Source: a virus. From it: DNA of 64,000 nucleotides. The DNA lies in IMG/VR virus record IMGVR_UViG_3300046492_000458, positions 1-64,000 of that record. One strand, 5' to 3'. The translations under genes and the position numbers were made by a program. Shown piece after piece: positions 1-64,000 of the stretch (within the stretch, counting starts at the first letter, position 1; every line of letters begins with the position of its first letter). The notes beneath the pieces were generated by a model. That model worked only from the letters and a program-made list of their open reading frames with translations. It ran no database searches and was not told where the DNA came from.

Positions 1-809
1 CCCCGCACTGGGATCCGGACCTGGCCGGGCGGGCGCTGGGGGATGAGGGGCTGTCGCTGGATGCGTGGTCGTCGTCGTCTGAGGATGGCGGGGAGCCGCA
101 GAAGGACCGTCTGGCGCGGGAGCGGGCTGCGAAGGCGGTGTGCGCCCGGTGTCCGATCGTGGACGCCTGCCGGGTGTACGCGAACGCGGAAACTGCGGAC
201 GGGAAGCTGACGGAGCCGGATGGGATCTGGGGCGGGGAGTTGGCTCTGGACCGTCATCGAACACTGATTGCCCGCCGTACGAACGCTCCGCTGCCTGCCC
301 GGAAGGATTTGGCGGAGGCGCGCACCGTACAGAAGCAGGCGGTGTTGGCGGCGTTGGCGCGGGAGACGGATGAGGAGCTGGTGGCGTACCGGGCGGGCAT
401 GGATGTCCGGACGGCGAACTGGAACCGGTCGGTGTTGTGCACGCTGCTGGGGTTGAACAAGGAGACTGCGACCCGGGAGCAGCTGCTGCAGGTGGCGGCC
501 GCGCATGATCTGCTGCCGCGCCGGTGCCGGATTGTTCCGGATGGCCAGTGGCCGGTGGCGGCGGCGCCGACGACGGACGGGGCCCGGCAGCGCCGGATTG
601 CCGCGGGCGCCCCGCAGCAGCTGGTGCTCAACCTGTGGCCGGGCCAGCCGGCCCCGCGTCGCGGGCCGAGGCCGCGCCACACCCCGTCCGCCGCGGCCTC
701 GGCGCGCCGCTCCCCGCGTCCGAGACTCCGCCTCGTCGCTCCGTACGTCGCTGAGCCGCTTCCCTTCCCCACCACCATCCGTACCGCACGCCTGGAGGCC
801 GCAGCATGA
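1..809 (+). CDS. WhiB-family regulator, 5' end cut by the window
   Basis: The frame is open from base 3, so the start lies outside the window. The visible part carries a CxxCxxxxxC cluster (CARCPIVDAC, about residues 46-55 of the visible reading) and the turn GIWGG about 20 residues later. This is the hallmark of WhiB-like iron-sulfur DNA-binding regulators; the first of the four cysteines must lie upstream. The C-terminal 120 residues are longer than in a usual WhiB protein and are rich in Arg, Pro and Ala, with one short helical stretch ending in LLGLNKETATREQL that could be helix-turn-helix-like. It overlaps the next gene by ATGA. WhiB proteins are common on actinophages and plasmids. The family call is firm; target genes are unknown. 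Confidence 0.8.
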   Translation, partial: PHWDPDLAGRALGDEGLSLDAWSSSSEDGGEPQKDRLARERAAKAVCARCPIVDACRVYANAETADGKLTEPDGIWGGELALDRHRTLIARRTNAPLPARKDLAEARTVQKQAVLAALARETDEELVAYRAGMDVRTANWNRSVLCTLLGLNKETATREQLLQVAAAHDLLPRRCRIVPDGQWPVAAAPTTDGARQRRIAAGAPQQLVLNLWPGQPAPRRGPRPRHTPSAAASARRSPRPRLRLVAPYVAEPLPFPTTIRTARLEAAA

Positions 810-1246
810 GCCAGATCCCCACCCCGTCGTCTTCCGTCGCCTCCACCAGCTCGAGCGCCTCGGCCGCCGAGCCGCCGGCCGGGTCGGCGGTGGACTTCGT
901 GCTCGCCGGGCGGGCGGTGTCGACGGGCGCGCATATCGCGGGGCTGATCGCGGCCGCGCAGTTGGACACGGTGGGCACGCCGCGGAAGCTTCCGGCGGAC
1001 TTGTTCCCGGGGGTGGATCCGGCGGTGGTGCAGGAGATTTGGGATCGGGCGCTCGTGGTGGGGGTGCGGGCGGGCCAGTTGATGAACGCGCCGCGGTTCA
1101 ACCGGGACAAGCTGGCGCGTCTCCAGGGGCAGTTGACGGAGGCGGGGTTCCTGGCGATGGGCGGGATGGCGGGCCAGTCGCGGGTGGCGGCGGAGCGGGC
1201 CCCGGAGTGGCATCCCGCGGACGGCGAGGACGGCCGTGAGCACTGA
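806..1246 (+). CDS. Hypothetical protein, 146 aa
   Basis: ATG overlaps the stop of the WhiB-like gene (ATGA) and has a GGAGG about 6 bases upstream. A Ser-rich, probably disordered N-terminus (residues 1-27) precedes a helical domain (VDFVLAGRAVSTGAHIAGL..., residues 29-130). No cysteine cluster, signal peptide or catalytic motif is visible, and I do not recognise the family. Overlap with the WhiB-like gene implies co-translation. Confidence 0.65.
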   Translation: MSQIPTPSSSVASTSSSASAAEPPAGSAVDFVLAGRAVSTGAHIAGLIAAAQLDTVGTPRKLPADLFPGVDPAVVQEIWDRALVVGVRAGQLMNAPRFNRDKLARLQGQLTEAGFLAMGGMAGQSRVAAERAPEWHPADGEDGREH

Positions 1247-1459
1247 ACTCCGGTGTGACAAGTCGGACTAGAGACACGGGGGAAGAGGGTGGGACAAGTG
1301 GCAGGGTCAACGGATAGGCTGCGCCTAGCACCAGACGACCATTCAGGTCAGGCTGGGGCTCACAAGACAATAGGAACGGCCCCGCAGTATCCCGGTGCAG
1401 CGAACACCAGGTGCGGGGCCGGGCCGACACCACGACCCTTGCGAAGTAGAGGTGCCGAC

Positions 1460-1576
1460 ATGGCAGAGCGTACCCGGACACCCGGGCAATCAGACAGTCG
1501 AACCCCGGACACCGCCGTGAAGATCACACCGGCGATGCAGACGGGTCCTGTCACTTCAACCCACAGCACACGATGA
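1460..1576 (+). CDS. Small hypothetical protein, 38 aa
   Basis: A short reading frame beginning MAERTRTPGQ, with GAGG about 7 bases before the ATG; its stop overlaps the ATG of the next gene. The overlap and the ribosome-binding site are the only support. A longer in-frame GTG at 1289 exists, but the extension looks like non-coding sequence. It may simply be a translated leader of the gene at 1573. Confidence 0.35.
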   Translation: MAERTRTPGQSDSRTPDTAVKITPAMQTGPVTSTHSTR

Positions 1577-2247
1577 GCCCCCGGGGCTATGCCGCCCGTC
1601 CGTATGACGAGTGGTCCCCCGACGAGCAGGACACCACCGTCGTCACGGCCGCCGAGATTGTCCCCGGCACCGTGGTGGCGTGGAACTACAAGCCGCTGCT
1701 CATCGTCCGCACCGAGGAAATCAACCTCGCCAACTGGAAGACCAGCTTCGTCCAGGCCTGGCAGGCAGCCGGTGAGCCTGACCATGAGACGTGGAACGGT
1801 CGCCCGCTGTACATCCATAACCGGACCGACCGCACCAAGGACCCGCTGAAGGTGGGGACCGCCCCGGCGTCCTGGAAGTACCTGGTTCTCCCCAAGCACT
1901 ACGCGGTGTGCAGCCACTGCGGCGACCTGCCGCCCTGCCGCGAAGTGTTCATGGACCGCGTGATGGCCATCGAGGGTAAGCGGATTGACTTCGAGATGCG
2001 GCTGGTCCACGGCGCCTGCCACGGCTGCGGCCAGGCCGTAACGCCCCGGGAGCACAGCATGTTGTTCCCGGGAGACAACCTGATTCGTCCCGACCTCGGG
2101 TCCAACACCGCCGTGTTCCACACGCGGCACAGCTGCCTGCCGCTCGCCCTGGCCTACCAGGAGCGGTGGCTGGCCGCCGATGACTCCCGTACCCCGCGCC
2201 TCGGGGACGGTGCTCGACAACCACGAAAGAGAGACCAGATGACGTAG
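1573..2247 (+). CDS. Hypothetical zinc-binding protein, 224 aa
   Basis: ATG start overlapping the previous stop. The protein has CSHCGDLPPC (around residues 116-125) and CHGCG (around 152-156), a layout that suggests one bound zinc ion. It is otherwise a compact alpha/beta sequence with several Trp residues (WNYKPLLIV, WKTSFVQAW). I do not recognise the family. A 229-base untranslated gap separates it from the Rep-like gene downstream. Confidence 0.7.
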   Translation: MSPRGYAARPYDEWSPDEQDTTVVTAAEIVPGTVVAWNYKPLLIVRTEEINLANWKTSFVQAWQAAGEPDHETWNGRPLYIHNRTDRTKDPLKVGTAPASWKYLVLPKHYAVCSHCGDLPPCREVFMDRVMAIEGKRIDFEMRLVHGACHGCGQAVTPREHSMLFPGDNLIRPDLGSNTAVFHTRHSCLPLALAYQERWLAADDSRTPRLGDGARQPRKRDQMT

Positions 2248-2476
2248 CGCTTTCTGGGCGGGAGATTCCTCGACCGCCTGGCCGCGTCCCGGACTGGTGC
2301 GCCAAACACCTCCGGGCCTCTGCGGCCCTCGTACCACGGATCAGCACGCCAATGCCGATCTAAGGCCCGCCGGGCGCCAACCCGAGCGAGCGGACTAACA
2401 GGTTCTCCACGAACCACTTCACCGCCACCGAGGGCTTTTGCGTTCCCGCAAGGCCATCAACGAAGGCAGGTACATA

Positions 2477-3958
2477 GTGCAGCACCGCACCCCTTCTTGT
2501 CAGCTTGGCAACTCCACCGTGGGCGATTCGCGAGGAATCTCCCCCCGGTCGGGTGGCACCCCGTGCACCGAATCCACCCCGGACACGCACGCCCCTACTG
2601 TCGAAATCGAACGCGCGTACGACTACAGTGCAGGTCAGACCGGTCGTGGCGCGCGCCTGCTGGTGACCGCAGCTAGCCAGTGGCTGCACGCCACGACCGG
2701 CCGCATCGCCACATGCGCCCACTCCTGGATGCAAGCCGTCCACTGGGTCGCCGGGAGCGGCCTCTACACGCCCTCCCGCAGCCACGGCCCGCGGTGGGGT
2801 GCAACGACCCTCGCCATCGCGCAGGAGATCGCCGCGCTGAAGGAGTGCCGGCCCGGGATCGACTACCTGATGCGGAAGCTGAAGGCGTCGGAGCGCACCA
2901 TCCAGTACCACCTGTCGATGCTCCGCGAGGCCGGGCTGCTCGTGTACCGGGTGAAGGGCACCCGGCTCTCCTCGCAGCCGAACCAGGCGTCCGTGTTCGA
3001 GCGGGTCATCCCCCTCGAGTTCGATGAGGCGCTCGGGATCCGCACCGTCGGTGCAGGGGTGCAACGGCGCCCGGTCGGGGCCGCCCCGGAGCACCGGAGC
3101 CTGCTCGGGAAGCTCGCGAAGAAGGCCGCCCGGAAGACCCGCCGCCGCCCCCGTCGGACCCCTGTTTCGGGTCGGGCGCGTTGCACCCCAATGGAGGGTG
3201 GTACCTCAGCGTCTTCTTCTGCGGCTAACACTTACTCCCCCCCTGAGAGCAAGCTCGCAAGCGGGGAAGCGAAGTCCCCCACCCAGAAGAAGTCCAACCG
3301 CGGGCCGAAGAAGCTGAACAAGACCGGCCGCCGCTACCAGCTCGCCCGCGAACTCATCCAGCTCGTGCCGTGGCTCAAGGACGCATCCATCCCCCGGATC
3401 GCCTGGATCATCCGCCACGCCGCTGATGCCGGGTGGACGGCCCTCGAGGTCCAGGCCATCGCAGAGCAGGAACGCCCGATCCTCGCCGCCCAGGTGCGCC
3501 GCCCGTCCGGGCTGCTCGCCGACCGACTCGGCAACCTCCACCTGCTGTACACCACCCCCGAGCGCCGCAAGACCGCCGTACTGGCGTGGCAGGAGTCCCG
3601 CGTGCAGGAGCAGGCCCGGCACACCGGCTACGACGAAGTCCACGGCGGCGACCGGCGCCCGGCCAGCGTGAGCGTGCAGGATCTCGTCCGGGAAGCGTTC
3701 CGCCGCAACCAGGAGATCGCCGCGGGCCCGGTCCCCGCCGGGGAGTGCTGGGACATCACTGAGGACACCCGCACCGAACTCGAGGACCTGGACCGCGAAC
3801 TGATCAAGGCGGTCCGCGCCGAAGCATCCGCCGACCTGTCGCTGATCACCAGTGCCCTCGCCAACGGCATGACCGAGCGGGACGCCCGCCGCCTGTACAC
3901 CAACTGGCTCGTCGACCAGGCCCTCGCCGCCGACCGCCGACTCACCCCCGCCTTCTGA
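2477..3958 (+). CDS. Winged-helix replication-initiator-like protein
   Basis: About 493 aa. GTG 2477 is chosen because AGGCAGG lies 6 bases upstream; a TTG at 2438 would extend it but has poor spacing. Around residues 85-175 (SGLYTPSRSHGPRWGATTL, then an ERTIQYHLSMLREAGLL helix-turn-wing) is a winged-helix DNA-binding domain of the type found in actinobacterial plasmid replication/HTH proteins. A basic Lys/Arg-rich linker follows (about 215-300), then a second helical domain containing RYQLARELIQLVPWL and a C-terminal Asp/Glu-rich helix. It is followed by a small gene and a DciA-like gene, which supports a role in replication start. It could instead be a transcriptional regulator; the family call is from memory. 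Confidence 0.6.
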   Translation: MQHRTPSCQLGNSTVGDSRGISPRSGGTPCTESTPDTHAPTVEIERAYDYSAGQTGRGARLLVTAASQWLHATTGRIATCAHSWMQAVHWVAGSGLYTPSRSHGPRWGATTLAIAQEIAALKECRPGIDYLMRKLKASERTIQYHLSMLREAGLLVYRVKGTRLSSQPNQASVFERVIPLEFDEALGIRTVGAGVQRRPVGAAPEHRSLLGKLAKKAARKTRRRPRRTPVSGRARCTPMEGGTSASSSAANTYSPPESKLASGEAKSPTQKKSNRGPKKLNKTGRRYQLARELIQLVPWLKDASIPRIAWIIRHAADAGWTALEVQAIAEQERPILAAQVRRPSGLLADRLGNLHLLYTTPERRKTAVLAWQESRVQEQARHTGYDEVHGGDRRPASVSVQDLVREAFRRNQEIAAGPVPAGECWDITEDTRTELEDLDRELIKAVRAEASADLSLITSALANGMTERDARRLYTNWLVDQALAADRRLTPAF

Positions 3959-3969
3959 CAGGAGTCCCG

Positions 3970-4206
3970 ATGGCACCCGCCGACGAACTTCGTGCCGCAG
4001 CCCAGACCCTCCGCGATGTCGCCCCTGAGATCACCGGTCGCCTGGCTGGACTCGCCGACCCGGTCGCCGAATGGCTGGAGCACGAAGCGGAGATCGATCG
4101 CACCGCCCACCTCTACACCGAGCGCGAACCGTGCGCCTGGTGCGGAAGCCCGGCCAACCATCACGCCCTCACCGTGGCCCGCGCCCTCTTGGGAGGCCAG
4201 TCGTGA
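3970..4206 (+). CDS. Small zinc-knuckle-like protein, 78 aa
   Basis: ATG with a good AGGAG 6 bases upstream; its stop overlaps the GTG of the DciA-like gene. It is mainly acidic helix (EITGRLAGLADPVAEWLEHEAEID) followed by CAWCG...NHH, a possible CxxC/His metal site near the C-terminus. The position between a Rep-like and a DciA-like gene suggests a part in the same replication operon; the function itself is not recognisable. Confidence 0.65.
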   Translation: MAPADELRAAAQTLRDVAPEITGRLAGLADPVAEWLEHEAEIDRTAHLYTEREPCAWCGSPANHHALTVARALLGGQS

Positions 4207-4994
4207 CCGACACTCCGCAGTTGTCCGGCCGGGACCTCGCCCGGCAGGCCCTCGCCGCCTACAAGAGCACCGCCCGAACCGCACCCACCAACACCCCGAG
4301 CCGACCCAAGACGCGGCGCACCGCCCGTACCGGCTCCGGCCGCGACCCCATCAGCCTGGCCTCCGCCATCGCTGGTCTCGGTGCCGACATCCACCTCGAA
4401 GCGGGCGTCGCCGGCGGCAGCGTCATCGACCAGTGGCCCACCCTGTGCCCGCAGTACGACGGCTTGGTGCAGCCCATCCACTACGACGAGAACACCGGCC
4501 GCCTGGACCTCCGCCCGGGCAGCCACTCCTACGCCGCGCAACTCCGCCTCCTCGGCGGCCAGCTCGCCAAGCAGATCAACGACAAGATGGGCCGCCCGGT
4601 CGTCCGGACGATCCGCGTGCTGCCGGTCGGGAACGTCGCCACGGCAGAACAGCAGGCCGCGGCACCGGAGTCAGCCGCCCCCGAGGCGCCCGTGCGGACC
4701 CGGGAGACCGCATCGGCCGGCTACCGGCGCACCCTCGAAGCACACCAGGCGGCCCAGGCCGACGGCGAGCCCACCAACCCGTACGTCGTCGACGCCATCG
4801 AGCGCCAAGACCGGATGCTGGCCGACCCCCACAACCGGGAACCGGAGACCGCGTTCACCGATGCCGTCGCCGAGCTCGAGCGGCTCACCGCCCCGACCGT
4901 GGATCGCGCCGAGATGATCCGCCGGGCCGCGATCGCCCGCAAGCGCGGCGGCAGCGATGCGGCACCGGTACGCCGCGCCTTCGACGTCGCATGA
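4203..4994 (+). CDS. DciA-like (DUF721) protein, possible replicative helicase loader
   Basis: 263 aa from a GTG overlapping the previous stop. Residues about 5-20 (GRDLARQALAAYKSTAR) and 45-140 match the layout of actinobacterial DUF721/DciA proteins: RDP.SLASAI, then VIDQWPTLCPQYDGLVQPIHYD, then L.L.PGSHSYAAQLRLLGGQLAKQIND..GRPVVRTIRVL. In bacteria lacking DnaC/DnaI, DciA helps load the DnaB helicase. The C-terminal 110 residues are an acidic, probably disordered tail not usual in chromosomal DciA. Placement two genes after a Rep-like gene fits a role in recruiting host helicase to the plasmid or phage origin. Family call is from sequence recall; activity is inferred. Confidence 0.72.
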   Translation: MTDTPQLSGRDLARQALAAYKSTARTAPTNTPSRPKTRRTARTGSGRDPISLASAIAGLGADIHLEAGVAGGSVIDQWPTLCPQYDGLVQPIHYDENTGRLDLRPGSHSYAAQLRLLGGQLAKQINDKMGRPVVRTIRVLPVGNVATAEQQAAAPESAAPEAPVRTRETASAGYRRTLEAHQAAQADGEPTNPYVVDAIERQDRMLADPHNREPETAFTDAVAELERLTAPTVDRAEMIRRAAIARKRGGSDAAPVRRAFDVA

Positions 4995-5437
4995 ACACCG
5001 CTACCGCGCACCTTGCGCTCATCCTGCTGACCAGCTCGAGGAAGTGGCCCGATCCGCAGTTTCTCGAGGACACGCTCCTCGACGTGTGGCACGACGCCCT
5101 CCAAGACGGCTACGACGGCATCGAGCTGATGCACGGCACCGCCGAAGGCGGAGACACGATCGGCGACGCATGGGCCATCCGCCATGAAGTTCCCCGTCGT
5201 CGCCGGCCCGCCGACTGGAACGGCCCCTGCGCGCCCACCTGCCCGCCGGGACACCGGCGCATCAACCGCCGCGGCCTCGAGTACTGCCCCCTCGCCGGAC
5301 ACCGCCGCAACCAGGGGATGGTCGACGAGGGCCCCCTTCTGTGTGTGGCCGCCTCGTACCAGAACTCCAGCGGCACAGCGGACTGCATGCGCCGGGCGAA
5401 GAAGGCCGGGATACCCGTCCTTCGGATCACCGGCTGA
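4991..5437 (+). CDS. SLOG (DUF2493-like) nucleotide-binding protein
   Basis: 148 aa, ATG overlapping the DciA-like stop. LILLTSSRKWPD near the N-terminus and ELMHGTAEGGDTIGDAWAI around residues 36-54 match the SLOG/YspA-type Rossmann motifs (a G/S-S-R strand-loop and an HG...G.D...WA loop). The C-terminus, ADCMRRAKKAGIPVLRITG, is typical of the last helix and strand. SLOG domains bind nucleotides or ADP-ribose-like ligands and occur in stress and conflict systems. The middle contains extra CxxxCPPGH...C residues that may bind metal. Role on this element unknown. Confidence 0.7.
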   Translation: MNTATAHLALILLTSSRKWPDPQFLEDTLLDVWHDALQDGYDGIELMHGTAEGGDTIGDAWAIRHEVPRRRRPADWNGPCAPTCPPGHRRINRRGLEYCPLAGHRRNQGMVDEGPLLCVAASYQNSSGTADCMRRAKKAGIPVLRITG

Positions 5438-5505
5438 GCGGAGGGAACACCCGGCAAGATCTGCGGGAGCCTGTTCGCGATCACCCCGCACGAACGGAGC
5501 CGCCC

Positions 5506-5652
5506 ATGCTGGACACCCTGCCGCACCCTGCGCTCGAGGACACCGACGCGCCCGCCGAGTTCACCCCCGAGTGGCACCGGCAGCAGGACCGCGAGGAACG
5601 GGCCTGGCTGGACGACTTCGCCCGCGCCCAACACCTCGTCACCGCCGCCTGA
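5506..5652 (+). CDS. Small acidic hypothetical protein, 48 aa
   Basis: ATG with CGGAG about 8 bases upstream. Acidic and helical in its second half (WHRQQDREERAWLDDFARAQHL). No recognisable family. It lies co-directionally after the SLOG gene with a short gap. Confidence 0.45.
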   Translation: MLDTLPHPALEDTDAPAEFTPEWHRQQDREERAWLDDFARAQHLVTAA

Positions 5653-5660
5653 GGAGCCCG

Positions 5661-5813
5661 ATGCCGCAGACCGCCACCCCGCCCCACGTTTCCGCCTCGC
5701 CTCGGCAGGTCGGGCCAGCGCCCGCGTGGGAGCGGCACAAGCTGTTCCAGGAGCCCGCCTACACGACGGTCCTCGAGGAGCCCGCGGAGGACGAAGAAGA
5801 CGGGGAGTGGTGA
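5661..5813 (+). CDS. Small acidic hypothetical protein, 50 aa
   Basis: ATG with GAGGAG 6 bases upstream. Pro/Thr-rich start and very acidic end (EEPAEDEEDGEW). Its last codons run into the first parS-like palindrome, so it is the last gene of the rightward operon before the partition locus. No family recognised. Confidence 0.45.
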   Translation: MPQTATPPHVSASPRQVGPAPAWERHKLFQEPAYTTVLEEPAEDEEDGEW

Positions 5814-5876
5814 CCACGTGGTCACCACCTTTGGGTCAGACAGACGACAAGGTGGTGACCACGTGGTCACCACCTT
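5807..5876. repeat. Two long perfect palindromes, putative parS centromere
   Basis: Two copies of GGTGACCACGTGGTCACC extended by further palindromic bases: the first spans 5807-5828 (22 bp) and the second 5849-5876 (28 bp, flanked by AAGGT/ACCTT). Their centres are 45 bp apart, close to four helical turns. There is no loop, so these are protein-binding DNA sites rather than terminators. They sit directly beyond the 3' end of the parB-like gene, which points to a centromere bound by that protein. Confidence 0.75.
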
Positions 5877-5900
5877 GAGACGTCGACACCATCGCGCCCG

Positions 5901-6824
5901 CTAGGCCTGCTCCTCCAGGTTCCCGGCCAGCTCTTCCAGCAGTTCACGCACCGCGCTCTCGAGTTCCTCCGCCTCCCGACGCGCCCGGGCGAGGTCGGTC
6001 TCCGCCAGGGCGCGGATCCGTTCCACCGCCTTCAGTGACTCGCTCGGCGTGAGCACCTTCGGCCCCGTCTTCTTCTCCGCCTCCTGGGTGAGCTCCTTCG
6101 GCGGGCCGTAGCCGAGGAAGTTTGCGGCATCCCGCAGCGTCTTGTCGATGACGTTGCCGTGCCGGGCCGCCTCCAGCCACGTCTCCCGCACCGCCTCGGT
6201 GCCGTGCGTCTCGAGGATCGGCACCAGAATCCGCAGGGGGCGTTCCTTCAGCTCCTGGGTGGTGATGTCCTCGAGTGCCTGCGCCACCGGCATCACTCGG
6301 ATGATGTTGTTGGCCTGGTGCTTCTTGATGCCGAAGCGGGCCTCGGCGAGCTCCCCGAACGTGTCGTGTCCGGCGACCTTGTGCAGCTCCTCCACCTTCA
6401 TCGCCCGCAGCCGGAGCCCGAGCCCGATCAGTTTCTGCTGTTCGGCCCGTTCGTGGTTGGCGCGGGCCGCGTACTGCACGGCGAGGATGCCCCGCGCATA
6501 GAACTCCAGCCGGGTGGCCGGGTCGTCGCTGTCCGGCTCGGTGAAGTCCGGCATCGGCAGGTACCCGGTCGCCGCGGTCCTGACGGCCGGCACAGATTCC
6601 GTTCCCGCCGATTCCGTCTCCGCGGGCTCCGCTACGGCCAGAACGGCGGCCGGGGGTGCGGCAGGTGCCGGGACCTGCGCCACCACAGCCGCGGGCGCGG
6701 CATGCTGCTCGCGTAGCTTGCGCTGGCTGTCCTCCCACTGCCGCAGCTGGTCCTCGCGGGACTGGTCACCGCTTCCGCCGGAGCCGACGACCGGGATGAC
6801 GGGGGCGACCTTCTTCGAGCTCAC
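5901..6824 (-). CDS. parB: ParB-like centromere-binding protein
   Basis: 307 aa, GTG start overlapping the parA stop. The N-terminal 100 residues are Ala/Pro-rich and likely disordered. Residues about 105-215 are helical and contain TFGELAEARFGIKKHQANNIIRVMPVAQALEDI, a plausible helix-turn-helix. A C-terminal coiled coil follows (KAVERIRALAETDLARARREAEELESAV). It lacks the GERR box of chromosomal ParB, so it is the plasmid-type partner of ParA. The palindromes at 5807-5876 lie 25 bases beyond its stop. Identity rests mainly on operon position after parA and on the HTH plus coiled coil. Confidence 0.7.
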   Translation of the reverse strand: MSSKKVAPVIPVVGSGGSGDQSREDQLRQWEDSQRKLREQHAAPAAVVAQVPAPAAPPAAVLAVAEPAETESAGTESVPAVRTAATGYLPMPDFTEPDSDDPATRLEFYARGILAVQYAARANHERAEQQKLIGLGLRLRAMKVEELHKVAGHDTFGELAEARFGIKKHQANNIIRVMPVAQALEDITTQELKERPLRILVPILETHGTEAVRETWLEAARHGNVIDKTLRDAANFLGYGPPKELTQEAEKKTGPKVLTPSESLKAVERIRALAETDLARARREAEELESAVRELLEELAGNLEEQA

Positions 6825-7966
6825 GCCGCCAACTCCTTGGCCAGGGCGCGCATGACCTGCGCCTGACCGGAGTCAGGGGCGTGCTCGAGCAGCGGGATCT
6901 GGTAGTCGGATGCCTCGCGGCCCTCGATGGCGTCCTTCAGGGTGGCCAGCACACCGGGTGTGGTGAGCTCGCTCCACCCGTCGTAGAAGGCGCGGGTGAC
7001 AACGCCCTTGCGGGAGTCGTAGGCGTTCACGACGAACCCGAGCTGGTCGACGACCGCTCCGGTCATCCGGCTGTGGGTGTCGATCTGCTCGTTCAGCATC
7101 TCGTAGGCGTCGAACGAGGAACGGTCCGACCAGACGGGCATCAGGATTCCGGAGTGGTCGATCAGCTCGCCCGGGCGACGCTGGACGTAGTTGATGGCGA
7201 GGTCTATCGCCAGCCCCAGGTTCGGAGGGCCGTCCAGGACGATGACGTCGTAGGAGTCCTCGACGGGGGCGAGCGCGCGGGCCAGGCAGGTGTCGCGGCC
7301 GACCTGGAGGAGCGCCAGCTTGGCGTCCATCAGGAAGGCGTCCTTGCTCGCGGGCAGAACGTGGAGACGGCCGCCGAACCGTTCGTGGGGGAGCGCGACG
7401 AGGGAGCGGGCCAGGTGCTTGTCGGCCTCGCCGAGCATGTGCGTGAGGAGACTGTCGGACCCGGTGGGAAGGCCAGGGATCTGCAGGCGGCTGGTGAGGT
7501 GCCCTTGGGGGTCGTAGTCGACGAGGAGAACGCGCAGGCCGGCCTCCGCCATGGCCTGGGCGAGTCCGGAGGCCACGAACGTCTTGCCGACACCACCCTT
7601 CTGGTTGCCCACCAGGATCCGCTTCACGGGCTGGGCGACGAGGCGCTCGTCGGGGGATGGGTGGGCCTTCAGCCACAGGGTGATGGCCTGGGCCATGCCC
7701 TGGACCTTCGTCAGACTGCGGGAATCGCACTCGCTTGCGAACCGGTGCGGGCCCCCAGCGGGAAGGAACACGCCCCACGACTTCGATCCCCTGGTCTCGA
7801 TGTCCGGGGAGCCCGGGGTGTCGTACCAGAGACTGAGGGCGGAGGCGACGGCGTCCTGCATGTTCAGCCCGTGCTCGGCTGCCCTGATGCGCAGGTCACG
7901 GCGTAGCTCAGGAGTCAGGTTAACGAGCAACTTTTCGCGCGCTTCTTCGGCGCCTGGGTGGGTCAT
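6821..7966 (-). CDS. parA: ParA partition ATPase with an N-terminal DNA-binding-like extension
   Basis: 381 aa. The deviant Walker A motif GNQKGGVGKT is at about residues 118-127, followed by LLVDYDPQGHLT (Walker A' region) and VIVLDGPPNLGLA (Walker B). This is a ParA/Soj ATPase that segregates plasmids by interacting with ParB. The first 60 residues (LTPELRRDLRIRAAEHGLNMQDAVASALSLW) look like a ribbon-helix-helix or HicB-type element and could mediate autoregulation. ATG 7966 is preferred to a TTG at 7975. A TAATTT -10-like hexamer (7972-7977 on the complement) is so close to the ATG that the message may be leaderless. Confidence 0.93.
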   Translation of the reverse strand: MTHPGAEEAREKLLVNLTPELRRDLRIRAAEHGLNMQDAVASALSLWYDTPGSPDIETRGSKSWGVFLPAGGPHRFASECDSRSLTKVQGMAQAITLWLKAHPSPDERLVAQPVKRILVGNQKGGVGKTFVASGLAQAMAEAGLRVLLVDYDPQGHLTSRLQIPGLPTGSDSLLTHMLGEADKHLARSLVALPHERFGGRLHVLPASKDAFLMDAKLALLQVGRDTCLARALAPVEDSYDVIVLDGPPNLGLAIDLAINYVQRRPGELIDHSGILMPVWSDRSSFDAYEMLNEQIDTHSRMTGAVVDQLGFVVNAYDSRKGVVTRAFYDGWSELTTPGVLATLKDAIEGREASDYQIPLLEHAPDSGQAQVMRALAKELAA

Positions 7967-8691
7967 GGCGAGCAAATTACCAGGCGATCATGTTTTGTGA
8001 GGCGCACGTGGCGCGGCCCGACCGCCTGCGCCACCCGAACGGGCCTGCCAGGCAAGGGAGATGGCTCGGGAACACTTTGCCCGCGAGGTAAAGAGCGGGG
8101 CCTCGTCATGCGCCGACCAGATTCGGTCGAATACGTGCCGGATGACGGGGTTTATCTGTCACCCACCTGAGTGATCCCTGTGCAAGCCCCTTCCCGGAGT
8201 GCATATATGCGCCTTGGGTGGGGGGTGCTGCCGGTCCCCACGGCCGGCGGCTGCACGGCCGGGGACAGCCCCTTGTGGATCGCAGCCCTCCGGGGGCGGC
8301 CCGGCCGCGCTGGGCACCCGGCCCGTACAGAAACCGGGGGAACGCATCTACCTGCGTGGGGAGTTCCCGGATTAGACTGCCGTCAACGAACGGGCATGCC
8401 CGGGAGGAACCGATCGGCCCCTCGAAGTGCCTGACCATTTGGCGCCCGCAGGGGCTGTTCCCGTATCTGGATGTAGCCTCTCCGTCACCCTCTGGCCAAA
8501 ACCGTATCGAATGCATGTCAGTAGGTGGTCAATACCCGGCAGTGTCTTACCGACCGCCTGGTATCGATGCCACAGTGACAAGTCCGAGCGTCTGGACTGG
8601 CAGCCGGACGTGCGGGGGGCCCGGGCGGAGCCGACACCGACCGGGCGTACGAGGACCCTTCCCACTTCTGCCGGAGGAGCGGAGACGCCCC
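7967..8691. other. Divergent intergenic region upstream of parA
   Basis: About 725 bases with no convincing gene. It contains the parA promoter region, a short AT-rich palindrome GCATATATGC near 8198, and an imperfect inverted repeat between about 8335 and 8371 (CCGGGGGAAC / GTTCCCGG) followed by a TAGACT -10-like hexamer near 8374. These could form a rightward regulated promoter for the gene at 8692. Nothing in it resembles an RNA gene. Confidence 0.4.
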
Positions 8692-9060
8692 ATGTCCGCA
8701 GCAGAGCCCCTTGACCCCGGGCCGGACGGTGGCCACGGCCCCGGTACCGTCATTTCGTTTCGTCAGGGCCCTTCCAAGCGCCGACGCAGGCGCAGGGAGG
8801 ACACCGTGCCGAACCCCAGGGAACCAAGCGACCCGTCAGCGTCCCCGCACCAGAATCTCGCCAACAGTGTCGAGGCGCGCTTCCTGAAGTGCGAGCGCAC
8901 TCTCACCGACCCGGATACCGCAGAGGCCTACCAGATCACGCTGGACCTGGTGAGCACCATGCTTGCGGGCGCCCACGTGAACGGGGTCGTGGACGATGAG
9001 CAGCGCCGGGAACTCCACGCCATGATTGACGGGATGAAGGCGGCGCCCGGCCTCCTGTGA
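8692..9060 (+). CDS. Hypothetical protein, 122 aa
   Basis: ATG with GGAG about 8 bases upstream. A basic patch (KRRRRRREDTVP, around residues 26-37) precedes a helical acidic domain (SVEARFLKCERTLTDPDTAEAYQITLDLVSTMLAGAHVNGVVDDEQRRELHAMIDG). The layout of basic arm plus helical bundle suggests nucleic-acid or protein binding, but no family is recognised. Confidence 0.55.
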   Translation: MSAAEPLDPGPDGGHGPGTVISFRQGPSKRRRRRREDTVPNPREPSDPSASPHQNLANSVEARFLKCERTLTDPDTAEAYQITLDLVSTMLAGAHVNGVVDDEQRRELHAMIDGMKAAPGLL

Positions 9061-9153
9061 AATTGTCTGAATATGCCGGGGGTTGTTTCATCTTCACAAG
9101 ATGACCACCCCTCAACACTGATGCAACCAGCAATGGTTCTTTCTAACGGAACG

Positions 9154-9182
9154 TTCACGTCCCCTCACTCACATGCCATAGT
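9154..9182 (+). promoter_or_regulatory. Putative promoter, TTCACG-17-CATAGT
   Basis: TTCACG and CATAGT are separated by 17 bases, with TG one base before the -10 (extended -10). The string CATGCCATAGTGGG recurs with one small change on the other strand near 27360. The predicted start is about 100 bases before the gene at 9292. A small inverted repeat CATCTT/AAGATG sits upstream at 9090-9104. Confidence 0.4.
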
Positions 9183-9291
9183 GGGGCGTCCGGAAACAGC
9201 CCGGAATCACGCTTTCCGGCCACCGGCGCGCGCCCCGACATATGTACGGACGTCCCGCGCCCCGGGGGCCGCCCGAGGGGACGGGGACACC

Positions 9292-9828
9292 ATGGGCCGC
9301 GACACAGAAGACGCCGCATCTCGGCTCCACCTGCTGGCCACCCACTACCGCGAACATCCCCAGACCGGCCCCTCCGAACGCCGCTCCCCCAGCGTCACCC
9401 CCGGCGCCCCCCTCAACCTCGGCATCGTCGACTACATGTCCCGCTGCGTCGACGAAGTCGTCCAGCATGCCCGTGACGAGGCCGCCGGCGACATCGGACC
9501 GCTCCCGGCCCGCGTCCGCGACGTCTACGCCTGGTGGGAGGAACAGACCGAGGACGCCCCCGCTGAAGTCCGCCAGCGCCGCGACATCGTGATCTACCGT
9601 CAGAGCCTCGAGCACGCCATCGCGCTCGGCGACCACGACGTCGTCTGCGCGCACCCCTGCCCCCGCTGCACGACATGGGGCCTGCAATGGCAGCCCTATA
9701 CGCGGCGGGCCATGTGCCTGAACATCGACTGCCGTGGACGCGACGGAATGTCGTCGGCATGGACCCTGGCCCGCCTGGCTACTCAGTACGTGACGCAGAA
9801 AGAAATCTTGAAAATCCGCGCAACCTGA
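9292..9828 (+). CDS. Hypothetical zinc-finger protein, 178 aa
   Basis: The ATG has only a weak GGGG-rich ribosome-binding site. The protein has a helical middle (DYMSRCVDEVVQHARDEAAG, VYAWWEEQTEDAP) and a C-terminal treble-clef-like CPRCTTWGLQW...CLNIDCRGR, around residues 123-150. A partly similar arrangement, zinc protein then small HTH protein, recurs in actinophage genomes, and the next gene here is such an HTH gene. Function unknown. Confidence 0.65.
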   Translation: MGRDTEDAASRLHLLATHYREHPQTGPSERRSPSVTPGAPLNLGIVDYMSRCVDEVVQHARDEAAGDIGPLPARVRDVYAWWEEQTEDAPAEVRQRRDIVIYRQSLEHAIALGDHDVVCAHPCPRCTTWGLQWQPYTRRAMCLNIDCRGRDGMSSAWTLARLATQYVTQKEILKIRAT

Positions 9829-9949
9829 CTGCCAGTCCGCCTGTCTACAGAACAACAACCGCACACAAAGCACACGAACGGATTCCTCGAATCCGCCCGT
9901 CATCGGCCGCCGGAGCTGCGAACTGTGGCCGTCGATCATGGGAGGCCGC

Positions 9950-10180
9950 ATGGCCATCACGTCCGCTGTCCCGAACATCGCCGGCATCCCCGATCCGGTA
10001 ACTCTCGATGAGGCTGTCGCGCTGTTCCAGCGAACCGGCCATCCGGCCCCGAAGAGCACCCTGGAGAACTGGATCCGCCAGGAGGGCATCAAGAAGGTCC
10101 GCCGCGGCAAGACCAACTACTTCTCGTACACGGCCCTGTTGAAGATCCACGCCGTGAAGATCAGAGCCCGCGACGCCTGA
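9950..10180 (+). CDS. Small MerR/excisionase-like HTH protein, 76 aa
   Basis: ATG 9950 is preceded by GGAGG at 4 bases spacing. VTLDEAVALFQRTGHPAPKSTLENWIRQEGIKKVRRGKTNYFSYTALLKIH shows a winged-HTH of the MerR/excisionase type, in which a helix pair is followed by a Arg/Lys-rich wing. Such proteins bind DNA as recombination directionality factors or small repressors. No integrase is in the window, so a regulatory role is likelier. A terminator follows at 10201. Confidence 0.65.
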   Translation: MAITSAVPNIAGIPDPVTLDEAVALFQRTGHPAPKSTLENWIRQEGIKKVRRGKTNYFSYTALLKIHAVKIRARDA

Positions 10181-10200
10181 ACGCCCCGTCCCGCCAGTGA

Positions 10201-10237
10201 AGCCCTTGCCCCCAGACCTGTGGGGCAGGGGCTTTTC
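10201..10237 (+). terminator. Rho-independent terminator
   Basis: AAGCCCTTGCCCC pairs with GGGGCAGGGGCTT across a short loop and is followed by TTTTCTC. It closes the transcript of the HTH gene and insulates the promoter that begins 16 bases further on. Confidence 0.8.
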
Positions 10238-10252
10238 TCATCCCCTCGCACT

Positions 10253-10289
10253 CTTGTATTGCGTACGTAATAGAAGATGGGTTACGGTG
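10253..10289 (+). promoter_or_regulatory. Conserved promoter/operator, copy 1
   Basis: The palindrome-like TATTGCGTACGTAATA is at 10258-10273. It contains the -35 TTGCGT (10260-10265); an 18-base spacer leads to -10 TACGGT (10284-10289). A 28-base block is identical in copy 2 and, on the other strand, in copies 3 and 4, while the flanks differ, which marks it as a selected regulatory element. It fires rightward into the gene run starting at 10357. Confidence 0.85.
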
Positions 10290-10356
10290 GTCACACAGCC
10301 CAGGACCCGCCCCAACAGGCAGTCCTCGCACCCTTCCTGACCTCCCGGAGCCCGCC

Positions 10357-10690
10357 ATGGCCGTGATGACGCACGCCCGAAAGGCGCCCACCAGCGTCGA
10401 CTACCGCGACCTCACCGACGCCCAGCAGGCCCGCCTCGACCACGTCCTCGAACTCGCCGACAGCACCAGCGACGCAGGCGAATACAACGCCCTGATGCTC
10501 GGCGTCGCCGCCCTCGCCGGCATCCACATCGCCTACGGCGGGCGAAGTCCTCCGCTGCTCCTGCACTTGCGTCTGCCCGGTCGTCTTCGACAACGCCGAC
10601 CCGGACGCCCGAACCATCGAAGAGTCCTGCGGCTTCAACCTGCCGATCCGACAGTGCCCCACCTGCGCCGACCGGCACCCCGCCGCCTGA
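10357..10690 (+). pseudogene. First gene of the rightward run, apparently frameshifted
   Basis: From ATG 10357 the frame reads MAVMTHARKAPTSVDYRDLT... to IHIAYGG (about residue 62) and then becomes Arg/Pro-rich nonsense. One frame over, sensible protein continues to a TGA at 10688-10690 with a cysteine cluster (CSCTCVCP ... CGFN ... CPTCADRH). Removing one G in the GGG at 10540-10542 joins the two. Either a sequencing error, a real pseudogenising insertion or a programmed frameshift explains this. The intact product would be about 110 aa with a zinc-ribbon C-terminus. Confidence 0.6.
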
Positions 10691-10706
10691 AAGGGAGGAG
10701 ATCCCG

Positions 10707-10874
10707 ATGAACGAGCCGACAAAGATCGACATGTCCGCCCCCAACGGCGAGGCAATCCGAGTGACATCCGAGAGCGGTGGCCACCTGGAGCTACACGACT
10801 CCACCCGGCCCGACGTCGCCCCGATCGTCCTGGACGACTTCCTGATGGCCGTTATGCGCGGCGAAGTCGCCTGA
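10707..10874 (+). CDS. Small hypothetical protein, 55 aa
   Basis: ATG preceded by AAGGGAGGAG, a strong ribosome-binding site. It reads MNEPTKIDMSAPNGEAIRVT and ends FLMAVMRGEVA. Acidic, beta-rich, family not recognised. The good ribosome-binding site is the main support. Confidence 0.5.
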   Translation: MNEPTKIDMSAPNGEAIRVTSESGGHLELHDSTRPDVAPIVLDDFLMAVMRGEVA

Positions 10875-10947
10875 CACCCGCCAACTCCCCGGCCGCGCAC
10901 GACCACGCTCTGCGCGCGCCGGGTGAACACCACCAGGGGAGACCCGC

Positions 10948-11568
10948 ATGCTCAGCACCGGCCGCATCCTCCGCAAGATGGCCACCGTCATCAACACCGA
11001 CGGCCTCCACACCGGAGAACAGTTCGGCCACCGCGGCGTCATCGACCAGTTCGACATCTGCGCCCTCGCGTACATCGTCGCCGAGGACAAGCCCGCCCCC
11101 GACGTCTTCTTCACCGACCAGGCCGCCTCCATGGAGCTCCTGGAGCGCAGCGAGCCCGCCATGCAAGCCCTGCGCGTTCTCTCCGCCTCCATCGCCGACT
11201 ACGAAGTCCCCGACACCGCAGGCCAGCCCGACGTCATCGAGCACGTCTTCAACTGGACCGCCGCCCCCGGCATCGGCCAGAAGACCCCGCCCACCACAGC
11301 CGAGATCGTCGGCCGCCTCATCCGCGCCTCCGAGACGCAGAAGCCCGACACCTACTGCACCGGCGACCGCTGCGCCGACTGCACCCCCGATGAGGAGTGC
11401 TGCGAAGCCACCTGCGGCTGCTGCCCCCGCGTCGACGAGCACGACCACTGTCGGCTCGCCCCCGGCAGCGAAGAGGACTCCAAGTACTGCGACCAGCACG
11501 GCGAGGGCTGGCTGTTCGACCGCTCGCCCGAGGCGGAGCGCAAGTACGAGCTGCTGCGCCGCGCCTGA
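10948..11568 (+). CDS. DUF6197-like protein with C-terminal cysteine cluster
   Basis: 206 aa, GGGGAGA upstream of the ATG. Residues 1-130 have a layout like DUF6197: an LRKMATVI helix, FDICALAYIV, then DVIEHVFNWTAAPGIGQKTPPTTAEIVGRLIRASE (compare the usual W-N-D..GRT..EV..L..A ending). The second half has eleven cysteines (TYCTGDRCADCTPDEECCEATCGCCPR ... KYCDQH), which should bind zinc. Two further genes here (19240, 46321) share the N-terminal layout. Function unknown. Confidence 0.65.
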   Translation: MLSTGRILRKMATVINTDGLHTGEQFGHRGVIDQFDICALAYIVAEDKPAPDVFFTDQAASMELLERSEPAMQALRVLSASIADYEVPDTAGQPDVIEHVFNWTAAPGIGQKTPPTTAEIVGRLIRASETQKPDTYCTGDRCADCTPDEECCEATCGCCPRVDEHDHCRLAPGSEEDSKYCDQHGEGWLFDRSPEAERKYELLRRA

Positions 11569-11603
11569 CCACCATTCCGCTGACACCGAAACGGACTCCC
11601 GCC

Positions 11604-11909
11604 ATGACGACCATGACCTTCGCCCCGGCCGACAACGCCTTCGCCCGCGACCCGTTCTACGCCCTCGGAGTCGCCGACGCCTACGACGAATACCAGGCCG
11701 GCGAGACCATCGACACCCTCAAGCGGCGCGCCAACGAGCTTCTGGACGCCGAGTACCCGAAGACCCAGAACATCCAGCCCGCCGAGCTGTACCGCCTCGG
11801 CTACGCCACCAGCATCGCCGGGATCCTCAACGGACACATCGCCACCGTCAACGCCCAGGCCGACGTGTCCCAGAAGTGGTGGGCGCGCAAGAACGGGCGC
11901 AAGGCATGA
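11604..11909 (+). CDS. Hypothetical protein, 101 aa
   Basis: ATG with only a weak ribosome-binding site. Helical protein (DPFYALGVADAYDEYQAGETIDTLKRRANELLDAEYP) ending in a basic KWWARKNGRKA tail. The stop overlaps the ATG of the next gene, so the two are translationally coupled. No family recognised. Confidence 0.6.
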   Translation: MTTMTFAPADNAFARDPFYALGVADAYDEYQAGETIDTLKRRANELLDAEYPKTQNIQPAELYRLGYATSIAGILNGHIATVNAQADVSQKWWARKNGRKA

Positions 11910-12055
11910 GGGCCCGGGTAGCTCAGATCGCGTTCACCCTCACCCTGATCGCCGCCGCAGTCCTCGCCGCCCCCGGCCGCGCCCACCCCACCGCCCCGGC
12001 CACCGTCCGGCCCGCCTGGACGACATCCGCGCCCGCGGCGGTGAAGGCGCGGTGA
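11906..12055 (+). CDS. Small secreted or membrane peptide, 49 aa
   Basis: ATGA overlap with the previous stop. The start MRARVAQIAFTLTLIAAAVLAAPGRAH reads as a short signal peptide or membrane anchor with a possible cleavage after APGRA; the rest is Pro/Ala/Thr-rich. Next to it lies another tiny membrane protein, so the pair may act together in the envelope. Confidence 0.5.
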   Translation: MRARVAQIAFTLTLIAAAVLAAPGRAHPTAPATVRPAWTTSAPAAVKAR

Positions 12056-12180
12056 CCTGGCCGGACGGCATCGCCGCCGCCGTCCTCACCGCAATCGCAC
12101 TCCTCATCACCCGCCACCAGCACAAGCCCCGGAGCACCACAGCCCCACCCAAGAACCCGCAGGACGGAGAACAGCAATGA
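12052..12180 (+). CDS. Small single-pass membrane protein, 42 aa
   Basis: GTG overlapping the previous stop (GTGA), and its own stop overlaps the next ATG. One membrane helix (GIAAAVLTAIALLI) is followed by a basic, Pro-rich cytoplasmic tail (TRHQHKPRSTT). The overlap on both sides is strong support that it is translated. Function unknown. Confidence 0.5.
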   Translation: MTWPDGIAAAVLTAIALLITRHQHKPRSTTAPPKNPQDGEQQ

Positions 12181-12812
12181 CCACCAGAACACGCGCTGCG
12201 CAGGCCACCACCCCCGCACCGGCCCCGAAGCCCACCGCCAAGAAGACGGCCGCGAAGCGCACCAGCACCCGGCCGGCCCGCAAGACAGCTCCGAAGCCCG
12301 CCAACCGGCCCGTGTCCCTCGCCAAGCGCCCGCGTGTCTCCCTGGTCAAGCCGCCTGCCCCGCTCCTCGTCCGCAAGTCCGAGTTCATCACCGAACTGCA
12401 GATCGCCGCCTACTACGCCGCCCGTACGCACAACCTGCCCGCCGGCCTCATCCGCGACTGGCAGGAACGCCCCGACGGCACCGTCACCCGCTCCTTCCCC
12501 TCCGGAGCCCTCCTCGCCTACACCCCCGACGGCAACTCCGCCGCCCCCTTCCACACCTTCACCCCCTGCGCCCAAGGCGCCCACCACTGCGAACCCATCC
12601 ACACCCCCAACGGCCTCCGCGCCGCCGTCGCCCACGCCGTCCACTGCCACACCCGCCACTACACGCCCAAAGCGCTGGCGCTCGTCGACGGCATCCAGGC
12701 AGCGAAGAAGACCACCGCGGACACCGAGCCGCTCTCCGTCACCACCATCGCCGCCGGCCTCGCCGCCCGCGCCGCCGACACCGAGACCCCGAAGGGACAC
12801 CCCGAGCCGTGA
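12177..12812 (+). CDS. Hypothetical protein with Lys/Ala-rich N-terminal arm
   Basis: 211 aa, ATGA overlap. Residues 1-60 are a basic Ala/Pro/Lys arm resembling histone-H1-like tails (KPTAKKTAAKRTSTRPARKTAPKPA), likely to bind DNA or RNA. Residues 65-170 form a folded domain with FITELQIAAYYAARTHNLPAGLIRDWQERPDGTVTRSFPSGALLAYTP and a His/Cys-rich stretch (CAQGAHHCEPIH). Family not recognised; it ends with a helix that overlaps the next gene. Confidence 0.6.
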   Translation: MTTRTRAAQATTPAPAPKPTAKKTAAKRTSTRPARKTAPKPANRPVSLAKRPRVSLVKPPAPLLVRKSEFITELQIAAYYAARTHNLPAGLIRDWQERPDGTVTRSFPSGALLAYTPDGNSAAPFHTFTPCAQGAHHCEPIHTPNGLRAAVAHAVHCHTRHYTPKALALVDGIQAAKKTTADTEPLSVTTIAAGLAARAADTETPKGHPEP

Positions 12813-13228
12813 CCGAGACGACGCCCGGCTTCGCGGCCGCCCTCGCCGCAGCCGAACACCACGCCACCATGCAGGCCCTCCGAGATCCCGCCTACATCGC
12901 CCAACTCGTCGCCCAGCTCGAGCAGGCCGTGGAGTTCCACATCCCCTGCCCTGGCCATCCCTACGGGCACCACGCCGACCTCCGCGTCAAACGCCGCCTC
13001 GACGGCCGCGCAGACGGATGGGCCGTCCTCAACGACAACCCCGGCAACGAACACGCCTGGACCGGCACCCAATGGATCTACCGCGGCGAACTCTCCCGCG
13101 AGCAGATCTACCGCTACGACCGCCAGACCGCCCTCGACGAAGCCACGCGCATCGCACCGCTCGAGATCGCCGCATTCCTCAAGCACGTCGGCCGCCTCCG
13201 CGCCGAACACCAGGAAGGAACCGCCTGA
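12809..13228 (+). CDS. Hypothetical protein, 139 aa
   Basis: GTG overlapping the previous stop. It contains an HHATMQALRDPAYIAQLVAQLEQAVEFHIPCPGHPYGHHADLRV segment and a WAVLND...TGTQWIYRGELSREQIYRYD segment. No motif allows a family call. The stop abuts the DUF5131 gene (TGATG), so the two are coupled. Confidence 0.6.
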   Translation: MTETTPGFAAALAAAEHHATMQALRDPAYIAQLVAQLEQAVEFHIPCPGHPYGHHADLRVKRRLDGRADGWAVLNDNPGNEHAWTGTQWIYRGELSREQIYRYDRQTALDEATRIAPLEIAAFLKHVGRLRAEHQEGTA

Positions 13229-14340
13229 TGGCCACCGACACCAGCATCGAATGGGCTGACAAGACATGGTCACCGATCATCGGCTGCGACCGGGTAAGCC
13301 CCGGATGCGACTCGTGCTACGCGATCAGCACCGCCCGGATCCGCGAGGGCAACCCGCACCCGCGAATCGCTGCGGCGTTCGCCGGCACCACCCAGCGCAC
13401 CGAAGCGGGCGTCGACTGGAGTGGTCGGATCAACCTCCTCGCCGACCGCCTCACCGAGCCGTTGCGATGGAAGACGTCCCGGAAGGTGTTCGTCAACTCT
13501 CTCTCCGACCTCTTCCACAAGAACGTCCCCGACGACTTCATCGCCAAGGTGTTCGCCATCATGGCGCTCACCCCCCAGCACTCCTACCAGCTGCTGACCA
13601 AGCGGCACGCACGGATGCGGTCCGTCCTGAACGACCACTGCACGTGCGGAAACGGCCACGTCCCCGGCGTCCACTTCCGATCCGCCATGGCCTGGGCCGT
13701 CTCGAAGGCCAACCCCGAGCGCATCCCCGGCGTACCCGACGACGCCGAACAGCGCGTCTACAACGCCCCGTGGCCCCTGCCGAACCTCCACCTCGGCGTG
13801 TCCGTCGAAAACCAGCACTGGGCCAACATTCGCATCCCCGCCCTCCTCGACACCCCGGCCGCCGTCCGCTGGATCTCCGCCGAACCCCTCCTCGGCCCGA
13901 TCCGCCTCAGCGCCTCCTGGATCCCCATCCCCGCCGACTACCGGCCTGTGGAACTCGCCGACATCCTCGGCATCGGGCAGCCGGAACGTCTGAACTGGGT
14001 TGTTGCAGGCGGGGAGTCCGGTCCGAAAGCCCGCCCGGCACACCCCGACTGGTTCCGCTCCCTCCGCGACGAATGCGCCGCCGCAGACGTCCCCTTCCTG
14101 TTCAAGCAGCACGGCAACTGGATTTCCCGGGACGACCTCGACGCCGACGCGAGGGCCTCCGCCTGGAACGAGAAGCGCGTCCTCTACGTCCACCCCGCCG
14201 ATGGCCGCACCCAGACCCACGGCCAGTGGGGCATCAACGACCACCTCGAGGGATGGGCCTGCGTCCAGCGCGTCGGCAAGAAGAACGCCGGCCGTGTCCT
14301 GGACGGTCGTACCCACGACGCGTTCCCCACGGTCCCGTGA
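13228..14340 (+). CDS. Phage Gp37/Gp68 family protein (DUF5131), three-Cys radical-SAM-like
   Basis: 370 aa. MATDTSIEWADKTWSPIIGCDRVSPGCDSCYA carries the family's C-x6-C-x2-C cluster, followed by KVFVNSLSDLFHKNVPDDFI, PQHSYQLLTKRHARM and WISAEPLLGPI, and ending with VAGGESGPKARPAHPDWFRSLRDECAAADVPFLFKQHG, all typical of phage Gp37/Gp68 proteins. The cysteine cluster is of the kind that binds an iron-sulfur centre in radical-SAM enzymes. The family is often seen with a partner called TcmP; none is visible here. Substrate unknown. Confidence 0.88.
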   Translation: MATDTSIEWADKTWSPIIGCDRVSPGCDSCYAISTARIREGNPHPRIAAAFAGTTQRTEAGVDWSGRINLLADRLTEPLRWKTSRKVFVNSLSDLFHKNVPDDFIAKVFAIMALTPQHSYQLLTKRHARMRSVLNDHCTCGNGHVPGVHFRSAMAWAVSKANPERIPGVPDDAEQRVYNAPWPLPNLHLGVSVENQHWANIRIPALLDTPAAVRWISAEPLLGPIRLSASWIPIPADYRPVELADILGIGQPERLNWVVAGGESGPKARPAHPDWFRSLRDECAAADVPFLFKQHGNWISRDDLDADARASAWNEKRVLYVHPADGRTQTHGQWGINDHLEGWACVQRVGKKNAGRVLDGRTHDAFPTVP

Positions 14341-14558
14341 ACGGCTTCCTCGCGGGCTGCTACCTCAAGACCGTCTTCCCCAGCCGCCGCACCGGACGCC
14401 GCAGAGCCCGGCAGATACGCGGCGAAGGCGGCCCCCGCCTCAACGACTACCGCTGCCGCTACTGCCTCGGCGTCCACATCGGACACAGCCACGGCGAAGC
14501 CACACACCTCCGCACCGGCCGCCACGGCCCCTTCCCCGTCCAGGAGTACGCCCAATGA
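14337..14558 (+). CDS. Small zinc-binding protein, 73 aa
   Basis: GTG overlapping the DUF5131 stop (GTGA). A basic N-terminus is followed by YRCRYCLGVHIGHSH, a CxxC/His cluster likely to hold zinc. Its stop overlaps the RusA start. The coupling between DUF5131 and rusA suggests a nucleic-acid role, but no family is recognised. Confidence 0.5.
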   Translation: MNGFLAGCYLKTVFPSRRTGRRRARQIRGEGGPRLNDYRCRYCLGVHIGHSHGEATHLRTGRHGPFPVQEYAQ

Positions 14559-15103
14559 CGCTCACCGATACCGCCCCCGCCATAGACCGGCAACTCTGCC
14601 TCACCATCGTCGTCCACGGCGACCCGGCCCCCCAGGGATCAAAGCGCTACGCCGGTCACCGCCGAAACGCCCGCTCCGGACGCGTCAGCGCCGTCCTCCT
14701 CGAACAGTCCACACGGGTCAGGCCCTGGCGGGAACGCGTGCACGCTGCCGCCCTGGCCGCCATACGGGAGTACCCGACCTGGAAGCCCCTCGACGGACCC
14801 CTCTCCGCAGACATGATCTTCGCCGTACGGACCAAACCGCAGTCCAAGCCCGTCTGGTGGCTCAAGGCCCTGCCCTGGTCCAAATACCTCTGGTGGCGCC
14901 CCGCATCATCCCCCGACCTCTCCAAGCTCCTCCGCTCCACCGAAGACGCCCTCACCACCGCCCGCGCCTGGAAGGACGACGCTCGAGTCGTCGAATACGG
15001 CCAACTCGCCAAGTACTACGCCGGCGACCCCAGCCACCCCGACGTCCTCACCGAACCTGGCGCGATCATCCGCCTCTACACCCTTCCCGGAGCCAACCGA
15101 TGA
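14555..15103 (+). CDS. rusA: RusA-family Holliday junction resolvase
   Basis: 182 aa, ATGA overlap with the previous gene. LTIVVHGDPAPQGSKR at the start, LDGPLSADMIFAVRTKP in the middle and the acidic catalytic region PDLSKLLRSTEDALTTARAWKDDARVVEYGQLAKYY (about residues 118-155) match RusA nucleases, which cut four-way junctions during phage recombination and packaging. The key Asp residues of the PDxxKL and DDA segments are present. The position beside WhiB, SSB and DUF5131 genes indicates the early phage replication/recombination block. Confidence 0.85.
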   Translation: MTLTDTAPAIDRQLCLTIVVHGDPAPQGSKRYAGHRRNARSGRVSAVLLEQSTRVRPWRERVHAAALAAIREYPTWKPLDGPLSADMIFAVRTKPQSKPVWWLKALPWSKYLWWRPASSPDLSKLLRSTEDALTTARAWKDDARVVEYGQLAKYYAGDPSHPDVLTEPGAIIRLYTLPGANR

Positions 15104-15561
15104 CCGCCACCGCGACCGAAACGCGCCTCCCTATGAGTCCTGCCGCGCCCGACACCGATTGGCGGACGGGCGCCGCCTGCCGGTACGTCGACCCCGACCT
15201 GCACTTCCCGACGGCCCACACGCCCGGCTGGCTGGAGCAAATCGATGATGCCAAGCAGGTCTGCGCTGGGTGCCCGGTAAGGAAGGCCTGCCTCGAGTGG
15301 GCGTTGAAGACCGGGCAGTCGGCCGGAGTGTGGGGCGGTCTGTCGGAACGTGAGCGCAAGGGCCTGCGCCAGCCGAGGGCAACATCCCTGGACAAGTGCC
15401 TGAGCCAGCGGGCATGGATTGAGAAGCAGCTCGACGCGGGGGTCACTCAGAAGTCGATCGCAGGCCAATTGGGCGTCGACAAGACGGCGGTATCGAAGGC
15501 AATCAGGCAGTTCAACGCAGAGCGGGAGCAGGCTGCTGCCGCACAGGGGGTGACGGTGTGA
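15100..15561 (+). CDS. WhiB-family regulator fused to a C-terminal HTH
   Basis: 153 aa. Cys27, Cys55, Cys58 and Cys64 form the C-x27-C-x2-C-x5-C iron-sulfur cluster of WhiB proteins, followed by GVWGG at residues 76-80. After a basic linker the C-terminus contains RAWIEKQLDAGVTQKSIAGQLGVDKTAVSKAIRQF (about 105-140), a clear helix-turn-helix. Chromosomal WhiB proteins normally act through sigma factor and lack such a domain, so this fusion may bind its own DNA site. Overlaps both neighbours. Confidence 0.85.
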   Translation: MTATATETRLPMSPAAPDTDWRTGAACRYVDPDLHFPTAHTPGWLEQIDDAKQVCAGCPVRKACLEWALKTGQSAGVWGGLSERERKGLRQPRATSLDKCLSQRAWIEKQLDAGVTQKSIAGQLGVDKTAVSKAIRQFNAEREQAAAAQGVTV

Positions 15562-16523
15562 CGAGGCGTCCCCCGAACAGCCGGGTACAGCACGGCAACG
15601 GGTCGTGCGCGGACTACGGATGCAAGCGGACCGAGTGCTTGGAAGCCCGCCGCAACCGCAGGAAGCGAAACAAGTTTCTTCTGGCCACGGGCCGTCCTGG
15701 CGATGTGGCCTCTGACCGGTCCGCTGCTCGCCTTCAGGCGTTTCGGCACGCCGGGTTGCTGGACAAGGAGGTCATGGCGCTGGTGGGCATTGCGCGTACC
15801 ACGTACTACCGGGCCTTGCGTGGCGAGCCCATTACGCGGGACTCGGAGCGAAAGATCATGTCGGTTCCTGTGCCGTCCCCCACCGGGATCATCACTACGA
15901 CGGCGATCGTGGACCGGGTTGGAACCCGCCGGCGGATTCAGGCTCTGATCTGGCTGGGCTGGCCGCAAGAAGTGCTGGAGGCGCGTCTGGGTGTCCATCC
16001 TGGCTGGATTGACCGGACCTTCCGACGTTCTGGGGTGCGGCTGACTGTGGCAGCCCGAGTGGGCCAGTTGTACAACGACCTGTGGTCGGTCCGTCCGGAG
16101 AATCAGGGCGTAGACGCGGAGCGCGCAGAAGAGACCCGCCAGTATGCGCGGAGTCTTTCCTGGAACGGCCCGCTGGCGTGGGACGACGAGACGATCGACG
16201 ACCCGAAAGCGCAGCCGCTCACGGACGTGGTGGAGCCGGTCGCGACCGAGGGCGGGAACGTCGCGGACCGGTGGCTGCACGGCGAGTCCGTCATCCTCCG
16301 CTCAGAAGACCGTAAGCAGGTCTTGCAGCACCTGTTCGAGTGGACCAACGACACCCCGGAAGAGATCGCCGCCCAGCTGGAGATGACGGTCGACGCGGTG
16401 TGGCAGACGTGGTCCCGCATCAAGAAGAAGGCCCGCCAGGAGGGCCGTACCGAGCCGTGGCGGCGCGTGTACGTGCCGCGTGAACGAGACCTGAGGCAGA
16501 ACCAGATGGAGGAAGCAGCATGA
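15558..16523 (+). CDS. Multi-HTH DNA-binding protein, 321 aa
   Basis: GTG overlapping the WhiB-like stop. The N-terminus has a CADYGCKRTEC cluster followed by basic residues, then LLDKEVMALVGIARTTYYRALRG (HTH, around residues 68-90), WLGWPQEVLEARLGVHPGWIDRTF (a second HTH, around 132-155) and DTPEEIAAQLEMTVDAVWQTWSRIKKKAR (a third, around 265-295). Several HTH units in a row recall sigma-like or terminase-small-like proteins. Likely a regulator or DNA-binding partner of the WhiB-HTH protein encoded just upstream. Confidence 0.7.
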   Translation: MTRRPPNSRVQHGNGSCADYGCKRTECLEARRNRRKRNKFLLATGRPGDVASDRSAARLQAFRHAGLLDKEVMALVGIARTTYYRALRGEPITRDSERKIMSVPVPSPTGIITTTAIVDRVGTRRRIQALIWLGWPQEVLEARLGVHPGWIDRTFRRSGVRLTVAARVGQLYNDLWSVRPENQGVDAERAEETRQYARSLSWNGPLAWDDETIDDPKAQPLTDVVEPVATEGGNVADRWLHGESVILRSEDRKQVLQHLFEWTNDTPEEIAAQLEMTVDAVWQTWSRIKKKARQEGRTEPWRRVYVPRERDLRQNQMEEAA

Positions 16524-17026
16524 GCACCACGATGACCTTGACCGGCCGGTTGACCGCGTCGCCTGAGCTTCGTTTCAGCGCGCAGGGAATGGCTGTAGCG
16601 GCGTTCACCATCGTTACGTCGCGGCGGGTGAAGGACCCGGCCTCTGGCGAGTGGTCCGACGCGGATACTACGTACTGGGACTGCAAGGCCTTCAAGCAGC
16701 TCGCGGAAAACATCTGTGAGTCCCTGGACAAGGGAATGGAGGTGGTCGCGGTGGGCCGGGCCGTGCAGGAGTCGTGGGAGGACAAGCAGTCCGGCCAGAA
16801 GCGTTCGAAGATTGCGGTCCGTATCGATGCGATCGGTCCGTCGCTTCGATCCGCCACGGCGAAGGTGACGAAGGCTTCGGGGAACTCGGGGCAGGGCCAG
16901 GGCCGGCAGGAGTTCCAGCAGGCCCGTCAGCAGCAGTCGGCGGGGTCGGGTGATCCGTGGGGTGCGGCGGCGCAGTCGGCGGGTCAGGCCGCGGGGTCGT
17001 GGGCTGGGGACGAGCCTCCTTTCTGA
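16520..17026 (+). CDS. ssb: Single-stranded DNA-binding protein
   Basis: 168 aa. Residues 1-112 form the OB fold (TLTGRLTASPELRFSAQGMAVAAFTIVTSRR ... YWDCKAFKQLAENICESLDKGMEVVAVGRA). A Gly/Gln/Ser-rich linker follows, ending in the acidic tip GDEPPF that recruits repair and replication proteins. This is a complete SSB. It is the last gene of the run headed by promoter copy 1 and is followed by a terminator, fitting early replication expression. Confidence 0.95.
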   Translation: MSTTMTLTGRLTASPELRFSAQGMAVAAFTIVTSRRVKDPASGEWSDADTTYWDCKAFKQLAENICESLDKGMEVVAVGRAVQESWEDKQSGQKRSKIAVRIDAIGPSLRSATAKVTKASGNSGQGQGRQEFQQARQQQSAGSGDPWGAAAQSAGQAAGSWAGDEPPF

Positions 17027-17045
17027 CCTGGTGAGGGCGTACGCA

Positions 17046-17076
17046 GAGGGGTCTGGCCTTCGGGTTGGGCCCCTTT
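17046..17076 (+). terminator. Terminator after ssb
   Basis: AGGGGTCTGGCC, loop TTCG, GGTTGGGCCCCT followed by TT forms a stable hairpin allowing G-U pairs. It separates ssb from the next promoter copy 20 bases downstream. Confidence 0.7.
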
Positions 17077-17095
17077 CGTGTGTGATCCTCCCGCA

Positions 17096-17132
17096 TCTTG
17101 TATTGCGTACGTAATAGAAGATGCCCTAGAGT
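17096..17132 (+). promoter_or_regulatory. Conserved promoter/operator, copy 2
   Basis: TATTGCGTACGTAATA at 17101-17116 with -35 TTGCGT (17103-17108), 18-base spacer and -10 TAGAGT (17127-17132). The 28-base core is identical to copy 1. It fires rightward into the gene run beginning at 17172. Confidence 0.87.
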
Positions 17133-17171
17133 GGACACACCGCACCAACCACCACCGTCCCTGGGGGACAC

Positions 17172-17708
17172 GTGAACCTGCGCCTTGTTGACCCGAACGG
17201 CCACACCGTCCCGGACTCCCTCCGCGAGAACGTGACCGCACAAGACGAAGAGAAGGTCAGCCAGGAACTCCTCACCGTCGCCGCCGCCAAGCACGCTGAA
17301 GAGTGGGCTGACTTCGGCTACAGGGTCCGTTATTACCGCATCGTTGCCGACCGACCCCACACCAAGCCCGTCCCCCCGACCGCCGACTTCCACGTAGCCG
17401 TGTCCCGCTTCATAGCGCTGCTCGAGTCCCGTCCTGGCCAGCGTGTCCCCGCCAGCAAGGGCCGGCGGCTGGCTTGGGAGGCCGTATACGGCGATCTGTG
17501 GACCCCGGATCGAGTCGGCGAGGTGCCCCCTGAGGGCCGACCCGCGCTTCGGGCCGTCGTGTCGCGAATCAATCGGCAGGCGTTTCCCGGCGGGGCGCGG
17601 GCTGCATCCGTAACTGCCGCCCACGTCAGGTCTCTCTGGCCGGACAGCTCGGCCTACATGACCCGGCAGGGCGAGCCCGACGACCCCAGCGACCACTACG
17701 ACCAGTAG
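17172..17708 (+). CDS. Hypothetical protein, 178 aa
   Basis: GTG start 40 bases after promoter copy 2, preceded by GGGGGA. VNLRLVDPNGHTVPDSL, a helical part (AAAKHAEEWADFGYRVRYYRI) and a C-terminal half with WEAVYGDLWTPDRVGEVPPEG and ASVTAAHVRSLWPDSSAY. As first gene of the run it may be an early regulator. No family recognised. Confidence 0.6.
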   Translation: MNLRLVDPNGHTVPDSLRENVTAQDEEKVSQELLTVAAAKHAEEWADFGYRVRYYRIVADRPHTKPVPPTADFHVAVSRFIALLESRPGQRVPASKGRRLAWEAVYGDLWTPDRVGEVPPEGRPALRAVVSRINRQAFPGGARAASVTAAHVRSLWPDSSAYMTRQGEPDDPSDHYDQ

Positions 17709-17719
17709 AGCCACCAGCG

Positions 17720-17824
17720 GCCTCCCTCCCCCCTCGGGAGGCCCTCCCCGGCCTCCGCCCCCTCGGAGGCCACCCCCCCCCAGGGTCCTGCCCCGCCCCC
17801 CCCGGAACCTCGGGGCAGGACCCC
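17720..17824. terminator. Three consecutive stem-loops
   Basis: Stems at 17720-17744 (GGCCTCCC/GGGAGGCC), 17751-17772 (GGCCTCCG/CGGAGGCC) and 17784-17824, the last with a perfect 13-bp stem GGGTCCTGCCCCG/CGGGGCAGGACCC. There is no T-tract. They lie between the first gene after promoter 2 and the rest of the run, so they may attenuate or protect the transcript rather than fully terminate it. Confidence 0.6.
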
Positions 17825-17859
17825 ACACCCCCCGGCCGACGCCTCACGGAGGACCGAAC

Positions 17860-18147
17860 ATGCAGAACGCCACCGTCATCACCCTCCCTGCCCGCATCGT
17901 CCGAGCCCTCCGCCAGTCGCTTCCCGCAACAACCGCCGGGCCGGAGATCGAGCTGGCCCTGCAGAACGCCCAGATGGACGCGGACACCGGCACCCACACG
18001 GTAGCCATCCCGTCCGGCCTGGTCTTGACGGTGCGCGGCCTGCTCCACGACACCGAGCAGCAGATGAGCAAGGAGGAGCCGGGGCACCGCATGCGGGTGT
18101 ACCGGCGCCTGTTCGACAAGGCGGCGCAGCGCCTGCTGGCCGCGTAG
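17860..18147 (+). CDS. Hypothetical protein, 95 aa
   Basis: ATG with GGAGG 7 bases upstream. Mixed helix and strand, with GTHTVAIPSGLVLTVRGLLHD then a basic C-terminal helix (GHRMRVYRRLFDKAAQRLLAA). No family recognised. It starts just after the triple hairpin. Confidence 0.6.
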   Translation: MQNATVITLPARIVRALRQSLPATTAGPEIELALQNAQMDADTGTHTVAIPSGLVLTVRGLLHDTEQQMSKEEPGHRMRVYRRLFDKAAQRLLAA

Positions 18148-18167
18148 GCGAAGTGAAGGAGCCCGAC

Positions 18168-18314
18168 ATGGACAACGAACAGGACTGGACCGAGACCGCT
18201 ACCGCTGAGGAGTTGGCGGACAGCCAGGCGCAGATGGACGCGCTGCGGCAGGCGCTCAGTCTTCCCCTGCCGGGGGCCCCCAACGTTCCGGCCGTAGGCC
18301 CTGGAACCAACTGA
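18168..18314 (+). CDS. Small acidic hypothetical protein, 48 aa
   Basis: ATG with AAGGAG 5 bases upstream. Reads MDNEQDWTETATAEELADSQ then DALRQALSLPLPGAPNV. Acidic amphipathic helix with a Pro-rich end. Family unknown; supported by its ribosome-binding site and codon use. Confidence 0.5.
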   Translation: MDNEQDWTETATAEELADSQAQMDALRQALSLPLPGAPNVPAVGPGTN

Positions 18315-18420
18315 CCGACAGTCCCACCCCCCACCACGATCGGGCCGCCCACCCAGACATCGCAGCCCGCGGTGGGCGGCCCTCACCCTTATGCGGACCC
18401 GAACTGCCGGAAGGCGCACA

Positions 18421-18834
18421 GTGAAGATCACCCTGGACCTGCCCGAGTCGGTGAAGTCCTTCGACGCGCCGTACGGCTGCCTCTGGTGTGGAACCGCGCA
18501 GGACTGTCACGGCCGTCGCTGGGCGCCTGCTCTCAGTGACACGCACACCTGGGAGAAGCCGGACCAGGCAACCATCCTGGGCCGGATGCTGCGGCGTCGC
18601 AGTGCCCGCCTGACCGCGGAGCCTGCGAAGTACCACGCCGCCACCGCGTGGGCTGCGGACCACACCGGTGAGAGCGCGGACCCGTACTGCGCGGACTGCA
18701 AGACCGACGTCTGCCACCCGTGGCTGCGCATCCAGGCCCGTCTGGACGAGCAGCGTTGGGGGATGCCGCGCCGCATCCGACGCGGGCGTACGGCTGTCGG
18801 GTTCGGCTGGGGAGATGGCGAGTCGCCGTGGTGA
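18421..18834 (+). CDS. Hypothetical zinc-binding protein, 137 aa
   Basis: GTG 18421 is used because GGAAGG lies about 7 bases upstream. Two cysteine pairs (CLWCGTAQDCH near residue 20 and YCADCKTDVCHPW near 92) suggest one or two zinc sites. Basic C-terminus (MPRRIRRGRTAVG). No family recognised. The next frame begins inside its last codons. Confidence 0.6.
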   Translation: MKITLDLPESVKSFDAPYGCLWCGTAQDCHGRRWAPALSDTHTWEKPDQATILGRMLRRRSARLTAEPAKYHAATAWAADHTGESADPYCADCKTDVCHPWLRIQARLDEQRWGMPRRIRRGRTAVGFGWGDGESPW

Positions 18835-18920
18835 CCGCGTTCCTGCTTCACGCCTCGCACCCTCCACTTTCCCAGACCTCGCGGATGAACCCGCCCCTAC
18901 GTCCGAAGGGCACCCCATGA
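18831..18920 (+). CDS. Coupling micro-ORF, 29 aa
   Basis: A GTG overlapping the stop of the preceding gene opens a frame VTAFLLHASHPPLSQ whose stop overlaps the next ATG. A near-identical start (GTGACCGCGTTCCTGCT) recurs at 19611. It probably carries ribosomes between genes rather than making a functional protein. Confidence 0.3.
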   Translation: MTAFLLHASHPPLSQTSRMNPPLRPKGTP

Positions 18921-19243
18921 ACACCCTCGCCGCCCTGCCCGCCCCATTCACAGCCAGGGTCACCAACCACCTCGCCCGCCTGGGCTGGGCAGCCACTGCC
19001 ACCCCCGACTACATCGAGGTCCGCATCCCCATCGAGGCCACCGGCCAGCAGGCTGCCGCGAAGCGCGGTGACCGCCTGTACGTGTGGCCGGCACCGGACG
19101 GTATGCGGTGGGAGATCCGGCCGCCTGGTGCCGTGCCAGGCCGCGGCGAGGTGCTGGCATTGCAGGGCCCGCACCACGTGTACCTGGTCGCGGAGGTCGA
19201 CCACCTGCTGAAGCCCCTCCATGAAGGGGAGTGCAAGCGGTGA
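18917..19243 (+). CDS. Hypothetical protein, 108 aa
   Basis: ATG 18917 near the end of the micro-ORF. Beta-rich domain: ARLGWAATATPDYIEVRIPIEATG, GDRLYVWPAPDGMRWEIRPPG, LQGPHHVYLVAEVDHLL. Looks like a compact strand-turn-strand protein. No family recognised. Confidence 0.6.
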   Translation: MNTLAALPAPFTARVTNHLARLGWAATATPDYIEVRIPIEATGQQAAAKRGDRLYVWPAPDGMRWEIRPPGAVPGRGEVLALQGPHHVYLVAEVDHLLKPLHEGECKR

Positions 19244-19614
19244 TCGTTCAGAACGTATCCGCGCCCACCACGCCTACCGACGCGGAGATCGCCGACGCCT
19301 GCGATAGGGCCCGCGCCCACATCGTCAGGTTCGGGTTCTACAAGCACTACCTGTTCAACACCCGGCAATTCAGGGACGGCACCCCGCCGGACCGGTGCGC
19401 GGTGGACCTGGACGGTGCGATCAACGTGGCCATGCACGGCACCCCCCTGCACCTCGGACGCGACCCGTTCACCCGGGCCGTAGTGGTGGCAGTCCTCGCG
19501 CGTACCAATGCGCCTTCCCTGGCCACCTGGTGCGACTACAAGGGCAACGGCACAGCCAAGGCGATCGCCCTGCTCCGTGACACCGCGGGCCGGCTGCGCA
19601 GGCGGACGCCGTGA
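19240..19614 (+). CDS. DUF6197-like protein, 124 aa
   Basis: GTG overlapping the previous stop. ACDRARAHIVRFGFYKHYLFNTRQF, CAVDLDGAINVAMHG and LATWCDYKGNGTAKAIALLRDTAGRLRR follow the layout of DUF6197: an opening helix, a C.l.GAI core and a W.D..G...A...LL..A ending. Related in outline to the proteins at 10948 and 46321. Function unknown. Confidence 0.55.
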   Translation: MIVQNVSAPTTPTDAEIADACDRARAHIVRFGFYKHYLFNTRQFRDGTPPDRCAVDLDGAINVAMHGTPLHLGRDPFTRAVVVAVLARTNAPSLATWCDYKGNGTAKAIALLRDTAGRLRRRTP

Positions 19615-19706
19615 CCGCGTTCCTGCTCTACCCACTGGCGGTCTGGCAGCTCACACCCCGAACCCTCCACCACCTCTACCGATGCGCGCGAAAGGCCGCC
19701 ACGTGA
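19611..19706 (+). CDS. Coupling micro-ORF, 31 aa
   Basis: GTG overlapping the stop of the gene before; the frame VTAFLLYPLAVWQLT ends at a TGA that overlaps the GTG of the methyltransferase. Its first 17 bases repeat those at 18831. The Trp- and Leu-rich content could span a membrane, but coupling is the simpler explanation. Confidence 0.3.
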   Translation: MTAFLLYPLAVWQLTPRTLHHLYRCARKAAT

Positions 19707-20458
19707 AGCCCTACTGGAAAGACACCGACACCGGGATAGCCCTGTACCTGGGCGACATGCGGGAAGTCCTGCCCGAGCTCGGAGTGCAGGCCGACTTGAT
19801 CGTGGCCGATCCACCGTATGCGGAAACCAGCCTCGCCTGGGACCGGTGGCCCACCGGTTGGCCGGCCCTCGCGGCTGCCGCCGCATCGTCGATGTGGTGC
19901 TTCGGCTCGATGCGCATGTTCCTCGACCGCGGACCGGAGTTCGCCGACTGGAAGCTCAGCCAGGACGTCGTGTGGGAGAAGCACAACGGCAGCGGATTCG
20001 CCACCGACCGCTTTCGCCGCGTCCACGAGATCGCCACCCACTGGTACCGCGGCAACTGGGCCAGCATCCACCGCGACGTCCCACGACTGCCGTCCACCTA
20101 CAACAGCAAGGGCCGCACCGTCAGCGCCCGCGCTGCCCGGCCCCCGCACACCGGGGACATCGGCGGCGCCACCTACAGCGACGACGGACTCCGCCTCGCA
20201 CGGTCGGTGCTGTACGCGAAGTCGATGCAGCGGGCTGCGATCCATCCGACGGAGAAGCCGGTAACCGGGCTTCTGGAGCACCTCATCGCCTACGCCTGCC
20301 CCGAAGGCGGCCTGGTCATCGACCCGTTCGCCGGAAGCGGCAGCACCTTGGACGCCGCCCGCCAGGCCGGACGCCGGGCGATCGGCATCGAAGCCCACGA
20401 ACCCTACGCGGAAGCCGCGGTGCGCCGTCTATCGGCGTTGACGCTGCCCGCCGCGTGA
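19703..20458 (+). CDS. DNA methyltransferase (DPPY class, N4/N6)
   Basis: 251 aa from GTG 19703, which overlaps the micro-ORF stop. DLIVADPPYAE (residues 31-41) is the catalytic DPPY motif; IDPFAGSGSTLDAARQAGRRAIGIE near the C-terminus is the AdoMet-binding motif, so the order is catalytic motif first. IHPTEKPVTGLLEHLI is typical of phage orphan methylases. No restriction enzyme gene is adjacent, so it may protect the element from host cutting or mark its replication. Recognition site unknown. Confidence 0.88.
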   Translation: MKPYWKDTDTGIALYLGDMREVLPELGVQADLIVADPPYAETSLAWDRWPTGWPALAAAAASSMWCFGSMRMFLDRGPEFADWKLSQDVVWEKHNGSGFATDRFRRVHEIATHWYRGNWASIHRDVPRLPSTYNSKGRTVSARAARPPHTGDIGGATYSDDGLRLARSVLYAKSMQRAAIHPTEKPVTGLLEHLIAYACPEGGLVIDPFAGSGSTLDAARQAGRRAIGIEAHEPYAEAAVRRLSALTLPAA

Positions 20459-20508
20459 TCCCGCACCATCCACCACCTCTACCGCTCCCTCACCCGCAGG
20501 AAGGCCTC

Positions 20509-20955
20509 ATGACCGATCCCGAGACTGTCGCCACCGAGAAGGACCACGCCGTGAAGGCCTGGTACCTGTTCACCAACCACCGCAACTTCAGGGCCCGCGT
20601 GCCCGACTGGCGTGAGACGAAGGCTCCGGACGGCTCACCGCGGCTGGTTGCTGAGGTGGTCGGCCCGGGTGCCGCGCATGCTCTGCGCCTGTTCGCGTCT
20701 GAGTACCCGCTTGTTCTGGGCGGCGTCGGCGATCAGCGGCCGGGGTTCGACTACAGCACGCCGGGCCGTGTGACGTGCGTGTGGCGGCGCCACGGCGTGT
20801 GGATCGAGCTGTGGCATCCCGACATCGTGACGGCGGTCCTCGAGCCCGCGCGTACCCCGTCCCGGCCGCCCGTACGGCGCATGTTCACGCGGCCCTCCGG
20901 CCGGCTCCCGTTCACCCGACGCTCTAAGACCCCGAAGGAGACCACCACGCCATGA
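20509..20955 (+). CDS. Hypothetical protein, 148 aa
   Basis: ATG with GGAAGG 6 bases upstream. VKAWYLFTNHRNFRARVPDWRETKAPDGSPR, VVGPGAAHALRLFASEYPLVLGG and GRVTCVWRRHGVWIELWHPD give a beta-rich core, followed by a basic Pro/Arg tail. No family recognised. Its stop overlaps the next gene. Confidence 0.6.
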   Translation: MTDPETVATEKDHAVKAWYLFTNHRNFRARVPDWRETKAPDGSPRLVAEVVGPGAAHALRLFASEYPLVLGGVGDQRPGFDYSTPGRVTCVWRRHGVWIELWHPDIVTAVLEPARTPSRPPVRRMFTRPSGRLPFTRRSKTPKETTTP

Positions 20956-21473
20956 CGACCGCCCTTGAGGATCACAAGCCCGAGCCATGGTTCTGGGAAG
21001 CAGGCGCCACGGAGTGCCCCCACGGGGCCGAGCCGAGGTACGAGTTCTTCGGCGACGCCTGGGATGCCTGGCGGGAACGACACCCGTCCAGCGACAGCGG
21101 ACCGATCTGCCTCGATGCACCAGCAGGCGAGGCGTGCGGCGCCTGCTCCGAGGAGTGCGGCGAGATGGTGCCGTGGGCCTCCTGCCGTGCCAGGAAGCGT
21201 TCCCTGCGCGACGGAGAGTCGAGGCAAGCTCCTCTCACTCACACCCCGGTCACCGTTACTGGAGGCGACCTGGAGTGCCTGGAGAAGGAGTGCGACGACT
21301 TCGTCGACGAAGACGGCAACGAGATCCCCGGCAAGGAGACCTGCTCGCACCTGAGCGAGATGGAGATCTGCGAGGCCTGTACCGGGCCGTGGGGAAAGGG
21401 CGAGTTCCCGCCTGTCGTCGCTTGGACGGACTGCGCTAAGCGTCTCGCCAGGGCGGGGGCGCATTCCGCATGA
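20952..21473 (+). CDS. Cysteine-rich hypothetical protein, 173 aa
   Basis: ATGA overlap. It has ten or more cysteines in repeated C..C pairs (CGACSEECGEM, LECLEKECDDFVDEDGNE, ETCSHLSEMEICEACTGPWG), all consistent with several zinc ribbons on an acidic scaffold. Function unknown. Confidence 0.6.
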   Translation: MTTALEDHKPEPWFWEAGATECPHGAEPRYEFFGDAWDAWRERHPSSDSGPICLDAPAGEACGACSEECGEMVPWASCRARKRSLRDGESRQAPLTHTPVTVTGGDLECLEKECDDFVDEDGNEIPGKETCSHLSEMEICEACTGPWGKGEFPPVVAWTDCAKRLARAGAHSA

Positions 21474-22015
21474 CGAGCACCCTCGAGGACCTGGCCGTCA
21501 TCGGCCGCCGTGTCGAGTTCGCGTACTACCGCAGCCTGCACGACGACTCCGAAACCCTGTACCTGCCGGGCATCATCACCGCCATCACCGACGACCCGGC
21601 CAGCCTGCGGGTCCGCCTGGACGGGCAGCGCTCCAACCTGCCCCTCCGCCCCGACTACGAGGGCCTGCGCTACCTCGAGCAGGTCGTGCCCGTCCCCGAC
21701 CTTCCGATGGGACGCTTCATCCCCACCGTCGACGACCTGGAAGGTGTATGGGAAGGCGTCCCGCTCTGTTCCATCGGTGAGGACGGTGACCTGATCGTCC
21801 TCACCGGCGACCGAGCGAAGGCCATCGCCGCGGCCCGCACCTACCTGGACGAGATGGGCGGCGTGGACCTCGACTACGTCGACTTCGACGACATCCGCGC
21901 GCACTGGGCGGTCTTCGAGTGGCAGCCCGAGGGCGCCGAGTGCCCGTGGCTCGTCGACTGGGACGCCGCCGAGGGCGACGACCAGGCCATCCGCATCCAC
22001 TACCTGCCCGCCTGA
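21470..22015 (+). CDS. Hypothetical acidic protein, 181 aa
   Basis: ATGA overlap. Two small beta domains seem present: GRRVEFAYYRSLHDDSETLYLPGIITAI...LRVRLDGQRSN (a barrel-like start) and CSIGEDGDLIVLTGDRAKAIAAARTYLDEM. The end is strongly acidic (DYVDFDDIRAHWAVFEWQPEGAE). DNA-mimic or regulator roles are possible but unproven. Confidence 0.6.
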   Translation: MTSTLEDLAVIGRRVEFAYYRSLHDDSETLYLPGIITAITDDPASLRVRLDGQRSNLPLRPDYEGLRYLEQVVPVPDLPMGRFIPTVDDLEGVWEGVPLCSIGEDGDLIVLTGDRAKAIAAARTYLDEMGGVDLDYVDFDDIRAHWAVFEWQPEGAECPWLVDWDAAEGDDQAIRIHYLPA

Positions 22016-22029
22016 GGAGGCAACCCCGC

Positions 22030-22545
22030 ATGACCGCCACACCCGAGACCGAGACCGACATTGAGATCCCGCAGACTCCCGAGCAGCTCCTCACCGACCT
22101 CGGCGAGCTCCACACCCGCACTCTCGTCTCCCCGCTTCCCAAGCATCCGGCCGCCATGGGCTGGCAGGCCATCGCCGGATCCATGACTGCCGGCTTCGCG
22201 CGAGCCCTGCACGCCCTGAACGAGGTCGACCCGGGCAAGGCTGCGGAGATCACCGTCTGGTTCCAGGGCCCGTTCGAGGACGGACCGGACCCGGAAGAGC
22301 ACACGGACTGGCTCGAGCGGAACGTCGCGAAGGACCTGGACGAGATGGAGCAGTGGGTGAAGGACGGCCGCCGTCTGGCGGAGTCGTCCAAGGCCTCCAC
22401 CGAGGCCCGCGAGGCACCGGACGTCCAGGCCGCAGCGCGCTGGCGTGCTGTGGAGCCGCTCATCACCGAGGCGCACGAGAAGGACACCGCCTTCATCGAC
22501 ACCGTCGACCTGGCTGCCGCGGCAGGCCTGGGCGGTGGCGAGTGA
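22030..22545 (+). CDS. Hypothetical helical protein, 171 aa
   Basis: ATG with GAGGAGG about 10 bases upstream. Mostly helical and acidic: LLTDLGELHTRTLVSPLPKHPAAMGWQAIAGSMTAGFARALHAL, then KDLDEMEQWVKDGRRLAESS and AARWRAVEPLITEAHEKDTAFIDTVDLAAAAGL. No family recognised. Confidence 0.6.
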   Translation: MTATPETETDIEIPQTPEQLLTDLGELHTRTLVSPLPKHPAAMGWQAIAGSMTAGFARALHALNEVDPGKAAEITVWFQGPFEDGPDPEEHTDWLERNVAKDLDEMEQWVKDGRRLAESSKASTEAREAPDVQAAARWRAVEPLITEAHEKDTAFIDTVDLAAAAGLGGGE

Positions 22546-22883
22546 CCACAACACCCAAGTTGAAGCCCCTCGCACCGCTCGCCCGCACGATCGCCGACAT
22601 CGTCCGCGACACCCCGATCCGGCTCGGCAGTCCTGACGGGGCGGCCGACCTGGTAGCCCAGCTGACGGTCAACGTGGCCGCCTACGCCGGTGCGCAGACC
22701 CTGCCGCTCATCGACGCTCTGCGCACCGTGTACAGCTCCATGGAGGCTTCCCGGCCTGACGAGTGGGCGATGGAGTGGCTCGGTGACGTGTGGTCGACGC
22801 TGCCACTGGATGTGCGGGCCGTTGCTGGTGACGAGGACGCTGCTGCCGAACTCGCCGCCCTGGCCTTGGAGCCGGTTCGATGA
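22542..22883 (+). CDS. Hypothetical protein, 113 aa
   Basis: GTG overlapping the previous stop. Helical: LAPLARTIADIVRDTPIRLGSPDGAADLVAQLTVNVAAYAGAQTLPLIDALRTVYSSM. Ends in an Ala/Glu-rich helix overlapping the next gene. No family recognised. Confidence 0.58.
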   Translation: MTTTPKLKPLAPLARTIADIVRDTPIRLGSPDGAADLVAQLTVNVAAYAGAQTLPLIDALRTVYSSMEASRPDEWAMEWLGDVWSTLPLDVRAVAGDEDAAAELAALALEPVR

Positions 22884-23326
22884 CCGCCCCGGTGCAGGTG
22901 GGCCCGTCGCCTCAGGGTGGCGGGCCCGTCCCGTCCAAGCAGAAGAACCTGCCGACCCTCGAGCAGCTCCTCATCCTGGTTGCTCGTGCTGAACGCAAGG
23001 GCGGTCTGGACTACATCGAGGGACGCCGGCTGCGTGACGGCATCCTGCAGTTCGCCGAGAGTCGGTCGGATGAGACGGACGAGGCGGAGCTGCGCAGGAA
23101 GTACTTGAACGCGCGCCAGCGGGCGTGGAAGTGGAAGCGGCGGGCTACCACGCAAGGTGTGGGGCCTGTCGGGCCGGCCGACCTTCAGCATGCCCAGCCG
23201 GTTGACGTTCGCGCCGAGGACTCCGTGCGTCGGGTGACAGAGCTGGCCACACGGTGGATGCACATTCCGGCGAAGCGCCAGGCAGGCCTTTCCGTGCTGG
23301 CCGCTCTGTCGGAACGGCAGCCGTAG
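22880..23326 (+). CDS. Hypothetical coiled-coil protein, 148 aa
   Basis: ATG overlapping the previous stop. TLEQLLILVARAERKGGLDYIEGRRLRDGILQFAESRSDETDEAELRRKYLNARQRAWKWKRRA forms a basic helical hairpin; the C-terminus has a second helix (RVTELATRWMHIPAKRQAGLSVL). Possible nucleic-acid binding. Family unknown. Confidence 0.58.
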   Translation: MTAPVQVGPSPQGGGPVPSKQKNLPTLEQLLILVARAERKGGLDYIEGRRLRDGILQFAESRSDETDEAELRRKYLNARQRAWKWKRRATTQGVGPVGPADLQHAQPVDVRAEDSVRRVTELATRWMHIPAKRQAGLSVLAALSERQP

Positions 23327-23424
23327 CCCGACTCAGTCAACGCAGCGTGACGAAATTCCGTTGAAAGTCTCCTCCGCCCCCAGGCGGGCAACTACCCACC
23401 GTCACACCAACCCTGGGAGGGCTG

Positions 23425-23652
23425 ATGCCTCCATGCCTTCGCATCCTGTTCGATCAGATCGGTCTCATCGTCGCCCTCGCCGGGGCGTTCGCCGGCGTGT
23501 GGATAGCCGTCACCGGTACGTACCGGCCGCCGATGTGGGTGAACCCGGTCGCCGCGGCCGGGGTGATGGGCCTGGCCACCGTGCTGGAGGCCATAGCCCG
23601 CTCCCGCCGTCCCCGGGTTGTCCCGGCCCGGCATCGGAGGACCGTCCGATGA
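23425..23652 (+). CDS. Small two-helix membrane protein, 75 aa
   Basis: ATG with GGGAGGG about 7 bases upstream. Two membrane helices (IGLIVALAGAFAGVWIAVTG and VNPVAAAGVMGLATVLEAIA) are followed by an Arg-rich tail (RSRRPRVVPARHRRTVR), implying a positive-inside C-terminus. Small phage membrane proteins of this type may affect superinfection or lysis timing; nothing here decides which. Confidence 0.6.
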   Translation: MPPCLRILFDQIGLIVALAGAFAGVWIAVTGTYRPPMWVNPVAAAGVMGLATVLEAIARSRRPRVVPARHRRTVR

Positions 23653-23846
23653 TTCGTATCCCGTGCCCGGTCTGCCACCGCGAGGTCGGCCTGTCCGCCC
23701 GCGGCCTGCTTTACCGGCACGGCGACTGCCCGAAGTCCGGGAGGCCGATCGGCCGTATCTGGCCCACCCGGCACCACGGGCGTCGTGTCCGCACGATCCC
23801 CGGCCCGGACACCTGGAACCCCTCATCCCTTGAAGGAGCAGCATGA
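23649..23846 (+). CDS. Small zinc-ribbon protein, 65 aa
   Basis: ATGA overlap. IPCPVCHREVGLSARGLLYRHGDCPKSGR holds a CxxC...H..C metal site, then a very basic tail (PTRHHGRRVRTIPG). Likely nucleic-acid binding. The stop overlaps the next ATG. Confidence 0.55.
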   Translation: MIRIPCPVCHREVGLSARGLLYRHGDCPKSGRPIGRIWPTRHHGRRVRTIPGPDTWNPSSLEGAA

Positions 23847-24652
23847 CCGACCAACCAGCGACCGAAGCGACCGAGCTGGACAAGGCGCGCCGCTACCTCC
23901 GTCCGGTGGCGGCCACGATCATCTCTGACGATCCGGATGGTGTGCACCTGGCCGTTTACTCGTGGCTGCCGATGTTCGACGAGTGGGCCACCGGTCCCGG
24001 CCTGTGTGGGGAGTCGATGCGCCAGGGGGCCCTGCCGGAGGGCACGGAGGTGACATGCCCGCGGTGTCTGGAGTGGCAGCCGAAGTATGAGCGGATGCTG
24101 GCGCCTGGCTATCGGCCGGAGGAAGACGACGCGGACGTCCTGCGGCAGCGCCTTGAGGAGTCCCAAGAGGAGACGAGGAAACTCAGGGAGCGTCTCCGAC
24201 TGACCACCGATGAGAAAATCGCGGATCTGGCCCGTCCGACCATCGACCTTCTCTATACGGAGATCGACCGCCTGAAGGCGGAGGTGGCGGCGGCCCGCAA
24301 GTTCGCGGGGGAGATGCGGGACTTCTGCTCCCCGCATGGTGTGTCTGTCGGCTACGCGGACCGGCTGCTCGAGGCCATGGACCGGGCGAAGGCGGCGGAC
24401 CCCGGCCCGCCAGGAACCGTCCGCGGGGCTGTTCCGGCCGAGTATGTACGGCTGAAGGGCCAACTCGAGGCCGATCTGCGCAAGATGACCGCCTGCGCTG
24501 CGCAGCCCCCGAAGCCGGGCGCGGAGGAGGGCCGGGTCGCGCAGGGAGGCATCGCTGCGGGCATCCGGACCTCCCTGGCGTGGGCCATCCACTGCTTCGA
24601 GGGCTCTGCGGCGCGGGAAGCGTTCCTGAAGAGGCTGGAGGGCGACCGGTGA
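23843..24652 (+). CDS. Coiled-coil hypothetical protein, 269 aa
   Basis: ATGA overlap. A start of unknown fold with CGESM ... CPRCLEWQPKYERM is followed by a coiled coil (VLRQRLEESQEETRKLRERLRL and LLYTEIDRLKAEVAAARKF, about 100-165) and a C-terminal helical part. A structural or scaffold role is possible. No family recognised; it overlaps the NERD nuclease gene. Confidence 0.6.
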   Translation: MTDQPATEATELDKARRYLRPVAATIISDDPDGVHLAVYSWLPMFDEWATGPGLCGESMRQGALPEGTEVTCPRCLEWQPKYERMLAPGYRPEEDDADVLRQRLEESQEETRKLRERLRLTTDEKIADLARPTIDLLYTEIDRLKAEVAAARKFAGEMRDFCSPHGVSVGYADRLLEAMDRAKAADPGPPGTVRGAVPAEYVRLKGQLEADLRKMTACAAQPPKPGAEEGRVAQGGIAAGIRTSLAWAIHCFEGSAAREAFLKRLEGDR

Positions 24653-25299
24653 GCGCCCCGCAGAACTCGGCGGCCGCGAAGGCTAAGGCGATCCGTGAGC
24701 ATGCCCGGCGGGGCGTGTGGCGGCGTGTCACCGCGTGGGCGGGCCTGAACCCGGCCGCGGCCCGCGCGGACGCCAAGGCGGCCCTGTGGGCGCACGGAGC
24801 CCAGGGCGAGGCCGCCACCGAAGCCCTCCTCGCACCCCTCGTACAGGCGGGCTGGACGATCCGGCACGACCTCCGATTAGCCGGGGCCCGGTGGAACGTG
24901 GACACGGTCCTCGTCTCCCCGTGCGGGACGGCAGTGGTGGTGCTGGACACGAAGGCATGGCGCCGGAACTGGCCCACCAGGCTGGTCCGCGGCCGGGTGT
25001 ACTGCGGAGACGAGGACCGGCACGGCCAGGTGGAGAAGGTCGCCGGATACGCGGAGCGGATATCCCGGGCGCTCGGCCTGCCGGGGGTGAAGGTGCTTCC
25101 ACTACTGGTGGTGCACGGCTCCCCGGTGGCCGGCGGGCACCTGGACGTCCGGATGCCCGGGATGACGGACCCGGTGTACGTGCTTGGCCCGGACTGGCTG
25201 GTCCCGACGCTGGCGGCCGCTCCGAAGGCCCGGGATCCTCGGCGTGCGGCCGCGGTGGCCGCGAGGGTGGACGCGGTACTTCACCCGTACAGGGAATGA
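24649..25299 (+). CDS. NERD-domain nuclease-like protein
   Basis: 216 aa, GTG overlapping the previous stop. GEAATEALLAPLVQAGWTIRHDLRLAGARWNVDTVLVSPCGTAVVVLDTKAWRR (about 47-102) has the NERD pattern: a G-E opening helix, an N-x-D strand and a D-T-K core as in PD-(D/E)xK nucleases. The rest, GQVEKVAGYAERISRALGLPGVKVLPLLVVHG, completes the fold. It carries a TTA leucine codon at 24877-24879, rare in Streptomyces and read only by the developmentally expressed bldA tRNA. Last gene of the run; a terminator follows. Confidence 0.8.
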   Translation: MSAPQNSAAAKAKAIREHARRGVWRRVTAWAGLNPAAARADAKAALWAHGAQGEAATEALLAPLVQAGWTIRHDLRLAGARWNVDTVLVSPCGTAVVVLDTKAWRRNWPTRLVRGRVYCGDEDRHGQVEKVAGYAERISRALGLPGVKVLPLLVVHGSPVAGGHLDVRMPGMTDPVYVLGPDWLVPTLAAAPKARDPRRAAAVAARVDAVLHPYRE

Positions 25300-25345
25300 G
25301 GCGTACGGTGCTGGTGCACCACATTGGGGGGCGCCCATACGAAGG

Positions 25346-25385
25346 CGGCCCGTCGTTCTCCGGAGCGGCGGGCCGTCTTTTTTTG
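25346..25385 (+). terminator. Rho-independent terminator after the second rightward run
   Basis: CGGCCCG pairs with CGGGCCG and is followed by TCTTTTTTTG, the longest T-tract in the window. It ends the run headed by promoter copy 2. Confidence 0.88.
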
Positions 25386-25402
25386 TGCCTACACTCGAAC
25401 AC

Positions 25403-25744
25403 ATGCACGATGATCTGCCGCCTGACCTGCCGCGACTCGAAGCGATCGAGACGTACCTGGCGCTCACTCTCGCGCGGGTGCGGGAGAAGAAGGCGGACCT
25501 GCAGCGCCGGGAGCAGGAGCGGCAGCGCGGTGCGGAGGCGCGGCCGCCGACACCGGACTGGCTGATCGAGCAGGCGCTGAGCCGGGACACGCCGCCCGTG
25601 TACGTGCACGTGGGCGGCTGCCACATGACGGGGAAGCGCTCGAAAGGCGTGAGGCGGGAAGCGGCGTTGCGAGCCCTGGTGGAGGGTGTGCCCGCGTGTT
25701 CGCATTGCCGTCCGGACTCGGAGCTCGGCTACCTCGAGGGATGA
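25403..25744 (+). CDS. DUF6233 family protein, 113 aa
   Basis: ATG 25403. LPPDLPRLEAIETYLALTLARVREKKADLQRREQER, then PPTPDWLIEQALSRDTPPVYVHVGGCHMTGKRSKGVRREAALRALVEGVPACSHCRPDSELGYLEG, is the pattern of DUF6233, a common small Streptomyces family of unknown role with a His/Cys-containing C-terminal half. A TACACT -10-like hexamer at 25390-25395 is only 7 bases before the ATG, so the message may be leaderless. Flanked by terminators on both sides, it is an independent transcription unit. Confidence 0.75.
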   Translation: MHDDLPPDLPRLEAIETYLALTLARVREKKADLQRREQERQRGAEARPPTPDWLIEQALSRDTPPVYVHVGGCHMTGKRSKGVRREAALRALVEGVPACSHCRPDSELGYLEG

Positions 25745-25748
25745 CGTG

Positions 25749-25811
25749 CCACAGCCTCTCATCCATCGACGGATGAGAGGCTGTGGTCCGCATCTCTTGG
25801 AACTGCGGACC
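25749..25811. terminator. Two strong hairpins between convergent genes
   Basis: A perfect 16-bp stem CCACAGCCTCTCATCC with loop ATCGAC (25749-25786) is followed by GGTCCGCA/TGCGGACC (25785-25811), with GTTTCGTG after it. It lies between the rightward DUF6233 gene and the leftward RHH gene and can serve as a bidirectional terminator. Confidence 0.8.
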
Positions 25812-25822
25812 GTTTCGTGCGT

Positions 25823-26302
25823 TCAGAGGCCGGCGACGATCAGGCGGCGGAGCATCTCTGCGCGGCTGACCCCTTCCTGCGCGGCGCGGTCGTCGACCTT
25901 CTTGATGTCGTCGGGGTCAAGGCGGGTCTCAACCTTGGGCCCCACCGTGGGCCTGCCTCCAAGGCTCGGACCGGATTCGTCGGGGGCGTCAGGGAAGTGC
26001 TCGGCCAGCACGGACTCCGCTTCGTCGCCTCCGCTCTTGATGACCCAGTCGCGGGCCTCGTCGTCGGTGAGGAAACTCCAGCGGTCGGGCCCGTTGAACT
26101 CGCGCCTGGCGTCACAGTGTTCAACCCAGCGTCCGCCCTTGGTGCGGTACAGGTCGGAGCGGGTGGTCTGGAGGCCGGACACCTTGCCGCGGTGGTTGCT
26201 GCCGTCCCAGTAGCTGTCCTCTTCCAGGATGTGGGTGGCGGCGTCCAGATCGAAGTAGCCCAGTCGGATGCCGTCGGCGTCGTGGATGGTGATGCGGTTC
26301 AT
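25823..26302 (-). CDS. Ribbon-helix-helix-like DNA-binding protein, 159 aa
   Basis: ATG overlaps the stop of the upstream gene (26302). The N-terminal 100 residues are beta-rich (ITIHDADGIRLGYFDLDAATHILEED ... WSFLTDDEARDWVIKSG). Residues 118-159 (PTVGPKVETRLDPDDIKKVDDRAAQEGVSRAEMLRRLIVAGL) match a MetJ/Arc ribbon-helix-helix: strand, helix, turn, helix. Probably a repressor co-transcribed with the HTH protein upstream; their shared operator may be the inverted repeat at 27181-27217. Confidence 0.7.
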   Translation of the reverse strand: MNRITIHDADGIRLGYFDLDAATHILEEDSYWDGSNHRGKVSGLQTTRSDLYRTKGGRWVEHCDARREFNGPDRWSFLTDDEARDWVIKSGGDEAESVLAEHFPDAPDESGPSLGGRPTVGPKVETRLDPDDIKKVDDRAAQEGVSRAEMLRRLIVAGL

Positions 26303-27150
26303 CAGTAGTCGCCCTTCAGTGAGGTGATGTAGGTGGAAGCCTCGGCCTTGGACAGTTCTTCGATTCCAGCGCGGTCGGTGGGGCCCTGGAAGAATCCGCC
26401 GCCCTCGCCGGTGCGGGCCCGCACGGTCAGGAGCTGGAGGATGTAGTCGACCTGTCGGGCGGTGGCCAGCTCGCCCTTGGTGCGGCGGGCCTCGGCGAGC
26501 TGCTCTTCGCGGGCCTCGCGGACGGTCGCTTCGGCGGCGGCGATGGCGTCCTTCTCCGCCTTCTCCGCGATGCGCTGTTCGGCGCCCGCGGCATGCTGAT
26601 TCGCCCACTGGATGAGGATGTCCACGACGGTGGTGCCGGCGGGGGTGTTCTTGCCTTCGGCGGTCCAGTCGGCTTCGATCCGCATCCGCAGGTCGCTCGG
26701 GTCGCCTTTGGTGGATCCGGTGACGACCCAGTAGGTGGTGCGGTCTATGCGGCCGGCGCGGGGCAGGGCCTTTTCGATGCGGAAGCCGTCGGGGGTGTTC
26801 TCGTAGAACTTGGCGTAGAACTTGGCGAGGTCCTCGGTGAAGAAGGGCTCGCCGTGGATGCGCAGGTCCTTGCCGGGACCGTATCCGGCAGGGGTTCCGT
26901 CGGTGCGGACGATGGAGTACGTGGTGCGGGCTTTGCCGTACTGGATGGTGCTTCCTTCTTCGACGCGGTACTTCGGCTCGTCGGTCATGCGGGCCTTCCT
27001 CTGGCCGATGGCAATGCGGGCGGCGAGGGAGGCGATGTCGATGATCCAGCGGCCGGCCTGCTTGACGGCGGCGACGGCTCCGACGCGGCACCAGGTGCGG
27101 ATGGTGGCGACGGTGACGTTGGCCTGGGTGGCTGCGGCGGTGGTGTTCAT
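26302..27150 (-). CDS. HTH protein with coiled-coil domain, 282 aa
   Basis: The first 45 residues (ATQANVTVATIRTWCRVGAVAAVKQAGRWIIDIASLAARI) are a MerR-like winged HTH. The middle is beta-rich (KYRVEEGSTIQYGKARTTYSIVR, IHGEPFFTEDLAKFYAKFYENT). Residues 195-240 (AEQRIAEKAEKDAIAAAEATVREAREEQLAEARRTKGEL) form a coiled coil. ATG with GGAGGGG upstream. It is transcribed from a strong promoter flanked by GCATGC inverted repeats, and its HTH is the natural candidate for autoregulation. Confidence 0.7.
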   Translation of the reverse strand: MNTTAAATQANVTVATIRTWCRVGAVAAVKQAGRWIIDIASLAARIAIGQRKARMTDEPKYRVEEGSTIQYGKARTTYSIVRTDGTPAGYGPGKDLRIHGEPFFTEDLAKFYAKFYENTPDGFRIEKALPRAGRIDRTTYWVVTGSTKGDPSDLRMRIEADWTAEGKNTPAGTTVVDILIQWANQHAAGAEQRIAEKAEKDAIAAAEATVREAREEQLAEARRTKGELATARQVDYILQLLTVRARTGEGGGFFQGPTDRAGIEELSKAEASTYITSLKGDY

Positions 27151-27180
27151 CAGGTTCCCCTCCCTGCAAGCGGATGTTTC

Positions 27181-27221
27181 CGCATGCGTTAACTATGACA
27201 GACGGTTAACGCATGCGTCAA
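27181..27221 (-). promoter_or_regulatory. Promoter with 12-bp inverted-repeat operator
   Basis: On the minus strand -35 TTGACG (27216-27221) and -10 CATAGT (27192-27197) are 18 bases apart. CGCATGCGTTAA (27181-27192) and TTAACGCATGCG (27206-27217) form an exact 12-bp inverted repeat with 13 bases between, flanking the -10 element and touching the -35. This is a textbook repressor site. It drives the HTH/RHH pair. Confidence 0.85.
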
Positions 27222-27233
27222 CCGTTTTGAGGG

Positions 27234-27356
27234 GAAACAAAGAGCCCCGACCCAGAAGGGCCGGGGCTAACCCCGCATCGGCGGGGACAACTCGAAGTAC
27301 TGAACTGGAACACCCCCGCAGCAGCGGGGAGCAAGGCCGGTGTGTCGCGCACCAGA
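27234..27356 (-). ncRNA. Putative small RNA with two CRISPR-repeat-like hairpins
   Basis: Reading leftward: a candidate extended -10 (TGCCATAGT on the complement of 27363-27371), then a unit at 27335-27307 with stem CCCCGC/GCGGGG between TTGCT and GGTGTTCC arms, 12 linker bases, a second unit at 27294-27265 with the same stem between CGAGTTGT and TTAGCC arms, and finally a terminator AGCCCCG/CGGGGCT (27268-27243) followed by CTTTGTTT. The second unit's 3' arm overlaps the terminator stem. Stem and arms resemble type I-E CRISPR repeats of actinobacteria as I recall them. No open frame of note lies within it. RNA identity is inferred. Confidence 0.5.
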
Positions 27357-27399
27357 CCGCCCACTATGGCATGCGGCACTGACAACGCCCTCGGACATG

Positions 27400-27435
27400 C
27401 CTGTGGCCCGGTCTCCCCAGAGACGCGGGCCACAG
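27400..27435. terminator. Hairpin downstream of the peptide gene
   Basis: CCTGTGGCCCG and CGGGCCACAGG form an exact 11-bp stem with a 14-base loop. It lies 140 bases beyond the stop of the leftward peptide gene and before the small RNA, so it may end or process that transcript. There is no clear T-tract. Confidence 0.55.
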
Positions 27436-27578
27436 GGTTCCCCGGGCGGCAATGCGGATTGCGGCCGGGAGGTGTCGGCTGGTGCCGCCACGGGGGACGT
27501 ACACGGCACCAGCGCCACGGCGAGTCTCCCACGCCACGTCAGGCGGACGGGCCGGTTCAGGCAGGGATCCGCGTGCCT

Positions 27579-27803
27579 CTATCCCCAGGTGGTGTCGAGG
27601 GGCGTGATGGTCGGCAGGTCGACGGGAAGGGTGACGGGAAGGTCGACAGGCTCGCTGCCCCACGTGGTGTCGTCCGCGGTGTCGGAGGCGCCCCAGGTGG
27701 TGTCTATGCGGGGGGCGGCGACGGTGTGGGTGATGACGGCGCCGGTCGCTGCGGCGGTGGCGAGGGTGAGGCCGGCGACGATGCAGCGGATGCGCTTGCT
27801 CAC
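27579..27803 (-). CDS. Secreted small peptide precursor with three DTTWG motifs, 74 aa
   Basis: GTG with AAGGGA 8 bases upstream. The first 30 residues (basic KR.R start, then IVAGLTLATAAATGAVITHTVAA) are a Sec signal peptide with likely cleavage after VAA. The remaining 44 residues contain DTTWG three times (PRIDTTWGAS, ADDTTWGSEP and the last five residues, DTTWG). The repeats and the exact C-terminal ending recall pheromone precursors cut into several copies. I recall similar DTTW peptides near LuxR-type genes in Streptomyces but cannot confirm. It is divergent from the LuxR-type gene at 28085. Confidence 0.7.
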   Translation of the reverse strand: MSKRIRCIVAGLTLATAAATGAVITHTVAAPRIDTTWGASDTADDTTWGSEPVDLPVTLPVDLPTITPLDTTWG

Positions 27804-28084
27804 GGGCGGGTCCCTTCTTGGGTTGTCCGGGGAACGATAACGGGGCGCCGTCCCGGTTTCCTCGTGCTCCATGTCCGCTGCGAATCCCGTTGCGTGTGGC
27901 GCGCTTTCTGGCAGTAGGCGCGTGTGGTGCGTGGGGAGGACGTGGAGTACGAGCGCCGGGGGACGCCCCGCAACTAAACTGCCGTAGAGTCTTTTCATCC
28001 TCAACCTTTGTGTGCTGCGTATCTACGCATTGCGTGTAAGCGCAGTGCAGGGCCGTATTTTTGACGGGGGATCAAGCTTTGGCC
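27804..28084. promoter_or_regulatory. Divergent control region between peptide and LuxR-type genes
   Basis: 280 bases serving both directions. Leftward, TATCGT near 27829 is a -10 candidate for the peptide gene. Rightward, overlapping inverted repeats stand at 28016-28041: TGCGTATCTACGCA (28016-28029), ACGCATTGCGT (28025-28035) and a third TGCGT half-site running into GTAA. TTGCGT at 28030-28035 has the same hexamer and 18-base spacing to a weak -10 (CGTATT) as the four conserved promoters. Confidence 0.55.
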
Positions 28085-29176
28085 ATGCATTTCGGATCGA
28101 GTGATCAGGGATTCCTGTCTGCTGATGATGTTCAGGTGTTTGGCCTGATCGCGGACGGTGGAGGGGTGCCGGAGGGGTGTGCGGATTCCGTTGCCCGGTT
28201 GGCCGACCTGGGGTTTGTGAAGATCGATTCCGGGGGTGGGGACAGACCAGTCGCCCTGAATCCCGAGGACATAAAGCAGCGCACCCTCGAGGCATTGCTC
28301 ACCGAGGCCGCCGAACGGGTCGCCAAAATGCGCACCTTGCACCTGATGTCGGAACAGCTGACCAAGGAGTTCGACCGCGGCCGCTCCCTGGCCGGCGGCG
28401 GCAGCGAGTACATCGACGACGCCGCAGTAGTGAACACCCGACTCGATGACCTGCTCAACTCCGCCCGCACGGAAATCCTCGCCGCCCAGCCCGGCGGACC
28501 CCGAACCAAGGAACAGCTGGAACGGTCAGTGGACCGCGACCGGGCCGCCCTCAACCGGGGGGTGTCCCTGTGCACCCTGTACCGGGACAGCGTCCGTCAG
28601 TCCTCCGCCATGGCCTCCCATATCGGGATGATGACCGGTCACGGGGCCGAGTACCGCACGCTGGTCGCCCCGTACGAGCGGGCCATCGTCATCGACCGCC
28701 GGCACGCGTTCGTGTCGGACTACGTGGTGGAGGGCTCACCCGCGCACGCGGCCTGGCATGTGACAGACCCTGCGGCGATCGGCTTCATCGTGGGCGCGTT
28801 CATGAACGCCTGGCAGCTCGCCCAGCTGTGGCGGGGAGAACCCAGGACGGAAGTCGCGGTCGAGTGGGACGGTGATACGCGCGGCGGGCACCCGGACGTC
28901 GACACCGTGTCAGGCCCGAGTGCCGGCTTGCGGACGACACCGTTGGAGCGGGTGATCCTGCGGGACATGGTCGACGGAATCCAGCAGAGCAGGACGGCGG
29001 CCCGGCTGGGCATCAGCCTTCGAACCCTGACGGATCACGTGTCGGTGTTGAAGACAAAGTTCGGTGCGGTGTCGCCGGCGCAGCTGGGCTGCAAGTTCGC
29101 CTTGGCGCCCGACTACCACTTCGATGACAGCGCCCCATTGGCCGACGTACCCAAGACCGGCCAGCCGACGGCCTGA
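28085..29176 (+). CDS. LuxR-type transcriptional regulator with TrmB/PLD-like sensor part
   Basis: 363 aa from ATG 28085 (a TTG at 28061 is possible). Residues 15-45 (SADDVQVFGLIADGGGVPEGCADSVARLADLGFVKI) form a winged-helix-like start as in TrmB-type proteins. A long helix follows, then an EYRTLVAPYERAIVIDRRHAFVSDYVVE region like the PLD-like ligand domain. The C-terminus (TTPLERVILRDMVDGIQQSRTAARLGISLRTLTDHVSVLKTKFG, about 284-330) is a LuxR/NarL helix-turn-helix. Streptomyces has many such orphan regulators. Next to a secreted peptide and central to four outward promoters, it is the best candidate for a master switch. Confidence 0.8.
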   Translation: MHFGSSDQGFLSADDVQVFGLIADGGGVPEGCADSVARLADLGFVKIDSGGGDRPVALNPEDIKQRTLEALLTEAAERVAKMRTLHLMSEQLTKEFDRGRSLAGGGSEYIDDAAVVNTRLDDLLNSARTEILAAQPGGPRTKEQLERSVDRDRAALNRGVSLCTLYRDSVRQSSAMASHIGMMTGHGAEYRTLVAPYERAIVIDRRHAFVSDYVVEGSPAHAAWHVTDPAAIGFIVGAFMNAWQLAQLWRGEPRTEVAVEWDGDTRGGHPDVDTVSGPSAGLRTTPLERVILRDMVDGIQQSRTAARLGISLRTLTDHVSVLKTKFGAVSPAQLGCKFALAPDYHFDDSAPLADVPKTGQPTA

Positions 29177-29180
29177 ACGG

Positions 29181-29699
29181 TCAGGACGGCCGTTTCCTGG
29201 TCGCGTTGGACGGCTGCACGCCCTTCAGCACGGCCAGCTCCCGCTGAACCTCGGTGAGCCTGGCGAGGTATTCGGCGGCCTGCGCTTGCCAGTCCGGCGC
29301 AGCGCCCGCTCGCACCCGCCCGGTCATGAAACGGTCCCAGCCCTCCAGGGCGTGCTCGAGGTCCCGGATGCGGCCGCGGAGGCCTTCCCGGTCCCGGTCC
29401 TTCCGCAGCTCGGCCACCTCGGCCTCGAGGCGCCGCACGTCCGCCGCGGTCCGGGCCTTCTGCCGCTCCCGTCCCTTGTCGTAGCCGCGGCCGAACGCCG
29501 CCCGCCGTTCCTCCCGCGGGCACTCCGCAATCCACGACATCAGGGCCTGGGCGGCATCCCGGTGCTCTTGTGCGCGCTCGGGGTCTTCCTGCTCGAGCTC
29601 GGCGATGCCGCGGTAGTCGTACTCGCGGGACAGCCGGTCGGCCAGGAGCGCCTCCCGGTCCGGTTCCGGCCCATCATCGGCGGGCTGTTGCGCGGTCAC
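29181..29699 (-). CDS. Coiled-coil hypothetical protein, 172 aa
   Basis: GTG overlapping the stop of the gene upstream. Long helices throughout (DPERAQEHRDAAQALMSWIAECP, KARTAADVRRLEAEVAELRKDRDREGLRGRIRDLEHALEGWDRFM, YLARLTEVQRELAVLKG). A structural or scaffold-like protein. Last gene of the leftward run started at promoter copy 3; it converges on the LuxR-type gene with a 4-base gap, so the two transcripts probably overlap. Confidence 0.6.
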   Translation of the reverse strand: MTAQQPADDGPEPDREALLADRLSREYDYRGIAELEQEDPERAQEHRDAAQALMSWIAECPREERRAAFGRGYDKGRERQKARTAADVRRLEAEVAELRKDRDREGLRGRIRDLEHALEGWDRFMTGRVRAGAAPDWQAQAAEYLARLTEVQRELAVLKGVQPSNATRKRPS

Positions 29700-30523
29700 G
29701 TTTCCTCCAGGCTGAGGCTGCTGATGGCACGCAGGCGGCCGCGGCGGACCGGCTGTGCGTTGTCCAGGGCCGGCCAGTCGTCAGCTGCCAAACCGTAGCT
29801 CGGGGGCTCCCAGCGGGGCCGGTAGTGCCGGTACACCTTCTCCCAGTCCGCGTTGAAGTAGCACGGCAACAGACCGCCGGTGTTGGGGATCGGCTCGGGG
29901 GCCTGCTCGTTCTGCTCCCGGACCTGCTCGGTGACGCGGTCGGCGTGGTCCTTGTGCCGCTTGCAGAACCAATGCGCAGTCACCCATCCGGTCCGCGGGT
30001 CCTTCTCCAGGACGCGGTGATGCGATGCGGCGCCGCATACGCCGTCTTCAGTCCGCCAGTCCCTGGGGGGCGTGTAGTTCGACAGCGACTCTTCTTTCAG
30101 AGCTGCCAGTTCTGGTGGCAGCGTGTACGGACGGATGGGGACGGGTGCGTCAGGGTCTGGTACGTACGGTACGGCCGGGTGTGGCCGATAGGGGCGCAGT
30201 CGCGGCGCCTCGCACGCCGGGACCGTGACGTGAGTGCAGCGTTCCTGCGCTTGGTCGGGGAGTTCGTAGCGGGGCGCGTCGTTGGCCACCAGCCGGTCGT
30301 AGCGGGCCTTGCGGTAGCCCTCCGTCCCCAGCTTCCGCCGGGCCACTTTCAGCGCGCTGACGCCGTGCTCACGCTTGGCGAGGTCCACCGCGTACGCGAC
30401 GGCCAGGAGGAGCTCGCGGGCTTCATGACCCACGCGCTCGTCTTCGTAGATCGCCGCCACGAGTTCGGGGAACGATCGCTTCGGTCGTTGTTCTGCGGCC
30501 GGGGCGGGTACGGAGTGCAGCAC
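29696..30523 (-). CDS. Hypothetical protein with cysteine/His site, 275 aa
   Basis: The N-terminal 80 residues are helical and basic (KRSFPELVAAIYEDERVGHEARELLLAVAYAVDLAKREHG), followed by a Pro-rich linker and a domain with DGVCGAASHHRVLEKDPRTGWVTAHWFCKRHKDHADRVTEQV (C...HH...C..H), likely to bind zinc. Family not recognised. Overlaps the coiled-coil gene downstream. Confidence 0.62.
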   Translation of the reverse strand: MLHSVPAPAAEQRPKRSFPELVAAIYEDERVGHEARELLLAVAYAVDLAKREHGVSALKVARRKLGTEGYRKARYDRLVANDAPRYELPDQAQERCTHVTVPACEAPRLRPYRPHPAVPYVPDPDAPVPIRPYTLPPELAALKEESLSNYTPPRDWRTEDGVCGAASHHRVLEKDPRTGWVTAHWFCKRHKDHADRVTEQVREQNEQAPEPIPNTGGLLPCYFNADWEKVYRHYRPRWEPPSYGLAADDWPALDNAQPVRRGRLRAISSLSLEET

Positions 30524-30524
30524 G

Positions 30525-30887
30525 TCAGGCCCCCTTCTTGCTGCGGCCGCTGTACCAAGGCAGGGCCAGGCCGTCGTTCTCCGCTCGAGGAACGAGGTGG
30601 ACGTGAAGGTGAAACACGCTCTGCGTCGCTTCCCGGCCGCGCGAGGTGATCAGGTTCATGGGCTGATCGGTCTCGGCTGCGAGTTCGGATGCCCGGTAGG
30701 TGGTGGTGGCGGACACAACCGGGTCGTCGGCGAAGTCGGTGACGTGCTCCCGCGGGATGACGAGGACGTGGCCGGGGACGACAGGGCCGCGCGGCACGAT
30801 GGCGATGACGTCGTCCCACTCGCGGATGAACGTGGCGGGCGCACGGCCTGCGGAGATCTCGCAGAACGGGCAGGGCTGCTCAGGCAC
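30525..30887 (-). CDS. HIT-family nucleotide hydrolase/transferase
   Basis: 120 aa from GTG 30887, which overlaps the region just past the upstream stop. CPFCEISAGRAPATFIREWDDVIAIVPRGPVVPGHVLVIPREHVTDF and the histidine triad FHLHVHLVPRAENDG (about residues 92-106) are diagnostic. HIT proteins cleave nucleotide phosphoramidates or dinucleotides such as Ap4A. On a phage-plasmid it may adjust nucleotide signals during infection; this is inference. Confidence 0.92.
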   Translation of the reverse strand: MPEQPCPFCEISAGRAPATFIREWDDVIAIVPRGPVVPGHVLVIPREHVTDFADDPVVSATTTYRASELAAETDQPMNLITSRGREATQSVFHLHVHLVPRAENDGLALPWYSGRSKKGA

Positions 30888-30889
30888 GG

Positions 30890-31822
30890 TCAGTCCTCCT
30901 TCGGCTTGTTGGCGTCTTCGATCTGCTTGGCGACCTTGATGGCGTTGGCGATCCACCAGCGGTGGTGGTTGGCCTGGATGGTCTGGTCGGTGGGGATGTC
31001 GTGCTGCTTTGCGAGGTCCCACAGGCCTTGGTCGCCGGCGCAGTCGATGTCGTTGTGGACGTGGCCGGGGGTGTCGTCTTCGCAGTTCGCGCCGACGAGG
31101 ATCGCGTAGAGGAGGGCGTCGACCTTGTCGGCGGTCCAGTCGCGGGAGTCGAGGGTGATACGGGTACGGAGGGCTTCGAGGGCGGTCTTCGCGCCGAGGA
31201 GGGCGGGGACGGCGGTCGTGTAGGCGAGGAAGCAGGACCGGGCGAAGTCTCGGAGGTCCTCGTGGTCGGCTTCGGCGTCCCACAGCCGGTCGTACAGCTC
31301 GGCGAGCGTGGCCTCGGTGTGCTCGGTGAGGGGGATCCGGTGCTCGGGGTCGGTGATCGGCGGGGCGGCTGGCAGCTTGCCGTCCACGGTGAGGAGGTGC
31401 TGCTCCCACAGGGCGCGCAGGACGCCGTGCCAGGTCTGCGGGGCTGGCGTCCACCCGCAGGCGCAGTCGACGCTCCAACGGTCGCTGGGCAGCTTCAGAC
31501 GGCGGGGAAAGTGGTCGGTGACCAGCTGCTTGTGGTCGGGGCAGATGTGGCCGCCGGCGGGAAAGACGCTGCCGGAGCCGAGTGTGGACCAGCCCTTCCC
31601 GGACCATTCGGGCCGCGGCGGGGTCTCACCGGTCATGGTGGAGACCGCGTCGTACTGGCGCATGCAGCCGGGCACCAGGCAGGTTCGGAGGGATGGCTGG
31701 TTCAGGATCGCTTCGCTGATGGCGTCGTCGACGGCTTGTTCGGGGCTGGTTCCGCGGTTCGCTGCGTCGGCCGCGCCAATCAGGTCCAGGAGCAGGTCCC
31801 GGGCCTCGGTCTTCCCACTCAC
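30890..31822 (-). CDS. Hypothetical protein with zinc-ribbon segments, 310 aa
   Basis: GTG start. CLVPGCMRQYDAVSTMTGETPPRPEWSG...GGHICPDHKQL holds C...C...C..H metal ligands around residues 48-100, and SVDCACGWTPAPQTWHGVLRALWEQHLL follows. The C-terminal half is helical and acidic (LYDRLWDAEADHEDLRDFARSCFLAY, DKVDALLYAILVGANCEDD). No family recognised. Confidence 0.62.
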   Translation of the reverse strand: MSGKTEARDLLLDLIGAADAANRGTSPEQAVDDAISEAILNQPSLRTCLVPGCMRQYDAVSTMTGETPPRPEWSGKGWSTLGSGSVFPAGGHICPDHKQLVTDHFPRRLKLPSDRWSVDCACGWTPAPQTWHGVLRALWEQHLLTVDGKLPAAPPITDPEHRIPLTEHTEATLAELYDRLWDAEADHEDLRDFARSCFLAYTTAVPALLGAKTALEALRTRITLDSRDWTADKVDALLYAILVGANCEDDTPGHVHNDIDCAGDQGLWDLAKQHDIPTDQTIQANHHRWWIANAIKVAKQIEDANKPKED

Positions 31823-32397
31823 GGGGTGGTCCTTTCGGGGCAGGTGGGGTGCTGGCGTTGCGCGTCGCCGATGGCGACCGGGTAGTCGTAGCCGCCGAGG
31901 AGCGGGCGGGAGCTCTCTCCGCGGGCCGGGCAGGACCGGCACTGCCAGTACTCGCCGTTCCGGTCACGCTGCAGGTCGAACTTGTCGTAGAACGGGAGCA
32001 ACTCGGCGGCACGGCGGGTGTAGATGGTGGTGCGCTGCTTGTAGTCCTTGTAGGTGGCGCAGTCCGGGGCTGGGCCGTCGATGTGCTCGTTCCAGGCCGG
32101 CAGGTAGTCGGGGTGCGTTCGGTAGAGGCGGGCGAGGCCGCGCATGGTCTGGCAGGGGACTCCGCTTCCGGAGACCGTGCAGGTGATGCACCGGCCTGCG
32201 GAGTCTCCGCGGGAGTCGATCCAGATGTTGTGGTCGGCGGCGATGAGGTAGAGGGAGTCGATGCGGTTGAGCTCGGCGGCCTGGCTGTCGCCGGGCGGCA
32301 TCTGTTCGGCGGCGGTCTGGGATTCGGCGAGGCGGGCGTACACGAAGTCCTCGCAGTGGAACTCCCACCGCCAGGCGGGATCGTCCGGGCCGGTCAC
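31819..32397 (-). CDS. DUF6221-like hypothetical protein, 192 aa
   Basis: GTG overlapping the upstream micro-frame. EDFVYARLAESQTAAEQM at the start and PCQTMRGLARLYRTHPDYLPAWNEH in the middle follow the DUF6221 pattern (F..aRL.E.e..A..., ...C.tlRlLA..Y..HPDY...W). A second part, YWQCRSCPARGESSRPLLGGYDYPV, adds a CxxC pair. Compare the clearer DUF6221 gene at 53397. Function unknown. Confidence 0.55.
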   Translation of the reverse strand: MTGPDDPAWRWEFHCEDFVYARLAESQTAAEQMPPGDSQAAELNRIDSLYLIAADHNIWIDSRGDSAGRCITCTVSGSGVPCQTMRGLARLYRTHPDYLPAWNEHIDGPAPDCATYKDYKQRTTIYTRRAAELLPFYDKFDLQRDRNGEYWQCRSCPARGESSRPLLGGYDYPVAIGDAQRQHPTCPERTTP

Positions 32398-32492
32398 GGT
32401 CGGGTCCTCTCGGGTGGGGTGCGGGTGCCGGGGTGGATCCAGTCGACGGTCGCGAGGTATGTGAGCCCCCACACCACTCCGGCGATACACAC
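32394..32492 (-). CDS. Putative single-pass membrane micropeptide, 32 aa
   Basis: A GTG opens VCIAGVVWGLTYLATVDWIHPG, one membrane helix with a basic, Pro-rich tail, and its TGA overlaps the GTG of the next gene. Coupled start and stop support it; the ribosome-binding site is weak. Confidence 0.35.
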   Translation of the reverse strand: MCIAGVVWGLTYLATVDWIHPGTRTPPERTRP

Positions 32493-32500
32493 GGCGGGGA

Positions 32501-32716
32501 TTACGGGGTGGTCGTCCCCTCTGCCGTGGCGGTAGAGCAGGTGCAGGGCTGTTCCTCGAGGTCTTCGCAGACCATGCAGAGTTGTTCGTCCTGGTCGACT
32601 TCGGGAGTGTTGGACACGTCTTCGCCGCAGAGCGCGAGGTCAGGGTTGCAGCAGTACACGTGGGTCAGGTCCAGGCTGGTACTGGGTGTGGTGGGTGCGG
32701 GTGCGGTGTCGAGCAC
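32501..32716 (-). CDS. Small cysteine-rich protein, 71 aa
   Basis: HVYCCNPDLALCGEDVSNTPEVDQDEQLCMVCEDLEEQPCTCST contains eight cysteines in pairs, likely a two-zinc knuckle in an acidic protein. One of several such proteins in the leftward run. Function unknown. Confidence 0.5.
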   Translation of the reverse strand: MLDTAPAPTTPSTSLDLTHVYCCNPDLALCGEDVSNTPEVDQDEQLCMVCEDLEEQPCTCSTATAEGTTTP

Positions 32717-32734
32717 TGGGCGCTCCTGTCGTCG

Positions 32735-32962
32735 CTATAGAGACCAGAGGGTCGGCTGATATTCGAAAAGGGCCAGGGCGTCTTGCCCGGGGAGGGCGTC
32801 TGGAGCGTGGGGCACGGGTGCGGGTCGGCGGGATCGGCGTGAGGTGGGCCCGGTCAGGCGGCGGGCGCAGACCGGGCCGATGTCGCCGCTGCTGCGGGGC
32901 AACGGGCGGTGGCATTCCCGGCACCGCTTGACGTCGCTCATCCGGTCGTCCGTCCCATTCAC
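32735..32962 (-). CDS. Small zinc-ribbon protein (DUF6011-like), 75 aa
   Basis: GTG overlapping the upstream stop. KRCRECHRPLPRSSGDIGPVCARRLTG has the C..C.RPL....S...G..C pattern seen in DUF6011-like ribbons, common in phages and plasmids of actinobacteria. The tail (YQPTLWSL) is short. Possibly nucleic-acid binding. Confidence 0.55.
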   Translation of the reverse strand: MNGTDDRMSDVKRCRECHRPLPRSSGDIGPVCARRLTGPTSRRSRRPAPVPHAPDALPGQDALALFEYQPTLWSL

Positions 32963-33492
32963 GCCTCCTTGGCGGTTGGAGCGGTCGGGAAGATGTCCGG
33001 GTGCGCGGCCTTCCAGTCGAGCCAGTGCTGCATGGGCCCGTCGCCGATGGTGTGACTGCGATCCATGACCTGTTCCAGCGTGAGCGGCGCGGGGGCGCCT
33101 CGGTCGGGGTGGTTCGGCCCCATGGGTACGTAGGTAGGCCCGTAGATCCAGGAGCAGCGGCGAAAGCCCCAGTCGTCGTTGGCGTACTTGATGAACACTG
33201 TCGTGTTGCAGCCAGAGTCGACGTCGAGCGGGCGTTCCAGCAGCTTGCCCTTGTACCAGTCGTTGAAGAAGTAGTTCTTGTACTCCTCGATGAAGCTGGC
33301 GATCATCGCGGCTTCGGCGTCGGTGGGGCGTTCCTTGCTGCCCCAGCTGTAGCGGCTGGTGTCGACGTCGATGTAGGCGGCGATGTACTTCCAGCCCGGA
33401 TTGAAGCTGTCGACGACTGGGATCCGTAGCGCGGTAAGGGGATCGTCCTGCTTGGCGTCGGTGCCGAACGGCCACGCGGTGGTGTCGGTCAC
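32959..33492 (-). CDS. Hypothetical protein, 177 aa
   Basis: GTG start coupled to the upstream stop. Aromatic-rich beta protein: PVVDSFNPGWKYIAAYIDVDTSRYSWGSKERPTDAEAAMIASFIEEYKNYFFNDWYKGKLLERPLDVDSGCNTTVFIKYANDDWGFRRCSWIYGPTYVPMG. It resembles a ligand-binding or capsid-like fold more than an enzyme; family not recognised. Confidence 0.6.
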   Translation of the reverse strand: MTDTTAWPFGTDAKQDDPLTALRIPVVDSFNPGWKYIAAYIDVDTSRYSWGSKERPTDAEAAMIASFIEEYKNYFFNDWYKGKLLERPLDVDSGCNTTVFIKYANDDWGFRRCSWIYGPTYVPMGPNHPDRGAPAPLTLEQVMDRSHTIGDGPMQHWLDWKAAHPDIFPTAPTAKEA

Positions 33493-33674
33493 GCGGACTT
33501 CCTTCCTGCTCGTTCCTCGCGGATGCGGCGTCGGATCGGCAGTTCGAACGCCCACAGTTCGTCTGCTGTCATGCCGGTGTCCCTGAGCTGCCAGCGTGTG
33601 TCAGTGAGGGCGATTCCCCGCCGTATGCGGCCTTCGAGTTGGCGCAGCAGCTTCTTCCGGGCGGCGGTGGCCAC
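33489..33674 (-). CDS. Small basic hypothetical protein, 61 aa
   Basis: GTG start. ARKKLLRQLEGRIRRGIALTDTRWQLRDTGMTADELWAFELPIRRRIREERAGRKSA: two basic amphipathic helices, suggesting nucleic-acid binding. Overlaps the next gene. No family recognised. Confidence 0.5.
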   Translation of the reverse strand: MATAARKKLLRQLEGRIRRGIALTDTRWQLRDTGMTADELWAFELPIRRRIREERAGRKSA

Positions 33675-33676
33675 GG

Positions 33677-34420
33677 TCAGGCCTCCTTGCCGGGCTGGGA
33701 CACGGCGGCGCCGAGGCACTGGCACGGGGGCCGCACGATGCCTGCCTCCGACGTCATGACCACGCCACAGCGGCGCCCTCGCCCCATGCAGGCGCGATGC
33801 CCGCACTGGCTGCACCCGCCCTGCGTCTCGGGCTGCTGCGCCTCGCCGGCCATGCGGCTCGGGCTGGTCCCGCAGTCCCGCTCGCACAGTTCGTGGTCGC
33901 CCTCGGCGTGGGCCATCAGCCGCTCGTGCGTGTCGCACGGCTCACCGCCCGGCTCGCAGCCTCCGGCGCTGCACGGGGTGGCCACGTACTCGGCCTCGTC
34001 TGCCTTGCGGAGGAACGTCTCCATCAGGGCGAAGGCCCCGCCAGCGTGGTCGTTGAGGGCGCGTGCCGTGTACGCGGCGCCCGCCTCGTCGCACTCGTCG
34101 GCGGCCTCGCGCAGGAGAACGGCCCGTACGGAACGCGGGTGGTGCTCGATGGCGAGCTTGCCCATCCAGTCTGGCCATTCGTCGGTGTCCCCGATGCGGT
34201 ATTCCTGGTCAACGGGCGCGTCGGTGAGTTCGCCGTCCTCGCAGACCCAGGAGCCGTACAGGTGGGCGTGGATGCCGTCTTGCCGGTAGGTGAAGATGAC
34301 GAGGCCGGGCCGGATACTGCCGCTGTCCCATTTGTACTTCACGTCGGGCTTGCCGGTGAGGAGCAGTTCGACGGACTGGGAGGCGACGGTCACGGTGGCC
34401 TCGGTGGGCTGGTCGGTCAT
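33677..34420 (-). CDS. Hypothetical protein with C-terminal cysteine region, 247 aa
   Basis: ATG start. Beta-rich N-terminus (VTVASQSVELLLTGKPDVKYKWDSGSIRPGLVIFTYRQDGIHAHLYGSWVCEDGE), then helices (VRAVLLREAADECDEAGAAYTARALNDHAGGAFALMETFLRKADEAE), then a Cys/His-rich tail with CELCERDC-like and CSQCGHRACMGRGRRC segments. Several zinc sites are likely. Unknown family. Confidence 0.6.
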   Translation of the reverse strand: MTDQPTEATVTVASQSVELLLTGKPDVKYKWDSGSIRPGLVIFTYRQDGIHAHLYGSWVCEDGELTDAPVDQEYRIGDTDEWPDWMGKLAIEHHPRSVRAVLLREAADECDEAGAAYTARALNDHAGGAFALMETFLRKADEAEYVATPCSAGGCEPGGEPCDTHERLMAHAEGDHELCERDCGTSPSRMAGEAQQPETQGGCSQCGHRACMGRGRRCGVVMTSEAGIVRPPCQCLGAAVSQPGKEA

Positions 34421-34516
34421 GAGACGGCTCCAGGGGCGGGGAGGCGGGTCCAGGTCCAGCCTGGCGTGGATCGGGCACGGCATTGCCCCGGCCTGAGTGG
34501 CCGGGGCAGGGGGCGG

Positions 34517-34810
34517 TCAGGTGTTCAATTCGCGGCGTGTGGTGACCGAGTACGGCTCGAGGGTGAGAACGTCGCAGCCGCCGGTGAGGAGGATGGAGCC
34601 GTCCTCTGCCGGGGTGACGTGGCGGATCCCGAACGACTGGTCGATCTTCTGGGCTTCGGTGACGAAGTCGCCGTGCGCGAGGTCGCGGTCCAGGTAGACG
34701 CCGACGATGCGGGCGCCTTCGCAGGCCTCGCCGATGGAGAGGATCCATACGGTCGGGCCGGCCGGTGCCGTGTGCTGGGCTGCCGTGGCGGCGAGTTCGA
34801 TGTCGGCCAT
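34517..34810 (-). CDS. Hypothetical protein, 97 aa, first gene of leftward run
   Basis: ATG 34810 lies about 32 bases downstream of the -10 of promoter copy 3. MADIELAATAAQHTAPAGPTVWILSIGEACEGARIVGVYLDRDLAHGDFVTEAQKIDQSFGIRHVTPAEDGSILLTGGCDVLTLEPYSV is a small alpha/beta protein. Family unknown, though the strand pattern is well formed. Followed after 96 bases by the next gene. Confidence 0.62.
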   Translation of the reverse strand: MADIELAATAAQHTAPAGPTVWILSIGEACEGARIVGVYLDRDLAHGDFVTEAQKIDQSFGIRHVTPAEDGSILLTGGCDVLTLEPYSVTTRRELNT

Positions 34811-34841
34811 CGGGTTCCCCCTGGGGTGTGGTGTGGGGGCC

Positions 34842-34877
34842 AGTCTAGCCATCTTCTATTACGTACGCAATACAAGA
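34842..34877 (-). promoter_or_regulatory. Conserved promoter/operator, copy 3
   Basis: On the minus strand TATTGCGTACGTAATA (34857-34872) contains -35 TTGCGT (34865-34870) and lies 17 bases from -10 TAGACT (34842-34847). The 28-base core is identical to the other three copies. It fires leftward into the run 34810 to about 29181. Confidence 0.87.
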
Positions 34878-34977
34878 GATGGGGAAGGTGGCCCACGACT
34901 CGGCAGGGCCCGCCATCTACCGCCCGCACGCCTCCCGCGGGATCCTCAAGGAACCCGACAACGCGAACCGAGGGACG

Positions 34978-35106
34978 GTGGACGCCGTGAACTGCACGAA
35001 GTGCGGAGGCGCCGGACAGCAAGGCCCTGACGGCTCGTGGCTGTGCCCTCTGTGCGGCCCCATCTCCGGTACCGCGCCCGCCCCGACGGTAGGGTGCCGC
35101 CCATGA
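34978..35106 (+). CDS. Small zinc-ribbon protein, 42 aa
   Basis: GTG with GAGGGA 3-4 bases upstream; an in-frame ATG at 34879 would make it longer but overlaps promoter copy 3. NCTKCGGAGQQGPDGSWLCPLCGP is a CxxC...CxxC ribbon. Its end overlaps the next small zinc protein. Translation level uncertain. Confidence 0.45.
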   Translation: MDAVNCTKCGGAGQQGPDGSWLCPLCGPISGTAPAPTVGCRP

Positions 35107-35303
35107 CAGCCACCCCACCCCCGCGCACGCCGGCTGCGGAGTTCCTGAGCGGGCAGGAGATCACCACGACGGACTGCCGCGGCTGCGGTACGCAGATCTC
35201 CGGCGTTAATGGGCGCTATTCCTGCATGTGCGGCTGGGTGAACCACTGGTCAGAGGGCCACACCGAGCTGCCGACCGCCGCGGACGACGACAACGCGGCA
35301 TGA
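35103..35303 (+). CDS. Small zinc-ribbon protein, 66 aa
   Basis: ATG overlapping the previous frame. TTDCRGCGTQISGVNGRYSCMCGWVNHWSEGH is a CxxC...CxC ribbon. Co-directional pair with the gene at 34978, running against the leftward neighbours. Function unknown. Confidence 0.48.
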   Translation: MTATPPPRTPAAEFLSGQEITTTDCRGCGTQISGVNGRYSCMCGWVNHWSEGHTELPTAADDDNAA

Positions 35304-35348
35304 AGACGCCCCCGGACCATCGCCCGGGGGCTGCGGTGAGACTCCCGC

Positions 35349-35579
35349 TCAGGACCCTGGGCGGAGCGTGTACTCGGGGCAACGTGTCGGATCCCCCCAC
35401 GACTGGGTGTGCGGCTGATCAGATCCGCACCACGGGCACGGCAGCACCGGGCTGAATGCCGCGCCTTCAATGCCGCAGTGCCCGGCATCACCGAACTGCT
35501 CCGAGTGGAAGATCGTGACGGCCTGCCGGCCGCAGGTGCACAGCTCGCCGGGTTCGGCGGGGCGCTGCTGGTCAGGCAT
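35349..35579 (-). CDS. Small zinc-binding protein, 76 aa
   Basis: ATG start. GELCTCGRQAVTIFHSEQFGDAGHCGIEGAAFSPVLPCPWCGSDQPHTQSW contains C.C...H...C...CxxC, a likely zinc site. Last gene before the zinc-ribbon pair on the other strand. Family not recognised. Confidence 0.52.
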   Translation of the reverse strand: MPDQQRPAEPGELCTCGRQAVTIFHSEQFGDAGHCGIEGAAFSPVLPCPWCGSDQPHTQSWGDPTRCPEYTLRPGS

Positions 35580-35645
35580 GGATGCTCCAGGACGTTGTCG
35601 GCGTGCCGCCCAGTCTTGCATCGGCAACCGACAGCCCGGGCTGGA

Positions 35646-36944
35646 TCAGGCGACCTCGGCTTCACGGCCGCTATCCGCCGCCATCTCCCGCAGCCGTTCC
35701 ACGACCGCCCGGCAATCCGAGACCGCCCGATGGTCTCCGCCGTACAGGGGCTGCCACGCGTAGTTCCCCCAGTAGTCGGACCAGTCCCCGTACCAGTCCG
35801 AGTAGGGGATCATCGCGTCCTCGAACCGAACGCTGTTCAGCCAGGATGCCGCGGAGGCTTCCGGGTCGGTGTGGCCGGCCTGCCGGTAGTGCACGGTCAG
35901 CTCGTGTCGGAGTCGGGCGGTGTCGTACGGCGAGTTGTAGATCAGGCAGCGGCGGCCGGCCAGCGCAGCAGTGAGACGCACAAGGATCTCCGCGAACGAG
36001 GGAGCATCGGCAACCTCCTCGTCGGTGATCCCGTGAATGTCAGTCGCGTCTGAGGGAATCGGCTGCCCCGGGTTGACGAGCGTGTCCAGCAGAACGTCGC
36101 CAGCCACGGTGATGACCGCGATGTCGACGATCCGCGCATCGTCCTCGAGTCCCGTGGTCTCCGTGTCGAGCAGCACCACCGTCGGGTCGTCCAGCGCGGC
36201 CGCGGCCCACTCGGACAGCTCCCGCACCTGCCGCACCCGGGCCGCCTCGGCGTCCCGTTCCGCCTGGATACGCCGCTGCTCCCGCTCGGCGCGCTCGCGT
36301 TCGTCCCGCTCCTTGCACGGCGGGCACCACCGCGGCGACCATCCCCACGACCGGAGAGCCTGCGCGGCATCCTCATCCCACCCGGCGGCGATCTCTTCGT
36401 CCGTCGCGGTCACTGTCGTGCAGTCCCGGCCGGGGCACGTCCGGCGCCACACGGCCAGGCGTTCCCCCTCGGCCTGCTTACGCAGCGCGTAGTGGATCCG
36501 GCAGTGCTCGCACGCCCACCAGCCGTGCACATCCTTCGGAAGCGCCGCTCCGGCCTGACGGCGGCACCGGTGGCAGGTACGGGCCTGCCGGTCCTGCGCC
36601 TCCTTCTGCGCCCGGCTACGGCAGTCCTCACACCGCTGGTACACCACGTAGCCGCGGACCTCGCGGCACTCCGGGCAGGTACGGCGTGCGGTCATCGCCT
36701 GCTGCTGCTTCCCCGACAGCGGCCGCATCTTCGCCGCGCCGGCCGGGTCGTACAGCGGGAACTCTCCCCAACCGTGACCCCGCCGGTACACCCGCAGAAG
36801 TGCGACCGGCTCCTGGCCGTCGGCGGGCTTGAGACGCTGCTCCTTCAGCTGCGTCATGGTCCGCAGGTGCTTCAACGCCTCCGGGACCTCCTTCCGTTCG
36901 TAGACGGGCAGAGACTCCGGCTTGGCAGACGTGGACGCGGTCAC
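35646..36944 (-). CDS. DnaQ-like 3'-5' exonuclease with N-terminal zinc-ribbon array
   Basis: 432 aa from GTG 36944. Residues about 254-425 carry the DEDD exonuclease motifs: VLLDTETTGLEDDARIVDIAVI (Exo I), DIHGITDEEVADAPSFAEIL with CLIYNSPYDTARLRHEL (Exo II) and GGDHRAVSDCRAVVERL (Exo III, H..xD). Residues about 85-215 hold at least four CxxC pairs (CPECREV, CEDCRSRAQ, CHRCRRQA, CEHCRIH, CPGRDC) and a coiled coil (ERERAEREQRRIQAERDAEAARVRQVREL) links the two. Such exonucleases proofread or trim DNA ends; the zinc array may direct it to particular DNA or to partner proteins. Confidence 0.87.
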   Translation of the reverse strand: MTASTSAKPESLPVYERKEVPEALKHLRTMTQLKEQRLKPADGQEPVALLRVYRRGHGWGEFPLYDPAGAAKMRPLSGKQQQAMTARRTCPECREVRGYVVYQRCEDCRSRAQKEAQDRQARTCHRCRRQAGAALPKDVHGWWACEHCRIHYALRKQAEGERLAVWRRTCPGRDCTTVTATDEEIAAGWDEDAAQALRSWGWSPRWCPPCKERDERERAEREQRRIQAERDAEAARVRQVRELSEWAAAALDDPTVVLLDTETTGLEDDARIVDIAVITVAGDVLLDTLVNPGQPIPSDATDIHGITDEEVADAPSFAEILVRLTAALAGRRCLIYNSPYDTARLRHELTVHYRQAGHTDPEASAASWLNSVRFEDAMIPYSDWYGDWSDYWGNYAWQPLYGGDHRAVSDCRAVVERLREMAADSGREAEVA

Positions 36945-37127
36945 GGGCACCTCCAGGCAGGTCGACGGTCGTAGAGATAGCACAGCGCACGCCACTGACA
37001 ATGCCGGGCGAACAGGGCGCCATGTGGTGCTGCTGGTGGGCGCTGAGGCGTTGAGCTGGCCTTGAGCGCCCGTGCGCCCCCGCAGACACCCTCCCGACGG
37101 TGTCGGGTACGTCGCACGGTCGAACGC

Positions 37128-37358
37128 ATGGGGGCTACAGGGGAGTTTGAGTGTGTGGGCCGCGGCGACGGCAGCAGCTGCCCGCACGGGGCGGTGCTGA
37201 CCGTGGATGCCGGGATCGAGTACCGGTGTGACGACTGTCGGCAGTACTGGGACCTGGACGCTACGGAACCGGGACGTCGGATGGTGGAGGACGATTCGCT
37301 GACCCGGCCGATGGGGGATCCGGGGGAGGCCGGCCACGGGAGCGGCACCGCGGCGTAG
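37128..37358 (+). CDS. Small zinc-binding protein, 76 aa
   Basis: ATG start, weak ribosome-binding site. MGATGEFECVGRGDGSSCPHGAVLTVDAGIEYRCDDCRQYWDLD holds C...CPH...CxxC, a probable zinc ribbon. It runs against its leftward neighbours, so it is less certain. Confidence 0.42.
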   Translation: MGATGEFECVGRGDGSSCPHGAVLTVDAGIEYRCDDCRQYWDLDATEPGRRMVEDDSLTRPMGDPGEAGHGSGTAA

Positions 37359-37410
37359 ACGTCAGAACCCCGAAAGTCCGGCCACCAGAGGTGGCGATGG
37401 CCGGGCCAGA

Positions 37411-39003
37411 TCAGGCGATGTCGCCGAACAGGGCAACGCTGTACGGCTCGCTGAGACGCTGAACGCACAGCTGCGCGTAGGGCTCGTGCTGCTCGATGCC
37501 GATTGCCGTCATGTCCTCGCGGAGGGCCGCGGCCAGCGTGGTCCCGGAGCCGGCGAACGGATCCAGGACAGTCCCTCCGGGCGGGGTGACGAGCCGTACC
37601 AGCCACTGCATCAGCGCGAGCGGCTTGACTGTGGTGTGCGCGGTGCCGTCGGCGAGGCGGGGGCGCTCGGACGCGCGGGCCTTGGCCTCGTACCGGAAGA
37701 TCGGAAAGTACCTAGAGGCCCCGCCCTCGTCCTGGTGTTTGACGTATGGCACGCGGCCCTTGCACTCGCCGTAGGTGTCGGTGAAGCGAGTACCTGGTTC
37801 GTTACCTGAAAGGTTCCCGCCTGTCCGACGAATGCCGCTCTGCGCGTCCATCTCCGCGACAGGGCACCCGGACTGGCAGTGCCCGCCGTCGATGCAGTCG
37901 GGACCGTGGCCGAGAAGGACATTGGTCGGCCAACGGCCCGTGTCGGTCTCGCCTGCGGCCCGGGAGCCTTGCAGCCCGTCCCCGTAGACCTCGTTGCCAC
38001 TGCGCCGGTTGGAGACCCTACGGGGGCGAGCGCCGGACTCGACGCGGCAGCCGTCGATGTTGATCGCCCCGGTGCCGTGTTCCAGTACGTTCGCGACGGT
38101 CGTGTCGAAACCGGTGGACTTGCGGGCCAGGATGATCGGCTCGTGCGCCGGGCGAAGCTGGGTGTTCCAGCCGTGCCACTTTCGGGCCGCGTCGGTAGCG
38201 GGGGCCGTCAGGTCGTAAGCGCCGGCGCTGACGGGGGCGAGTTGCACGTCGGACTCGCCACGCACCCGGAAACCCTGGCCGATCACCTCCCGCCGGGCCC
38301 ACGCCTCACCGATCTCACCCTTGCGGCCATTCAACTCGGCCACGAGCGGGCGGATCTCGGCATCGTCGAAGCCGAGCAGATCGCGCAGGCGGTCCCACTG
38401 CTCAGGTGTCGGCACGATTGCGGCCTTACCTGCGAGCGTCGTCCAGTGGCTAGCCATGCCGTTGAAGCCGAAGGTGTCGTCGATCTGTCGGTGAGAGAGC
38501 CCGGCGGCATTGCGGGCGGCGGCCAGGAAGGCGGTCACCTGCAGGACTTGCGCCCGATCGTCGCGCCGCTTGTCGATGGCCTTGCCAATGTTCTGCCCCT
38601 TCGGCATCCCGGACCCGTAAATCCAGTGCAGGGAGTCACGGATCTCGAAGCCGGCGAGGCGAATCGCCATACCCATCAGGTCGGCAGTGCGCGGCGCCGC
38701 GAACGCCACAAGGTGGCCGCCAGGCTTGAGGACGCGCCAGCATTCATCCCACGCGGCGGGCGGCGGCACGAACCGGTCCCACGAGCGGCCCATGAAGCCA
38801 GCACCCTCGGGGACGTAGGCGCGGTCACCGGACAGCCAGGCGGCGAGGGCTTCGGCTATGACCCGCGGGTGGTGGTCGGCGAGCCCGTACGGCGGGTCGC
38901 AGACCACGGCGTCGACCGAGTTGTCGGCGAGGGTGGGGAGGATGTCGAGGCTGTCGCCGAGGTGGAGGGTGACGCCGTCGGCGCTGTAGTAGGGGTCGGG
39001 CAT
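37411..39003 (-). CDS. DNA methyltransferase with an inserted HTH-like region
   Basis: 530 aa. VDAVVCDPPYGLADHH (residues 31-46) is the catalytic DPPY motif and VLDPFAGSGTTLAAALREDMTAIGIE near the C-terminus is the AdoMet site. This gives the same order as the smaller methylase at 19703, but the protein is twice as long. LKPGGHLVAFAAPRTADLMGMAIRLAGFEIRDSLHWIYGSGMPKG follows the phage/plasmid N6-adenine or N4-cytosine methylase pattern. Between about residues 155 and 220, AARNAAGLSHRQIDDTFGFNGMASHWTTLAGKAAIVPTPEQWDRLRDLLGF looks like a helix-turn-helix inserted in the target-recognition part. No cognate nuclease is nearby. Confidence 0.88.
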   Translation of the reverse strand: MPDPYYSADGVTLHLGDSLDILPTLADNSVDAVVCDPPYGLADHHPRVIAEALAAWLSGDRAYVPEGAGFMGRSWDRFVPPPAAWDECWRVLKPGGHLVAFAAPRTADLMGMAIRLAGFEIRDSLHWIYGSGMPKGQNIGKAIDKRRDDRAQVLQVTAFLAAARNAAGLSHRQIDDTFGFNGMASHWTTLAGKAAIVPTPEQWDRLRDLLGFDDAEIRPLVAELNGRKGEIGEAWARREVIGQGFRVRGESDVQLAPVSAGAYDLTAPATDAARKWHGWNTQLRPAHEPIILARKSTGFDTTVANVLEHGTGAINIDGCRVESGARPRRVSNRRSGNEVYGDGLQGSRAAGETDTGRWPTNVLLGHGPDCIDGGHCQSGCPVAEMDAQSGIRRTGGNLSGNEPGTRFTDTYGECKGRVPYVKHQDEGGASRYFPIFRYEAKARASERPRLADGTAHTTVKPLALMQWLVRLVTPPGGTVLDPFAGSGTTLAAALREDMTAIGIEQHEPYAQLCVQRLSEPYSVALFGDIA

Positions 39004-39085
39004 CCGGGGCTCCCGCAGGTTGGTGGGTGGGCGCACCTTCACGGTGCCGTGGAATCTGTCGCGCGTTCCCCCCGCTTACGAGGGA

Positions 39086-39115
39086 GGGCCCACCCGGGGG
39101 GTGACGGGTGGGCCC
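39086..39115. terminator. Perfect inverted-repeat hairpin
   Basis: GGGCCCACCC and GGGTGGGCCC form an exact 10-bp stem with a 10-base loop between the membrane micropeptide gene and the methyltransferase. There is no T-tract. It could weaken leftward transcription from promoter copy 4 before the methyltransferase. Confidence 0.6.
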
Positions 39116-39118
39116 TGG

Positions 39119-39280
39119 CTAGAGGCGGATGGCGAGTAGGGGGCTTGCCAGTGCGGTGAGGGCGCCGGCGTCTTCGGATTGTCCTCCCATGGTGCGGATG
39201 AGGAAGTAGAGGGCGGTGAGGGCGAGGGCTTGCAGGTAGGGGGTCGGGTTCTGGTCGATGTGGGGGCGGTCGTCGGTCAC
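39119..39280 (-). CDS. Small single-pass membrane protein, 53 aa
   Basis: VTDDRPHIDQNPTPYLQALALTALYFLIRTMGGQSEDAGALTALASPLLAIRL: one membrane helix in the middle. GTG 39280 has GGAG 8 bases upstream; a GTG at 39331 is also possible. It is the first gene after promoter copy 4. Function unknown. Confidence 0.5.
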   Translation of the reverse strand: MTDDRPHIDQNPTPYLQALALTALYFLIRTMGGQSEDAGALTALASPLLAIRL

Positions 39281-39415
39281 TTCGGGGCTCCAGGAGGGCG
39301 TGGTGGGGGCTTGTCGGGGATGCTGTGGCACGCCCGTCCTGGAGTTTGGGGAGGGTCCGGGGCCGGCCGATCCTGGCCTGCTAGCTGTGTTCAGCCGGTC
39401 CCGGGTACGTGTAAG

Positions 39416-39452
39416 ACACTAGCCCATCTTCTATTACGTACGCAATACAAGA
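39416..39452 (-). promoter_or_regulatory. Conserved promoter/operator, copy 4
   Basis: On the minus strand TATTGCGTACGTAATA (39432-39447) contains -35 TTGCGT (39440-39445), followed after 18 bases by -10 TAGTGT (39416-39421). The core matches the other copies exactly. It starts the leftward run 39280 to about 35349 and lies just after the replication gene. Confidence 0.87.
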
Positions 39453-39468
39453 TGGGGTGTGGTGCCCA

Positions 39469-40608
39469 TCACGCCCGAACTTCGCGGCGCTCCCGGCTCC
39501 GCTGGCACTGGGGGCACATCTCTTCGCCCTCCTTCAAAGGGCGCCCGCACAACCCGTCGTTGCCCTGGCACTCACCCAGGCGGACCCGCGGAACGATCGT
39601 CTCGGGATCCCAGGCCGCTGGAGTCGGCGTCGGCGTGTCCTTTGGCGCCCAGTCAGCCTTGAACTGCCCGACATGCGGCACAGGACCGGACAGAGCATCC
39701 CGCAACCTGCGGGCAACGATCGCGCCCACCGTCGTACGGATCGGATCGGGTAGCGGCCGCCCTGCGATGACCTGCCGGACCTGCTCCCGTGTCCAGCCCT
39801 GCATCAACATGCCGGCCACAGCCAGCCCTTGATCCTGGAGCGTCTTTCCCGTCAGGAGGAACTCCGGCTGCTGGGCACCGATCGCCTGAAGCAGATCGAC
39901 GCCTGGATTCCTTCCGATCTGATGGGGGACCGCTGAACCGTCCGTCCCTCCGTCCTTCCCGCTGCCAGCATCTGCCGCGGAAGGAAGGACGGGTTCTAGG
40001 TCCGGTTCATAAGGACTGGTTCGGGGGTCTTCAAGTCCCCCCGTTTGGGACTGAGAGTCCCCCCGTGGAGGACTGACAGTCCCCCCGCGGCCCCGCATGG
40101 GCCCCACGTCACGAGTGGACTGAGAGTCCCCCCGTTCCTCGGGCGGCTCGGCGGCGACGGCTTCGACCTCTTCAACCTGCGCCGTGGAGCGCTTCCTGCC
40201 CTTGTCGCTGCGGGTCTTCTTGGCTGGCGGAGGTGCGATCGGGGGACGGTTCTCGGGGGTCAGAGGCGTCTTGCCCCTTTCCCTCCGCTCCTTGTTGATC
40301 CGCTCGATGTTCGGGAACCAGTCGTACGGGATCAGCAGGTCCCACACGGGCGGCCGGCGGTCGGCACGGATGTACTCAGCCGCCTTCGGATCCCCAGGGC
40401 CGATCAACTTGCGTGCAGCGAGACCGGTCAGCGTGCGCTGGACGGTCTTTGGGTCCACAGTCGTCCGCTTCGCCACCGTTGAGCGGGCAGGGAAGGCGGC
40501 ACAGCCATCCGAATCGGCCTTCTCGGCCAACATGACCAGGATGGCGAACTCGTTGACGTTGGCGATCGGCGCGTCGCTCGTAGCCCAGAGGACAGCTTCG
40601 AAACTCAT
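39469..40608 (-). CDS. O-like replication protein with winged-helix domain
   Basis: 379 aa. Residues 1-105 (SFEAVLWATSDAPIANVNEFAILVMLAEKADSDGCAAFPARSTVAKRTTVDPKTVQRTLTGLAARKLIGPG) form a winged helix like that of phage O and plasmid replication proteins. The middle 100 residues are charged and disordered, and the C-terminal part has GLAVAGMLMQGWTREQVRQVIAGRPLPDPIRTTVGAIVARRLRDAL (DnaD-like or helicase-loader-binding helices) and a CxxC...C zinc ribbon (CGRPLKEGEEMCPQCQRSRE). The iterons at 40034-40134 lie within the disordered part, as in lambda O. An initiator role is therefore probable. Confidence 0.7.
   Translation of the reverse strand: MSFEAVLWATSDAPIANVNEFAILVMLAEKADSDGCAAFPARSTVAKRTTVDPKTVQRTLTGLAARKLIGPGDPKAAEYIRADRRPPVWDLLIPYDWFPNIERINKERRERGKTPLTPENRPPIAPPPAKKTRSDKGRKRSTAQVEEVEAVAAEPPEERGDSQSTRDVGPMRGRGGTVSPPRGDSQSQTGGLEDPRTSPYEPDLEPVLPSAADAGSGKDGGTDGSAVPHQIGRNPGVDLLQAIGAQQPEFLLTGKTLQDQGLAVAGMLMQGWTREQVRQVIAGRPLPDPIRTTVGAIVARRLRDALSGPVPHVGQFKADWAPKDTPTPTPAAWDPETIVPRVRLGECQGNDGLCGRPLKEGEEMCPQCQRSRERREVRA
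40034..40134. repeat. Iterons inside the replication gene, putative origin
   Basis: GGACTGAGAGTCCCCCCG occurs at 40048-40065 and 40117-40134, as GGACTGACAGTCCCCCCG at 40070-40087, and in part as AGTCCCCCCG at 40034-40043. Each full copy contains the inverted pair GGACT/AGTCC. The copies are read in all three frames of the enclosing protein, so the DNA sequence and not the amino acids is being conserved. Spacings are 22 and 47 bases. This resembles the lambda origin, where iterons sit inside gene O. Confidence 0.75.
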
Positions 40609-40845
40609 CAGAAGCCTCCAGCCGTGCGAGTGATCACGCTGAGGGTACTTGCGGGCGATGTGCCAACTGCGGGTAGTCTCGACACCGAGATGCCTACTCT
40701 CACGTGGTTGCTCTCACTGACCCAGCGGGCTGCGATCCGCTGGTCGAACTTGGACGGCCGGTATGAGGCGCTGCGACCTCTAGCCGGCCGTTCGTGTATC
40801 CGGGGCGATGAGGCTGCGATCTCAAAGCCCGGGTGACCGGTGTTG

Positions 40846-41106
40846 CTACTTGCGGCCGCGTCCGCCGCGGCGAGGGCCGTCCTTGAACATCTCGATGAAG
40901 ACGCCGGTCTCCATCGTTCGCGTCTTCCCGGCCATCACGTACGGCATCTGGCCTGGCCCGTCGCCGAATCTCCACCAGTCGGGGTTCGCGCGGGCGAGGT
41001 ATCTGAGTCCGTCGGGGGTGATGCTGTCGACCAGTTTCAGTTCCACAAGCAGCGCGGCGCCGGTTGTGAACGTGACGAACGGGGGCAGGTCGTCTTTCAT
41101 CGGCAT
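40846..41106 (-). CDS. Small basic hypothetical protein, 86 aa
   Basis: ATG 41106 (another at 41100). MPMKDDLPPFVTFTTGAALLVELKLVDSITPDGLRYLARANPDWWRFGDG, then a basic end (FKDGPRRGGRGRK). The LVDSITPDGLRYLARANPDWWRFGDG stretch could be a small winged-helix. It lies between the replication gene and the GntR gene and may regulate or assist replication. A 14-bp palindrome CCGGGTTAACCCGG (41237-41250) is in its upstream region. Confidence 0.5.
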   Translation of the reverse strand: MPMKDDLPPFVTFTTGAALLVELKLVDSITPDGLRYLARANPDWWRFGDGPGQMPYVMAGKTRTMETGVFIEMFKDGPRRGGRGRK

Positions 41107-41236
41107 ACACCGGTGACGGAAACTTCGGTCGAACGCGAGAATGTCGATAGCATCGACACGTGCAGGTCCTTCCTCCAAGTGGGGCGATCTGTGCTGCCGG
41201 GTCGTATTCGCAGTACGCCGGCGCGGGAACGGTCGG

Positions 41237-41250
41237 CCGGGTTAACCCGG
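41237..41250. promoter_or_regulatory. Palindrome CCGGGTTAACCCGG
   Basis: A perfect 14-bp palindrome, extended imperfectly by GGC.../...GCC, in the 197-base gap between the GntR gene and the small gene at 41106. Likely a protein-binding site upstream of the replication genes. Confidence 0.5.
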
Positions 41251-41303
41251 TTCGGCCGTTTCTGCTGCTCAGGGCGGGTCAGTCATCTGCTTCCACTCCT
41301 CAG

Positions 41304-42032
41304 TTACTCGTCGTCCGCTTGCCATAGGCCGACGGAATAGATGTCCTCCCAGTACTCCAACGGCCCATCCTCGTCGTGGAACACGTTCACCAGGACGAGA
41401 ACAGGTACGGGAACGTCCTCAGGTACTCGGACTTCCAGAAGGTCCAGCTCGTTCTGGGAGGCGAATCGAGCGGTTCGCCGCTCCGGCGACTTGGTGACCG
41501 TGCGCCCGGTCCGCTCCGTGTAGATCTCCTGCCAGAACCGGCCCATCGGCTCGGTGCTCAGCAGCTCCGGGACAGCGCTCAGCGCCCGGACATGGATGCA
41601 GGACAAGGCTGCGATCGTAGGAGTGTTGTCCCGCACGAATACCCGGGTGCGCAGCACGATCTCGTCGTGCAGATCGATCTCGAGCGCGTCCGCGACTGCC
41701 GCGTCTGCTGACCGGAGAGCTGCGGTGTGCTTGATGGACTTCTCCTTGTAGCCGTACGGGTCACCCGTGCGGCCAATCCTCTTCAGGCGTGCGGCGGCCG
41801 TCGTGGCGACGCGGGGGCGTTCGGCCACCACCGTGCCGACGCCGGGCTTGGCCACGGTCAAGCGTTCTGCCTTCAGGAGTTGGAACGCCCGGTTCGCCGT
41901 GGCGATCGCGACATCGAACTCCTCGCAGACCCTGTTCATGGACGGCATCTTGTCGCCAGGGGTGAGCGTGCCGTCCGCGATGAGCCGTCGGTAGTGGGTG
42001 GCGATCTCGGCATATCCAGCCTTGCCGCTCAT
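41304..42032 (-). CDS. GntR/HutC-family repressor (KorSA/TraR-like)
   Basis: 242 aa. Residues 1-70 (YAEIATHYRRLIADGTLTPGDKMPSMNRVCEEFDVAIATANRAFQLLKAERLTVAKPGVGTVV) are a GntR winged helix; residues 85-240 form the HutC/UTRA ligand-binding domain (IVLRTRVFVRDNTPTIAALSCIHV ... GRFWQEIYTERTGRTVTKSPERRTARFASQNELDLLEV). In Streptomyces conjugative elements such proteins (KorSA, TraR, KorA) repress transfer and replication genes. Its own promoter has a tight inverted repeat, suggesting autoregulation. Confidence 0.88.
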   Translation of the reverse strand: MSGKAGYAEIATHYRRLIADGTLTPGDKMPSMNRVCEEFDVAIATANRAFQLLKAERLTVAKPGVGTVVAERPRVATTAAARLKRIGRTGDPYGYKEKSIKHTAALRSADAAVADALEIDLHDEIVLRTRVFVRDNTPTIAALSCIHVRALSAVPELLSTEPMGRFWQEIYTERTGRTVTKSPERRTARFASQNELDLLEVRVPEDVPVPVLVLVNVFHDEDGPLEYWEDIYSVGLWQADDE

Positions 42033-42066
42033 GTGCCCGCCCCTTTCTTCATCGTCGTCTTGGTGT

Positions 42067-42090
42067 GAGCACTATAGTAGTGCTCTACTA
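42067..42090 (-). promoter_or_regulatory. Operator and promoter of the GntR gene
   Basis: Two overlapping inverted repeats: GAGCACTATAGTAGTGCTC (42067-42085) and TAGTAGTGCTCTACTA (42075-42090). The minus-strand -10 TATAGT lies inside the first. A weak CGTCAG -35 is about 17 bases upstream of it. Such AGTAG-type repeats are typical binding sites for GntR repressors of actinobacterial plasmids. Confidence 0.7.
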
Positions 42091-42152
42091 GCCCTGACGG
42101 GTAACGCACCGAGGAGTCCCAGGGGGGATGGCATGGCGATTCCGAACGTGGA

Positions 42153-42413
42153 TCATCCACTCGCATCCCCGTCCTGCTGCTTCTCCTCCAAGTCCGTACG
42201 CCGGCCCGGCTGGAGGACCCGCGTGTCGAAGTACTCGTCGACCGCATCGGTCGGGTACTTCAGGCGCGTCGTACCCGGCTCGATCACGGGCGTCGGGAAC
42301 TTCGGGTCGGAGCGGGCGATGCGGTGGACGCGCTGGCGGCTCAGCCCGCGATGCTCCGCAATCTCCGGAATGGTCATCAACTGCGGGACCTCCTTGTCTC
42401 TCTCGTCGCTCAA
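42153..42413 (-). CDS. AlpA/excisionase-like HTH protein, 86 aa
   Basis: TTG 42413 has GGGAG 7 bases upstream; ATG 42377 after AAGGAGG is an alternative (74 aa). MTIPEIAEHRGLSRQRVHRIARSDPKFPTPVIEPGTTRLKYPTDAVDEYFDTRV is a MerR/AlpA winged-helix. Such proteins regulate excision or transfer. It is transcribed away from the transfer operon; the region between holds a TTGACA promoter. Confidence 0.7.
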   Translation of the reverse strand: MSDERDKEVPQLMTIPEIAEHRGLSRQRVHRIARSDPKFPTPVIEPGTTRLKYPTDAVDEYFDTRVLQPGRRTDLEEKQQDGDASG

Positions 42414-42442
42414 TGAATCTCCCTCAGTATGGACGAACCCTG

Positions 42443-42471
42443 TTGACAATGTCCACCAGGTGGAGGACTCT
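42443..42471 (+). promoter_or_regulatory. Putative promoter of the transfer operon
   Basis: Perfect -35 TTGACA (42443-42448) with a weak -10 (GACTCT, 17-base spacing, or TCTAGT at 20). A 13-bp palindrome TCCACCAGGTGGA (42452-42464) sits in the spacer, where a bound repressor would block RNA polymerase. The HTH protein encoded on the other side or the GntR repressor could bind there. A CCCCGG/CCGGGG stem-loop (42493-42521) follows in the leader. Confidence 0.5.
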
Positions 42472-42600
42472 AGTACCAGCAAAACAACACGACCCCGGGC
42501 CAGCTCATCGCCAGACCGGGGCCGTGCGTCCCGGACGGTGTTCCCGCACCGAAAGGGACTTGGAACCGTCCTACCTGCGCTATCAGGAGGCCAGATCCGC

Positions 42601-42822
42601 ATGCAGGATCTCACGGCAAGCATTCCCATGGCACCGCACCCCGGTGACTTCGTCCACCAGGCGGCGCCGACCATCCTCGAGACGTTCCCCGCTGGTTCCC
42701 CGTACGGCAGCTGGCCGGCTGATGCGTTCGCCGCCGCCCGCCGCAACGAGGGCATCAACGCCGAGGTCGTCATGAACCTCGCCACCGACTCCTTCCTCGT
42801 CGTCGTGAAGGCCGGTGCGTGA
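42601..42822 (+). CDS. Small hypothetical protein, 73 aa, first gene of the transfer operon
   Basis: ATG with AGGAGG about 9 bases upstream. SIPMAPHPGDFVHQAAPTILETFPAGSPYGSWPADAFAAARRNEGINAEVVMNLATDSFLVVV: small alpha/beta protein. The stop overlaps the next start. Family not recognised; position suggests a role in transfer control. Confidence 0.55.
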   Translation: MQDLTASIPMAPHPGDFVHQAAPTILETFPAGSPYGSWPADAFAAARRNEGINAEVVMNLATDSFLVVVKAGA

Positions 42823-43229
42823 TGGCTGACCGTGACTACACGAACGAAGAGATGCGGCTGCTGGAGATGTACCACCAGCTCATCGCCCTCAGCGACGACA
42901 AGGACGTGGCGGGCAGGTTCATCCTCCTCGGCACCAACGGGGCGATCGTCGCGCACGGTTCCCTCGCCGCCCGCGACATCGAGGCCGCCACTCTCGCGCT
43001 CGCCGCGCTCAACGAGGCGAAGGCCGCCACGGAGGAGTCCACCGGACACGCCGTGTACGCCTCCCTCCCGAAGGTGCCGATCGACCAGGACCTCGAGAAC
43101 GAGCTTGAGGAGTACTGCATCAGCCTCGACACCGACCACCTGTTCGGCTTGGCCGCGCAGGACCAGGCCGCCGCGGTCGCCGAGTTCGACCAGATCACCA
43201 GCGATGTCGAAGGCGACGGGACCCTGTGA
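42822..43229 (+). CDS. Hypothetical protein, 135 aa
   Basis: ATG 42822 overlaps the previous stop (a GTG lies one codon earlier). NEEMRLLEMYHQLIALSDDKDVAGRFILLGTNGAIVAHGSLAARDIEAATLALAALNEAK is alpha/beta; the C-terminus is helical and acidic (DLENELEEYCISLDTDHLFGLAAQDQAAAVAEFDQI). Unknown family, coupled on both sides. Confidence 0.6.
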   Translation: MADRDYTNEEMRLLEMYHQLIALSDDKDVAGRFILLGTNGAIVAHGSLAARDIEAATLALAALNEAKAATEESTGHAVYASLPKVPIDQDLENELEEYCISLDTDHLFGLAAQDQAAAVAEFDQITSDVEGDGTL

Positions 43230-43645
43230 TGGCCGCGCACCCGGGCACGCACGTGCACCCCGCGGACAACGCGGTCCCGCCCCTGAACGACGACCTCGCC
43301 GGCCTCCTCGACGACCTGGTCGGTTTCCACCGCGGGCTGGACCTCATCGCCGACGGCGTACGGCTCCTGGCGCTGGACCGGCTGACGATCCCCCAGACGC
43401 AGACCGTCGTCACCATGCTCGCCGGTTCCACCGACCCGGCCGGCACGCAGATCGACGTGGCCGCCCTTATCGCCGCCCTCGTCGCCCGGCTCCTCAACGC
43501 CGACGAGAACCCGGCCCTCCGCACCCTCCCCGCCGACACCCAGGACCAGGCCCGCACCGCGGGCGCCGACTTTGCCGACCACGACGCCTACATCACCCCC
43601 CGCTCTGACATCGCCAAGACCGTCTACGACCTCAACCCGATCTGA
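43229..43645 (+). CDS. Hypothetical protein, 138 aa
   Basis: ATG overlapping the previous stop. LNDDLAGLLDDLVGFHRGLDLIADGVRLLALDRLTIPQTQTVVTMLAG and DVAALIAALVARLLNADENPALRTLPADTQDQA are helical. The end YITPRSDIAKTVYDLNPI is a short strand-helix. No family recognised. Confidence 0.58.
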   Translation: MAAHPGTHVHPADNAVPPLNDDLAGLLDDLVGFHRGLDLIADGVRLLALDRLTIPQTQTVVTMLAGSTDPAGTQIDVAALIAALVARLLNADENPALRTLPADTQDQARTAGADFADHDAYITPRSDIAKTVYDLNPI

Positions 43646-43738
43646 CCGCGCCCGGTGCCGGGTCAGCCACCACGGTGGCCCGGTGCCGAGTACGGCCAGC
43701 ACCATCCCGTCCCGCACCACCGGAAGGAGCACCACCCC

Positions 43739-43864
43739 ATGAAGAAGCAGCTCATCCGCCTGTGGCACCTGGTCGCGAACTCCGGCCAGTGCAACGTCTG
43801 CTCCGGCTGGTTCGACAACTGGCCCGGCGGCACCTGCGCCGCCTGCATCAACAACGGCTACTGA
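43739..43864 (+). CDS. Small zinc-knuckle protein, 41 aa
   Basis: ATG with GGAAGGAG about 9 bases upstream. MKKQLIRLWHLVANSGQCNVCSGWFDNWPGGTCAACINNGY: basic helix followed by CxxC...CxxC. Translation is well supported by the ribosome-binding site. Confidence 0.55.
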   Translation: MKKQLIRLWHLVANSGQCNVCSGWFDNWPGGTCAACINNGY

Positions 43865-43907
43865 CCCACCCCGACCACCCGCCTGCACCACCCGGAAGGA
43901 GCCCGCC

Positions 43908-44063
43908 ATGGCCGCCACCACCGACCAGACGACCACCACCACCGACGAGCCGCTGAACGGCCCCAAGTTCCGTGCCACCCACGGTGCAGAGGAGTGGAGC
44001 CCCGCCGAGATCGACGCCCAGCAGATCCTCGCCGAACTCGCCGCCTACGCCCCCGCCGCCTGA
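43908..44063 (+). CDS. Small hypothetical protein, 51 aa
   Basis: ATG with GGAAGGAG about 7 bases upstream. Thr-rich N-terminus (TTDQTTTTTDEP), then KFRATHGAEEWSPAEIDAQQILAELAAYAPAA. Unknown. One of a series of very small genes with the same leader pattern of CC.GGAAGGA. Confidence 0.5.
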   Translation: MAATTDQTTTTTDEPLNGPKFRATHGAEEWSPAEIDAQQILAELAAYAPAA

Positions 44064-44087
44064 CCACCGGAAGGACACCCGTACCCC

Positions 44088-44297
44088 ATGGCCAACGACC
44101 ACGTCCGCAACGCGACCCTCGCCCTCATCCCCCGCGACGGCTTCAACCGGCCCAGCGCCGGCCAGCTCCACGAGGCCGAAGTCCACGCCGCTCTCGCCAA
44201 GGCCGTCGAGCTGGGCCGGATCGCCGACGCGCTCGAGTCCCTCGCCGCCACCACCGCACTCGCGGACCTCGAGCCCGCCATCCACCACAGCCACTGA
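44088..44297 (+). CDS. Small hypothetical protein, 69 aa
   Basis: ATG with GGAAGGA about 9 bases upstream. RNATLALIPRDGFNRPSAGQLHEAEVHAALAKAVELGRIADALESLAATTALADLEPAIHH: helical. Family unknown. Confidence 0.5.
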   Translation: MANDHVRNATLALIPRDGFNRPSAGQLHEAEVHAALAKAVELGRIADALESLAATTALADLEPAIHHSH

Positions 44298-44340
44298 CCC
44301 CAGCCCATCCGCCCGAACCCACCGGAAGGACATCGATCCC

Positions 44341-44649
44341 GTGCTCGCCACCCTCTTCGCCCGCCGCCCCCAGCAGGACACCCCGACCCCCGAGACCCCC
44401 GCCACGGACACCGGCGCCGCAGAGACCAACCAGAACCAGCAGCCGGACCGTCCCGAGAACCTGCAGATCAGGTTCCAGACGGTCGGCGGATCCTACGTCG
44501 ACGTCACCGGAACCGAGTACCTCCAGGACAACCGGTGGCAGTGCCACGGCTGCAAAGCCACCTCGGAATTCCCCCAGCATGACTGGCTCAGCTTCATGCG
44601 CAGCAAGGCGAACAAGCACGCCAACGAGTGCCGCGCCATCCACCTCTGA
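44341..44649 (+). CDS. Small zinc-finger protein, 102 aa
   Basis: GTG with GGAAGGA about 11 bases upstream. A disordered Pro/Thr/Gln stretch, then a beta segment (LQIRFQTVGGSYVDVTGTEYLQDNRWQCHGCKATSEFPQHDWLSFMRSKANKHANECRAIHL) containing C..C...H...H...C, a likely zinc site. In Streptomyces transfer clusters such proteins occur beside DUF2637 genes; role unknown. Confidence 0.6.
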   Translation: MLATLFARRPQQDTPTPETPATDTGAAETNQNQQPDRPENLQIRFQTVGGSYVDVTGTEYLQDNRWQCHGCKATSEFPQHDWLSFMRSKANKHANECRAIHL

Positions 44650-44680
44650 CGATCCCACTCCAGGAAGGACACCGATCCCG

Positions 44681-46324
44681 ATGACCGCCACCCCGGCCCC
44701 CGGCACCGAGCCGACCCGCCCCGCCGTGGACGGCACCCTCGCGCCCACCGCGCCGGGGCAGCCCCCCATCACGCAGCCCCTCACCCGCACCCAGAAGACC
44801 CTCACCGGCGTCGTCGTCGGCGCCGTCCTCATCATCGCCACCCTCGGCTTCATCGGCTCCTACAGCGCCGTCACCCACCTCGCCATCCGCAAGGGCTTCG
44901 GCGAGTTCGCCCACGCCTTCCCCATCGCCGTCGACGCCGGCATCATCGCCTTCCTCGCCCTCGACCTCCTCCTCACCTGGCGCCGCATCGGCTTCCCCCT
45001 CCTCCGCTACACCGCATGGGGCCTCACCGCCGCCACCATCGCCTTCAACGCCGTCGCCGCCTGGCCCGACCCCGTCGGCGTCTCCATGCACGGCGTCATC
45101 CCCGTCCTCTTCGTCATCGCCGTCGAAGCCGCCCGGCACGCCATCGGCCGCATCGCCGACATCACCGCCGACAAGCACCTCGAAGGCCCCAACGCCTCCC
45201 GCTGGCTCCTCAACCCGGCCGGCACGTTCATCCTGTGGCGCCGCCAACGCCTGTGGAAGATCCGCCTGTGGGACACCGTCCTCGAGCTCGAGCGGGAGCG
45301 CCGCATTTATATCGGGCAGCTCCGCGGCACCTACGGCCGCGGATGGCGCCGCAAGGCCACCGCCGACCAGCTGCTCATCCTCCAGCTGTCCAAGGACGGC
45401 ATGAGCGTCACCGAGGCCCTCGCGCTCCCCGCCAAGGAGGCGGAGAAGCAGCGCGCCGAGGAGGACCGCATCAAGCGGAACCGGGAGCGCGCCGAAGCCG
45501 ACCGCCGCCGCCAGGCCGAGAACGAGCGCCGCGAGCAGAAGGAAGCCGACGAAGAGCAGGCCCGCCGCATCGAGGAGGAGCGCCTCGAACTCGAGCGCAA
45601 AGCCATCCAGGTCCAGCAGGAGAAGGACGAGGCCAACCGGCAGAAGCTGCTCGCCGACGCCCAGACCCGCGCCGACCTCGCCGAGATCCAGCGGCAGCAG
45701 CAGGAGAACGAGGCCGAAGCCGACCGCCGCCGCCAGGCCGCCCAGGACGAAGACGACCGACGCCGGCGCAACGAGCAACTCGAGCACACCCGCCTCATCA
45801 CGGCCGAGCAGGAGAAGGCTGCCCGAGCCGCTCAGGTTCGCCGCGAGAACGAAGAGCGCGCCCGGAAGGAAGCCGAGAAGAAGCTGGACGCCAGCACCCG
45901 CGCCGTCGAGATGCTCCGCCGCGCGGACAGTGCCAGTGCCAAGCAGGCGGCTGCCAGCCGCACTACCAGCCCTGCCAGTGCCAGCGCCGCACCTGCCACC
46001 CCGGCTGCCAACACCACGACTGCCAGTGCCAGCCCGGCACCTGCCAACGCCCCCCACCCTGCCAGTGCCAACAGCCCGGCTACCAACGCCAGTCCTGCCA
46101 GTGCCAGCGCTGCTACCACCTCTGCCAGCACTACCAACCCGATTGCCACCGACCACGTCGTCGCCACCTACCAGCTGCTGCAGGAGAAGGACGGCAAGGC
46201 CCCGTCCGACGCCAGGCTCGGCGAAGCCCTCGGCGTCTCCCGCTCCCGTGCCCAGCAGCTCCGCACCCAGGCCATCAACGACGGCCACCCCGAGCTGGCA
46301 AAGCCCCTCCGGATCGCCTCATGA
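44681..46324 (+). CDS. DUF2637 membrane protein of the transfer/spread cluster
   Basis: 547 aa. Residues 40-160 hold four membrane helices typical of DUF2637 (LTGVVVGAVLIIATLGFIGSYSAV, FPIAVDAGIIAFLALDLLLTW, YTAWGLTAATIAFNAVAAW, VIPVLFVIAVEAARHAIGRI), followed by WLLNPAGTFILWRRQRLWKIRLW. From about 250 to 410 is a long charged coiled coil (KEAEKQRAEEDRIKRNRERAEADRRR...), then an Ala/Ser/Pro-rich stretch (AASRTTSPASASAAPATPAANTT) whose codons form TGCCAGTG repeats, and a C-terminal HTH (DARLGEALGVSRSRAQQLRTQAI). DUF2637 proteins neighbour traB in Streptomyces conjugative elements and are thought to help intramycelial spread. Confidence 0.85.
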   Translation: MTATPAPGTEPTRPAVDGTLAPTAPGQPPITQPLTRTQKTLTGVVVGAVLIIATLGFIGSYSAVTHLAIRKGFGEFAHAFPIAVDAGIIAFLALDLLLTWRRIGFPLLRYTAWGLTAATIAFNAVAAWPDPVGVSMHGVIPVLFVIAVEAARHAIGRIADITADKHLEGPNASRWLLNPAGTFILWRRQRLWKIRLWDTVLELERERRIYIGQLRGTYGRGWRRKATADQLLILQLSKDGMSVTEALALPAKEAEKQRAEEDRIKRNRERAEADRRRQAENERREQKEADEEQARRIEEERLELERKAIQVQQEKDEANRQKLLADAQTRADLAEIQRQQQENEAEADRRRQAAQDEDDRRRRNEQLEHTRLITAEQEKAARAAQVRRENEERARKEAEKKLDASTRAVEMLRRADSASAKQAAASRTTSPASASAAPATPAANTTTASASPAPANAPHPASANSPATNASPASASAATTSASTTNPIATDHVVATYQLLQEKDGKAPSDARLGEALGVSRSRAQQLRTQAINDGHPELAKPLRIAS

Positions 46325-46527
46325 CTAGCACTGGCAACTGGCAGCCCACTGCCAATCGACCCGACCGACACCTGCCAGCACTGGCAGAGGAAGACGCGAT
46401 GGCAACCACCGACTGGCACACCCCTAGCACCCAGGAGCCCCGGCTGGCAGACCCGGCCGGGGTGCCAACCCGCGTCCGCCCCACCCCTGCTGGCAGCCGG
46501 CCACTGGCAACTCCGGTCCTGCCAGTG
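45931..46527. repeat. TGCCAGTG repeat cluster with orientation switch
   Basis: TGCCAGTG occurs on the plus strand at 45931, 45973, 46021, 46060, 46096 and 46520; its complement CACTGGCA starts at 46329, 46379 and 46502. Many shorter TGCCA/TGGCA half-copies lie between. Inverted pairs occur at 46372-46387 (CTGCCAG/CTGGCAG) and 46501-46528 (CCACTGGCA/TGCCAGTGG). Left of about 46150 the plus orientation dominates; right of it the complement does. The repeats force rare codons (AGT Ser, GCA Ala). This resembles the short direct repeats bound by Streptomyces TraB at clt sites. Confidence 0.7.
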
Positions 46528-46926
46528 GCACCCGACTGGCCGTCCCGCTGGCACCTCCTCGTCCCCCGCGGCGTACGCAACCTGGCAGAAGCGTGGGGGC
46601 TGTGGCAGAACCCGACCCCGCTCATCCCCTCCGACCACCTCACCCAGACGTTGGCCGTCCTCGAGCGCTATGGCTGGGCCCGCTCCCTCGACTTCAGCCC
46701 CACCGGCCGGATGTGCATCCGCGGCGGTCAGACCCTCCTCGAGCACACCGGACACGTCACCCCCGCCAACCGGGCCCGCGCCGTCGACTACATGCAGCAA
46801 ACCCTCCGCGAACACGGCGTCCACGAACCGTTCTTCGCCTGGAACGACCACACCGGCCGCACATTCCCGCAGGTCAAGCACCTCATCACCGCATCCGCCC
46901 ACGCCGCACGAAAGAACGGAGAATAA
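46321..46926 (+). CDS. DUF6197-like protein, 201 aa
   Basis: ATG overlapping the DUF2637 stop (ATGA). Residues 1-80 are low in structure and carry the right half of the repeat cluster. Residues 85-195 (VRNLAEAWGLWQNPTPLIPSDHLTQTLAVLERYGWARSLDFSPTGRMCIRGGQTLLEH ... FFAWNDHTGRTFPQVKHLITASAHA) match the DUF6197 outline of a helix, RMCI.GG, and a final WND..GRT..V..L..A. Compare 10948 and 19240. Function unknown; possibly transfer regulation. Confidence 0.6.
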   Translation: MTSTGNWQPTANRPDRHLPALAEEDAMATTDWHTPSTQEPRLADPAGVPTRVRPTPAGSRPLATPVLPVAPDWPSRWHLLVPRGVRNLAEAWGLWQNPTPLIPSDHLTQTLAVLERYGWARSLDFSPTGRMCIRGGQTLLEHTGHVTPANRARAVDYMQQTLREHGVHEPFFAWNDHTGRTFPQVKHLITASAHAARKNGE

Positions 46927-46929
46927 GCC

Positions 46930-47508
46930 GTGACTCCCGAGGAATTCGACCAGGAATTCGGCCCCGAATTCACCCCGCAGCCCACCATCGATCCCACCCC
47001 ATACGGCTTTTCCCCGCACGCCGTAAAGCCCGTGAAGACCGGTCTCACGCCGCGCGGAAAGGTTGCCCTCGCTATCAGCGCGGCCGCGATCGCCACGGGC
47101 GGCATCGTTGGTTACCAGGTGTATTCGGCAGACCAGGCCCAGAGTGAAGCCAAGGCGCAGGAAATCGCCTACAAGAAAGACCTTCTCGAGCTGGAAAAGC
47201 TGAAGGTGCAGAGCCAGGTCAACAAGACCCAGGACAGTGCTACCAGCGTCCGGCAGAAGCAGGTCGATGCCTGCGTCGCGAACAGCAAGGACCTCGTCGG
47301 CAAGTCCCTGAACAGCAGCTACCGGGACATCGTGGAGGCCTGTCAGGCCCAGTACACGGGCAGCGGCAGCGACGCCGACATGCAGACCGCGGCGTCCTCA
47401 CATGCCACCTCGGGCGGCGTCAACAGCGGGGTCTTCCTCGTGGGAGGCGTCTTCGTCGTCGGCCTCGTCGTCCTCGTCAGGAAGGGCACCAGGAGCAACG
47501 CAGCGTAG
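46930..47508 (+). CDS. Two-pass membrane protein of the spread cluster, 192 aa
   Basis: GTG start, weak ribosome-binding site (GAGAAT). VALAISAAAIATGGIVGYQVY (about 40-60) is a first membrane helix, a soluble part with coiled coil follows (EIAYKKDLLELEKLKVQSQVNKTQDSATSVRQKQVDACVANSKDLVG), and GVFLVGGVFVVGLVVLVRKGT is a C-terminal helix. Similar in layout to Spd-type proteins that bridge cell compartments. Family not certain. Confidence 0.62.
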   Translation: MTPEEFDQEFGPEFTPQPTIDPTPYGFSPHAVKPVKTGLTPRGKVALAISAAAIATGGIVGYQVYSADQAQSEAKAQEIAYKKDLLELEKLKVQSQVNKTQDSATSVRQKQVDACVANSKDLVGKSLNSSYRDIVEACQAQYTGSGSDADMQTAASSHATSGGVNSGVFLVGGVFVVGLVVLVRKGTRSNAA

Positions 47509-47546
47509 TTACTCCCGCCGACCCTTCCGACGGAAAACAGCAAGAT

Positions 47547-47592
47547 CCCCCCACGCCAGAACCTCATGATCGGTCTTCCTTCTGGCGGGGGG
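47547..47592 (+). terminator. Large hairpin within the transfer operon
   Basis: CCCCCC...GCCAGAA pairs with TTCTGGC...GGGGGG across a central loop of about 18 bases, between the membrane protein gene and the low-complexity protein gene. No T-tract, so it may be an internal attenuator or a protective stem. Confidence 0.5.
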
Positions 47593-47626
47593 CGTCCGGG
47601 AGGAACTACCCACAGTAAGGATTGAG

Positions 47627-49393
47627 ATGGCAAGCGACACCGCGCCGGCAGCCGTCCCCGACCCGATCGGCCAGCCCGCGACCGACACCTCAACCGGCCC
47701 GGCCACCGGGCCGGTTACCGGCCTGCTCGCCCCCATCGAACCCGCCCGGCCCACCTCTGCGGCCTTCAACCTGGACCCGTCCGCCGTCGCCCCCGACGCC
47801 GCCGGAAGCGTCGATCAGGCCCCCGCCAGCGCCTCCAGCTCCACCTACCAGAACGACACCGACATCACGGGCGCCAAGGACGGAAAGAACAGCAGCAACA
47901 AGCAGCAGACCGGAGTGATGCGCGCATTTGCACTGGCTGCTATCGAGCGGTGGAAGAAAGGCGCCGACGCACGCAACAAACGCCTCGACATTCAGAAGGC
48001 GAAAGCAAGTGCACACCAGACGAAGGAATCCCGCACCGTCAACCGGTCCGAAAAGTTTGCGGGCGGGTCCACGAATTCCGGCACGGCGTCCGGTAAGTCG
48101 CTGGATTCCAAGACGCACAAGGGTGCGGGCGGCTCCGGAAACGGCGGATCGAAGAACGGTTCGCAGAAGAACGGCGGGTCGAAGAACAGCAGCTCAGGCA
48201 ACGGTTCGGGGGGCGGTTCCCGGTCTGGCGGACGTTCCGGCAGTGGTGGCGCGTCGGGATCGGGAGGGTCCGCCGGTGGCCGCGGCTCGAGCGGAGCGTC
48301 CGGCCGCGGCGCCGCTGGGAACAGCAACAGCGGAACCTCCCCCAAGACTTCGAAGACCGACTTCAAAGGCCACAGCGGGTCCTCCCAGAACGGCACCGAC
48401 AGCAAGAAGAACGGCCGCAAGGACGCGGCTGGCACCAAGACGGACACGGCGACCTGCGGCGACTCCTCCGGGATCAGCCTGACCAAGGACAAGAAGAGCA
48501 AGAACCGCGACAACAAGTCCGACGCCCGGAAGAACGGTCGTACCGACACCACGGACGCCAAGGGCAGCAGCAAGGACACCACGTCCGGCAGGACCAGCAA
48601 CGGCAAGGGCGCGGACGCGGTCGGGTCTTCCGCCAAGCCGTCCAACGCCGGCGACACCAAGACCGGCAAGACCCGAAAGAGCAGCAAGGACAGCAACCCG
48701 GCCGCCAGCGGCACGCCGATCAACACCCAGCCGTCCCGCGAAGCCGGATACCGCGACGGATCCCGCACCGCCAAGGCCACCGCCCACGTCAAGGCCTACC
48801 GCGACGGCTTCAAAGACGGCCACCACGACACCAGCAAAGCCGCCGAACGAGAGAAGCAGCGTCTCGACGAGGCGCACGAGGCACGCAAGCAGCAGCGAGC
48901 AAAGGACCAGCCCGTGACCGCCTCCAGCGCCGACCACCAGCCCCAAGGCCCCCAGCCCATCGACGTCAAAGAGGTCACCGACACCCACGTCACCCTCGAC
49001 AGCGGGAAGACCTACACCCGCGGCGAGGTCCGCAACCTCAAGCAGTACGAACGCCGCATGGCCGTGAAGGCCACCAACATGGGCAAGGCCGCCGAAGGCA
49101 CCCGCCAGCTCGAGGCCCACGCCGAACAGCAAGCCGACAAGGCCTTCAAGTTCCTCGAGATGGCCAAGACCGTCGAAGGCGGCGACCGGTTCGTCGGCAT
49201 CCTCACCCGCCTCCACGAGGCCGCCACCATCCAGATCCGCGAAGCCCAGGAACTCCACAAGCGAGTCGTCCGCGCAGCTGAGAACACCCGCGTCGTCCTC
49301 GTCAACGTCGAGATCCGTTACGGCGGGATCTACAAGGCCGTCTGCGAAAGCCCCCTGACCAAGCCCGCCGAACTCAACTGGTACAGGAAGTAG
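47627..49393 (+). CDS. Low-complexity Gly/Ser/Lys protein of the spread cluster, 588 aa
   Basis: ATG with a weak AAGGAT ribosome-binding site. Residues 1-90 are Pro/Ala-rich. From about 150 to 370 it is almost entirely Gly, Ser, Asn, Lys, Asp and Thr (GGSKNGSQKNGGSKNSSSGNG, SGGRSGSGGASGSGGSAGGR), highly charged and disordered. Residues 405-588 fold into a helical domain with IDVKEVTDTHVTLDSGKTYTRGEVRNLKQYERRMAVKATNMGKAAEGTRQLEAHAEQQADKAFKFLEMAK and INVEIRYGGIYKAV-like strands. The ordered end resembles companion proteins of the DUF2637/TraB clusters. A scaffold role at the transfer site is possible. Confidence 0.72.
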   Translation: MASDTAPAAVPDPIGQPATDTSTGPATGPVTGLLAPIEPARPTSAAFNLDPSAVAPDAAGSVDQAPASASSSTYQNDTDITGAKDGKNSSNKQQTGVMRAFALAAIERWKKGADARNKRLDIQKAKASAHQTKESRTVNRSEKFAGGSTNSGTASGKSLDSKTHKGAGGSGNGGSKNGSQKNGGSKNSSSGNGSGGGSRSGGRSGSGGASGSGGSAGGRGSSGASGRGAAGNSNSGTSPKTSKTDFKGHSGSSQNGTDSKKNGRKDAAGTKTDTATCGDSSGISLTKDKKSKNRDNKSDARKNGRTDTTDAKGSSKDTTSGRTSNGKGADAVGSSAKPSNAGDTKTGKTRKSSKDSNPAASGTPINTQPSREAGYRDGSRTAKATAHVKAYRDGFKDGHHDTSKAAEREKQRLDEAHEARKQQRAKDQPVTASSADHQPQGPQPIDVKEVTDTHVTLDSGKTYTRGEVRNLKQYERRMAVKATNMGKAAEGTRQLEAHAEQQADKAFKFLEMAKTVEGGDRFVGILTRLHEAATIQIREAQELHKRVVRAAENTRVVLVNVEIRYGGIYKAVCESPLTKPAELNWYRK

Positions 49394-49398
49394 CCCCC

Positions 49399-49779
49399 AT
49401 GGCAGACACCCGCTACGAACAGTTCCTCCGGCTCGTCACCGACTTCGGCAACGAGATCATGGCCGACGCCGAAGCCCTCCGCGGCTGGTCCCAGTTCATC
49501 GACGGCGAATCCCGCGACACCGCCCACGTCGCCGACATGATCTCCGCGAAGCGCGTCGACAAGGACACCGTCGGCGAAACCCAGGAACTCGCGAAGATCA
49601 TGCTCGGGGTGTCCGAGCAGGCCATCCAATACGCCTCCGCCGGGGACACCACCACCCGCCTCGCCCGAGCCAGCCACGACGAAGCCGTCAACAGCCACCA
49701 GGCCATCAGCGAGCAGGTCAACGCCTCACCCGCAGTCGGCATCCACGACGTCGACAACGACTGGCTCACCCAGGAATAG
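49399..49779 (+). CDS. Helical companion protein of the transfer cluster, 126 aa
   Basis: ATG with AGGAAG upstream. Helical throughout: YEQFLRLVTDFGNEIMADAEALRGWSQFIDGESRDTAHVADMISAKRVDKDTVGETQELAKIMLGVSEQAIQYA. Positioned between the low-complexity protein and TraB; small helical proteins at this position recur in Streptomyces transfer clusters. Exact role unknown. Confidence 0.65.
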   Translation: MADTRYEQFLRLVTDFGNEIMADAEALRGWSQFIDGESRDTAHVADMISAKRVDKDTVGETQELAKIMLGVSEQAIQYASAGDTTTRLARASHDEAVNSHQAISEQVNASPAVGIHDVDNDWLTQE

Positions 49780-49828
49780 CCCCGCTACGCCCGCCCCCGA
49801 ACCCGCCGCACCCTCGAAGGAATCCCCG

Positions 49829-52120
49829 ATGAGCATCAACGCGAACACCACCAGCCAGCCCGCCGCCAGCACCACAGAACGCCGTATCGCCAGCATCACC
49901 AGCGCCGCCCCCATCGTCATCGGCATGGGCTCCCCCTTCCTCGACGGCAGCGCCGCCTTCCTCACCACACTCGCCTACGGCAGCGTTGCCGCCCTCACCA
50001 CCGCCAACTACATGAACCGGCTCCCACCCGGCCTGCAGAACCATCTCCCGGCCGCCGACATCCTCCGCGCCCACCGCACCCCCCTGGCCATCTCCACCCT
50101 CACCAGCGGCATGGCACTCGCCCTCGGCGTCCTCCAGGGCCCCGATGGCGCCGACGCCCTCCTGGCCGGCTTCCTGACCCCGCTCAGCGTGCCAGGCATC
50201 GTCTCCCTCGGCTGGTGGGCCGCCGTCGGCTTCGTCCCCCTCAAACTCCGCAAGGTCCTCGGCCGCGTCCGCATCCCCAAGCAGCCTGCTCCCGCGGCCG
50301 ATGCACCCAGCCCCACACCCGAACCCCTCACCCCCGCAGAGCAGATCGCCTACCGCTGGCACCAGATCGTCTCCAACCGGGAAACCGGCACCCACAGGGG
50401 CCAGAACATCGAGATCCGCACCCTGTCCACGATGCGCTGGCAAGGCACCATCACCGCCCCCGCAGGCCAGTCCGTCACCGTCACCGCCGACACCGTCTCC
50501 AGCGCCTACCAGTCCACCCCCTACCAGGTCCGCGCCGCCTGGATCCGCTTCGAGGACGGCGCCCACTCCGGCGAACGCCACATCACCGTCAACCTGGTCC
50601 CGCCCCTCGAACTCGACACCAACACCCTCCAAGGCGCCTGGCGCAAGTGGGCCGCACGCTCCGGCGGCGTCATGGCCGGCACCCACCTCGAAGACGTCCA
50701 GACCGACCCCAACACCGGCGGCGAAGTCGCCCACGTCACCGCAGGAGAGAACCTCGACAAGCTGCCCGTCCCCGACCGGGCCGCCCTCGCCGGCGCCCTC
50801 CGTACCAACACCCTCCTCTGCTCCTACGCCCCCGTCCCCGGAGACCCCCGCCGCGGCATCATCCGCCTGATGAAGCACAACCCCCTCAAGAAGGGCGTCC
50901 CGTTCCCCGGCACCCACGTCCTGAAGATCTCCAAGGGCGGCTACGTCCAGATCGGCCAGCACGTCTCCGGATTCCCCGCCCGCATCCAGTTCGTCGACCC
51001 CAAACTGGGCGCCAAGCACCTCTTCATCGCCGGGGTCACCGGATCCGGCAAGGGCGGCCTCATCCAGATCGTCGCCCTCGCCGACCACGTCAACGGCCAC
51101 GCCATCATCTACGCCGACCCCAAGGGCTCCTCCAACCCAGACGTCGAAGAGATGGCCTGCTACCCCGGCCTCGGCGAAGACGGCTGCATGGGAGCCCTGC
51201 GCGTCGCCTACGCCCTGCTGCAGTGGCGGATCGAAGAGTCCGCGCGGCTGAAGATGAAGAACTTCATCGCCACGCCCGAACGCCCCTGGGTCCGCGTCAT
51301 CCTCGACGAAGCCCACGTCCCACTGTCCGAACTGGTCCAGTACCGCAAGGAAGCCCGGATCATCGTCGAAGCCCTGGCGGCCAAGGCCCGCTCGCTCGGC
51401 ATCATCCTGACCGTCGTCAACCAGGCCGTGAACGCCGACAAGCTCGGCGGCTCCACCGCCTTGCGAACCAACGTCATCCAGGGCGGCTCCCTCGTCATGC
51501 TCCGCACCGACTCCGACCAGAGCAACCTCGTCACCACCGGCTTCGAAGGCGTCGACCCCGGCCAGATCCCCGCCGCCTGGGACGTCGACCGCCCGCTCAT
51601 CTACGACGAGAGCATCGCCCTCCAGGACCCCGAATCCACCTTCGGCCTCGGCTACACCCTCGGCCCCGGCGGAGCCGCCGAAATGATGCGCGACTTCATC
51701 CTCGAGTCCGCCGCCCCCTACATCGACGAGACCGCCATCGCCTACCCCGCCGACTGGCCCGACTGGGACAACCGGCACGAGATCGCCCAGACGTCCATCC
51801 TCGGCGACGACGAAGACGAGGGCATCGTCATGGAAAGCAGCACCGGCGGCAGCGCCACCCTGGCCGGCCCGCCGAAGGAACCCACCGCCGACGAGAAGAT
51901 CCTCGCCGTCCTCCAGGACGCCGCCGACCCGATGGGCGAAGAGGTCATCTACACGCACAAGGACGACATCGAGAAGCTCGCCGCGCTCACCACCTCCACC
52001 CTTGAGAACCGGCTTTCACGGCTGGTCAAGGAGGGGCGAATCCACCGCATGCCCGGCAGCGGCCAGGCCGTCCGCGGTAAGTACGGCCTCGGCCCCACCC
52101 CGAACGACGCCGCCGCCTGA
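49829..52120 (+). CDS. traB: FtsK/TraB-type conjugative DNA translocase
   Basis: 763 aa. Residues about 25-130 contain membrane helices (AAPIVIGMGSPFLDGSAAFLTTLAYGSVAALTT, GIVSLGWWAAVGFVPL). The motor carries Walker A GVTGSGKGG (about 402-410) and Walker B WVRVILDEAH (about 487-496), then IILTVVNQAVNADKLGGSTALRTNV with an LRTDSDQSN motif typical of FtsK-like translocases. The C-terminal 80 residues (DEKILAVLQDAADPMGEEVIYTHKDDIEKLAALTTSTLENRLSRLVKEGRIHRMPGSG) form a winged helix like the DNA-reading gamma domain. Such proteins move double-stranded plasmid DNA between mycelia. The Walker A ends in KG rather than the usual K-S/T. Confidence 0.9.
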   Translation: MSINANTTSQPAASTTERRIASITSAAPIVIGMGSPFLDGSAAFLTTLAYGSVAALTTANYMNRLPPGLQNHLPAADILRAHRTPLAISTLTSGMALALGVLQGPDGADALLAGFLTPLSVPGIVSLGWWAAVGFVPLKLRKVLGRVRIPKQPAPAADAPSPTPEPLTPAEQIAYRWHQIVSNRETGTHRGQNIEIRTLSTMRWQGTITAPAGQSVTVTADTVSSAYQSTPYQVRAAWIRFEDGAHSGERHITVNLVPPLELDTNTLQGAWRKWAARSGGVMAGTHLEDVQTDPNTGGEVAHVTAGENLDKLPVPDRAALAGALRTNTLLCSYAPVPGDPRRGIIRLMKHNPLKKGVPFPGTHVLKISKGGYVQIGQHVSGFPARIQFVDPKLGAKHLFIAGVTGSGKGGLIQIVALADHVNGHAIIYADPKGSSNPDVEEMACYPGLGEDGCMGALRVAYALLQWRIEESARLKMKNFIATPERPWVRVILDEAHVPLSELVQYRKEARIIVEALAAKARSLGIILTVVNQAVNADKLGGSTALRTNVIQGGSLVMLRTDSDQSNLVTTGFEGVDPGQIPAAWDVDRPLIYDESIALQDPESTFGLGYTLGPGGAAEMMRDFILESAAPYIDETAIAYPADWPDWDNRHEIAQTSILGDDEDEGIVMESSTGGSATLAGPPKEPTADEKILAVLQDAADPMGEEVIYTHKDDIEKLAALTTSTLENRLSRLVKEGRIHRMPGSGQAVRGKYGLGPTPNDAAA

Positions 52121-52122
52121 CC

Positions 52123-52472
52123 GGCCCGGGGGGAAGCGCCTCAGACAAACCCCCGCCCGTACGCCACCATCAGAACTGCACGGCCCGGAGCTCCGGAAGC
52201 GTCCCCCCGCCCCAAGCACCGCAAGCCGCGCAACACCCAGCTCGGACCAGCCCACCCCAGGCCCCCGAGCACAACGGCCCCGCCAGTCATCCCCAGACCG
52301 GCGGGGCCGACCCATACCCGCACACGGGACCGCCCGGGGGGAAGGCAGCTCAGACAAACCCCCCAACCTGCGACAGCATCAACACCAAGCCGAAGTGCTC
52401 CGGCCGCGTCCGCCCCAAGCACCCAGGCACACCACGGCCCCGCCCGCCCAACTTCCCCGGGCAGCGGGGCCG
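52123..52472. repeat. Tandem duplicated structured non-coding unit behind traB
   Basis: Two imperfect copies, 52123-52308 and 52331-52472. Each begins GCCCGGGGGGAAG, then CTCAGACAAACCCCC (G-run pairing with C-run), contains CCGCCCCAAGCACC and ends with a GGCCCCG.../...CGGGGCC hairpin. No gene lies across it. It directly follows traB, the position of clt in several Streptomyces plasmids, so it may be the TraB recognition locus; two copies of a structured RNA are an alternative. Confidence 0.7.
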
Positions 52473-52495
52473 GCCCGCAGACGAGGGAGCCGAAC

Positions 52496-53203
52496 GTGCA
52501 CGACCAGCCCACCGCGCTCGAGGAATACGACTGGCCGACCTGCAGCACTCCCCAATGCGGGCGGCAACTCTGGATCACCGAAACCGGACGCCAGGCCTGC
52601 CGCCCCTGCGAAGACGCCACCAGCCGCCGCATCACCGAACTCCCCGCCCTGTTCCGGCAGCTCAACACCACAGCCGCCCTCATGCGCGGCGCCAGCCGGA
52701 TAGGCGGCGGCAACTCCGGCAGCAAAACCCCGCCCATCCCGCCCCGGCTCGAAGTTCTCGCCCTCGTCGGCCCCGGCGGCGTCGCAGCCCGACTCCGGGA
52801 CATCGAGGACTCGTGGCGCAACGCGCTCGACTGGCCCATCGCTCCGTGGCGCGGCAGCCCGGCGCAGGCCGTCCCCGCCCACGCCAAGTTCCTTGCCGAC
52901 AACCTGCTGTGGGCATGCGGGTCCTACGAATCCGTCGGCCAGGACATCGACGACCTCCGTAAACTCCACGGCGAATGCACCGCCATCGTCAACAACGAAC
53001 GCCGACCCGGACGCGTCGCCATCGGCCTATGCCCCACCCGCACCAACGACACCCTCTGCGGACAGCCACTCACCGCCACAGCCGCCTCCCACCGCGTCCG
53101 ATGCGGCACCTGCGGAAGCCGCTGGGAAACCCTCGGAGAGTGGCGCCAGCTTCGCACCGCACAAGAGCAAGTGCTCGCTGAAACGGCAGGAGTCGCGGCG
53201 TGA
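52496..53203 (+). CDS. Hypothetical protein with terminal zinc ribbons, 235 aa
   Basis: GTG with GAGGGAG 6-7 bases upstream. N-terminal WPTCSTPQCGRQLWITETGRQACRPCEDATSRRI (C...C...CxxC) and C-terminal GLCPTRTNDTLCGQPLTATAASHRVRCGTCGSRWETLGEW are paired zinc ribbons. The middle is helical (LEVLALVGPGGVAARLRDIEDSWRNALDWPI). Proteins with this layout are common next to Streptomyces transfer genes. Function unknown. Confidence 0.65.
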   Translation: MHDQPTALEEYDWPTCSTPQCGRQLWITETGRQACRPCEDATSRRITELPALFRQLNTTAALMRGASRIGGGNSGSKTPPIPPRLEVLALVGPGGVAARLRDIEDSWRNALDWPIAPWRGSPAQAVPAHAKFLADNLLWACGSYESVGQDIDDLRKLHGECTAIVNNERRPGRVAIGLCPTRTNDTLCGQPLTATAASHRVRCGTCGSRWETLGEWRQLRTAQEQVLAETAGVAA

Positions 53204-53400
53204 CCGGCCGCTCCCTCCCGGTGCTGCAGCCCACACTCCGCATGTGGCAGATCCTCCGCCACTGCTACCGCGGCGAAGACCCCGTCGCCGTCCTCGGACG
53301 CGGCCTCGACATGCTCGCCCAAGCCGACGGCCACCTCCACCCCGGCGGCAGCATCAAAACCGGGATCGGCGGCAGGCCCACAGTCAGAAGGCAGCCGTGA
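53200..53400 (+). CDS. Small hypothetical protein, 66 aa
   Basis: GTG overlapping the previous stop. SLPVLQPTLRMWQILRHCYRGEDPVAVLGRGLDMLAQADGHLHPGG: helix-turn-helix-like small protein. The stop overlaps the GTG of the DUF6221 gene. Unknown. Confidence 0.5.
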   Translation: MTGRSLPVLQPTLRMWQILRHCYRGEDPVAVLGRGLDMLAQADGHLHPGGSIKTGIGGRPTVRRQP

Positions 53401-53762
53401 GCGAGATCGCCGACTTCCTGCGGGCCCGGTACACGGAAGATGGCGCAGCGATCCGCGCCAACTGGAATGCCAGCGGCATCACTTCGCAGCGGTATCAGGG
53501 CACCCCTATCGACCCGACGCGGCTCCTTGCCGACCTCGACGCCAAGCTCGCCCTCATCGACGACCTGCTCGCCGAGGGCCATCAGACGGTCGATGACGAG
53601 TGGTACACCTGCCCCGCCGTCGTCGACCAGCAACTGGGTTTCGAGTCGGGACGTGGCGGCCCCTGTGGCTGCGGACGTGACAGGCGCGTCAACCGGCGAC
53701 TCGCCATCCTTGCCCTGCCCTACGCCGGATACCCCGACTACCGGAACGAGTGGGCGCCGTGA
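53397..53762 (+). CDS. DUF6221 family protein, 121 aa
   Basis: GTG overlapping the previous stop (GTGA). EIADFLRARYTEDGAAIRANW, DPTRLLADLDAKLALIDDLLAEGH and the ending RRLAILALPYAGYPDYRNEWAP match DUF6221, a common small Streptomyces family of unknown role. It carries CGCGRDRRV before the last segment. Confidence 0.78.
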   Translation: MSEIADFLRARYTEDGAAIRANWNASGITSQRYQGTPIDPTRLLADLDAKLALIDDLLAEGHQTVDDEWYTCPAVVDQQLGFESGRGGPCGCGRDRRVNRRLAILALPYAGYPDYRNEWAP

Positions 53763-53832
53763 ACGAGCAGCCCAAAGCCGCCGCCGATCACCGATGAACA
53801 CAGCGGCCGAGAGGTGCCCAGGAGAGACGGGC

Positions 53833-53861
53833 TTGACAGATCGCCCATCTGTAAGTCACAT
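53833..53861 (+). promoter_or_regulatory. Promoter with inverted repeat in the spacer
   Basis: Perfect -35 TTGACA (53833-53838), 17 bases, -10 TCACAT (53856-53861). The inverted repeat ACAGAT/ATCTGT (53836-53852) lies between the two hexamers, so a bound repressor would occlude the promoter. The start is only about 35 bases before a strong hairpin, implying attenuation. Confidence 0.55.
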
Positions 53862-53897
53862 TCTTGATCGTGGCACACGAGTCACAACACGCTCCTT

Positions 53898-53935
53898 AAG
53901 CCCCCGCCGTGAACACACCGGTCGGGGGCTTTCTC
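53898..53935 (+). terminator. Attenuator-like terminator
   Basis: AAGCCCCCG pairs with CGGGGGCTT and is followed by TCTC. Located just after the promoter at 53833 and just before the gene at 53954, a premature terminator or leader attenuator. Confidence 0.75.
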
Positions 53936-53953
53936 GTACCACGAGGAGGTGAC

Positions 53954-54235
53954 GTGGTCGCCTACCCCAACCCAGACGGCATAGAAATCCACTTCGCCCA
54001 ACTCGAAGGCAGCCGCGACCTCGGCGACCTCTGGGAAGCCGCCCGCACCGCAGGCGTAAAACCCGGCACCATCCGCGTCTGGATGACCAGAGGAAAGATC
54101 GAACCCGTCCTCGACGGCCCAGCCGGCCAGTACTTCCACCTCCCCACCATCCGGCAAGCAGCAGCAGGCGGCGCCAAACACCGCCCCGCCGACCCCGCCG
54201 CAAACAGCCGCGGACCCCACGCCCGCGCCGCCTGA
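53954..54235 (+). CDS. Small HTH-like protein, 93 aa
   Basis: GTG 53954 after GAGGAGG (4-base spacing). VAYPNPDGIEIHFAQLEGSRDLGDLWEAARTAGVKPGTIRVWMTRGKIEPVLDGPAGQYFHLPTIRQAAAGGAK contains a MerR-like helix (LWEAARTAGVKPGTIRVWMTRGKI) followed by a wing. The tail is Ala/Pro/His-rich. Probably the regulator of this operon. Confidence 0.6.
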   Translation: MVAYPNPDGIEIHFAQLEGSRDLGDLWEAARTAGVKPGTIRVWMTRGKIEPVLDGPAGQYFHLPTIRQAAAGGAKHRPADPAANSRGPHARAA

Positions 54236-54409
54236 TCTCCCTGCGGTGGGCGCCGCAGGGACGGGCCTCGAAGCGCACCGCGCTCGGCCCACGTCCGCCC
54301 GGCCCTTGGGAAGGGGACCGGGCGGACACAAACCCCGAACGTCCCGCCGCCCAATCGGACCCCCGCCGAGGGCGGCGGGACTCGCCAACACCCCCACACC
54401 AGGAGAACC

Positions 54410-54649
54410 GTGCGCCGCCCCCTCATCACCGCCCTGTTCGTCGCCGCGTTCCTCGTCGGACCCGTCGCCTGCACCCACGACAACCCCAGCCCCGCACCCA
54501 GCACCACGACGGCAACACCGAGCAAGCCGCCGAGCACGGCGCCATCCACGACACTCCAGCCGACCCCGCCCGTGTCGCCTTCGCCCACGCCCACGCCGAC
54601 CACTGCACCGAGCGCGCCGAACCCCACACCCAGCGCCACCACGCCATAG
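54410..54649 (+). CDS. Small lipoprotein with Pro/Thr-rich tail, 79 aa
   Basis: GTG with AGGAG 5-6 bases upstream. RRPLITALFVAAFLVGPVAC is a signal peptide ending at a Cys that fits a lipobox loosely, so the protein would be lipid-anchored at the outer membrane face. The mature part (STTTATPSKPPSTAPSTTLQ...) is a disordered, probably glycosylated stalk. It lies just before the secreted GH16 gene, and the pair may act together at the surface. Confidence 0.65.
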   Translation: MRRPLITALFVAAFLVGPVACTHDNPSPAPSTTTATPSKPPSTAPSTTLQPTPPVSPSPTPTPTTAPSAPNPTPSATTP

Positions 54650-54662
54650 ACCTGGGGGTGCC

Positions 54663-55487
54663 ATGCGCCGCATCCTCACAACCGCCGCACTCGCCGCCGG
54701 CCTCCTGCTCGCCAGCCTCACCGCACCCACCGCGGCCGGCAGCACCCCGACCTGGCACCTACGCTTCACCGACGGATTCAACACCCCCGTCGCCAAGGGC
54801 CGTTTCACGGACTGCAATCACGCCGTGGACACCCCGAAGGCGTACTGCGGCGGCCTCACCGGCACCGTCCGCGCCAGCTGGTGGGCGTACCCCGCGGGCT
54901 GGCCCGACACCGCCACCCAACGCCACTATCCGGTCGGCGGCTACTACGACCCCGCCACCACCCTGTGGATCTCCGGTGGACAGCTCCACATCCGCATGTG
55001 GCGCGGCGCCTCCGGCCCCGTCCACTCCGCGACCGTCGTCCCCAAGGCCCTGATGGGCCAGCGGTACGGCCGGTACGAGGAACGATGGCGCGTCTCCAAG
55101 GCCGCGACCGGCTACAAGAGCGCGCACCTGCTCTGGCCCGTGACGGACAGCGCCTGCCCCAACTGCGAAATCGACTTCCCCGAAGGTAACTGGACGGGCA
55201 GCGTCAACGGCTACGCCCACCACCTCAACAGCATCGGCGGCGACCAGGACGCCTACGACGCCCGCGCAAAGTGGACCGACTGGCACACCACGGTGATCAC
55301 CTGGCAGCCCGGCAGCGTCACCCTGGCCATCGACGGGCGCACGGCCGGCCACAGCACCACGGCCGTCCCCAACACCGCCATGAGCTGGGACATCCAGAAC
55401 GAGACCGCCCTCGAAGGGCCAGCCCCGGCACCGAACACCAGCGCCCAGATGGACATCGAGTACGTTAAGGGCTGGTCGTGGAGCTGA
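54663..55487 (+). CDS. Secreted GH16-type beta-glucanase-like enzyme, 274 aa
   Basis: ATG 54663. Residues 1-25 (RRILTTAALAAGLLLASLTAPTAAG) are a Sec signal peptide. The catalytic centre EIDFPE at residues 169-174 matches the family-16 motif with nucleophile and acid/base glutamates. WHLRFTDGFNTPV, GRYEERWRVSKA, SAHLLWPVTDSACPNCEIDFPEGNW and WHTTVITWQPGSVTLAIDGR are typical flanks. Family 16 cleaves beta-1,3/1,4 glucans, agars and related polymers. On a phage-plasmid it could open host or fungal polysaccharides or alter the lysogen's surface. Substrate unknown. Confidence 0.85.
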   Translation: MRRILTTAALAAGLLLASLTAPTAAGSTPTWHLRFTDGFNTPVAKGRFTDCNHAVDTPKAYCGGLTGTVRASWWAYPAGWPDTATQRHYPVGGYYDPATTLWISGGQLHIRMWRGASGPVHSATVVPKALMGQRYGRYEERWRVSKAATGYKSAHLLWPVTDSACPNCEIDFPEGNWTGSVNGYAHHLNSIGGDQDAYDARAKWTDWHTTVITWQPGSVTLAIDGRTAGHSTTAVPNTAMSWDIQNETALEGPAPAPNTSAQMDIEYVKGWSWS

Positions 55488-55500
55488 CGTCGGAGGAAGC

Positions 55501-55686
55501 ATGACTACGCGCTATGTGCTGCTGCTGTGGCACCTGGACCGCTCCGGCATCCAGCAGGCTTTCGGGCCCTACGACAGCGAGGCTGAAGCCGAACGCGCTC
55601 GCGACGGACTCAAGACGTGGCCCGCACTCAACGCCGCCACAAACGCCGACTGCTGGACCATTCAGCCCTGCACGGCAACAGCTTGA
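55501..55686 (+). CDS. Small hypothetical protein, 61 aa
   Basis: ATG with GGAGGAA about 5 bases upstream. TTRYVLLLWHLDRSGIQQAFGPYDSEAEAERARDGLKTWPALNAATNADCWTIQP: ferredoxin-like or ACT-like small alpha/beta fold. Unknown. Confidence 0.52.
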   Translation: MTTRYVLLLWHLDRSGIQQAFGPYDSEAEAERARDGLKTWPALNAATNADCWTIQPCTATA

Positions 55687-55689
55687 CCG

Positions 55690-56193
55690 TCAGCCCAGCG
55701 ACGCGGCGAACTTCCCCGCCTTCGCTTCAGCCGACGACACGGTGACCTTCCCCCGGTGCGAGATCTCCACCTGGTAGAACTTCGAGCCCTCCGGGACACC
55801 CGGCACCTTCACGGCGAACACGCACGGAGCCGTCGAATCCTCGCTGGCGTATCGGCCAGCACCCAACGCGCCCGTACCGAGAACCTTCCCCTCAGCGTCG
55901 TACACCGTTACCCCGGCGCCCTGACGGATGTCGCCATAACCGTCCGACCCGCCGCACGCCTTGTGGTCGAAATCCAGCGCCGTCGGATCGGTCAACGTCA
56001 TCGACCCCCGCAGCGTGAACGTCTTCGGCGCGCTCGATCCGCCGTCGGACAGGCCCCACACCAAACCCACGGCGCCCGCCCCAACGACAAGACCGGCAAG
56101 CCCGGTCACCAGCGGACGCGGCCAACGCCTCCCTGCAGCAGGCGGATTCTCGGGCAACGGCGGCACGGCAGGCGCATCGGTCAGCTCAGACAT
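55690..56193 (-). CDS. Membrane-anchored extracytoplasmic protein, 167 aa
   Basis: ATG 56193 (MSELTDAPAVPPLPENPPAAGRRW). A Pro-rich cytoplasmic start and one membrane helix (LVTGLAGLVVGAGAVGLVWGL, about 28-48) precede an extracellular beta domain with two cysteines (FTLRGSMTLTDPTALDFDHKACGG ... TAPCVFAVKVPGVPEG). It faces the opposite way from its phage-gene neighbours. Proteins of this layout are common in Streptomyces; a superinfection-exclusion role is possible but unsupported. Confidence 0.62.
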   Translation of the reverse strand: MSELTDAPAVPPLPENPPAAGRRWPRPLVTGLAGLVVGAGAVGLVWGLSDGGSSAPKTFTLRGSMTLTDPTALDFDHKACGGSDGYGDIRQGAGVTVYDAEGKVLGTGALGAGRYASEDSTAPCVFAVKVPGVPEGSKFYQVEISHRGKVTVSSAEAKAGKFAASLG

Positions 56194-56270
56194 GCCGCGA
56201 ATGATGACAGCCCACACACAAGGCGTACACGCCAACGACCAGATCGTGACCAGCGCGGAAGGAGTTGACG

Positions 56271-56717
56271 GTGCCGTCCATCGTCCAGAACATCGCCCTC
56301 GGCAAGGTCGCCTACTACGCGTCCCTCCCCGCCGCCAACGACGCCCTCATCGCCGTGCCCATCGAAACCGCAGGCATCGTCTCCGATGCAACCATGCGGG
56401 ACTACCACGACCTGCAGACCCTCCTCGCCGGCGCGAGCAACGAGCAGACGACCATGGGCCGCAAGACTTTGTCGGGCGTGACCGTGACCGTCGACGACAC
56501 CAACGACCGCGTGGCTGTCGACTCCGCAGACATCGTCTGGACAGGTGCAACGGGCAACCCGATCAGCGCGATCGTCATCTGCTACGTGCCCGACAACACC
56601 GCACCGAACGACGCGACAACGATCCCGCTGACGAAACACGATTTCGCTTTGACCCCCGACGGCAGCGATATCGCAGCAACTGTTGCGGACTTCTACCGCG
56701 CCAACAGCGCCGCCTGA
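56271..56717 (+). CDS. Virion-associated-like protein, 148 aa
   Basis: GTG 56271 with AAGGAG 7 bases upstream. VQNIALGKVAYYASLPAANDALIAVPIETAGIVSDATMRDYHDLQTLLAGASNEQTTMGRKTLSGVTVTVDDTNDRVAVDSADIVWTG... is a beta-rich protein of the type found among actinophage structural genes, often called minor tail or decoration proteins. No catalytic motif. Followed closely by two more such genes. Confidence 0.65.
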   Translation: MPSIVQNIALGKVAYYASLPAANDALIAVPIETAGIVSDATMRDYHDLQTLLAGASNEQTTMGRKTLSGVTVTVDDTNDRVAVDSADIVWTGATGNPISAIVICYVPDNTAPNDATTIPLTKHDFALTPDGSDIAATVADFYRANSAA

Positions 56718-56743
56718 CCCCGGCCGCCCGGGAGGGATGAACC

Positions 56744-57592
56744 ATGGCGCTCATCTCCACCCTCGTCGACGACTTCAACGACGGCATCGTCGACCCCGCG
56801 AAATGGCCCAACAGCTTCGGCACATACTCGGAGGTCGGCGGCCGCGCCCGCGTCTCCTGCGACACCGGCTTCAACGCCTACAGCTCAGCCCTCGCGTACA
56901 CGCTCGCCGGATCCTCGATCTACCTGCGCGGCTACCCGCCCGCGGCAGGAGGCGCCACCACCGAAGCGTGGGCGCAGATCCTCATCAAGTCGAGCACAGG
57001 CGGCACGGACCTCGGCTTCGAGCTGAGAGCGTTGACCGGCGAACTCGTCATGTTCTCCCGCACCGGATTCTTCGACGCCGCAGCCGTGAACATCCCCTAC
57101 TCGCCAACCGCTCACGCGTGGCTCCGAGTACGGGAAACAGGCGGCACGGTCTCCTGGGACACCAGCCCCGATGCCGCGACCTGGACCACCCGGCGCACCC
57201 TCGCCAGTCCGGCATGGGTCGCCGACGCCAATCTTGAGTTCCAGCTCATCGCCCACCGCGACAGCGGCACCGCCGACTTCGCCGAGTTCGACAACGTCAA
57301 CATCACCGGAACCCGCGTCGCCCTCGGTACGGCCGGCGAGACGGACACCGCGCGGACGCTCGGCGCCCGGAAGACGAAGCTCCCGCCCCTCGCGACCGGC
57401 ATCGAGACGGCCGTCGCACTGGGCCGACGCAAGACCCACACCCTCACGCCAGCAGCCGAGATCGCGACGGCCGTAACCCTGGGTTCCCGCGTGGGTGACG
57501 ACGACATCGACGTCACCATCGGCCAGCCCTACAGCCCATGGACCGCAGGCCAACCGACAGGCGCGTCGTGGTCCGTGGGCGAACCGCATTGA
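56744..57592 (+). CDS. Putative tail-fibre-like protein with lectin-like fold, 282 aa
   Basis: ATG with GGGAGGGA about 8 bases upstream. VDDFNDGIVDPAKWPNSFGTYSEVGGRARVSCDTGFNAYSSALAYTLAGSSIYLRGYPPAAGGATTEAWAQILIKSSTGGTDLGFELR is a concanavalin/LamG-like beta sandwich. The C-terminal 80 residues contain three short repeats (ARTLGARK, AVALGRRK, AVTLGSRV), frequent in Streptomyces phage structural proteins. Host binding is a reasonable inference. Confidence 0.68.
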   Translation: MALISTLVDDFNDGIVDPAKWPNSFGTYSEVGGRARVSCDTGFNAYSSALAYTLAGSSIYLRGYPPAAGGATTEAWAQILIKSSTGGTDLGFELRALTGELVMFSRTGFFDAAAVNIPYSPTAHAWLRVRETGGTVSWDTSPDAATWTTRRTLASPAWVADANLEFQLIAHRDSGTADFAEFDNVNITGTRVALGTAGETDTARTLGARKTKLPPLATGIETAVALGRRKTHTLTPAAEIATAVTLGSRVGDDDIDVTIGQPYSPWTAGQPTGASWSVGEPH

Positions 57593-57604
57593 GAGGTGGT
57601 GGAC

Positions 57605-57904
57605 ATGCAACTGCCCGCCACCACCACCGAATACGTCCGCATCCCCGTCACCCCACCTGCCGGAGTCAACATCACCGGCACCCCACCGAAGCTCGCGTTC
57701 CTGCCCACCTCGAACCGCGGCAACCCGACGGTCACCGACTGGCAGACCGGGACGTGGGCCAACGGCACCGAGGCGCGGCTCCTCGTCGGACCCGACAGTG
57801 GCGCGCTCACCCTGGCCGCAGGCGACTACCGCGTCTACGTGTCCTTCGACCCACCCGGCTCCGAGAACATCGTCCGCCTGTCCGGCTACCTCGGCATCAC
57901 GTAG
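57605..57904 (+). CDS. Small virion-like protein, 99 aa
   Basis: ATG with GAGAGG 8 bases upstream. MQLPATTTEYVRIPVTPPAGVNITGTPPKLAFLPTSNRGNPTVTDWQTGTWANGTEARLLVGPDSGALTLAAGDYRVYVSFDPPGSENIVRLSGYLGIT is an Ig-like beta sandwich typical of phage structural or head-decoration genes. No other clues. Confidence 0.6.
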   Translation: MQLPATTTEYVRIPVTPPAGVNITGTPPKLAFLPTSNRGNPTVTDWQTGTWANGTEARLLVGPDSGALTLAAGDYRVYVSFDPPGSENIVRLSGYLGIT

Positions 57905-57916
57905 AGGGAGGATCGC

Positions 57917-58153
57917 GTGAGGAAGCGCAAGCCGCCGCACCGGCAGCCACGCGGGCCACGCGCCACACTCCCCACCGCGCGACCGCAGACACCAGGCCCG
58001 CCATGCGGACCCAACCTGCACCCCGAGATCAGCAGCGACCCGTGGTGGACCCACAACCACAACCTGTGCGGATGCTGGCACCAACACGACGAATGCCCCT
58101 GCGATCTCGTCGCCCACGTACCCGCCCACCTCGCAGCAGGCTGCACCTGCTGA
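57917..58153 (+). CDS. Small Cys/His-rich protein, 78 aa
   Basis: GTG with GAGGGAGG 6 bases upstream. Basic N-terminus, then PWWTHNHNLCGCWHQHDECPCDLVAHVPAHLAAGCTC, dense in Cys and His and likely to bind zinc. Just before an HNH gene. Confidence 0.52.
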   Translation: MRKRKPPHRQPRGPRATLPTARPQTPGPPCGPNLHPEISSDPWWTHNHNLCGCWHQHDECPCDLVAHVPAHLAAGCTC

Positions 58154-58172
58154 CCGCAGCGAGGAGGCCGCC

Positions 58173-58559
58173 ATGCCACGACGAACCGGCTGGCGCGTCT
58201 GCTCAACACCGCGATGCCCCGAGTTCACGGACAAGGGCGGCAAGTGTGACGGCTGCCGATCCGAGGCAGAGCAGCGACGTGGCACGGCACGGCAACGCGG
58301 ATACGGCAAGCAACACGAGCAGCGCTTCAGACCCGGCGTGCTGGCCCGCGATCCACTGTGCGTCTGTGCCGAGGAGAGCCACGGTCACGGCTCACCCTGC
58401 GGCCAACGATCCGTACACGCCGACCACTGGCCACTCAGCCGACGCGAGCTCACAGCCCAAGGCCTGGACCCCGACGACCCGAAGCACGGACGCGGACTGT
58501 GCCAGAGCTGTCATGCCAAGGAGACCGCCGTTGCCCAGCCGGGAGGATGGAACCAGTGA
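58173..58559 (+). CDS. HNH endonuclease near the packaging genes, 128 aa
   Basis: ATG start. An N-terminal zinc ribbon (CSTPRCPEFTDKGGKCDGCRSEAEQRRG) is followed by RGYGKQHEQRFRPGVLARDPLCVCAEESHGHGSPCGQRSVHADHWPLSRRELTAQGLDPDDPKHGRGLCQSCHAKET, the phage HNH type (A-D-H, then N/H and CxxCH). Such HNH proteins next to terminase are needed by many siphoviruses to cut concatemers during packaging. Confidence 0.82.
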   Translation: MPRRTGWRVCSTPRCPEFTDKGGKCDGCRSEAEQRRGTARQRGYGKQHEQRFRPGVLARDPLCVCAEESHGHGSPCGQRSVHADHWPLSRRELTAQGLDPDDPKHGRGLCQSCHAKETAVAQPGGWNQ

Positions 58560-58945
58560 CCGCGCTCGGCATCCTCCTCGCTCACCTGGTCGGCGACTAC
58601 CTGACCCAGTCCCACTGGATGGCAACCGAGAAGACCAAGCGCTGGTGGCCAGCATGGGCGCACGCCATCACCTACGGCCTGCCGTTCATCCTCATCACGA
58701 GGTCAGTGCCGGCTCTCGTTGTGATCGTCGCGACTCATGCAGTCATCGATCACTACCGGCTTGCTCGGCACATCGTCTGGGCCAAGAACTTCCTCGCCCC
58801 AAAGGCCTACTGGCACCCATGGTCAGAGTGCTCGGCGACGGGCTACCACCAGGACCAGCCGGCCTGGCTCGCCGTCTGGCTGATGATCATTGCCGACAAC
58901 ACCATGCACCTGGTGATCAACGCGGCGTCGGTGCGGTGGCTGTGA
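58556..58945 (+). CDS. DUF3307-like membrane protein, 129 aa
   Basis: GTG overlapping the HNH stop. LLAHLVGDYLTQSHWMATEKTKRWWPAWAHAITYGLPFILITRSVPALVVIVATHAVIDHYRLARHIVWAKN has the DUF3307 signature (HL.GDY..Q..WMA..K...W.A..H...Y.). Several membrane helices, ending in MIIADNTMHLVINAASVRWL. DUF3307 proteins occur on phages and conjugative elements; role unknown. Confidence 0.75.
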   Translation: MTALGILLAHLVGDYLTQSHWMATEKTKRWWPAWAHAITYGLPFILITRSVPALVVIVATHAVIDHYRLARHIVWAKNFLAPKAYWHPWSECSATGYHQDQPAWLAVWLMIIADNTMHLVINAASVRWL

Positions 58946-59150
58946 TGGTCACTCCCGGTGACGGAGGCTTGATCATCCCCACCCGGGGGACGGTCCAAGG
59001 TGATTCACTCTGGACCGCCGGGGAGGGACACAAGGTGTGCGTCAAATTCAAAACTTTCAGAGATCAACTTCGCCTTGATCGTTAGTCACGTACCGTGACA
59101 GTCCGGAGCAAGATCGGGAACAGTGGGCGGCCCGCGATCGTTGAATTGAC
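58946..59150. promoter_or_regulatory. Intergenic region with inverted repeats
   Basis: About 205 bases without a gene. GATCAA/TTGATC at 59062-59080 and GTCACG-TAC-CGTGAC at 59085-59099 are exact inverted repeats, and GGTCCA/TGGACC lies near 58992-59016. The second repeat is 50 bases before the HNH gene and may be an operator for it and the late genes. Confidence 0.5.
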
Positions 59151-59843
59151 GTGAGCAACTCCCGTCTCTGCCGCGGCTGTCAGCAGCCGTTCCCTATCGG
59201 TGCGCGCGAGCGCAACCCGCGTGTTTGGTGCAGCGACTCGTGCCGCCGGTGGGCGGGTCTTCATCCGGGCGAAGTACGATCCACGCAGCGAACCTGCATG
59301 GGGTGTAAGGCCGACATCTCCCATCGGCCGATGCAAGCCAAGTGGTGCTCGAAGCGCTGCTTCGAGACCGTCAAGGGGACGCGGCGAAGTACGCCACTGC
59401 TGGGCGCCATCTGCGCTCTCGCGGAGTGCGGAGCCCCTTTCCAGCCGAAGCAGGAAGGGCAGCGCTGCTGCTCGGAGAAGCACGGCAAGCTCCAATACAA
59501 CCGCGAGTCGCGCGCCGACGGACGTCAGAAGTCCTCGGTGTGGAACGACAAGCGCCGCGACAACTACCACCGCCGCCGGGCCTTGAAGAAGGCCACGGCA
59601 ACTGGCGAACCGGTGCTGTTCGCGGAGATAGCGGAGCGGGACCGCTGGCGTTGCTCCCTCTGTAAGAAGGTCGTGAATCCGGCGGTGAAGTGGCCGGACC
59701 CGAAGAGCCCGAGCCTGGATCACGTGGTGCCGCTCTCGAAGGGCGGCGCGCACGATCCCTCGAATGTCGCCTTGGCGCACCTGGGGTGCAACACGGCGAA
59801 GAACAACCGTGGCGGCGGCGAGCAACTGATGCTGATCGGCTAA
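59151..59843 (+). CDS. HNH endonuclease with zinc fingers, 230 aa
   Basis: GTG start. SRLCRGCQQPFP, WCSDSCRRW, CMGCKADISHRPMQAKWCSKRCFET and CALAECGAPFQPKQEGQRCCSEKH are four cysteine pairs (residues 5-120). The HNH core is SLDHVVPLSKGGAHDPSNVALAHLGCNTAKNNR near the C-terminus, with CSLCKK before it. Probably a free-standing homing-type or packaging endonuclease. Just upstream of the terminase genes. Confidence 0.85.
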   Translation: MSNSRLCRGCQQPFPIGARERNPRVWCSDSCRRWAGLHPGEVRSTQRTCMGCKADISHRPMQAKWCSKRCFETVKGTRRSTPLLGAICALAECGAPFQPKQEGQRCCSEKHGKLQYNRESRADGRQKSSVWNDKRRDNYHRRRALKKATATGEPVLFAEIAERDRWRCSLCKKVVNPAVKWPDPKSPSLDHVVPLSKGGAHDPSNVALAHLGCNTAKNNRGGGEQLMLIG

Positions 59844-59898
59844 GCACCGTGCGGGAGGATATGGCAGCCTCCCTGCGTTTCGCCTGCAGTACGACACC

Positions 59899-59924
59899 GG
59901 AGCCCCCGCATCGTCGGGGGTTCC
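59899..59924 (+). terminator. Hairpin after the HNH gene
   Basis: GGAGCCCCCG pairs with CGGGGGTTCC across a short loop, allowing G-U and A-T ends. No T-tract. It separates HNH from the late packaging genes. Confidence 0.6.
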
Positions 59925-59997
59925 GCCATGTCTGGACCGGCTGTGCGCAAGGCCAGCCGGGTGTGATCGCCGCAATGGCGTGATCAAGGAGTTCGAC

Positions 59998-60177
59998 ATG
60001 CAGTGGTTTCTGCTGGGTACGGCGCTGTGGCTTGTGCTGGGCGCCCTTTCCTCGGTGACCTCGGTCGGTAAGGAGAGGAAGCCGATCTCTGGAGGTACGG
60101 CCGCCGTAGGAGTGCTGATCCATGGGGCGTTGGCCGCCGGGCTGATCGTCGCTGCAGTGGGGTGGTCGCATGCCTAG
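59998..60177 (+). CDS. Small two-helix membrane protein, 59 aa
   Basis: ATG with AAGGAG 6 bases upstream. FLLGTALWLVLGALSSVTSVG and GGTAAVGVLIHGALAAGLIVAAVGW are membrane helices. The stop overlaps the terminase small subunit start. Could be a holin-like or spacer protein; nothing decides. Confidence 0.55.
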   Translation: MQWFLLGTALWLVLGALSSVTSVGKERKPISGGTAAVGVLIHGALAAGLIVAAVGWSHA

Positions 60178-60643
60178 CGGCGGTGCGCGTGCACGCTCCG
60201 GTCCTGCCCCTGACCCGACTGCGCTGCGGCGTGACCGGGATGCCGGCGAGTGGACGATCCTGCCTGCGGAGGGCCGACAGGGCGCAACGCCCGAGTGGCC
60301 GCTGACCGAGCAGACGATCCGTGAAGCCGACCTGTGGGGCGCCTTGTGGCGGAAGCCACAGGCGATCATGTGGGAGCGGTATGGCCAGGAGTTCGAGGTG
60401 GCGCTGTACGTGCGCCGCTTCTCCGAGGCCGAGTTGATGGACTCCCGGGTGAATCTGTCGACGCTAATCCGGCAGATGGCGGACTCGCTGGGTCTGACGA
60501 CGCCGGGGATGCGGGCGAACCGGTGGCGGATCGCGGTCGATGAGGTCGCGGAGCGCCGTGAGGGGGCCGGGAAGCAGCAGCCGGCCACGCGGCGCGCGGC
60601 TCGGGATCGTTTCAAGGTCGTGCCCGGTGACGGGGGCGAGTGA
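60170..60643 (+). CDS. Phage terminase small subunit
   Basis: 157 aa, start overlapping the previous gene. SGGARARSGPAPDPTALRRDRDAGEWTILPAEGRQGATPEWPLTEQTIREADLWGALWRKPQAIMWERYGQEFEVALYVRRFSEAELMDSRVNLSTLIRQMADSLGLTTPGMRANRWRI is the usual Streptomyces phage small-terminase pattern. It recognises the packaging site and hands DNA to the large subunit, whose gene overlaps its end. Confidence 0.85.
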   Translation: MPSGGARARSGPAPDPTALRRDRDAGEWTILPAEGRQGATPEWPLTEQTIREADLWGALWRKPQAIMWERYGQEFEVALYVRRFSEAELMDSRVNLSTLIRQMADSLGLTTPGMRANRWRIAVDEVAERREGAGKQQPATRRAARDRFKVVPGDGGE

Positions 60644-62264
60644 GCAGGTCGTCCAGTGGCCCACGCTCGGCTTTCTGATCGCGGACTGGGTTGAGGCGCA
60701 CTGCGTCATCCCGGACGGGTTCTCTGCTGGTGAGCCGTATGTTCTGACGGACGAGATGCTGTGGTTCTTCCTGAACCACTACCGGGTGAAGCCCGGGGCG
60801 ACGCGCGAGCGCTCGATGTTGTCGCCAGCGTCGGCGTTCCATTTCCGGCGTAGCCAGCTGGTCCGTCCGCAGAAGTGGGGCAAGGGACCGTTGACTGCCG
60901 CGCAGGTCTGCGTGGAGGGTGTCGGGCCTGCCGTGTTCGCCGGTTGGGCGGCTGGCGGCGAGGTCTACGACTGCCGGGTTCACGGCTGCGGCTGTGGCTG
61001 GGTGTTCGAGTACGAGCCGGGCGATCCGATGGGTATGCCGTGGCCGACGCCGCTGATTCAGATCACGGCGTTCTCGGAGGAGCAGACCGACAACATTTAC
61101 GGCGCCCTCAGGCCGATGATCGACAAGGGTCCGTTGTCGGAGCTGATTCCGAAGACGGGCGAGGAGTTCATCCGCCTTCCGGGTGGCGGCCGCGTCGACA
61201 CGGTGACGTCGTCGGCCCAGTCTCGCCTCGGCCAGCGCGTGACGTTCGTGCCTCAGGACGAGACTGGCATCTGGACGACTGAGAACAAGATGCAGAAGGT
61301 TGCCGATACGCAGCGGCGTGGCCTGGCGGGTATGGGTGGCCGGTCGACGGAGACGACGAACGGCTGGGACCCGTCGGAGAACAGCGTGGCGCAGCGGTCG
61401 TTCGAGGCGAAGGTCCAGGACATCTTCCGGGACTTTCGCAAGGCGCCGGCCGATCTGAACTACGCCAAGAAGACGGACCGTCGGAAGATCCATAAGGCGG
61501 TGTACGGCGACTCCTGGTGGGTCGACCTCGACGCGATCGAGGCCGAGGCCGCGGAGTTGCTGGAGCGTGACCAGGCGCAGGCGGAGCGGTTCTTCGGGAA
61601 CCGGATCACGGCCGGTACCGGTACATGGCTGGCCCGGGATCGTTGGGATCTGCGGGCGGTACCCCGTGAAGTCCCGGACGGTACGCCTGTTGTCCTCGGC
61701 TTCGACGGCTCGGACATCGACGACTGGACCGGCATCCGCGCCGAGACGCTGGACGGCTATCAGTTCACACCGGTGTACAGCTCGCTGGAACTGCCGACTA
61801 TCTGGGATCCAGCCGAGTGGGGCGGTCAGACGCCGCGGCTTGAGGTAGATGCGGCGGTGGATGAACTGATGCGTCGCTATCGGGTGGTGCGCATGTACTG
61901 CGATCCGCCGTACTGGCCAACCGAGGTCGATACCTGGGCGGAGCGGTACGGCGAGAAGCGCGTGGTCCGCTGGTACACGCACCGGGATGTTCAGACGCAT
62001 GCGGCCTGCGAGCGCCTGTTGACGGACGTGACAAAGGCCGACAGCGGATTCACGCACGACGGTTGCGAAGACACATCGGCGCACGTGGGGCACGCGCGGA
62101 GGGCGGCCCGCACCGCTGGCCGCTACGTGCTCCGGAAGGCCGCGCCCCATCAAAAGATCGACATGGCGATGGTGTCCATCCTCGCCCACGAGGCGGCGGG
62201 CGACGCAATCGCAGCTGGCCAGGCCCGGCCGAAGGTTTCCCGGAAGACGACTGTGATGCGCTGA
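60627..62264 (+). CDS. Phage terminase large subunit
   Basis: 545 aa from GTG 60627, overlapping the small subunit by 17 bases. RSQLVRPQKWGKGPLTAAQV (about 76-95) is the Walker A region, VTFVPQDETGIWTTENKMQKV (about 205-225) the Walker B and coupling region, and VVLGFDGSDIDDWTGI (about 354-370) with MYCDPPYW the nuclease centre. ATP-driven packaging and cutting of phage DNA is the known role. It starts the head-gene order terminase, portal, minor head. Confidence 0.94.
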   Translation: MTGASEQVVQWPTLGFLIADWVEAHCVIPDGFSAGEPYVLTDEMLWFFLNHYRVKPGATRERSMLSPASAFHFRRSQLVRPQKWGKGPLTAAQVCVEGVGPAVFAGWAAGGEVYDCRVHGCGCGWVFEYEPGDPMGMPWPTPLIQITAFSEEQTDNIYGALRPMIDKGPLSELIPKTGEEFIRLPGGGRVDTVTSSAQSRLGQRVTFVPQDETGIWTTENKMQKVADTQRRGLAGMGGRSTETTNGWDPSENSVAQRSFEAKVQDIFRDFRKAPADLNYAKKTDRRKIHKAVYGDSWWVDLDAIEAEAAELLERDQAQAERFFGNRITAGTGTWLARDRWDLRAVPREVPDGTPVVLGFDGSDIDDWTGIRAETLDGYQFTPVYSSLELPTIWDPAEWGGQTPRLEVDAAVDELMRRYRVVRMYCDPPYWPTEVDTWAERYGEKRVVRWYTHRDVQTHAACERLLTDVTKADSGFTHDGCEDTSAHVGHARRAARTAGRYVLRKAAPHQKIDMAMVSILAHEAAGDAIAAGQARPKVSRKTTVMR

Positions 62265-62282
62265 CGATGACGGGGGTGACCT

Positions 62283-63668
62283 GTGGCCCTCGACCTCGAG
62301 CCGGATGCCTGGCTGAAGCGGCTGATTGCGGCGCACGACAACGACCTGCCGCAGCTGCGGTTGATGGACAGCTACTACGAGGGCACGCAGCCTCTGTCGT
62401 ATCTGGCGCCGGAGATCCAGTCGGAGCTGTCGGACCGGATGCGGCAGCTGGTCATCAACTGGCCGCAGCTGGTCGTCGATGCGCTGGATGAGCGGCTGGA
62501 CGTCGAGGGTTTCCGGTACGCGGACTCGGAGACGACGGCCGAGGATCTGTGGTCGGTGTGGCAGGCCTCCGACATGGACGAGGGCAGTCAGCAGGCCCAC
62601 GTTGACGCGCTGGCGCTGAAGCGCTCCTATGTGATCATCGGTGCGAACGAGACCGACGAGTCGACGCCGATCATCACGGCCGAGTCCGCGCTGGAAGTCT
62701 TCGCCGAGCGGGATCCGCGGACGCGTCAGGTGATGGCGGCGATCAAGCGGTGGGATGAGCCCGCGGCGGCCGGGTCCGCTCCGGTGAAGTGGGCGACGCT
62801 GTATCTACCGAAGAAGCGGTGCACGTTCGAGCAGCAGAAGGGCGTCTGGGTCGAAGTCGACCGGGACGAGCACAACGTGGGCCAGGTGCTGGTGGTACCG
62901 CTGGCGAACCGGCCGCGGCTTCGGCATCTGGACGGCACGTCTGAGCTGCGTTCGGTGATTCCGATCTCGGACGCGGCATGCAAGATCGCCTCGGACATGA
63001 TGGTGTCTGCGGAGTATCACGCGATGCCGCGCCGGTGGGCGACGGGCATGTCCCGGGATGATTTCGCCGACGAGAACGGGCAGCCGCTCGGCGCAATGTC
63101 GTCACTGGCGGGCCGTCTGTGGGTGAACGAGGGCGAGAGCGTCAAGTTCGGCCAGTTCCCCGAGGCGCAGCTCTCGAACTTCCACGAGACGATCAACGTT
63201 CTTGCCCGGCTGGTGGCCGCCCTGACAGGCCTGCCTCCCGCGTTCCTCGGCCTGGCCACCGACCAGCCGCCGTCGGCGGATGCGATCCGTGCGTCGGAGG
63301 CCCGCCTGGTGAAGCGTGCGGAACGCAGGCAGCGGGCGTTCGGTGAGGCGTGGGAGAGGGTGATGAGGCTCGTTCTGCTCGTGCGGGACGGCGACTTGGA
63401 CCCGCGGACCCGCAAGCTGGAGACGGTCTGGCGGGACCCGGCGACGCCGACCTACGCCCAGAAGGCGGACGCGGTCGTCAAGCTGCACACCAGCGGCATT
63501 CTGCCGACGGAGCAGGCCTGGGAGGACCTCGGCTACTCGGCGGTGCAGCGGGACCGGATGCGGGGCATGCAGGATGAAGCCCTGACCCGTATGACCGCGA
63601 TGGATCTACAGCAGCTGTCTACGGCCCAGCCGGAGCCGCAGCCCTTCGAGGCCCCTCCGGGAGGCTGA
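62283..63668 (+). CDS. Phage portal protein (SPP1 gp6-like)
   Basis: 461 aa, GTG start. RLIAAHDNDLPQLRLMDSYYEGTQPLSYLAPEIQSELSDRMRQLVINWPQLVVDALDERLDVEGFRYAD is the SPP1-gp6 family opening; the C-terminus has LARLVAALTGLPPAFLGLATDQPPSADAIRASEARLVKRAERRQRAFGEAWERVMRLVLLVRDG, typical of portals. It forms the dodecamer through which DNA enters the capsid, and it follows terminase as expected for a siphovirus. Confidence 0.94.
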   Translation: MALDLEPDAWLKRLIAAHDNDLPQLRLMDSYYEGTQPLSYLAPEIQSELSDRMRQLVINWPQLVVDALDERLDVEGFRYADSETTAEDLWSVWQASDMDEGSQQAHVDALALKRSYVIIGANETDESTPIITAESALEVFAERDPRTRQVMAAIKRWDEPAAAGSAPVKWATLYLPKKRCTFEQQKGVWVEVDRDEHNVGQVLVVPLANRPRLRHLDGTSELRSVIPISDAACKIASDMMVSAEYHAMPRRWATGMSRDDFADENGQPLGAMSSLAGRLWVNEGESVKFGQFPEAQLSNFHETINVLARLVAALTGLPPAFLGLATDQPPSADAIRASEARLVKRAERRQRAFGEAWERVMRLVLLVRDGDLDPRTRKLETVWRDPATPTYAQKADAVVKLHTSGILPTEQAWEDLGYSAVQRDRMRGMQDEALTRMTAMDLQQLSTAQPEPQPFEAPPGG

Positions 63669-63669
63669 C

Positions 63670-64000
63670 GTGGCCGTTGTGACGCAGGCGCACCAGGAGG
63701 TCGCCGACGCCTACGGGCGGGCCCAGCAGCGGGCTGTCATTCAGACGACGGTCACGCTCGAGCGGCTGTGGAAGGAACTCGCGGCCACGGACCTTTCGCG
63801 GTCCTGGTTGGGAGGCTTGGGTGCGGCGATGGTCCGGGCTGTTTCCGTCGGCCAGCTGGTCGCGGCATCGACGGGTCAGCCGTACATCGAGGCGATGGTC
63901 CGGATGGACGGGCTGTCGAGCGACTACCTGGAGCAGGCGGCGCGTGTGGATGCCCGGTCGTTTTCGGGTGTCGCTGCGGACGGCCGGACGCTGGACTCGC
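63670..64000 (+). CDS. Minor head/maturation protein, 3' end cut by the window
   Basis: GTG 63670 one base after the portal stop. VAVVTQAHQEVADAYGRAQQRAVIQTTVTLERLWKELAATDLSRSWLGGLGAAMVRAVSVGQLVAASTGQPYIEAMV is the opening of the minor-head or capsid-protease-associated proteins that follow portals in actinophages. The frame stays open to the window edge. Domain assignment is by position and helical pattern. Confidence 0.7.
   Translation, partial: MAVVTQAHQEVADAYGRAQQRAVIQTTVTLERLWKELAATDLSRSWLGGLGAAMVRAVSVGQLVAASTGQPYIEAMVRMDGLSSDYLEQAARVDARSFSGVAADGRTLDS

Follow-up and report, generated by a model that had tools for sequence, protein, structure and literature searches.

The TraB/clt systems of the Streptomyces plasmids pSVH1, pJV1, pWTY27 and pIJ101 are built on TRS repeats that differ between plasmids (PMC3583192, PMC12857230). 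In two other plasmid systems, the binding site lies within the gene of the protein that binds it. SpdA2 of pIJ101, a 135-aa protein whose DNA-binding region is N-terminal and conserved and for which no membrane part is described, has its sites (sps) in its own coding sequence, and sps is a 12-bp palindrome present in 2–3 copies and conserved between plasmids (PMC4170104). ParT of SCP2, a sliding clamp that works with ParA, carries parS, one 18-bp inverted repeat, in its own gene (PMC12260392). In pSVH1, the plasmid-encoded protein SpdB2 is integral to the membrane, binds DNA and makes contact with TraB (PMC4170104, citing Tiffert et al. 2007); where that source deals with SpdB2, its DNA binding is reported as non-specific and no array or HTH code is described. 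Clustered clt repeats, sites in the binder's own gene and a DNA-binding membrane protein contacting TraB are already known, each separately. For a membrane-anchored reader whose array is embedded in its own gene and re-specified from element to element, which is how we interpret the locus below, we found no description in the open-access papers searched.

The locus was studied in the IMG/VR record IMGVR_UViG_3300046492_000458, a 65.6-kb contig of which positions 1–64,000 were analysed (hereafter, the window). Phage marks are a terminase gene (60540–62264) and a portal gene (62283–63668), and, judged by these together with its ParA and TraB-like genes, the element is a Streptomyces phage-plasmid with transfer genes. 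Its ParA-type ATPase gene (6824–7966, minus strand) is followed by a 307-aa gene without a family match (5904–6824, minus strand); the two may be a partition pair distinct from the array. The transfer operon is headed by what we call gene A (44681–46324, plus strand; the ATG at 44681 was picked as its start by comparison with the related locus L050), which encodes a 547-aa DUF2637 protein (PF10935, E=1.1e-37, 129.9 bits for a cut-off of 22.8). An ATGA overlap joins it to a DUF6197 gene (46321–46926, plus strand; PF19698, E=2.3e-18), and three plus-strand genes without family matches follow, one membrane-protein-like (46930–47508), one large and of low complexity (47627–49393) and one small (49399–49779). 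At the end of the operon lies the gene for a TraB-like (FtsK/HerA-type) DNA-transfer ATPase (49829–52120, plus strand) with the Walker A motif GVTGSGKG and a C-terminal winged HTH of its own; it gives an FtsK/SpoIIIE-like PHROG match (E=7.5e-4), and a plasmid homologue is annotated 'type IV secretory system conjugative DNA transfer'.

A first-pass annotation of this DNA had pointed to nine clustered copies of an 8-base motif, TGCCAGTG, in the transfer region. All nine were recovered, five on the plus strand at 45931–46103, three on the minus strand at 46329, 46379 and 46502, and one on the plus strand at 46520. The 8-mer count over the whole window gave only two further copies, with 2.5 expected in 64 kb, and a total of 11 was reached by none of 100 shuffles. 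The array does lie in a transfer operon, as the TraB-like ATPase gene belongs to the same operon. The unit, however, is shorter and the cluster denser than had been claimed. The 8-mer was dropped in favour of the 5-mer core TGCCA/TGGCA, with a logo that is mostly (C)TGCCA(G/A); 33 copies lie in 45931–46607 versus ~103 in the other 63 kb of the window. The first half of the array (45931–46148, plus strand) consists of 16 TGCCA copies, all in a single frame (nnT GCC Ann), within the Ala/Ser/Thr/Asn/Pro linker encoded by gene A. The second half (46296–46607) holds 17 TGCCA/TGGCA copies on both strands and in three frames. One of them is near the end of gene A; the other 16, which occupy both strands and every reading frame, fall in the first part of the DUF6197 gene, where they encode an N-terminal extension that makes this protein ~30 aa longer than its aligned relatives.

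Selection on the DNA rather than on the protein, as had been proposed, was borne out by codon resampling in both genes. When synonymous codons were resampled over 2000 rounds with the protein and the codon usage of the element fixed, not one round matched the 17 copies seen in the gene A tail (0.47 expected), nor the 16 in the head of the DUF6197 gene (4.4 expected). Since these counts lie beyond synonymous resampling, the array is selected as DNA, and it is probably a protein docking site, as the first-pass annotation held.

Relatives were gathered by TraB, DUF6197 and DUF2637 similarity and scanned for any over-dense word. From the TraB relatives alone, the cluster had seemed private to this element, an idea that was overturned by the any-word scan. 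Most gene A homologues, which come from Streptomyces phage-plasmids, linear plasmids and temperate phages including VWB, carry, at the corresponding position, a cluster on both strands, made of another word. The words found are TGCCA (5 loci), GGCTCA, GGCTGCG, CGGATGC, CGCATC, CGCCTCA, GTCCGGA, CGAACA, GAGACC, CTGAAG, CGAAGC, CGGTCA, CGGCCA and AGTCACC, as well as GGGTGC in phage VWB; they are asymmetric and 5–7 bp long, with 15–35 copies per array. Word labels were set by script, a few being corrected by eye, and a word could be assigned to 71 of 79 different DUF2637 genes, the array being absent or too weak in the other eight. L068 and L164, which share an HTH and differ in their top word, looked like a counterexample, but the two are identical in sequence and their word is degenerate, G(GA/AG/GG)TGCG. 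A large part of the array in A6-type linear plasmids lies after gene A in a gap of 375–1152 bp without annotated genes, and a 167-kb plasmid has a single dense CGGTCAC field, at 80.5–81.4 kb. The array is absent in L010, L016, L021, L022, L032, L043, L054, L138 and L146 and weak in L195; L010, L016, L032, L043 and L054 have, in the same place, non-DUF2637 membrane genes with the C-terminus PSQNAFEKAWRDAGYGLKTDDIRALYKEIH and without a short-word array.

Slippage in low-complexity linkers (Ala-Ser, Glu-Pro, Gln-Pro) could in principle have produced such repeats by codon drift, with no function of the DNA, and the linkers are indeed of low complexity, with amino acids that match the words. We consider this hardly credible. 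In 28 of 28 loci tested, representing 13 words, the coding count was above all 500 synonymous resamplings of each locus; T-ending codons before GCC are confined to the gene A tail (a T precedes GCC-A.. in 16 of 20 cases there versus 0 of 30 elsewhere); copies occur on both strands, in three frames, in the next gene and in non-coding gaps; and the word follows the HTH, as described below.

FtsK-KOPS and SpoIIIE-SRS systems use short asymmetric words that are spread over the chromosome with a strand bias. The array word is likewise short and asymmetric, but it forms one dense field, which is strand-balanced where it is non-coding. The orientation counts of non-coding arrays are 6/6, 8/9, 7/8 and 7/8, with L197 (2/15) and L202 (2/10) as exceptions; most are near strand-balanced rather than consistently oriented as if pointing a motor. 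Arrays of the CGAAGC class lie mostly on one strand, inside coiled-coil codons. The strand switch noted in the first-pass annotation is real in the window, but its reading as a mark of loading or arrest did not survive this comparison. Because one orientation suits the codons of an Ala-Ser-rich linker and non-coding arrays are mostly balanced, we attribute the switch to coding, and the polarity can be explained without a loading or arrest signal.

The gene A protein is predicted, from an AF2 model and hydropathy, to comprise four TM helices, a coiled coil, a disordered linker and a C-terminal HTH. The disordered linker of the model corresponds to nt 45899–46135, coinciding with the stretch encoded by the plus-strand half of the array, and the HTH to 46148–46279 (plus strand), with its putative recognition helix around GVSRSRAQQLRTQA. 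The HTH fragment was modelled with a pLDDT of 87 (helices H6-20, H26-33 and H37-49); its nearest PDB folds are sigma region 4, a weak match (best E 0.17), and it scores below the cut-off of the PF04545 profile. PDB sequence searches with TraB and with the HTH gave no useful match. By description, the gene A protein resembles SpdB2 as a plasmid-type integral membrane protein in a tra operon, with four predicted TM helices, a TraB-like gene in the operon and DNA binding that we infer; it differs from the SpdB2 of that account in its array and HTH code.

Which part of the proteins does the word follow? Over the 71 DUF2637 genes, those with similar C-terminal HTHs tend to have the same word (r 0.76), and a partial Mantel test that accounts for membrane-domain similarity leaves the word–HTH correlation at r 0.70 (0 of 2000 permutations). 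With the HTH accounted for, the partial correlation of the word with the membrane domain is r -0.04. On the membrane-domain tree, in which some long branches are unsure, at least 33 word changes are needed (shuffled mean 56.6), and near neighbours with differing words include L086/L087, L091/L097, L106/L204 and window/L018. The GGCTCA-type HTH class is found joined to DUF2637 domains and also to membrane domains that do not match DUF2637 (L040). In addition, genomes were searched with the HTH only, after the classes had been defined and with the word of each new locus playing no part in choosing it; these searches led to the word foreseen from the class, or to one akin to it, namely GGCTCA in L100, GTCTCA in L103–L105, CGGATGC in L162 and GGCTGC in L163, L165 and L167, while at several weak HTH matches no such word was present. 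Recognition of the word by the HTH of the gene A protein is therefore well supported by comparison.

The first-pass annotation had instead suggested TraB as the protein that recognises the repeats. In such a reading the array is clt, where the winged HTH of TraB binds and from which it pumps the DNA, as on pSVH1 and pWTY27. The setting is compatible with this: a TraB-like gene lies 3.2 kb downstream of the array, and known clt loci likewise have short repeats clustered in cis close to a TraB-type motor and can extend into a tra gene, by 16 bp into traA in the case of pWTY27 (PMC3583192; review PMC12857230). However, among the 14 elements that have a TraB gene within range (91 pairs), the word shows no relation to the TraB C-terminus (r 0.01, an indirect test) and a close one to the HTH of gene A (r 0.97). 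L041 (GGCTCA) and L042 (CGCATC) have different words and a common TraB helix, SSGSTLDNALTRLTKTGQIHRR; L059 has the word of the window and an unrelated TraB; and some arrays have no TraB gene nearby, lying beside parA-parB or in phages. The TraB-like ATPase is thus probably not the reader of the array, and clt is an unlikely identity for it. Compared with TraB/clt, the reader here appears to be a separate membrane-HTH protein, with 15–35 both-strand copies that lie mostly in the reader's gene and are also found without TraB.

Within HTH classes, differences in the HTH sequence go with differences in the word. In the S-P-x-TGQR class, K at x, a position in the recognition helix, goes with CGGTCA in 16 of 16 different HTH sequences and R at x with CGGCCA in 7 of 7, one of which (L146) is without a clear array. 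The association of K/R with T/C gives a Fisher value of 4e-6, which is not tree-corrected and is based on related sequences that are not independent, and the K/R switch is accompanied by neighbouring residues (RRV or RRLDKA). In the GIGQ class, GIGQRRA goes with GGCTGCG, HIGQPRA with CGGATGC and RIGQKKA with GGGTGCG, and a GIGQ-type HTH with GGCTGCG recurs in an unrelated context (L136). Considering that the HTH and the array are physically linked and so inherited jointly, the two might covary without binding; an array-wide base change that accompanies one helix residue, even if not tree-corrected, is the best argument against mere linkage.

On balance we favour a model in which the gene A protein binds the array in and around its gene and so keeps the DNA of the element tethered at the membrane, in the service of transfer or segregation. 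Gene A would form one module with the array: a membrane-anchored sequence-specific DNA binder plus a dense field of sites for it, the majority lying within the sequence that encodes its linker. With the N-terminus in the membrane, the long coiled coil and flexible linker would carry a small HTH that binds one asymmetric word of 5–7 bp, and 15–35 close copies would bring many membrane-bound molecules onto the same DNA, creating a docking patch. In the window, the DNA would probably be presented to the operon's own TraB-like motor, and in other elements tethering may serve segregation beside ParAB, so that tethering would be the role common to all, and transfer or segregation its uses. If the HTH and its word are swapped as a pair, or given a new specificity, each element would obtain its own address. 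Direct binding, multivalent tethering and a role in transfer or segregation are what we infer from these comparisons. A TcpC-like conjugation gene follows the module in L137. Against a tether, temperate phages such as VWB integrate and have no obvious need of one of the plasmid kind; no transfer gene is annotated near the VWB module.

Alternatively, the array could be a plasmid centromere and gene A the centromere-binding protein of a partition system. Site arrays are typical of centromeres, parA-parB lies directly upstream of gene A in L124, L125, L197, L198 and L207, and gene A, if it binds the array, shares with ParT a binding site inside the binder's gene. ParT is not described as membrane-anchored and has one 18-bp inverted repeat in place of an array. 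Against a centromere, the ParA gene of the window is 37 kb away and has its own small partner gene; the ParB of L125 already has a ParB-type HTH; many arrays are at the heads of transfer operons or in phages; and the ParB sites of SCP1 are inverted repeats of 13–19 bp (PMC13245405). We regard a centromere as possible but doubtful. Quite improbable, in our view, is a regulatory array by which gene A, as a membrane-bound regulator, represses or attenuates its own operon by covering the DNA. The resemblance of the HTH to sigma region 4 (with weak scores) would fit, as would an array that sits within the operon and overlies the beginning of the DUF6197 gene. The array, however, has 20–35 sites over 700 bp, far above what autoregulation needs, mostly in reading frame and not at a promoter, and in A6-type plasmids it comes largely after gene A. 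Of the DNA-binding proteins described, SpdA2 offers the parallel of sites in what would be the binder's own gene, the array differing from the palindromic sps, with its few copies of 12 bp, in its asymmetric word and high copy number.

DUF2637 proteins occur in >300 plasmid records and in phage VWB, and Pfam lists the family as of unknown function. The membrane tether proposed here offers it a testable role, with a target word that can be predicted from the protein. A more general reading, which we rate as an even call, is an address system of Streptomyces mobile DNA, with a membrane-bound reader, a binding field in the reader's own gene, an exchangeable cassette of reader plus word and a readable code from residue to base by which the DNA to be kept at the membrane is chosen, as a matter of identity, incompatibility or transfer specificity. 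The locus also presents a case of a disordered protein linker moulded by the DNA sites written into it. The pairing of K or R with T or C supplies a natural code for orthogonal DNA tethers, and the module may provide a direct route to how Streptomyces plasmids and phages hold and move DNA.

Several variants of the locus were also recorded. A small second HTH protein is encoded after gene A, under the same array, in L050 (5527–5895), L059 (7558–7935), L060 (1954–2334) and L062 (7482–7898); this second HTH protein of the other TGCCA-class elements is of the LKQTTAYDRL type, which is the HTH class of the CGAAGC group. The window is without this small gene and has the DUF6197 gene in its place. 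In L198 (NZ_CP108391.1), only a 149-aa HTH gene (1331–1780) is annotated after parA-parB at the place of gene A, yet the locus retains its CGGTCA array. Two clusters of other kinds were noticed during the scans. One, in L132 (15034–15628) and away from the matched gene, consists of CTTGTC/ACAAG in 12–13 copies within 600 bases. The other, in Streptomyces phage Gilgamesh (L135, 7391–8190), has 119 CGCGC in 800 bases, near a DUF2637 gene and AAA-ATPase genes.

Follow-up and report, generated by a model that had tools for sequence, protein, structure and literature searches.

A duplicated noncoding element of Streptomyces phage-plasmids as a candidate gene for a small antisense RNA against late transcripts

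The noncoding element that follows a TraB/FtsK-like translocase gene in a viral DNA record is best read, with moderate confidence, as a plasmid-borne gene for a small antisense RNA. Such a gene would be composed of a promoter, a hairpin, and a terminator and would act on late phage mRNAs, probably as a silencer. The reading is built on computed observations, namely a two-copy repeat, a family of homologues, stems whose pairing is kept, a strict promoter-like spacing, an exact complementarity to late-gene leaders, and the joint absence of both complementary partners from the same records. The window is the whole stretch of DNA analysed, 64,000 nucleotides of record IMGVR_UViG_3300046492_000458.

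A Two-Copy Repeat in the Window

The element is present in the window as two diverged copies that lie side by side, copy 1 at ~52119-52315 and copy 2 at ~52328-52480. A preliminary description had placed two diverged copies at 52123-52472, and a repeat search of the window finds the paired blocks there. These are a 54-nt block pair (52119-52172 and 52328-52381, 76% identity), an exact CCGCCCCAAGCACC pair at 52207 and 52410, and a CACAACGGCCCCGCC-type 15-nt pair at 52270 and 52430. The copies have an exact 14-mer in common, and the 15-mer CTCAGACAAACCCCC, searched with zero mismatches, occurs exactly twice in the whole 65.6-kb record. The two-copy repeat is far beyond chance.

The unit, first given as 140-190 bases, measures ~150-200 nt once its end hairpin is included. 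The G/C hairpin proposed for the unit ends is borne out, as a strong G/C hairpin closes each copy and the two resemble each other. The hairpin of copy 1 folds at -28.8 kcal/mol, compared with a shuffled mean of -14.2 (z -6.3). The proposed base pairing between the ends fares less well; GGGG at the 5' side can pair with CCCC beside CAGACAAA in both copies, but this pairing is not kept in relatives. The element also behaves as noncoding DNA, as had been claimed, in that homologue indels are not multiples of three and a conserved reading frame is not seen. The features of the window are as follows.

49829..52120, plus strand: TraB/FtsK-like translocase gene, upstream context, from alignment; relatives are annotated as conjugative DNA transfer proteins
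52129..52136, plus strand: copy 1 GGGGGAAG box, probably a site for a regulator or an upstream promoter site, from homologue conservation; late promoters and a second promoter carry it too
52142..52147, plus strand: copy 1 predicted -35 (CAGACA); CNGACA in 57/57 distinct homologues
52165..52170, plus strand: copy 1 predicted -10 (CACCAT), exactly 17 nt past the -35; CANNNT in 57/57
52177..52232, plus strand: copy 1 predicted-RNA hairpin (family P2), pairing kept in relatives
52177-52184 / 52225-52232: outer arms of the copy 1 hairpin, predicted RNA start ~52177
52201..52211, plus strand: copy 1 C-rich apical tip GTCCCCCCGCC, for which the family consensus is GTCCCCGCGCC
52275..52309, plus strand: copy 1 terminator-like hairpin, without a U-tract
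52337..52344, plus strand: copy 2 GGGGGAAG box
52351..52356, plus strand: copy 2 predicted -35 (CAGACA)
52374..52379, plus strand: copy 2 predicted -10 (CAGCAT)
~52386, plus strand: copy 2 predicted RNA start
52389..52428, plus strand: copy 2 diverged hairpin, GCC/GGC and GTGCT/AGCAC; copy 2 of L015 pairs likewise
52435..52470, plus strand: copy 2 terminator-like hairpin
60170..62264, plus strand: terminase small- and large-subunit genes, context

Both copies retain the box, the -35, the -10, the hairpin, and the closing hairpin, and so look like working genes. About 8 kb of other genes separate the element from the terminase genes. This interval includes a glycosyl hydrolase family 16-like cargo gene at 54663-55484 (Pfam E 7.7e-05). 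Directly behind copy 2, 52496-53203 encodes a cysteine-rich hypothetical protein without a Pfam match, which is also found behind the single element of NBC_01369 (L051); its gene may have travelled together with copy 2. Two further repeat clusters occur in the window. GCCAGTGCC-type octamer repeats are clustered in the transfer-module coding region at 45928-46095, and at least four copies of AGTCCCCCCG lie within 100 bp at 40034-40127.

Family and Distribution

About 60 homologues make up the family; they come from pSAM1/pSLE1-like Streptomyces phage-plasmids, and nearly all are single-copy. In the plasmid collection, the relatives of the record are Streptomyces plasmids that measure 86-94 kb and carry phage genes, e.g., pSAM1 and pSLE1. 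A blastn search with the element matched 24 plasmid records and zero phage records. Further homologues were obtained from protein and pattern searches of viral contigs. An exact 15-mer scan of viral contigs yielded several unrelated matches, and two DNA-pattern matches, L073 and L074, were rejected as family members. In Rfam, no family scores above its gathering threshold for the element.

A covariance model was built on 32 sequences, copy 1 and 31 relatives. It gives 60 strong matches across 69 sources, mostly one per locus, with the ten weakest matches left out, some of them being the opposite strand of the same hairpin. Copy 2, which is outside the training set, is found at E ~5e-9. Two full copies were seen in L015, in the window, and in contigs near-identical to it, and in no other member. 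Members are present in 9 of 295 sampled Streptomyces genomes, of which the weakest may be spurious.

The 24 PLSDB records (H1-H24) are all typed 'non-mobilizable', yet many encode TraB-like transfer proteins. Relaxase-based typing is probably blind to this kind of transfer.

A Promoter-Like 5' Half

The first ~48 nt of the element are conserved and ungapped in nearly all members and consist of the GGGGGAAG box, CNGACA, 17 nt, and CANNNT. The arrangement CNGACA-N17-CANNNT is observed in all 57 distinct members with invariant spacing. In the last hexamer, A2 and T6 are fixed and positions 3-5 are free, as in a bacterial -10, and the first T is missing. By sequence alone, the element thus carries a predicted promoter of its own, as a trans-acting antisense small-RNA gene would need. 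The preliminary description had offered two copies of a structured RNA as one option. That option is supported for the 3' half, where stems change yet still pair, but the conserved islands of the 5' half (GGGGGAAG, CTCAGACAAAC, and CAUCA) fit a promoter better.

The box and -35 (GGGGGAAGGCGCCTCAGACAAAC) recur at a second site in eight records, with a TAnnnT hexamer (TAGCGT) at the same distance. This second promoter (L103-L109 and L098) has the GGGGGAAG box, a CTCAGACAAAC -35, and TAGCGT as its -10, and it lies close to an integrase gene in the two annotated records inspected. It is probably co-regulated with the small RNA.

The 5' GGGG could also form a long-range pseudoknot with the CCCC of the tip, but this idea was rejected. 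Both strands are invariant, so the pairing has no covariation support, and the promoter reading accounts better for the GGGG box.

Conserved Pairing in the 3' Half

The 3' half folds into a hairpin with an outer stem, P2, and an inner stem, P2b. Classes of P2 differ in sequence with pairing intact (GTGCACGGCCC/GGGCCGTGCAC and GTGTCGGCCC/GGGCCGACAC), and P2b is almost free in sequence. P2 of window copy 1 has a single A.C mismatch. An alignment-free permutation test on 38 non-redundant homologues shows much better pairing between the two halves of the same stem than between permuted halves, with z 9.8 for P2 and 9.5 for P2b (0 of 5000 permutations). A check for covariation among homologues had been proposed, and its outcome is divided. 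The permutation test is positive; in a tree-aware column test, two P2 pairs rank first of all column pairs but reach E 0.25 and 1.0 against a threshold of 0.05, on a covariance-model alignment that shifts one P2 class by one base.

The tip carries GUGUCCCCGCGCC in most members. The structure that presents it is conserved by the permutation scores above, and the tip is predicted to be unpaired with a mean of only 0.52, or about half of the time. The closing hairpin lies below -15 kcal/mol in 53/53 members and is without a U-tract. In pSAM1, the predicted hairpin and RNA start are AGUGCACGG at ~2800 on the minus strand.

Two other structural ideas were set aside. A count of G.U versus A.C pairs, meant to assign the RNA strand, gave 26 versus 60 and is uninformative because of base composition. 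An HDV-like ribozyme was dropped by reasoning, from the topology and from the 45 nt that are inserted between the first strands.

Complementarity to Late-Gene Leaders

The leaders of the terminase genes contain a near-invariant stretch, which consists of GGGGAAC, ~18 nt, a -10-like hexamer, ~6 nt, and then AGGCGCGGGGCC. This late-promoter-like motif, GGGGAA-N32-34-AGGCGCGGGGCC, occurs up to three times per plasmid. In pSAM1 (NZ_CP012383), it is located on the minus strand at 2579, 87486, and 89435, ahead of the gene for the small terminase subunit and of two other late genes. The candidate targets are the terminase transcript and, in those plasmids that were checked in full, the transcripts of a further two late genes, one after the terminase operon and the next. 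Judged by where the -10 lies, the late mRNAs should begin right at AGGCGCGGGG, and their first transcribed bases are predicted to be nearly invariant.

Within the late motif, GGCGCGGGG is the exact reverse complement of CCCCGCGCC in the tip, a 9-nt match. The motif with its box is found in 32 of 42 family records. Three records missed by the box pattern have exactly three AGGCGCGGGGCC each, as does each of five records examined without the box requirement; the chance expectation is ~0.23 per plasmid. A candidate complementary target in the same genome is thereby found in 35 relatives, and not in the window or six other records. Full-length duplexes with the late leaders of pSAM1 have no clear energy advantage over those with shuffled leaders, so the case is carried by the 9-nt match and not by overall stability, and GC-rich sequence makes short complementarity cheaper.

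The tip and the motif are retained or lost together. All 35 motif-bearing records have an intact tip, and none of the seven motif-less records does (0/7), the tip being altered or missing. These seven are the window, L015 (a 20-kb fragment), L026, L028, L043, L051, and L005. The joint absence has p 3.7e-8, calculated as 1/C(42,7), which ignores kinship; the seven are not independent, several being of common lineage, and by eye they represent no fewer than three or four lineages. The window lacks the late motif; its copy 1 has GUCCCCCCGCC as the tip, and its copy 2 has diverged further. A substitute target was searched for in the altered-tip lineages, including the window, and none was found.

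The same pattern could arise, though improbably, if the box and GGCGCGGGG, which is inverted in the element, were operators of one regulatory protein, making the small-RNA reading wrong or secondary. The element and the late promoters do have both short motifs in common, and where the second is missing from one it is missing from the other as well. Operators leave unexplained why the flanking stems change sequence while still pairing, why the motif sits at a hairpin tip, and why a terminator-like hairpin follows.

Genomic Position

The element sits behind the last gene of the transfer module. This gene may encode a TraB-like protein, a restriction endonuclease, a GIY-YIG protein, or another product. 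The link between element and traB is positional only, since non-traB genes are often directly upstream. In most relatives, the terminase small and large subunits are downstream on the same strand, with variable cargo between. NBC_01483 and S. europaeiscabiei have the terminase on the opposite strand and retain the element. In NBC_01483, an unrelated translocase gene precedes an element with 91% identity to copy 1, and other genes lie between the two. The element therefore tracks neither TraB type nor terminase type, which argues against both a clt and a cos/pac site.

The preliminary description had also offered protein-binding DNA (clt), and that option is not supported. In favour of a clt, the site that TraB binds for plasmid transfer, the element lies directly behind traB in many relatives, and the clt of pWTY27 is located just behind traA (PMC3583192). 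The element shares with such clt sites of Streptomyces plasmids (PMC3583192) its noncoding nature, its place just behind a tra gene, and its inverted repeats. It differs from them in lacking the array of 7-14 bp direct repeats, in its independence of the Tra protein type, and in its promoter-like architecture. Only two-copy matches are found within the unit, and no 8-mer cluster was found in or beside it. The 91% identical element of NBC_01483 lies behind an unrelated translocase, and neither conserved promoter spacing nor kept pairing is expected of a clt, which makes this function very unlikely.

A packaging site (cos/pac), or an RNA required for packaging, is less likely still. It is suggested by gene order, since in most relatives the first late gene to follow the element is that of the terminase small subunit. 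The lytic phages Kromp and phiSASD1 have related TerL proteins (57-67% identical) and show no element in the parts examined, their records beginning ~190-200 bp ahead of the small-terminase gene. The element is also kept where the terminase is on the other strand (NBC_01483 and S. europaeiscabiei), and up to 8 kb of cargo can intervene.

The least probable function considered is an RNA-based replication origin. Extrachromosomal mycobacterial prophages of cluster A have noncoding RNA origins that adjoin parABS (PMC7157519). The likeness is that of a noncoding RNA from an actinobacterial prophage plasmid; unlike those origins (PMC7157519), the element is complementary to late leaders and is not beside parABS, the pSAM1 element (2716-2860) being ~40 kb from parAB (42538-44327).

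Proposed Mechanism

As an antisense RNA gene, the element would function as follows. The promoter, made up of the GGGGGAAG box, -35 CAGACA, 17 nt, and -10 CANNNT, would drive a small RNA. This RNA would begin at the hairpin that presents the C-rich tip, and the closing hairpin would probably end transcription. Across most of the family, late transcripts are predicted to start with GGCGCGGGG, and tip CCCCGCGCC would base-pair there. Late phage genes would thus be kept quiet during plasmid life, e.g., by RNase III attack or by interference with early elongation or translation. From the features described, we infer the production of the RNA, its start and end, its pairing, and repression.

The GGGGGAA box common to the RNA promoter and the late promoters suggests one regulator for both. 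The same box gives some room, as a less probable alternative, to an RNA that binds late mRNAs at their 5' ends and activates or stabilises them, shielding those ends from RNases. The two would be made together under joint control through the shared box, and the match does span the predicted 5' end. Against this speaks the position of the gene, which closes the transfer module and in many cases has cargo between it and the late genes. In the plasmid state, we think silencing likelier than activation, by analogy with P1 c4 and P4 CI.

A broader proposal is put forward tentatively, at somewhat less than even confidence. The element may represent an undescribed small-RNA family that acts as a switch between lysis and the plasmid state, in which a 9-nt tip addresses the shared 5' end of up to three late transcripts under a shared box. 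In genomes with another late module, the tip would have drifted to other targets; the window would be such a case, and there the element is also duplicated.

The proposal is directly testable, because it names one RNA, its 9-nt tip, and identical targets at the predicted start of late messages. If true, the RNA reading would account for the near-invariant first bases of late messages, and the element would serve as a simple sequence tag to recognise and group these phage-plasmids.

Comparison with Known Systems

To our knowledge, how Streptomyces phage-plasmids silence their late genes as plasmids is not known. P1 c4 and P4 CI are antisense immunity RNAs of phage-plasmids with an exposed loop complementary to the leader of a lytic transcript. 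The element would likewise specify a small structured phage-plasmid RNA with a loop complementary to a lytic leader. Unlike c4 and CI, the element has its own predicted promoter and terminator away from its targets, and these would be up to three late mRNAs with one identical predicted 5' end.

The Rsa RNAs of S. aureus are C-rich-loop small RNAs of Gram-positive bacteria. Their C-rich hairpin loop, able to start pairing with a G-rich target, has its counterpart in the tip described here. Unlike Rsa-type RNAs, the present element is a different one in another host, and its target would be the predicted extreme 5' end of late mRNAs instead of a ribosome-binding site.
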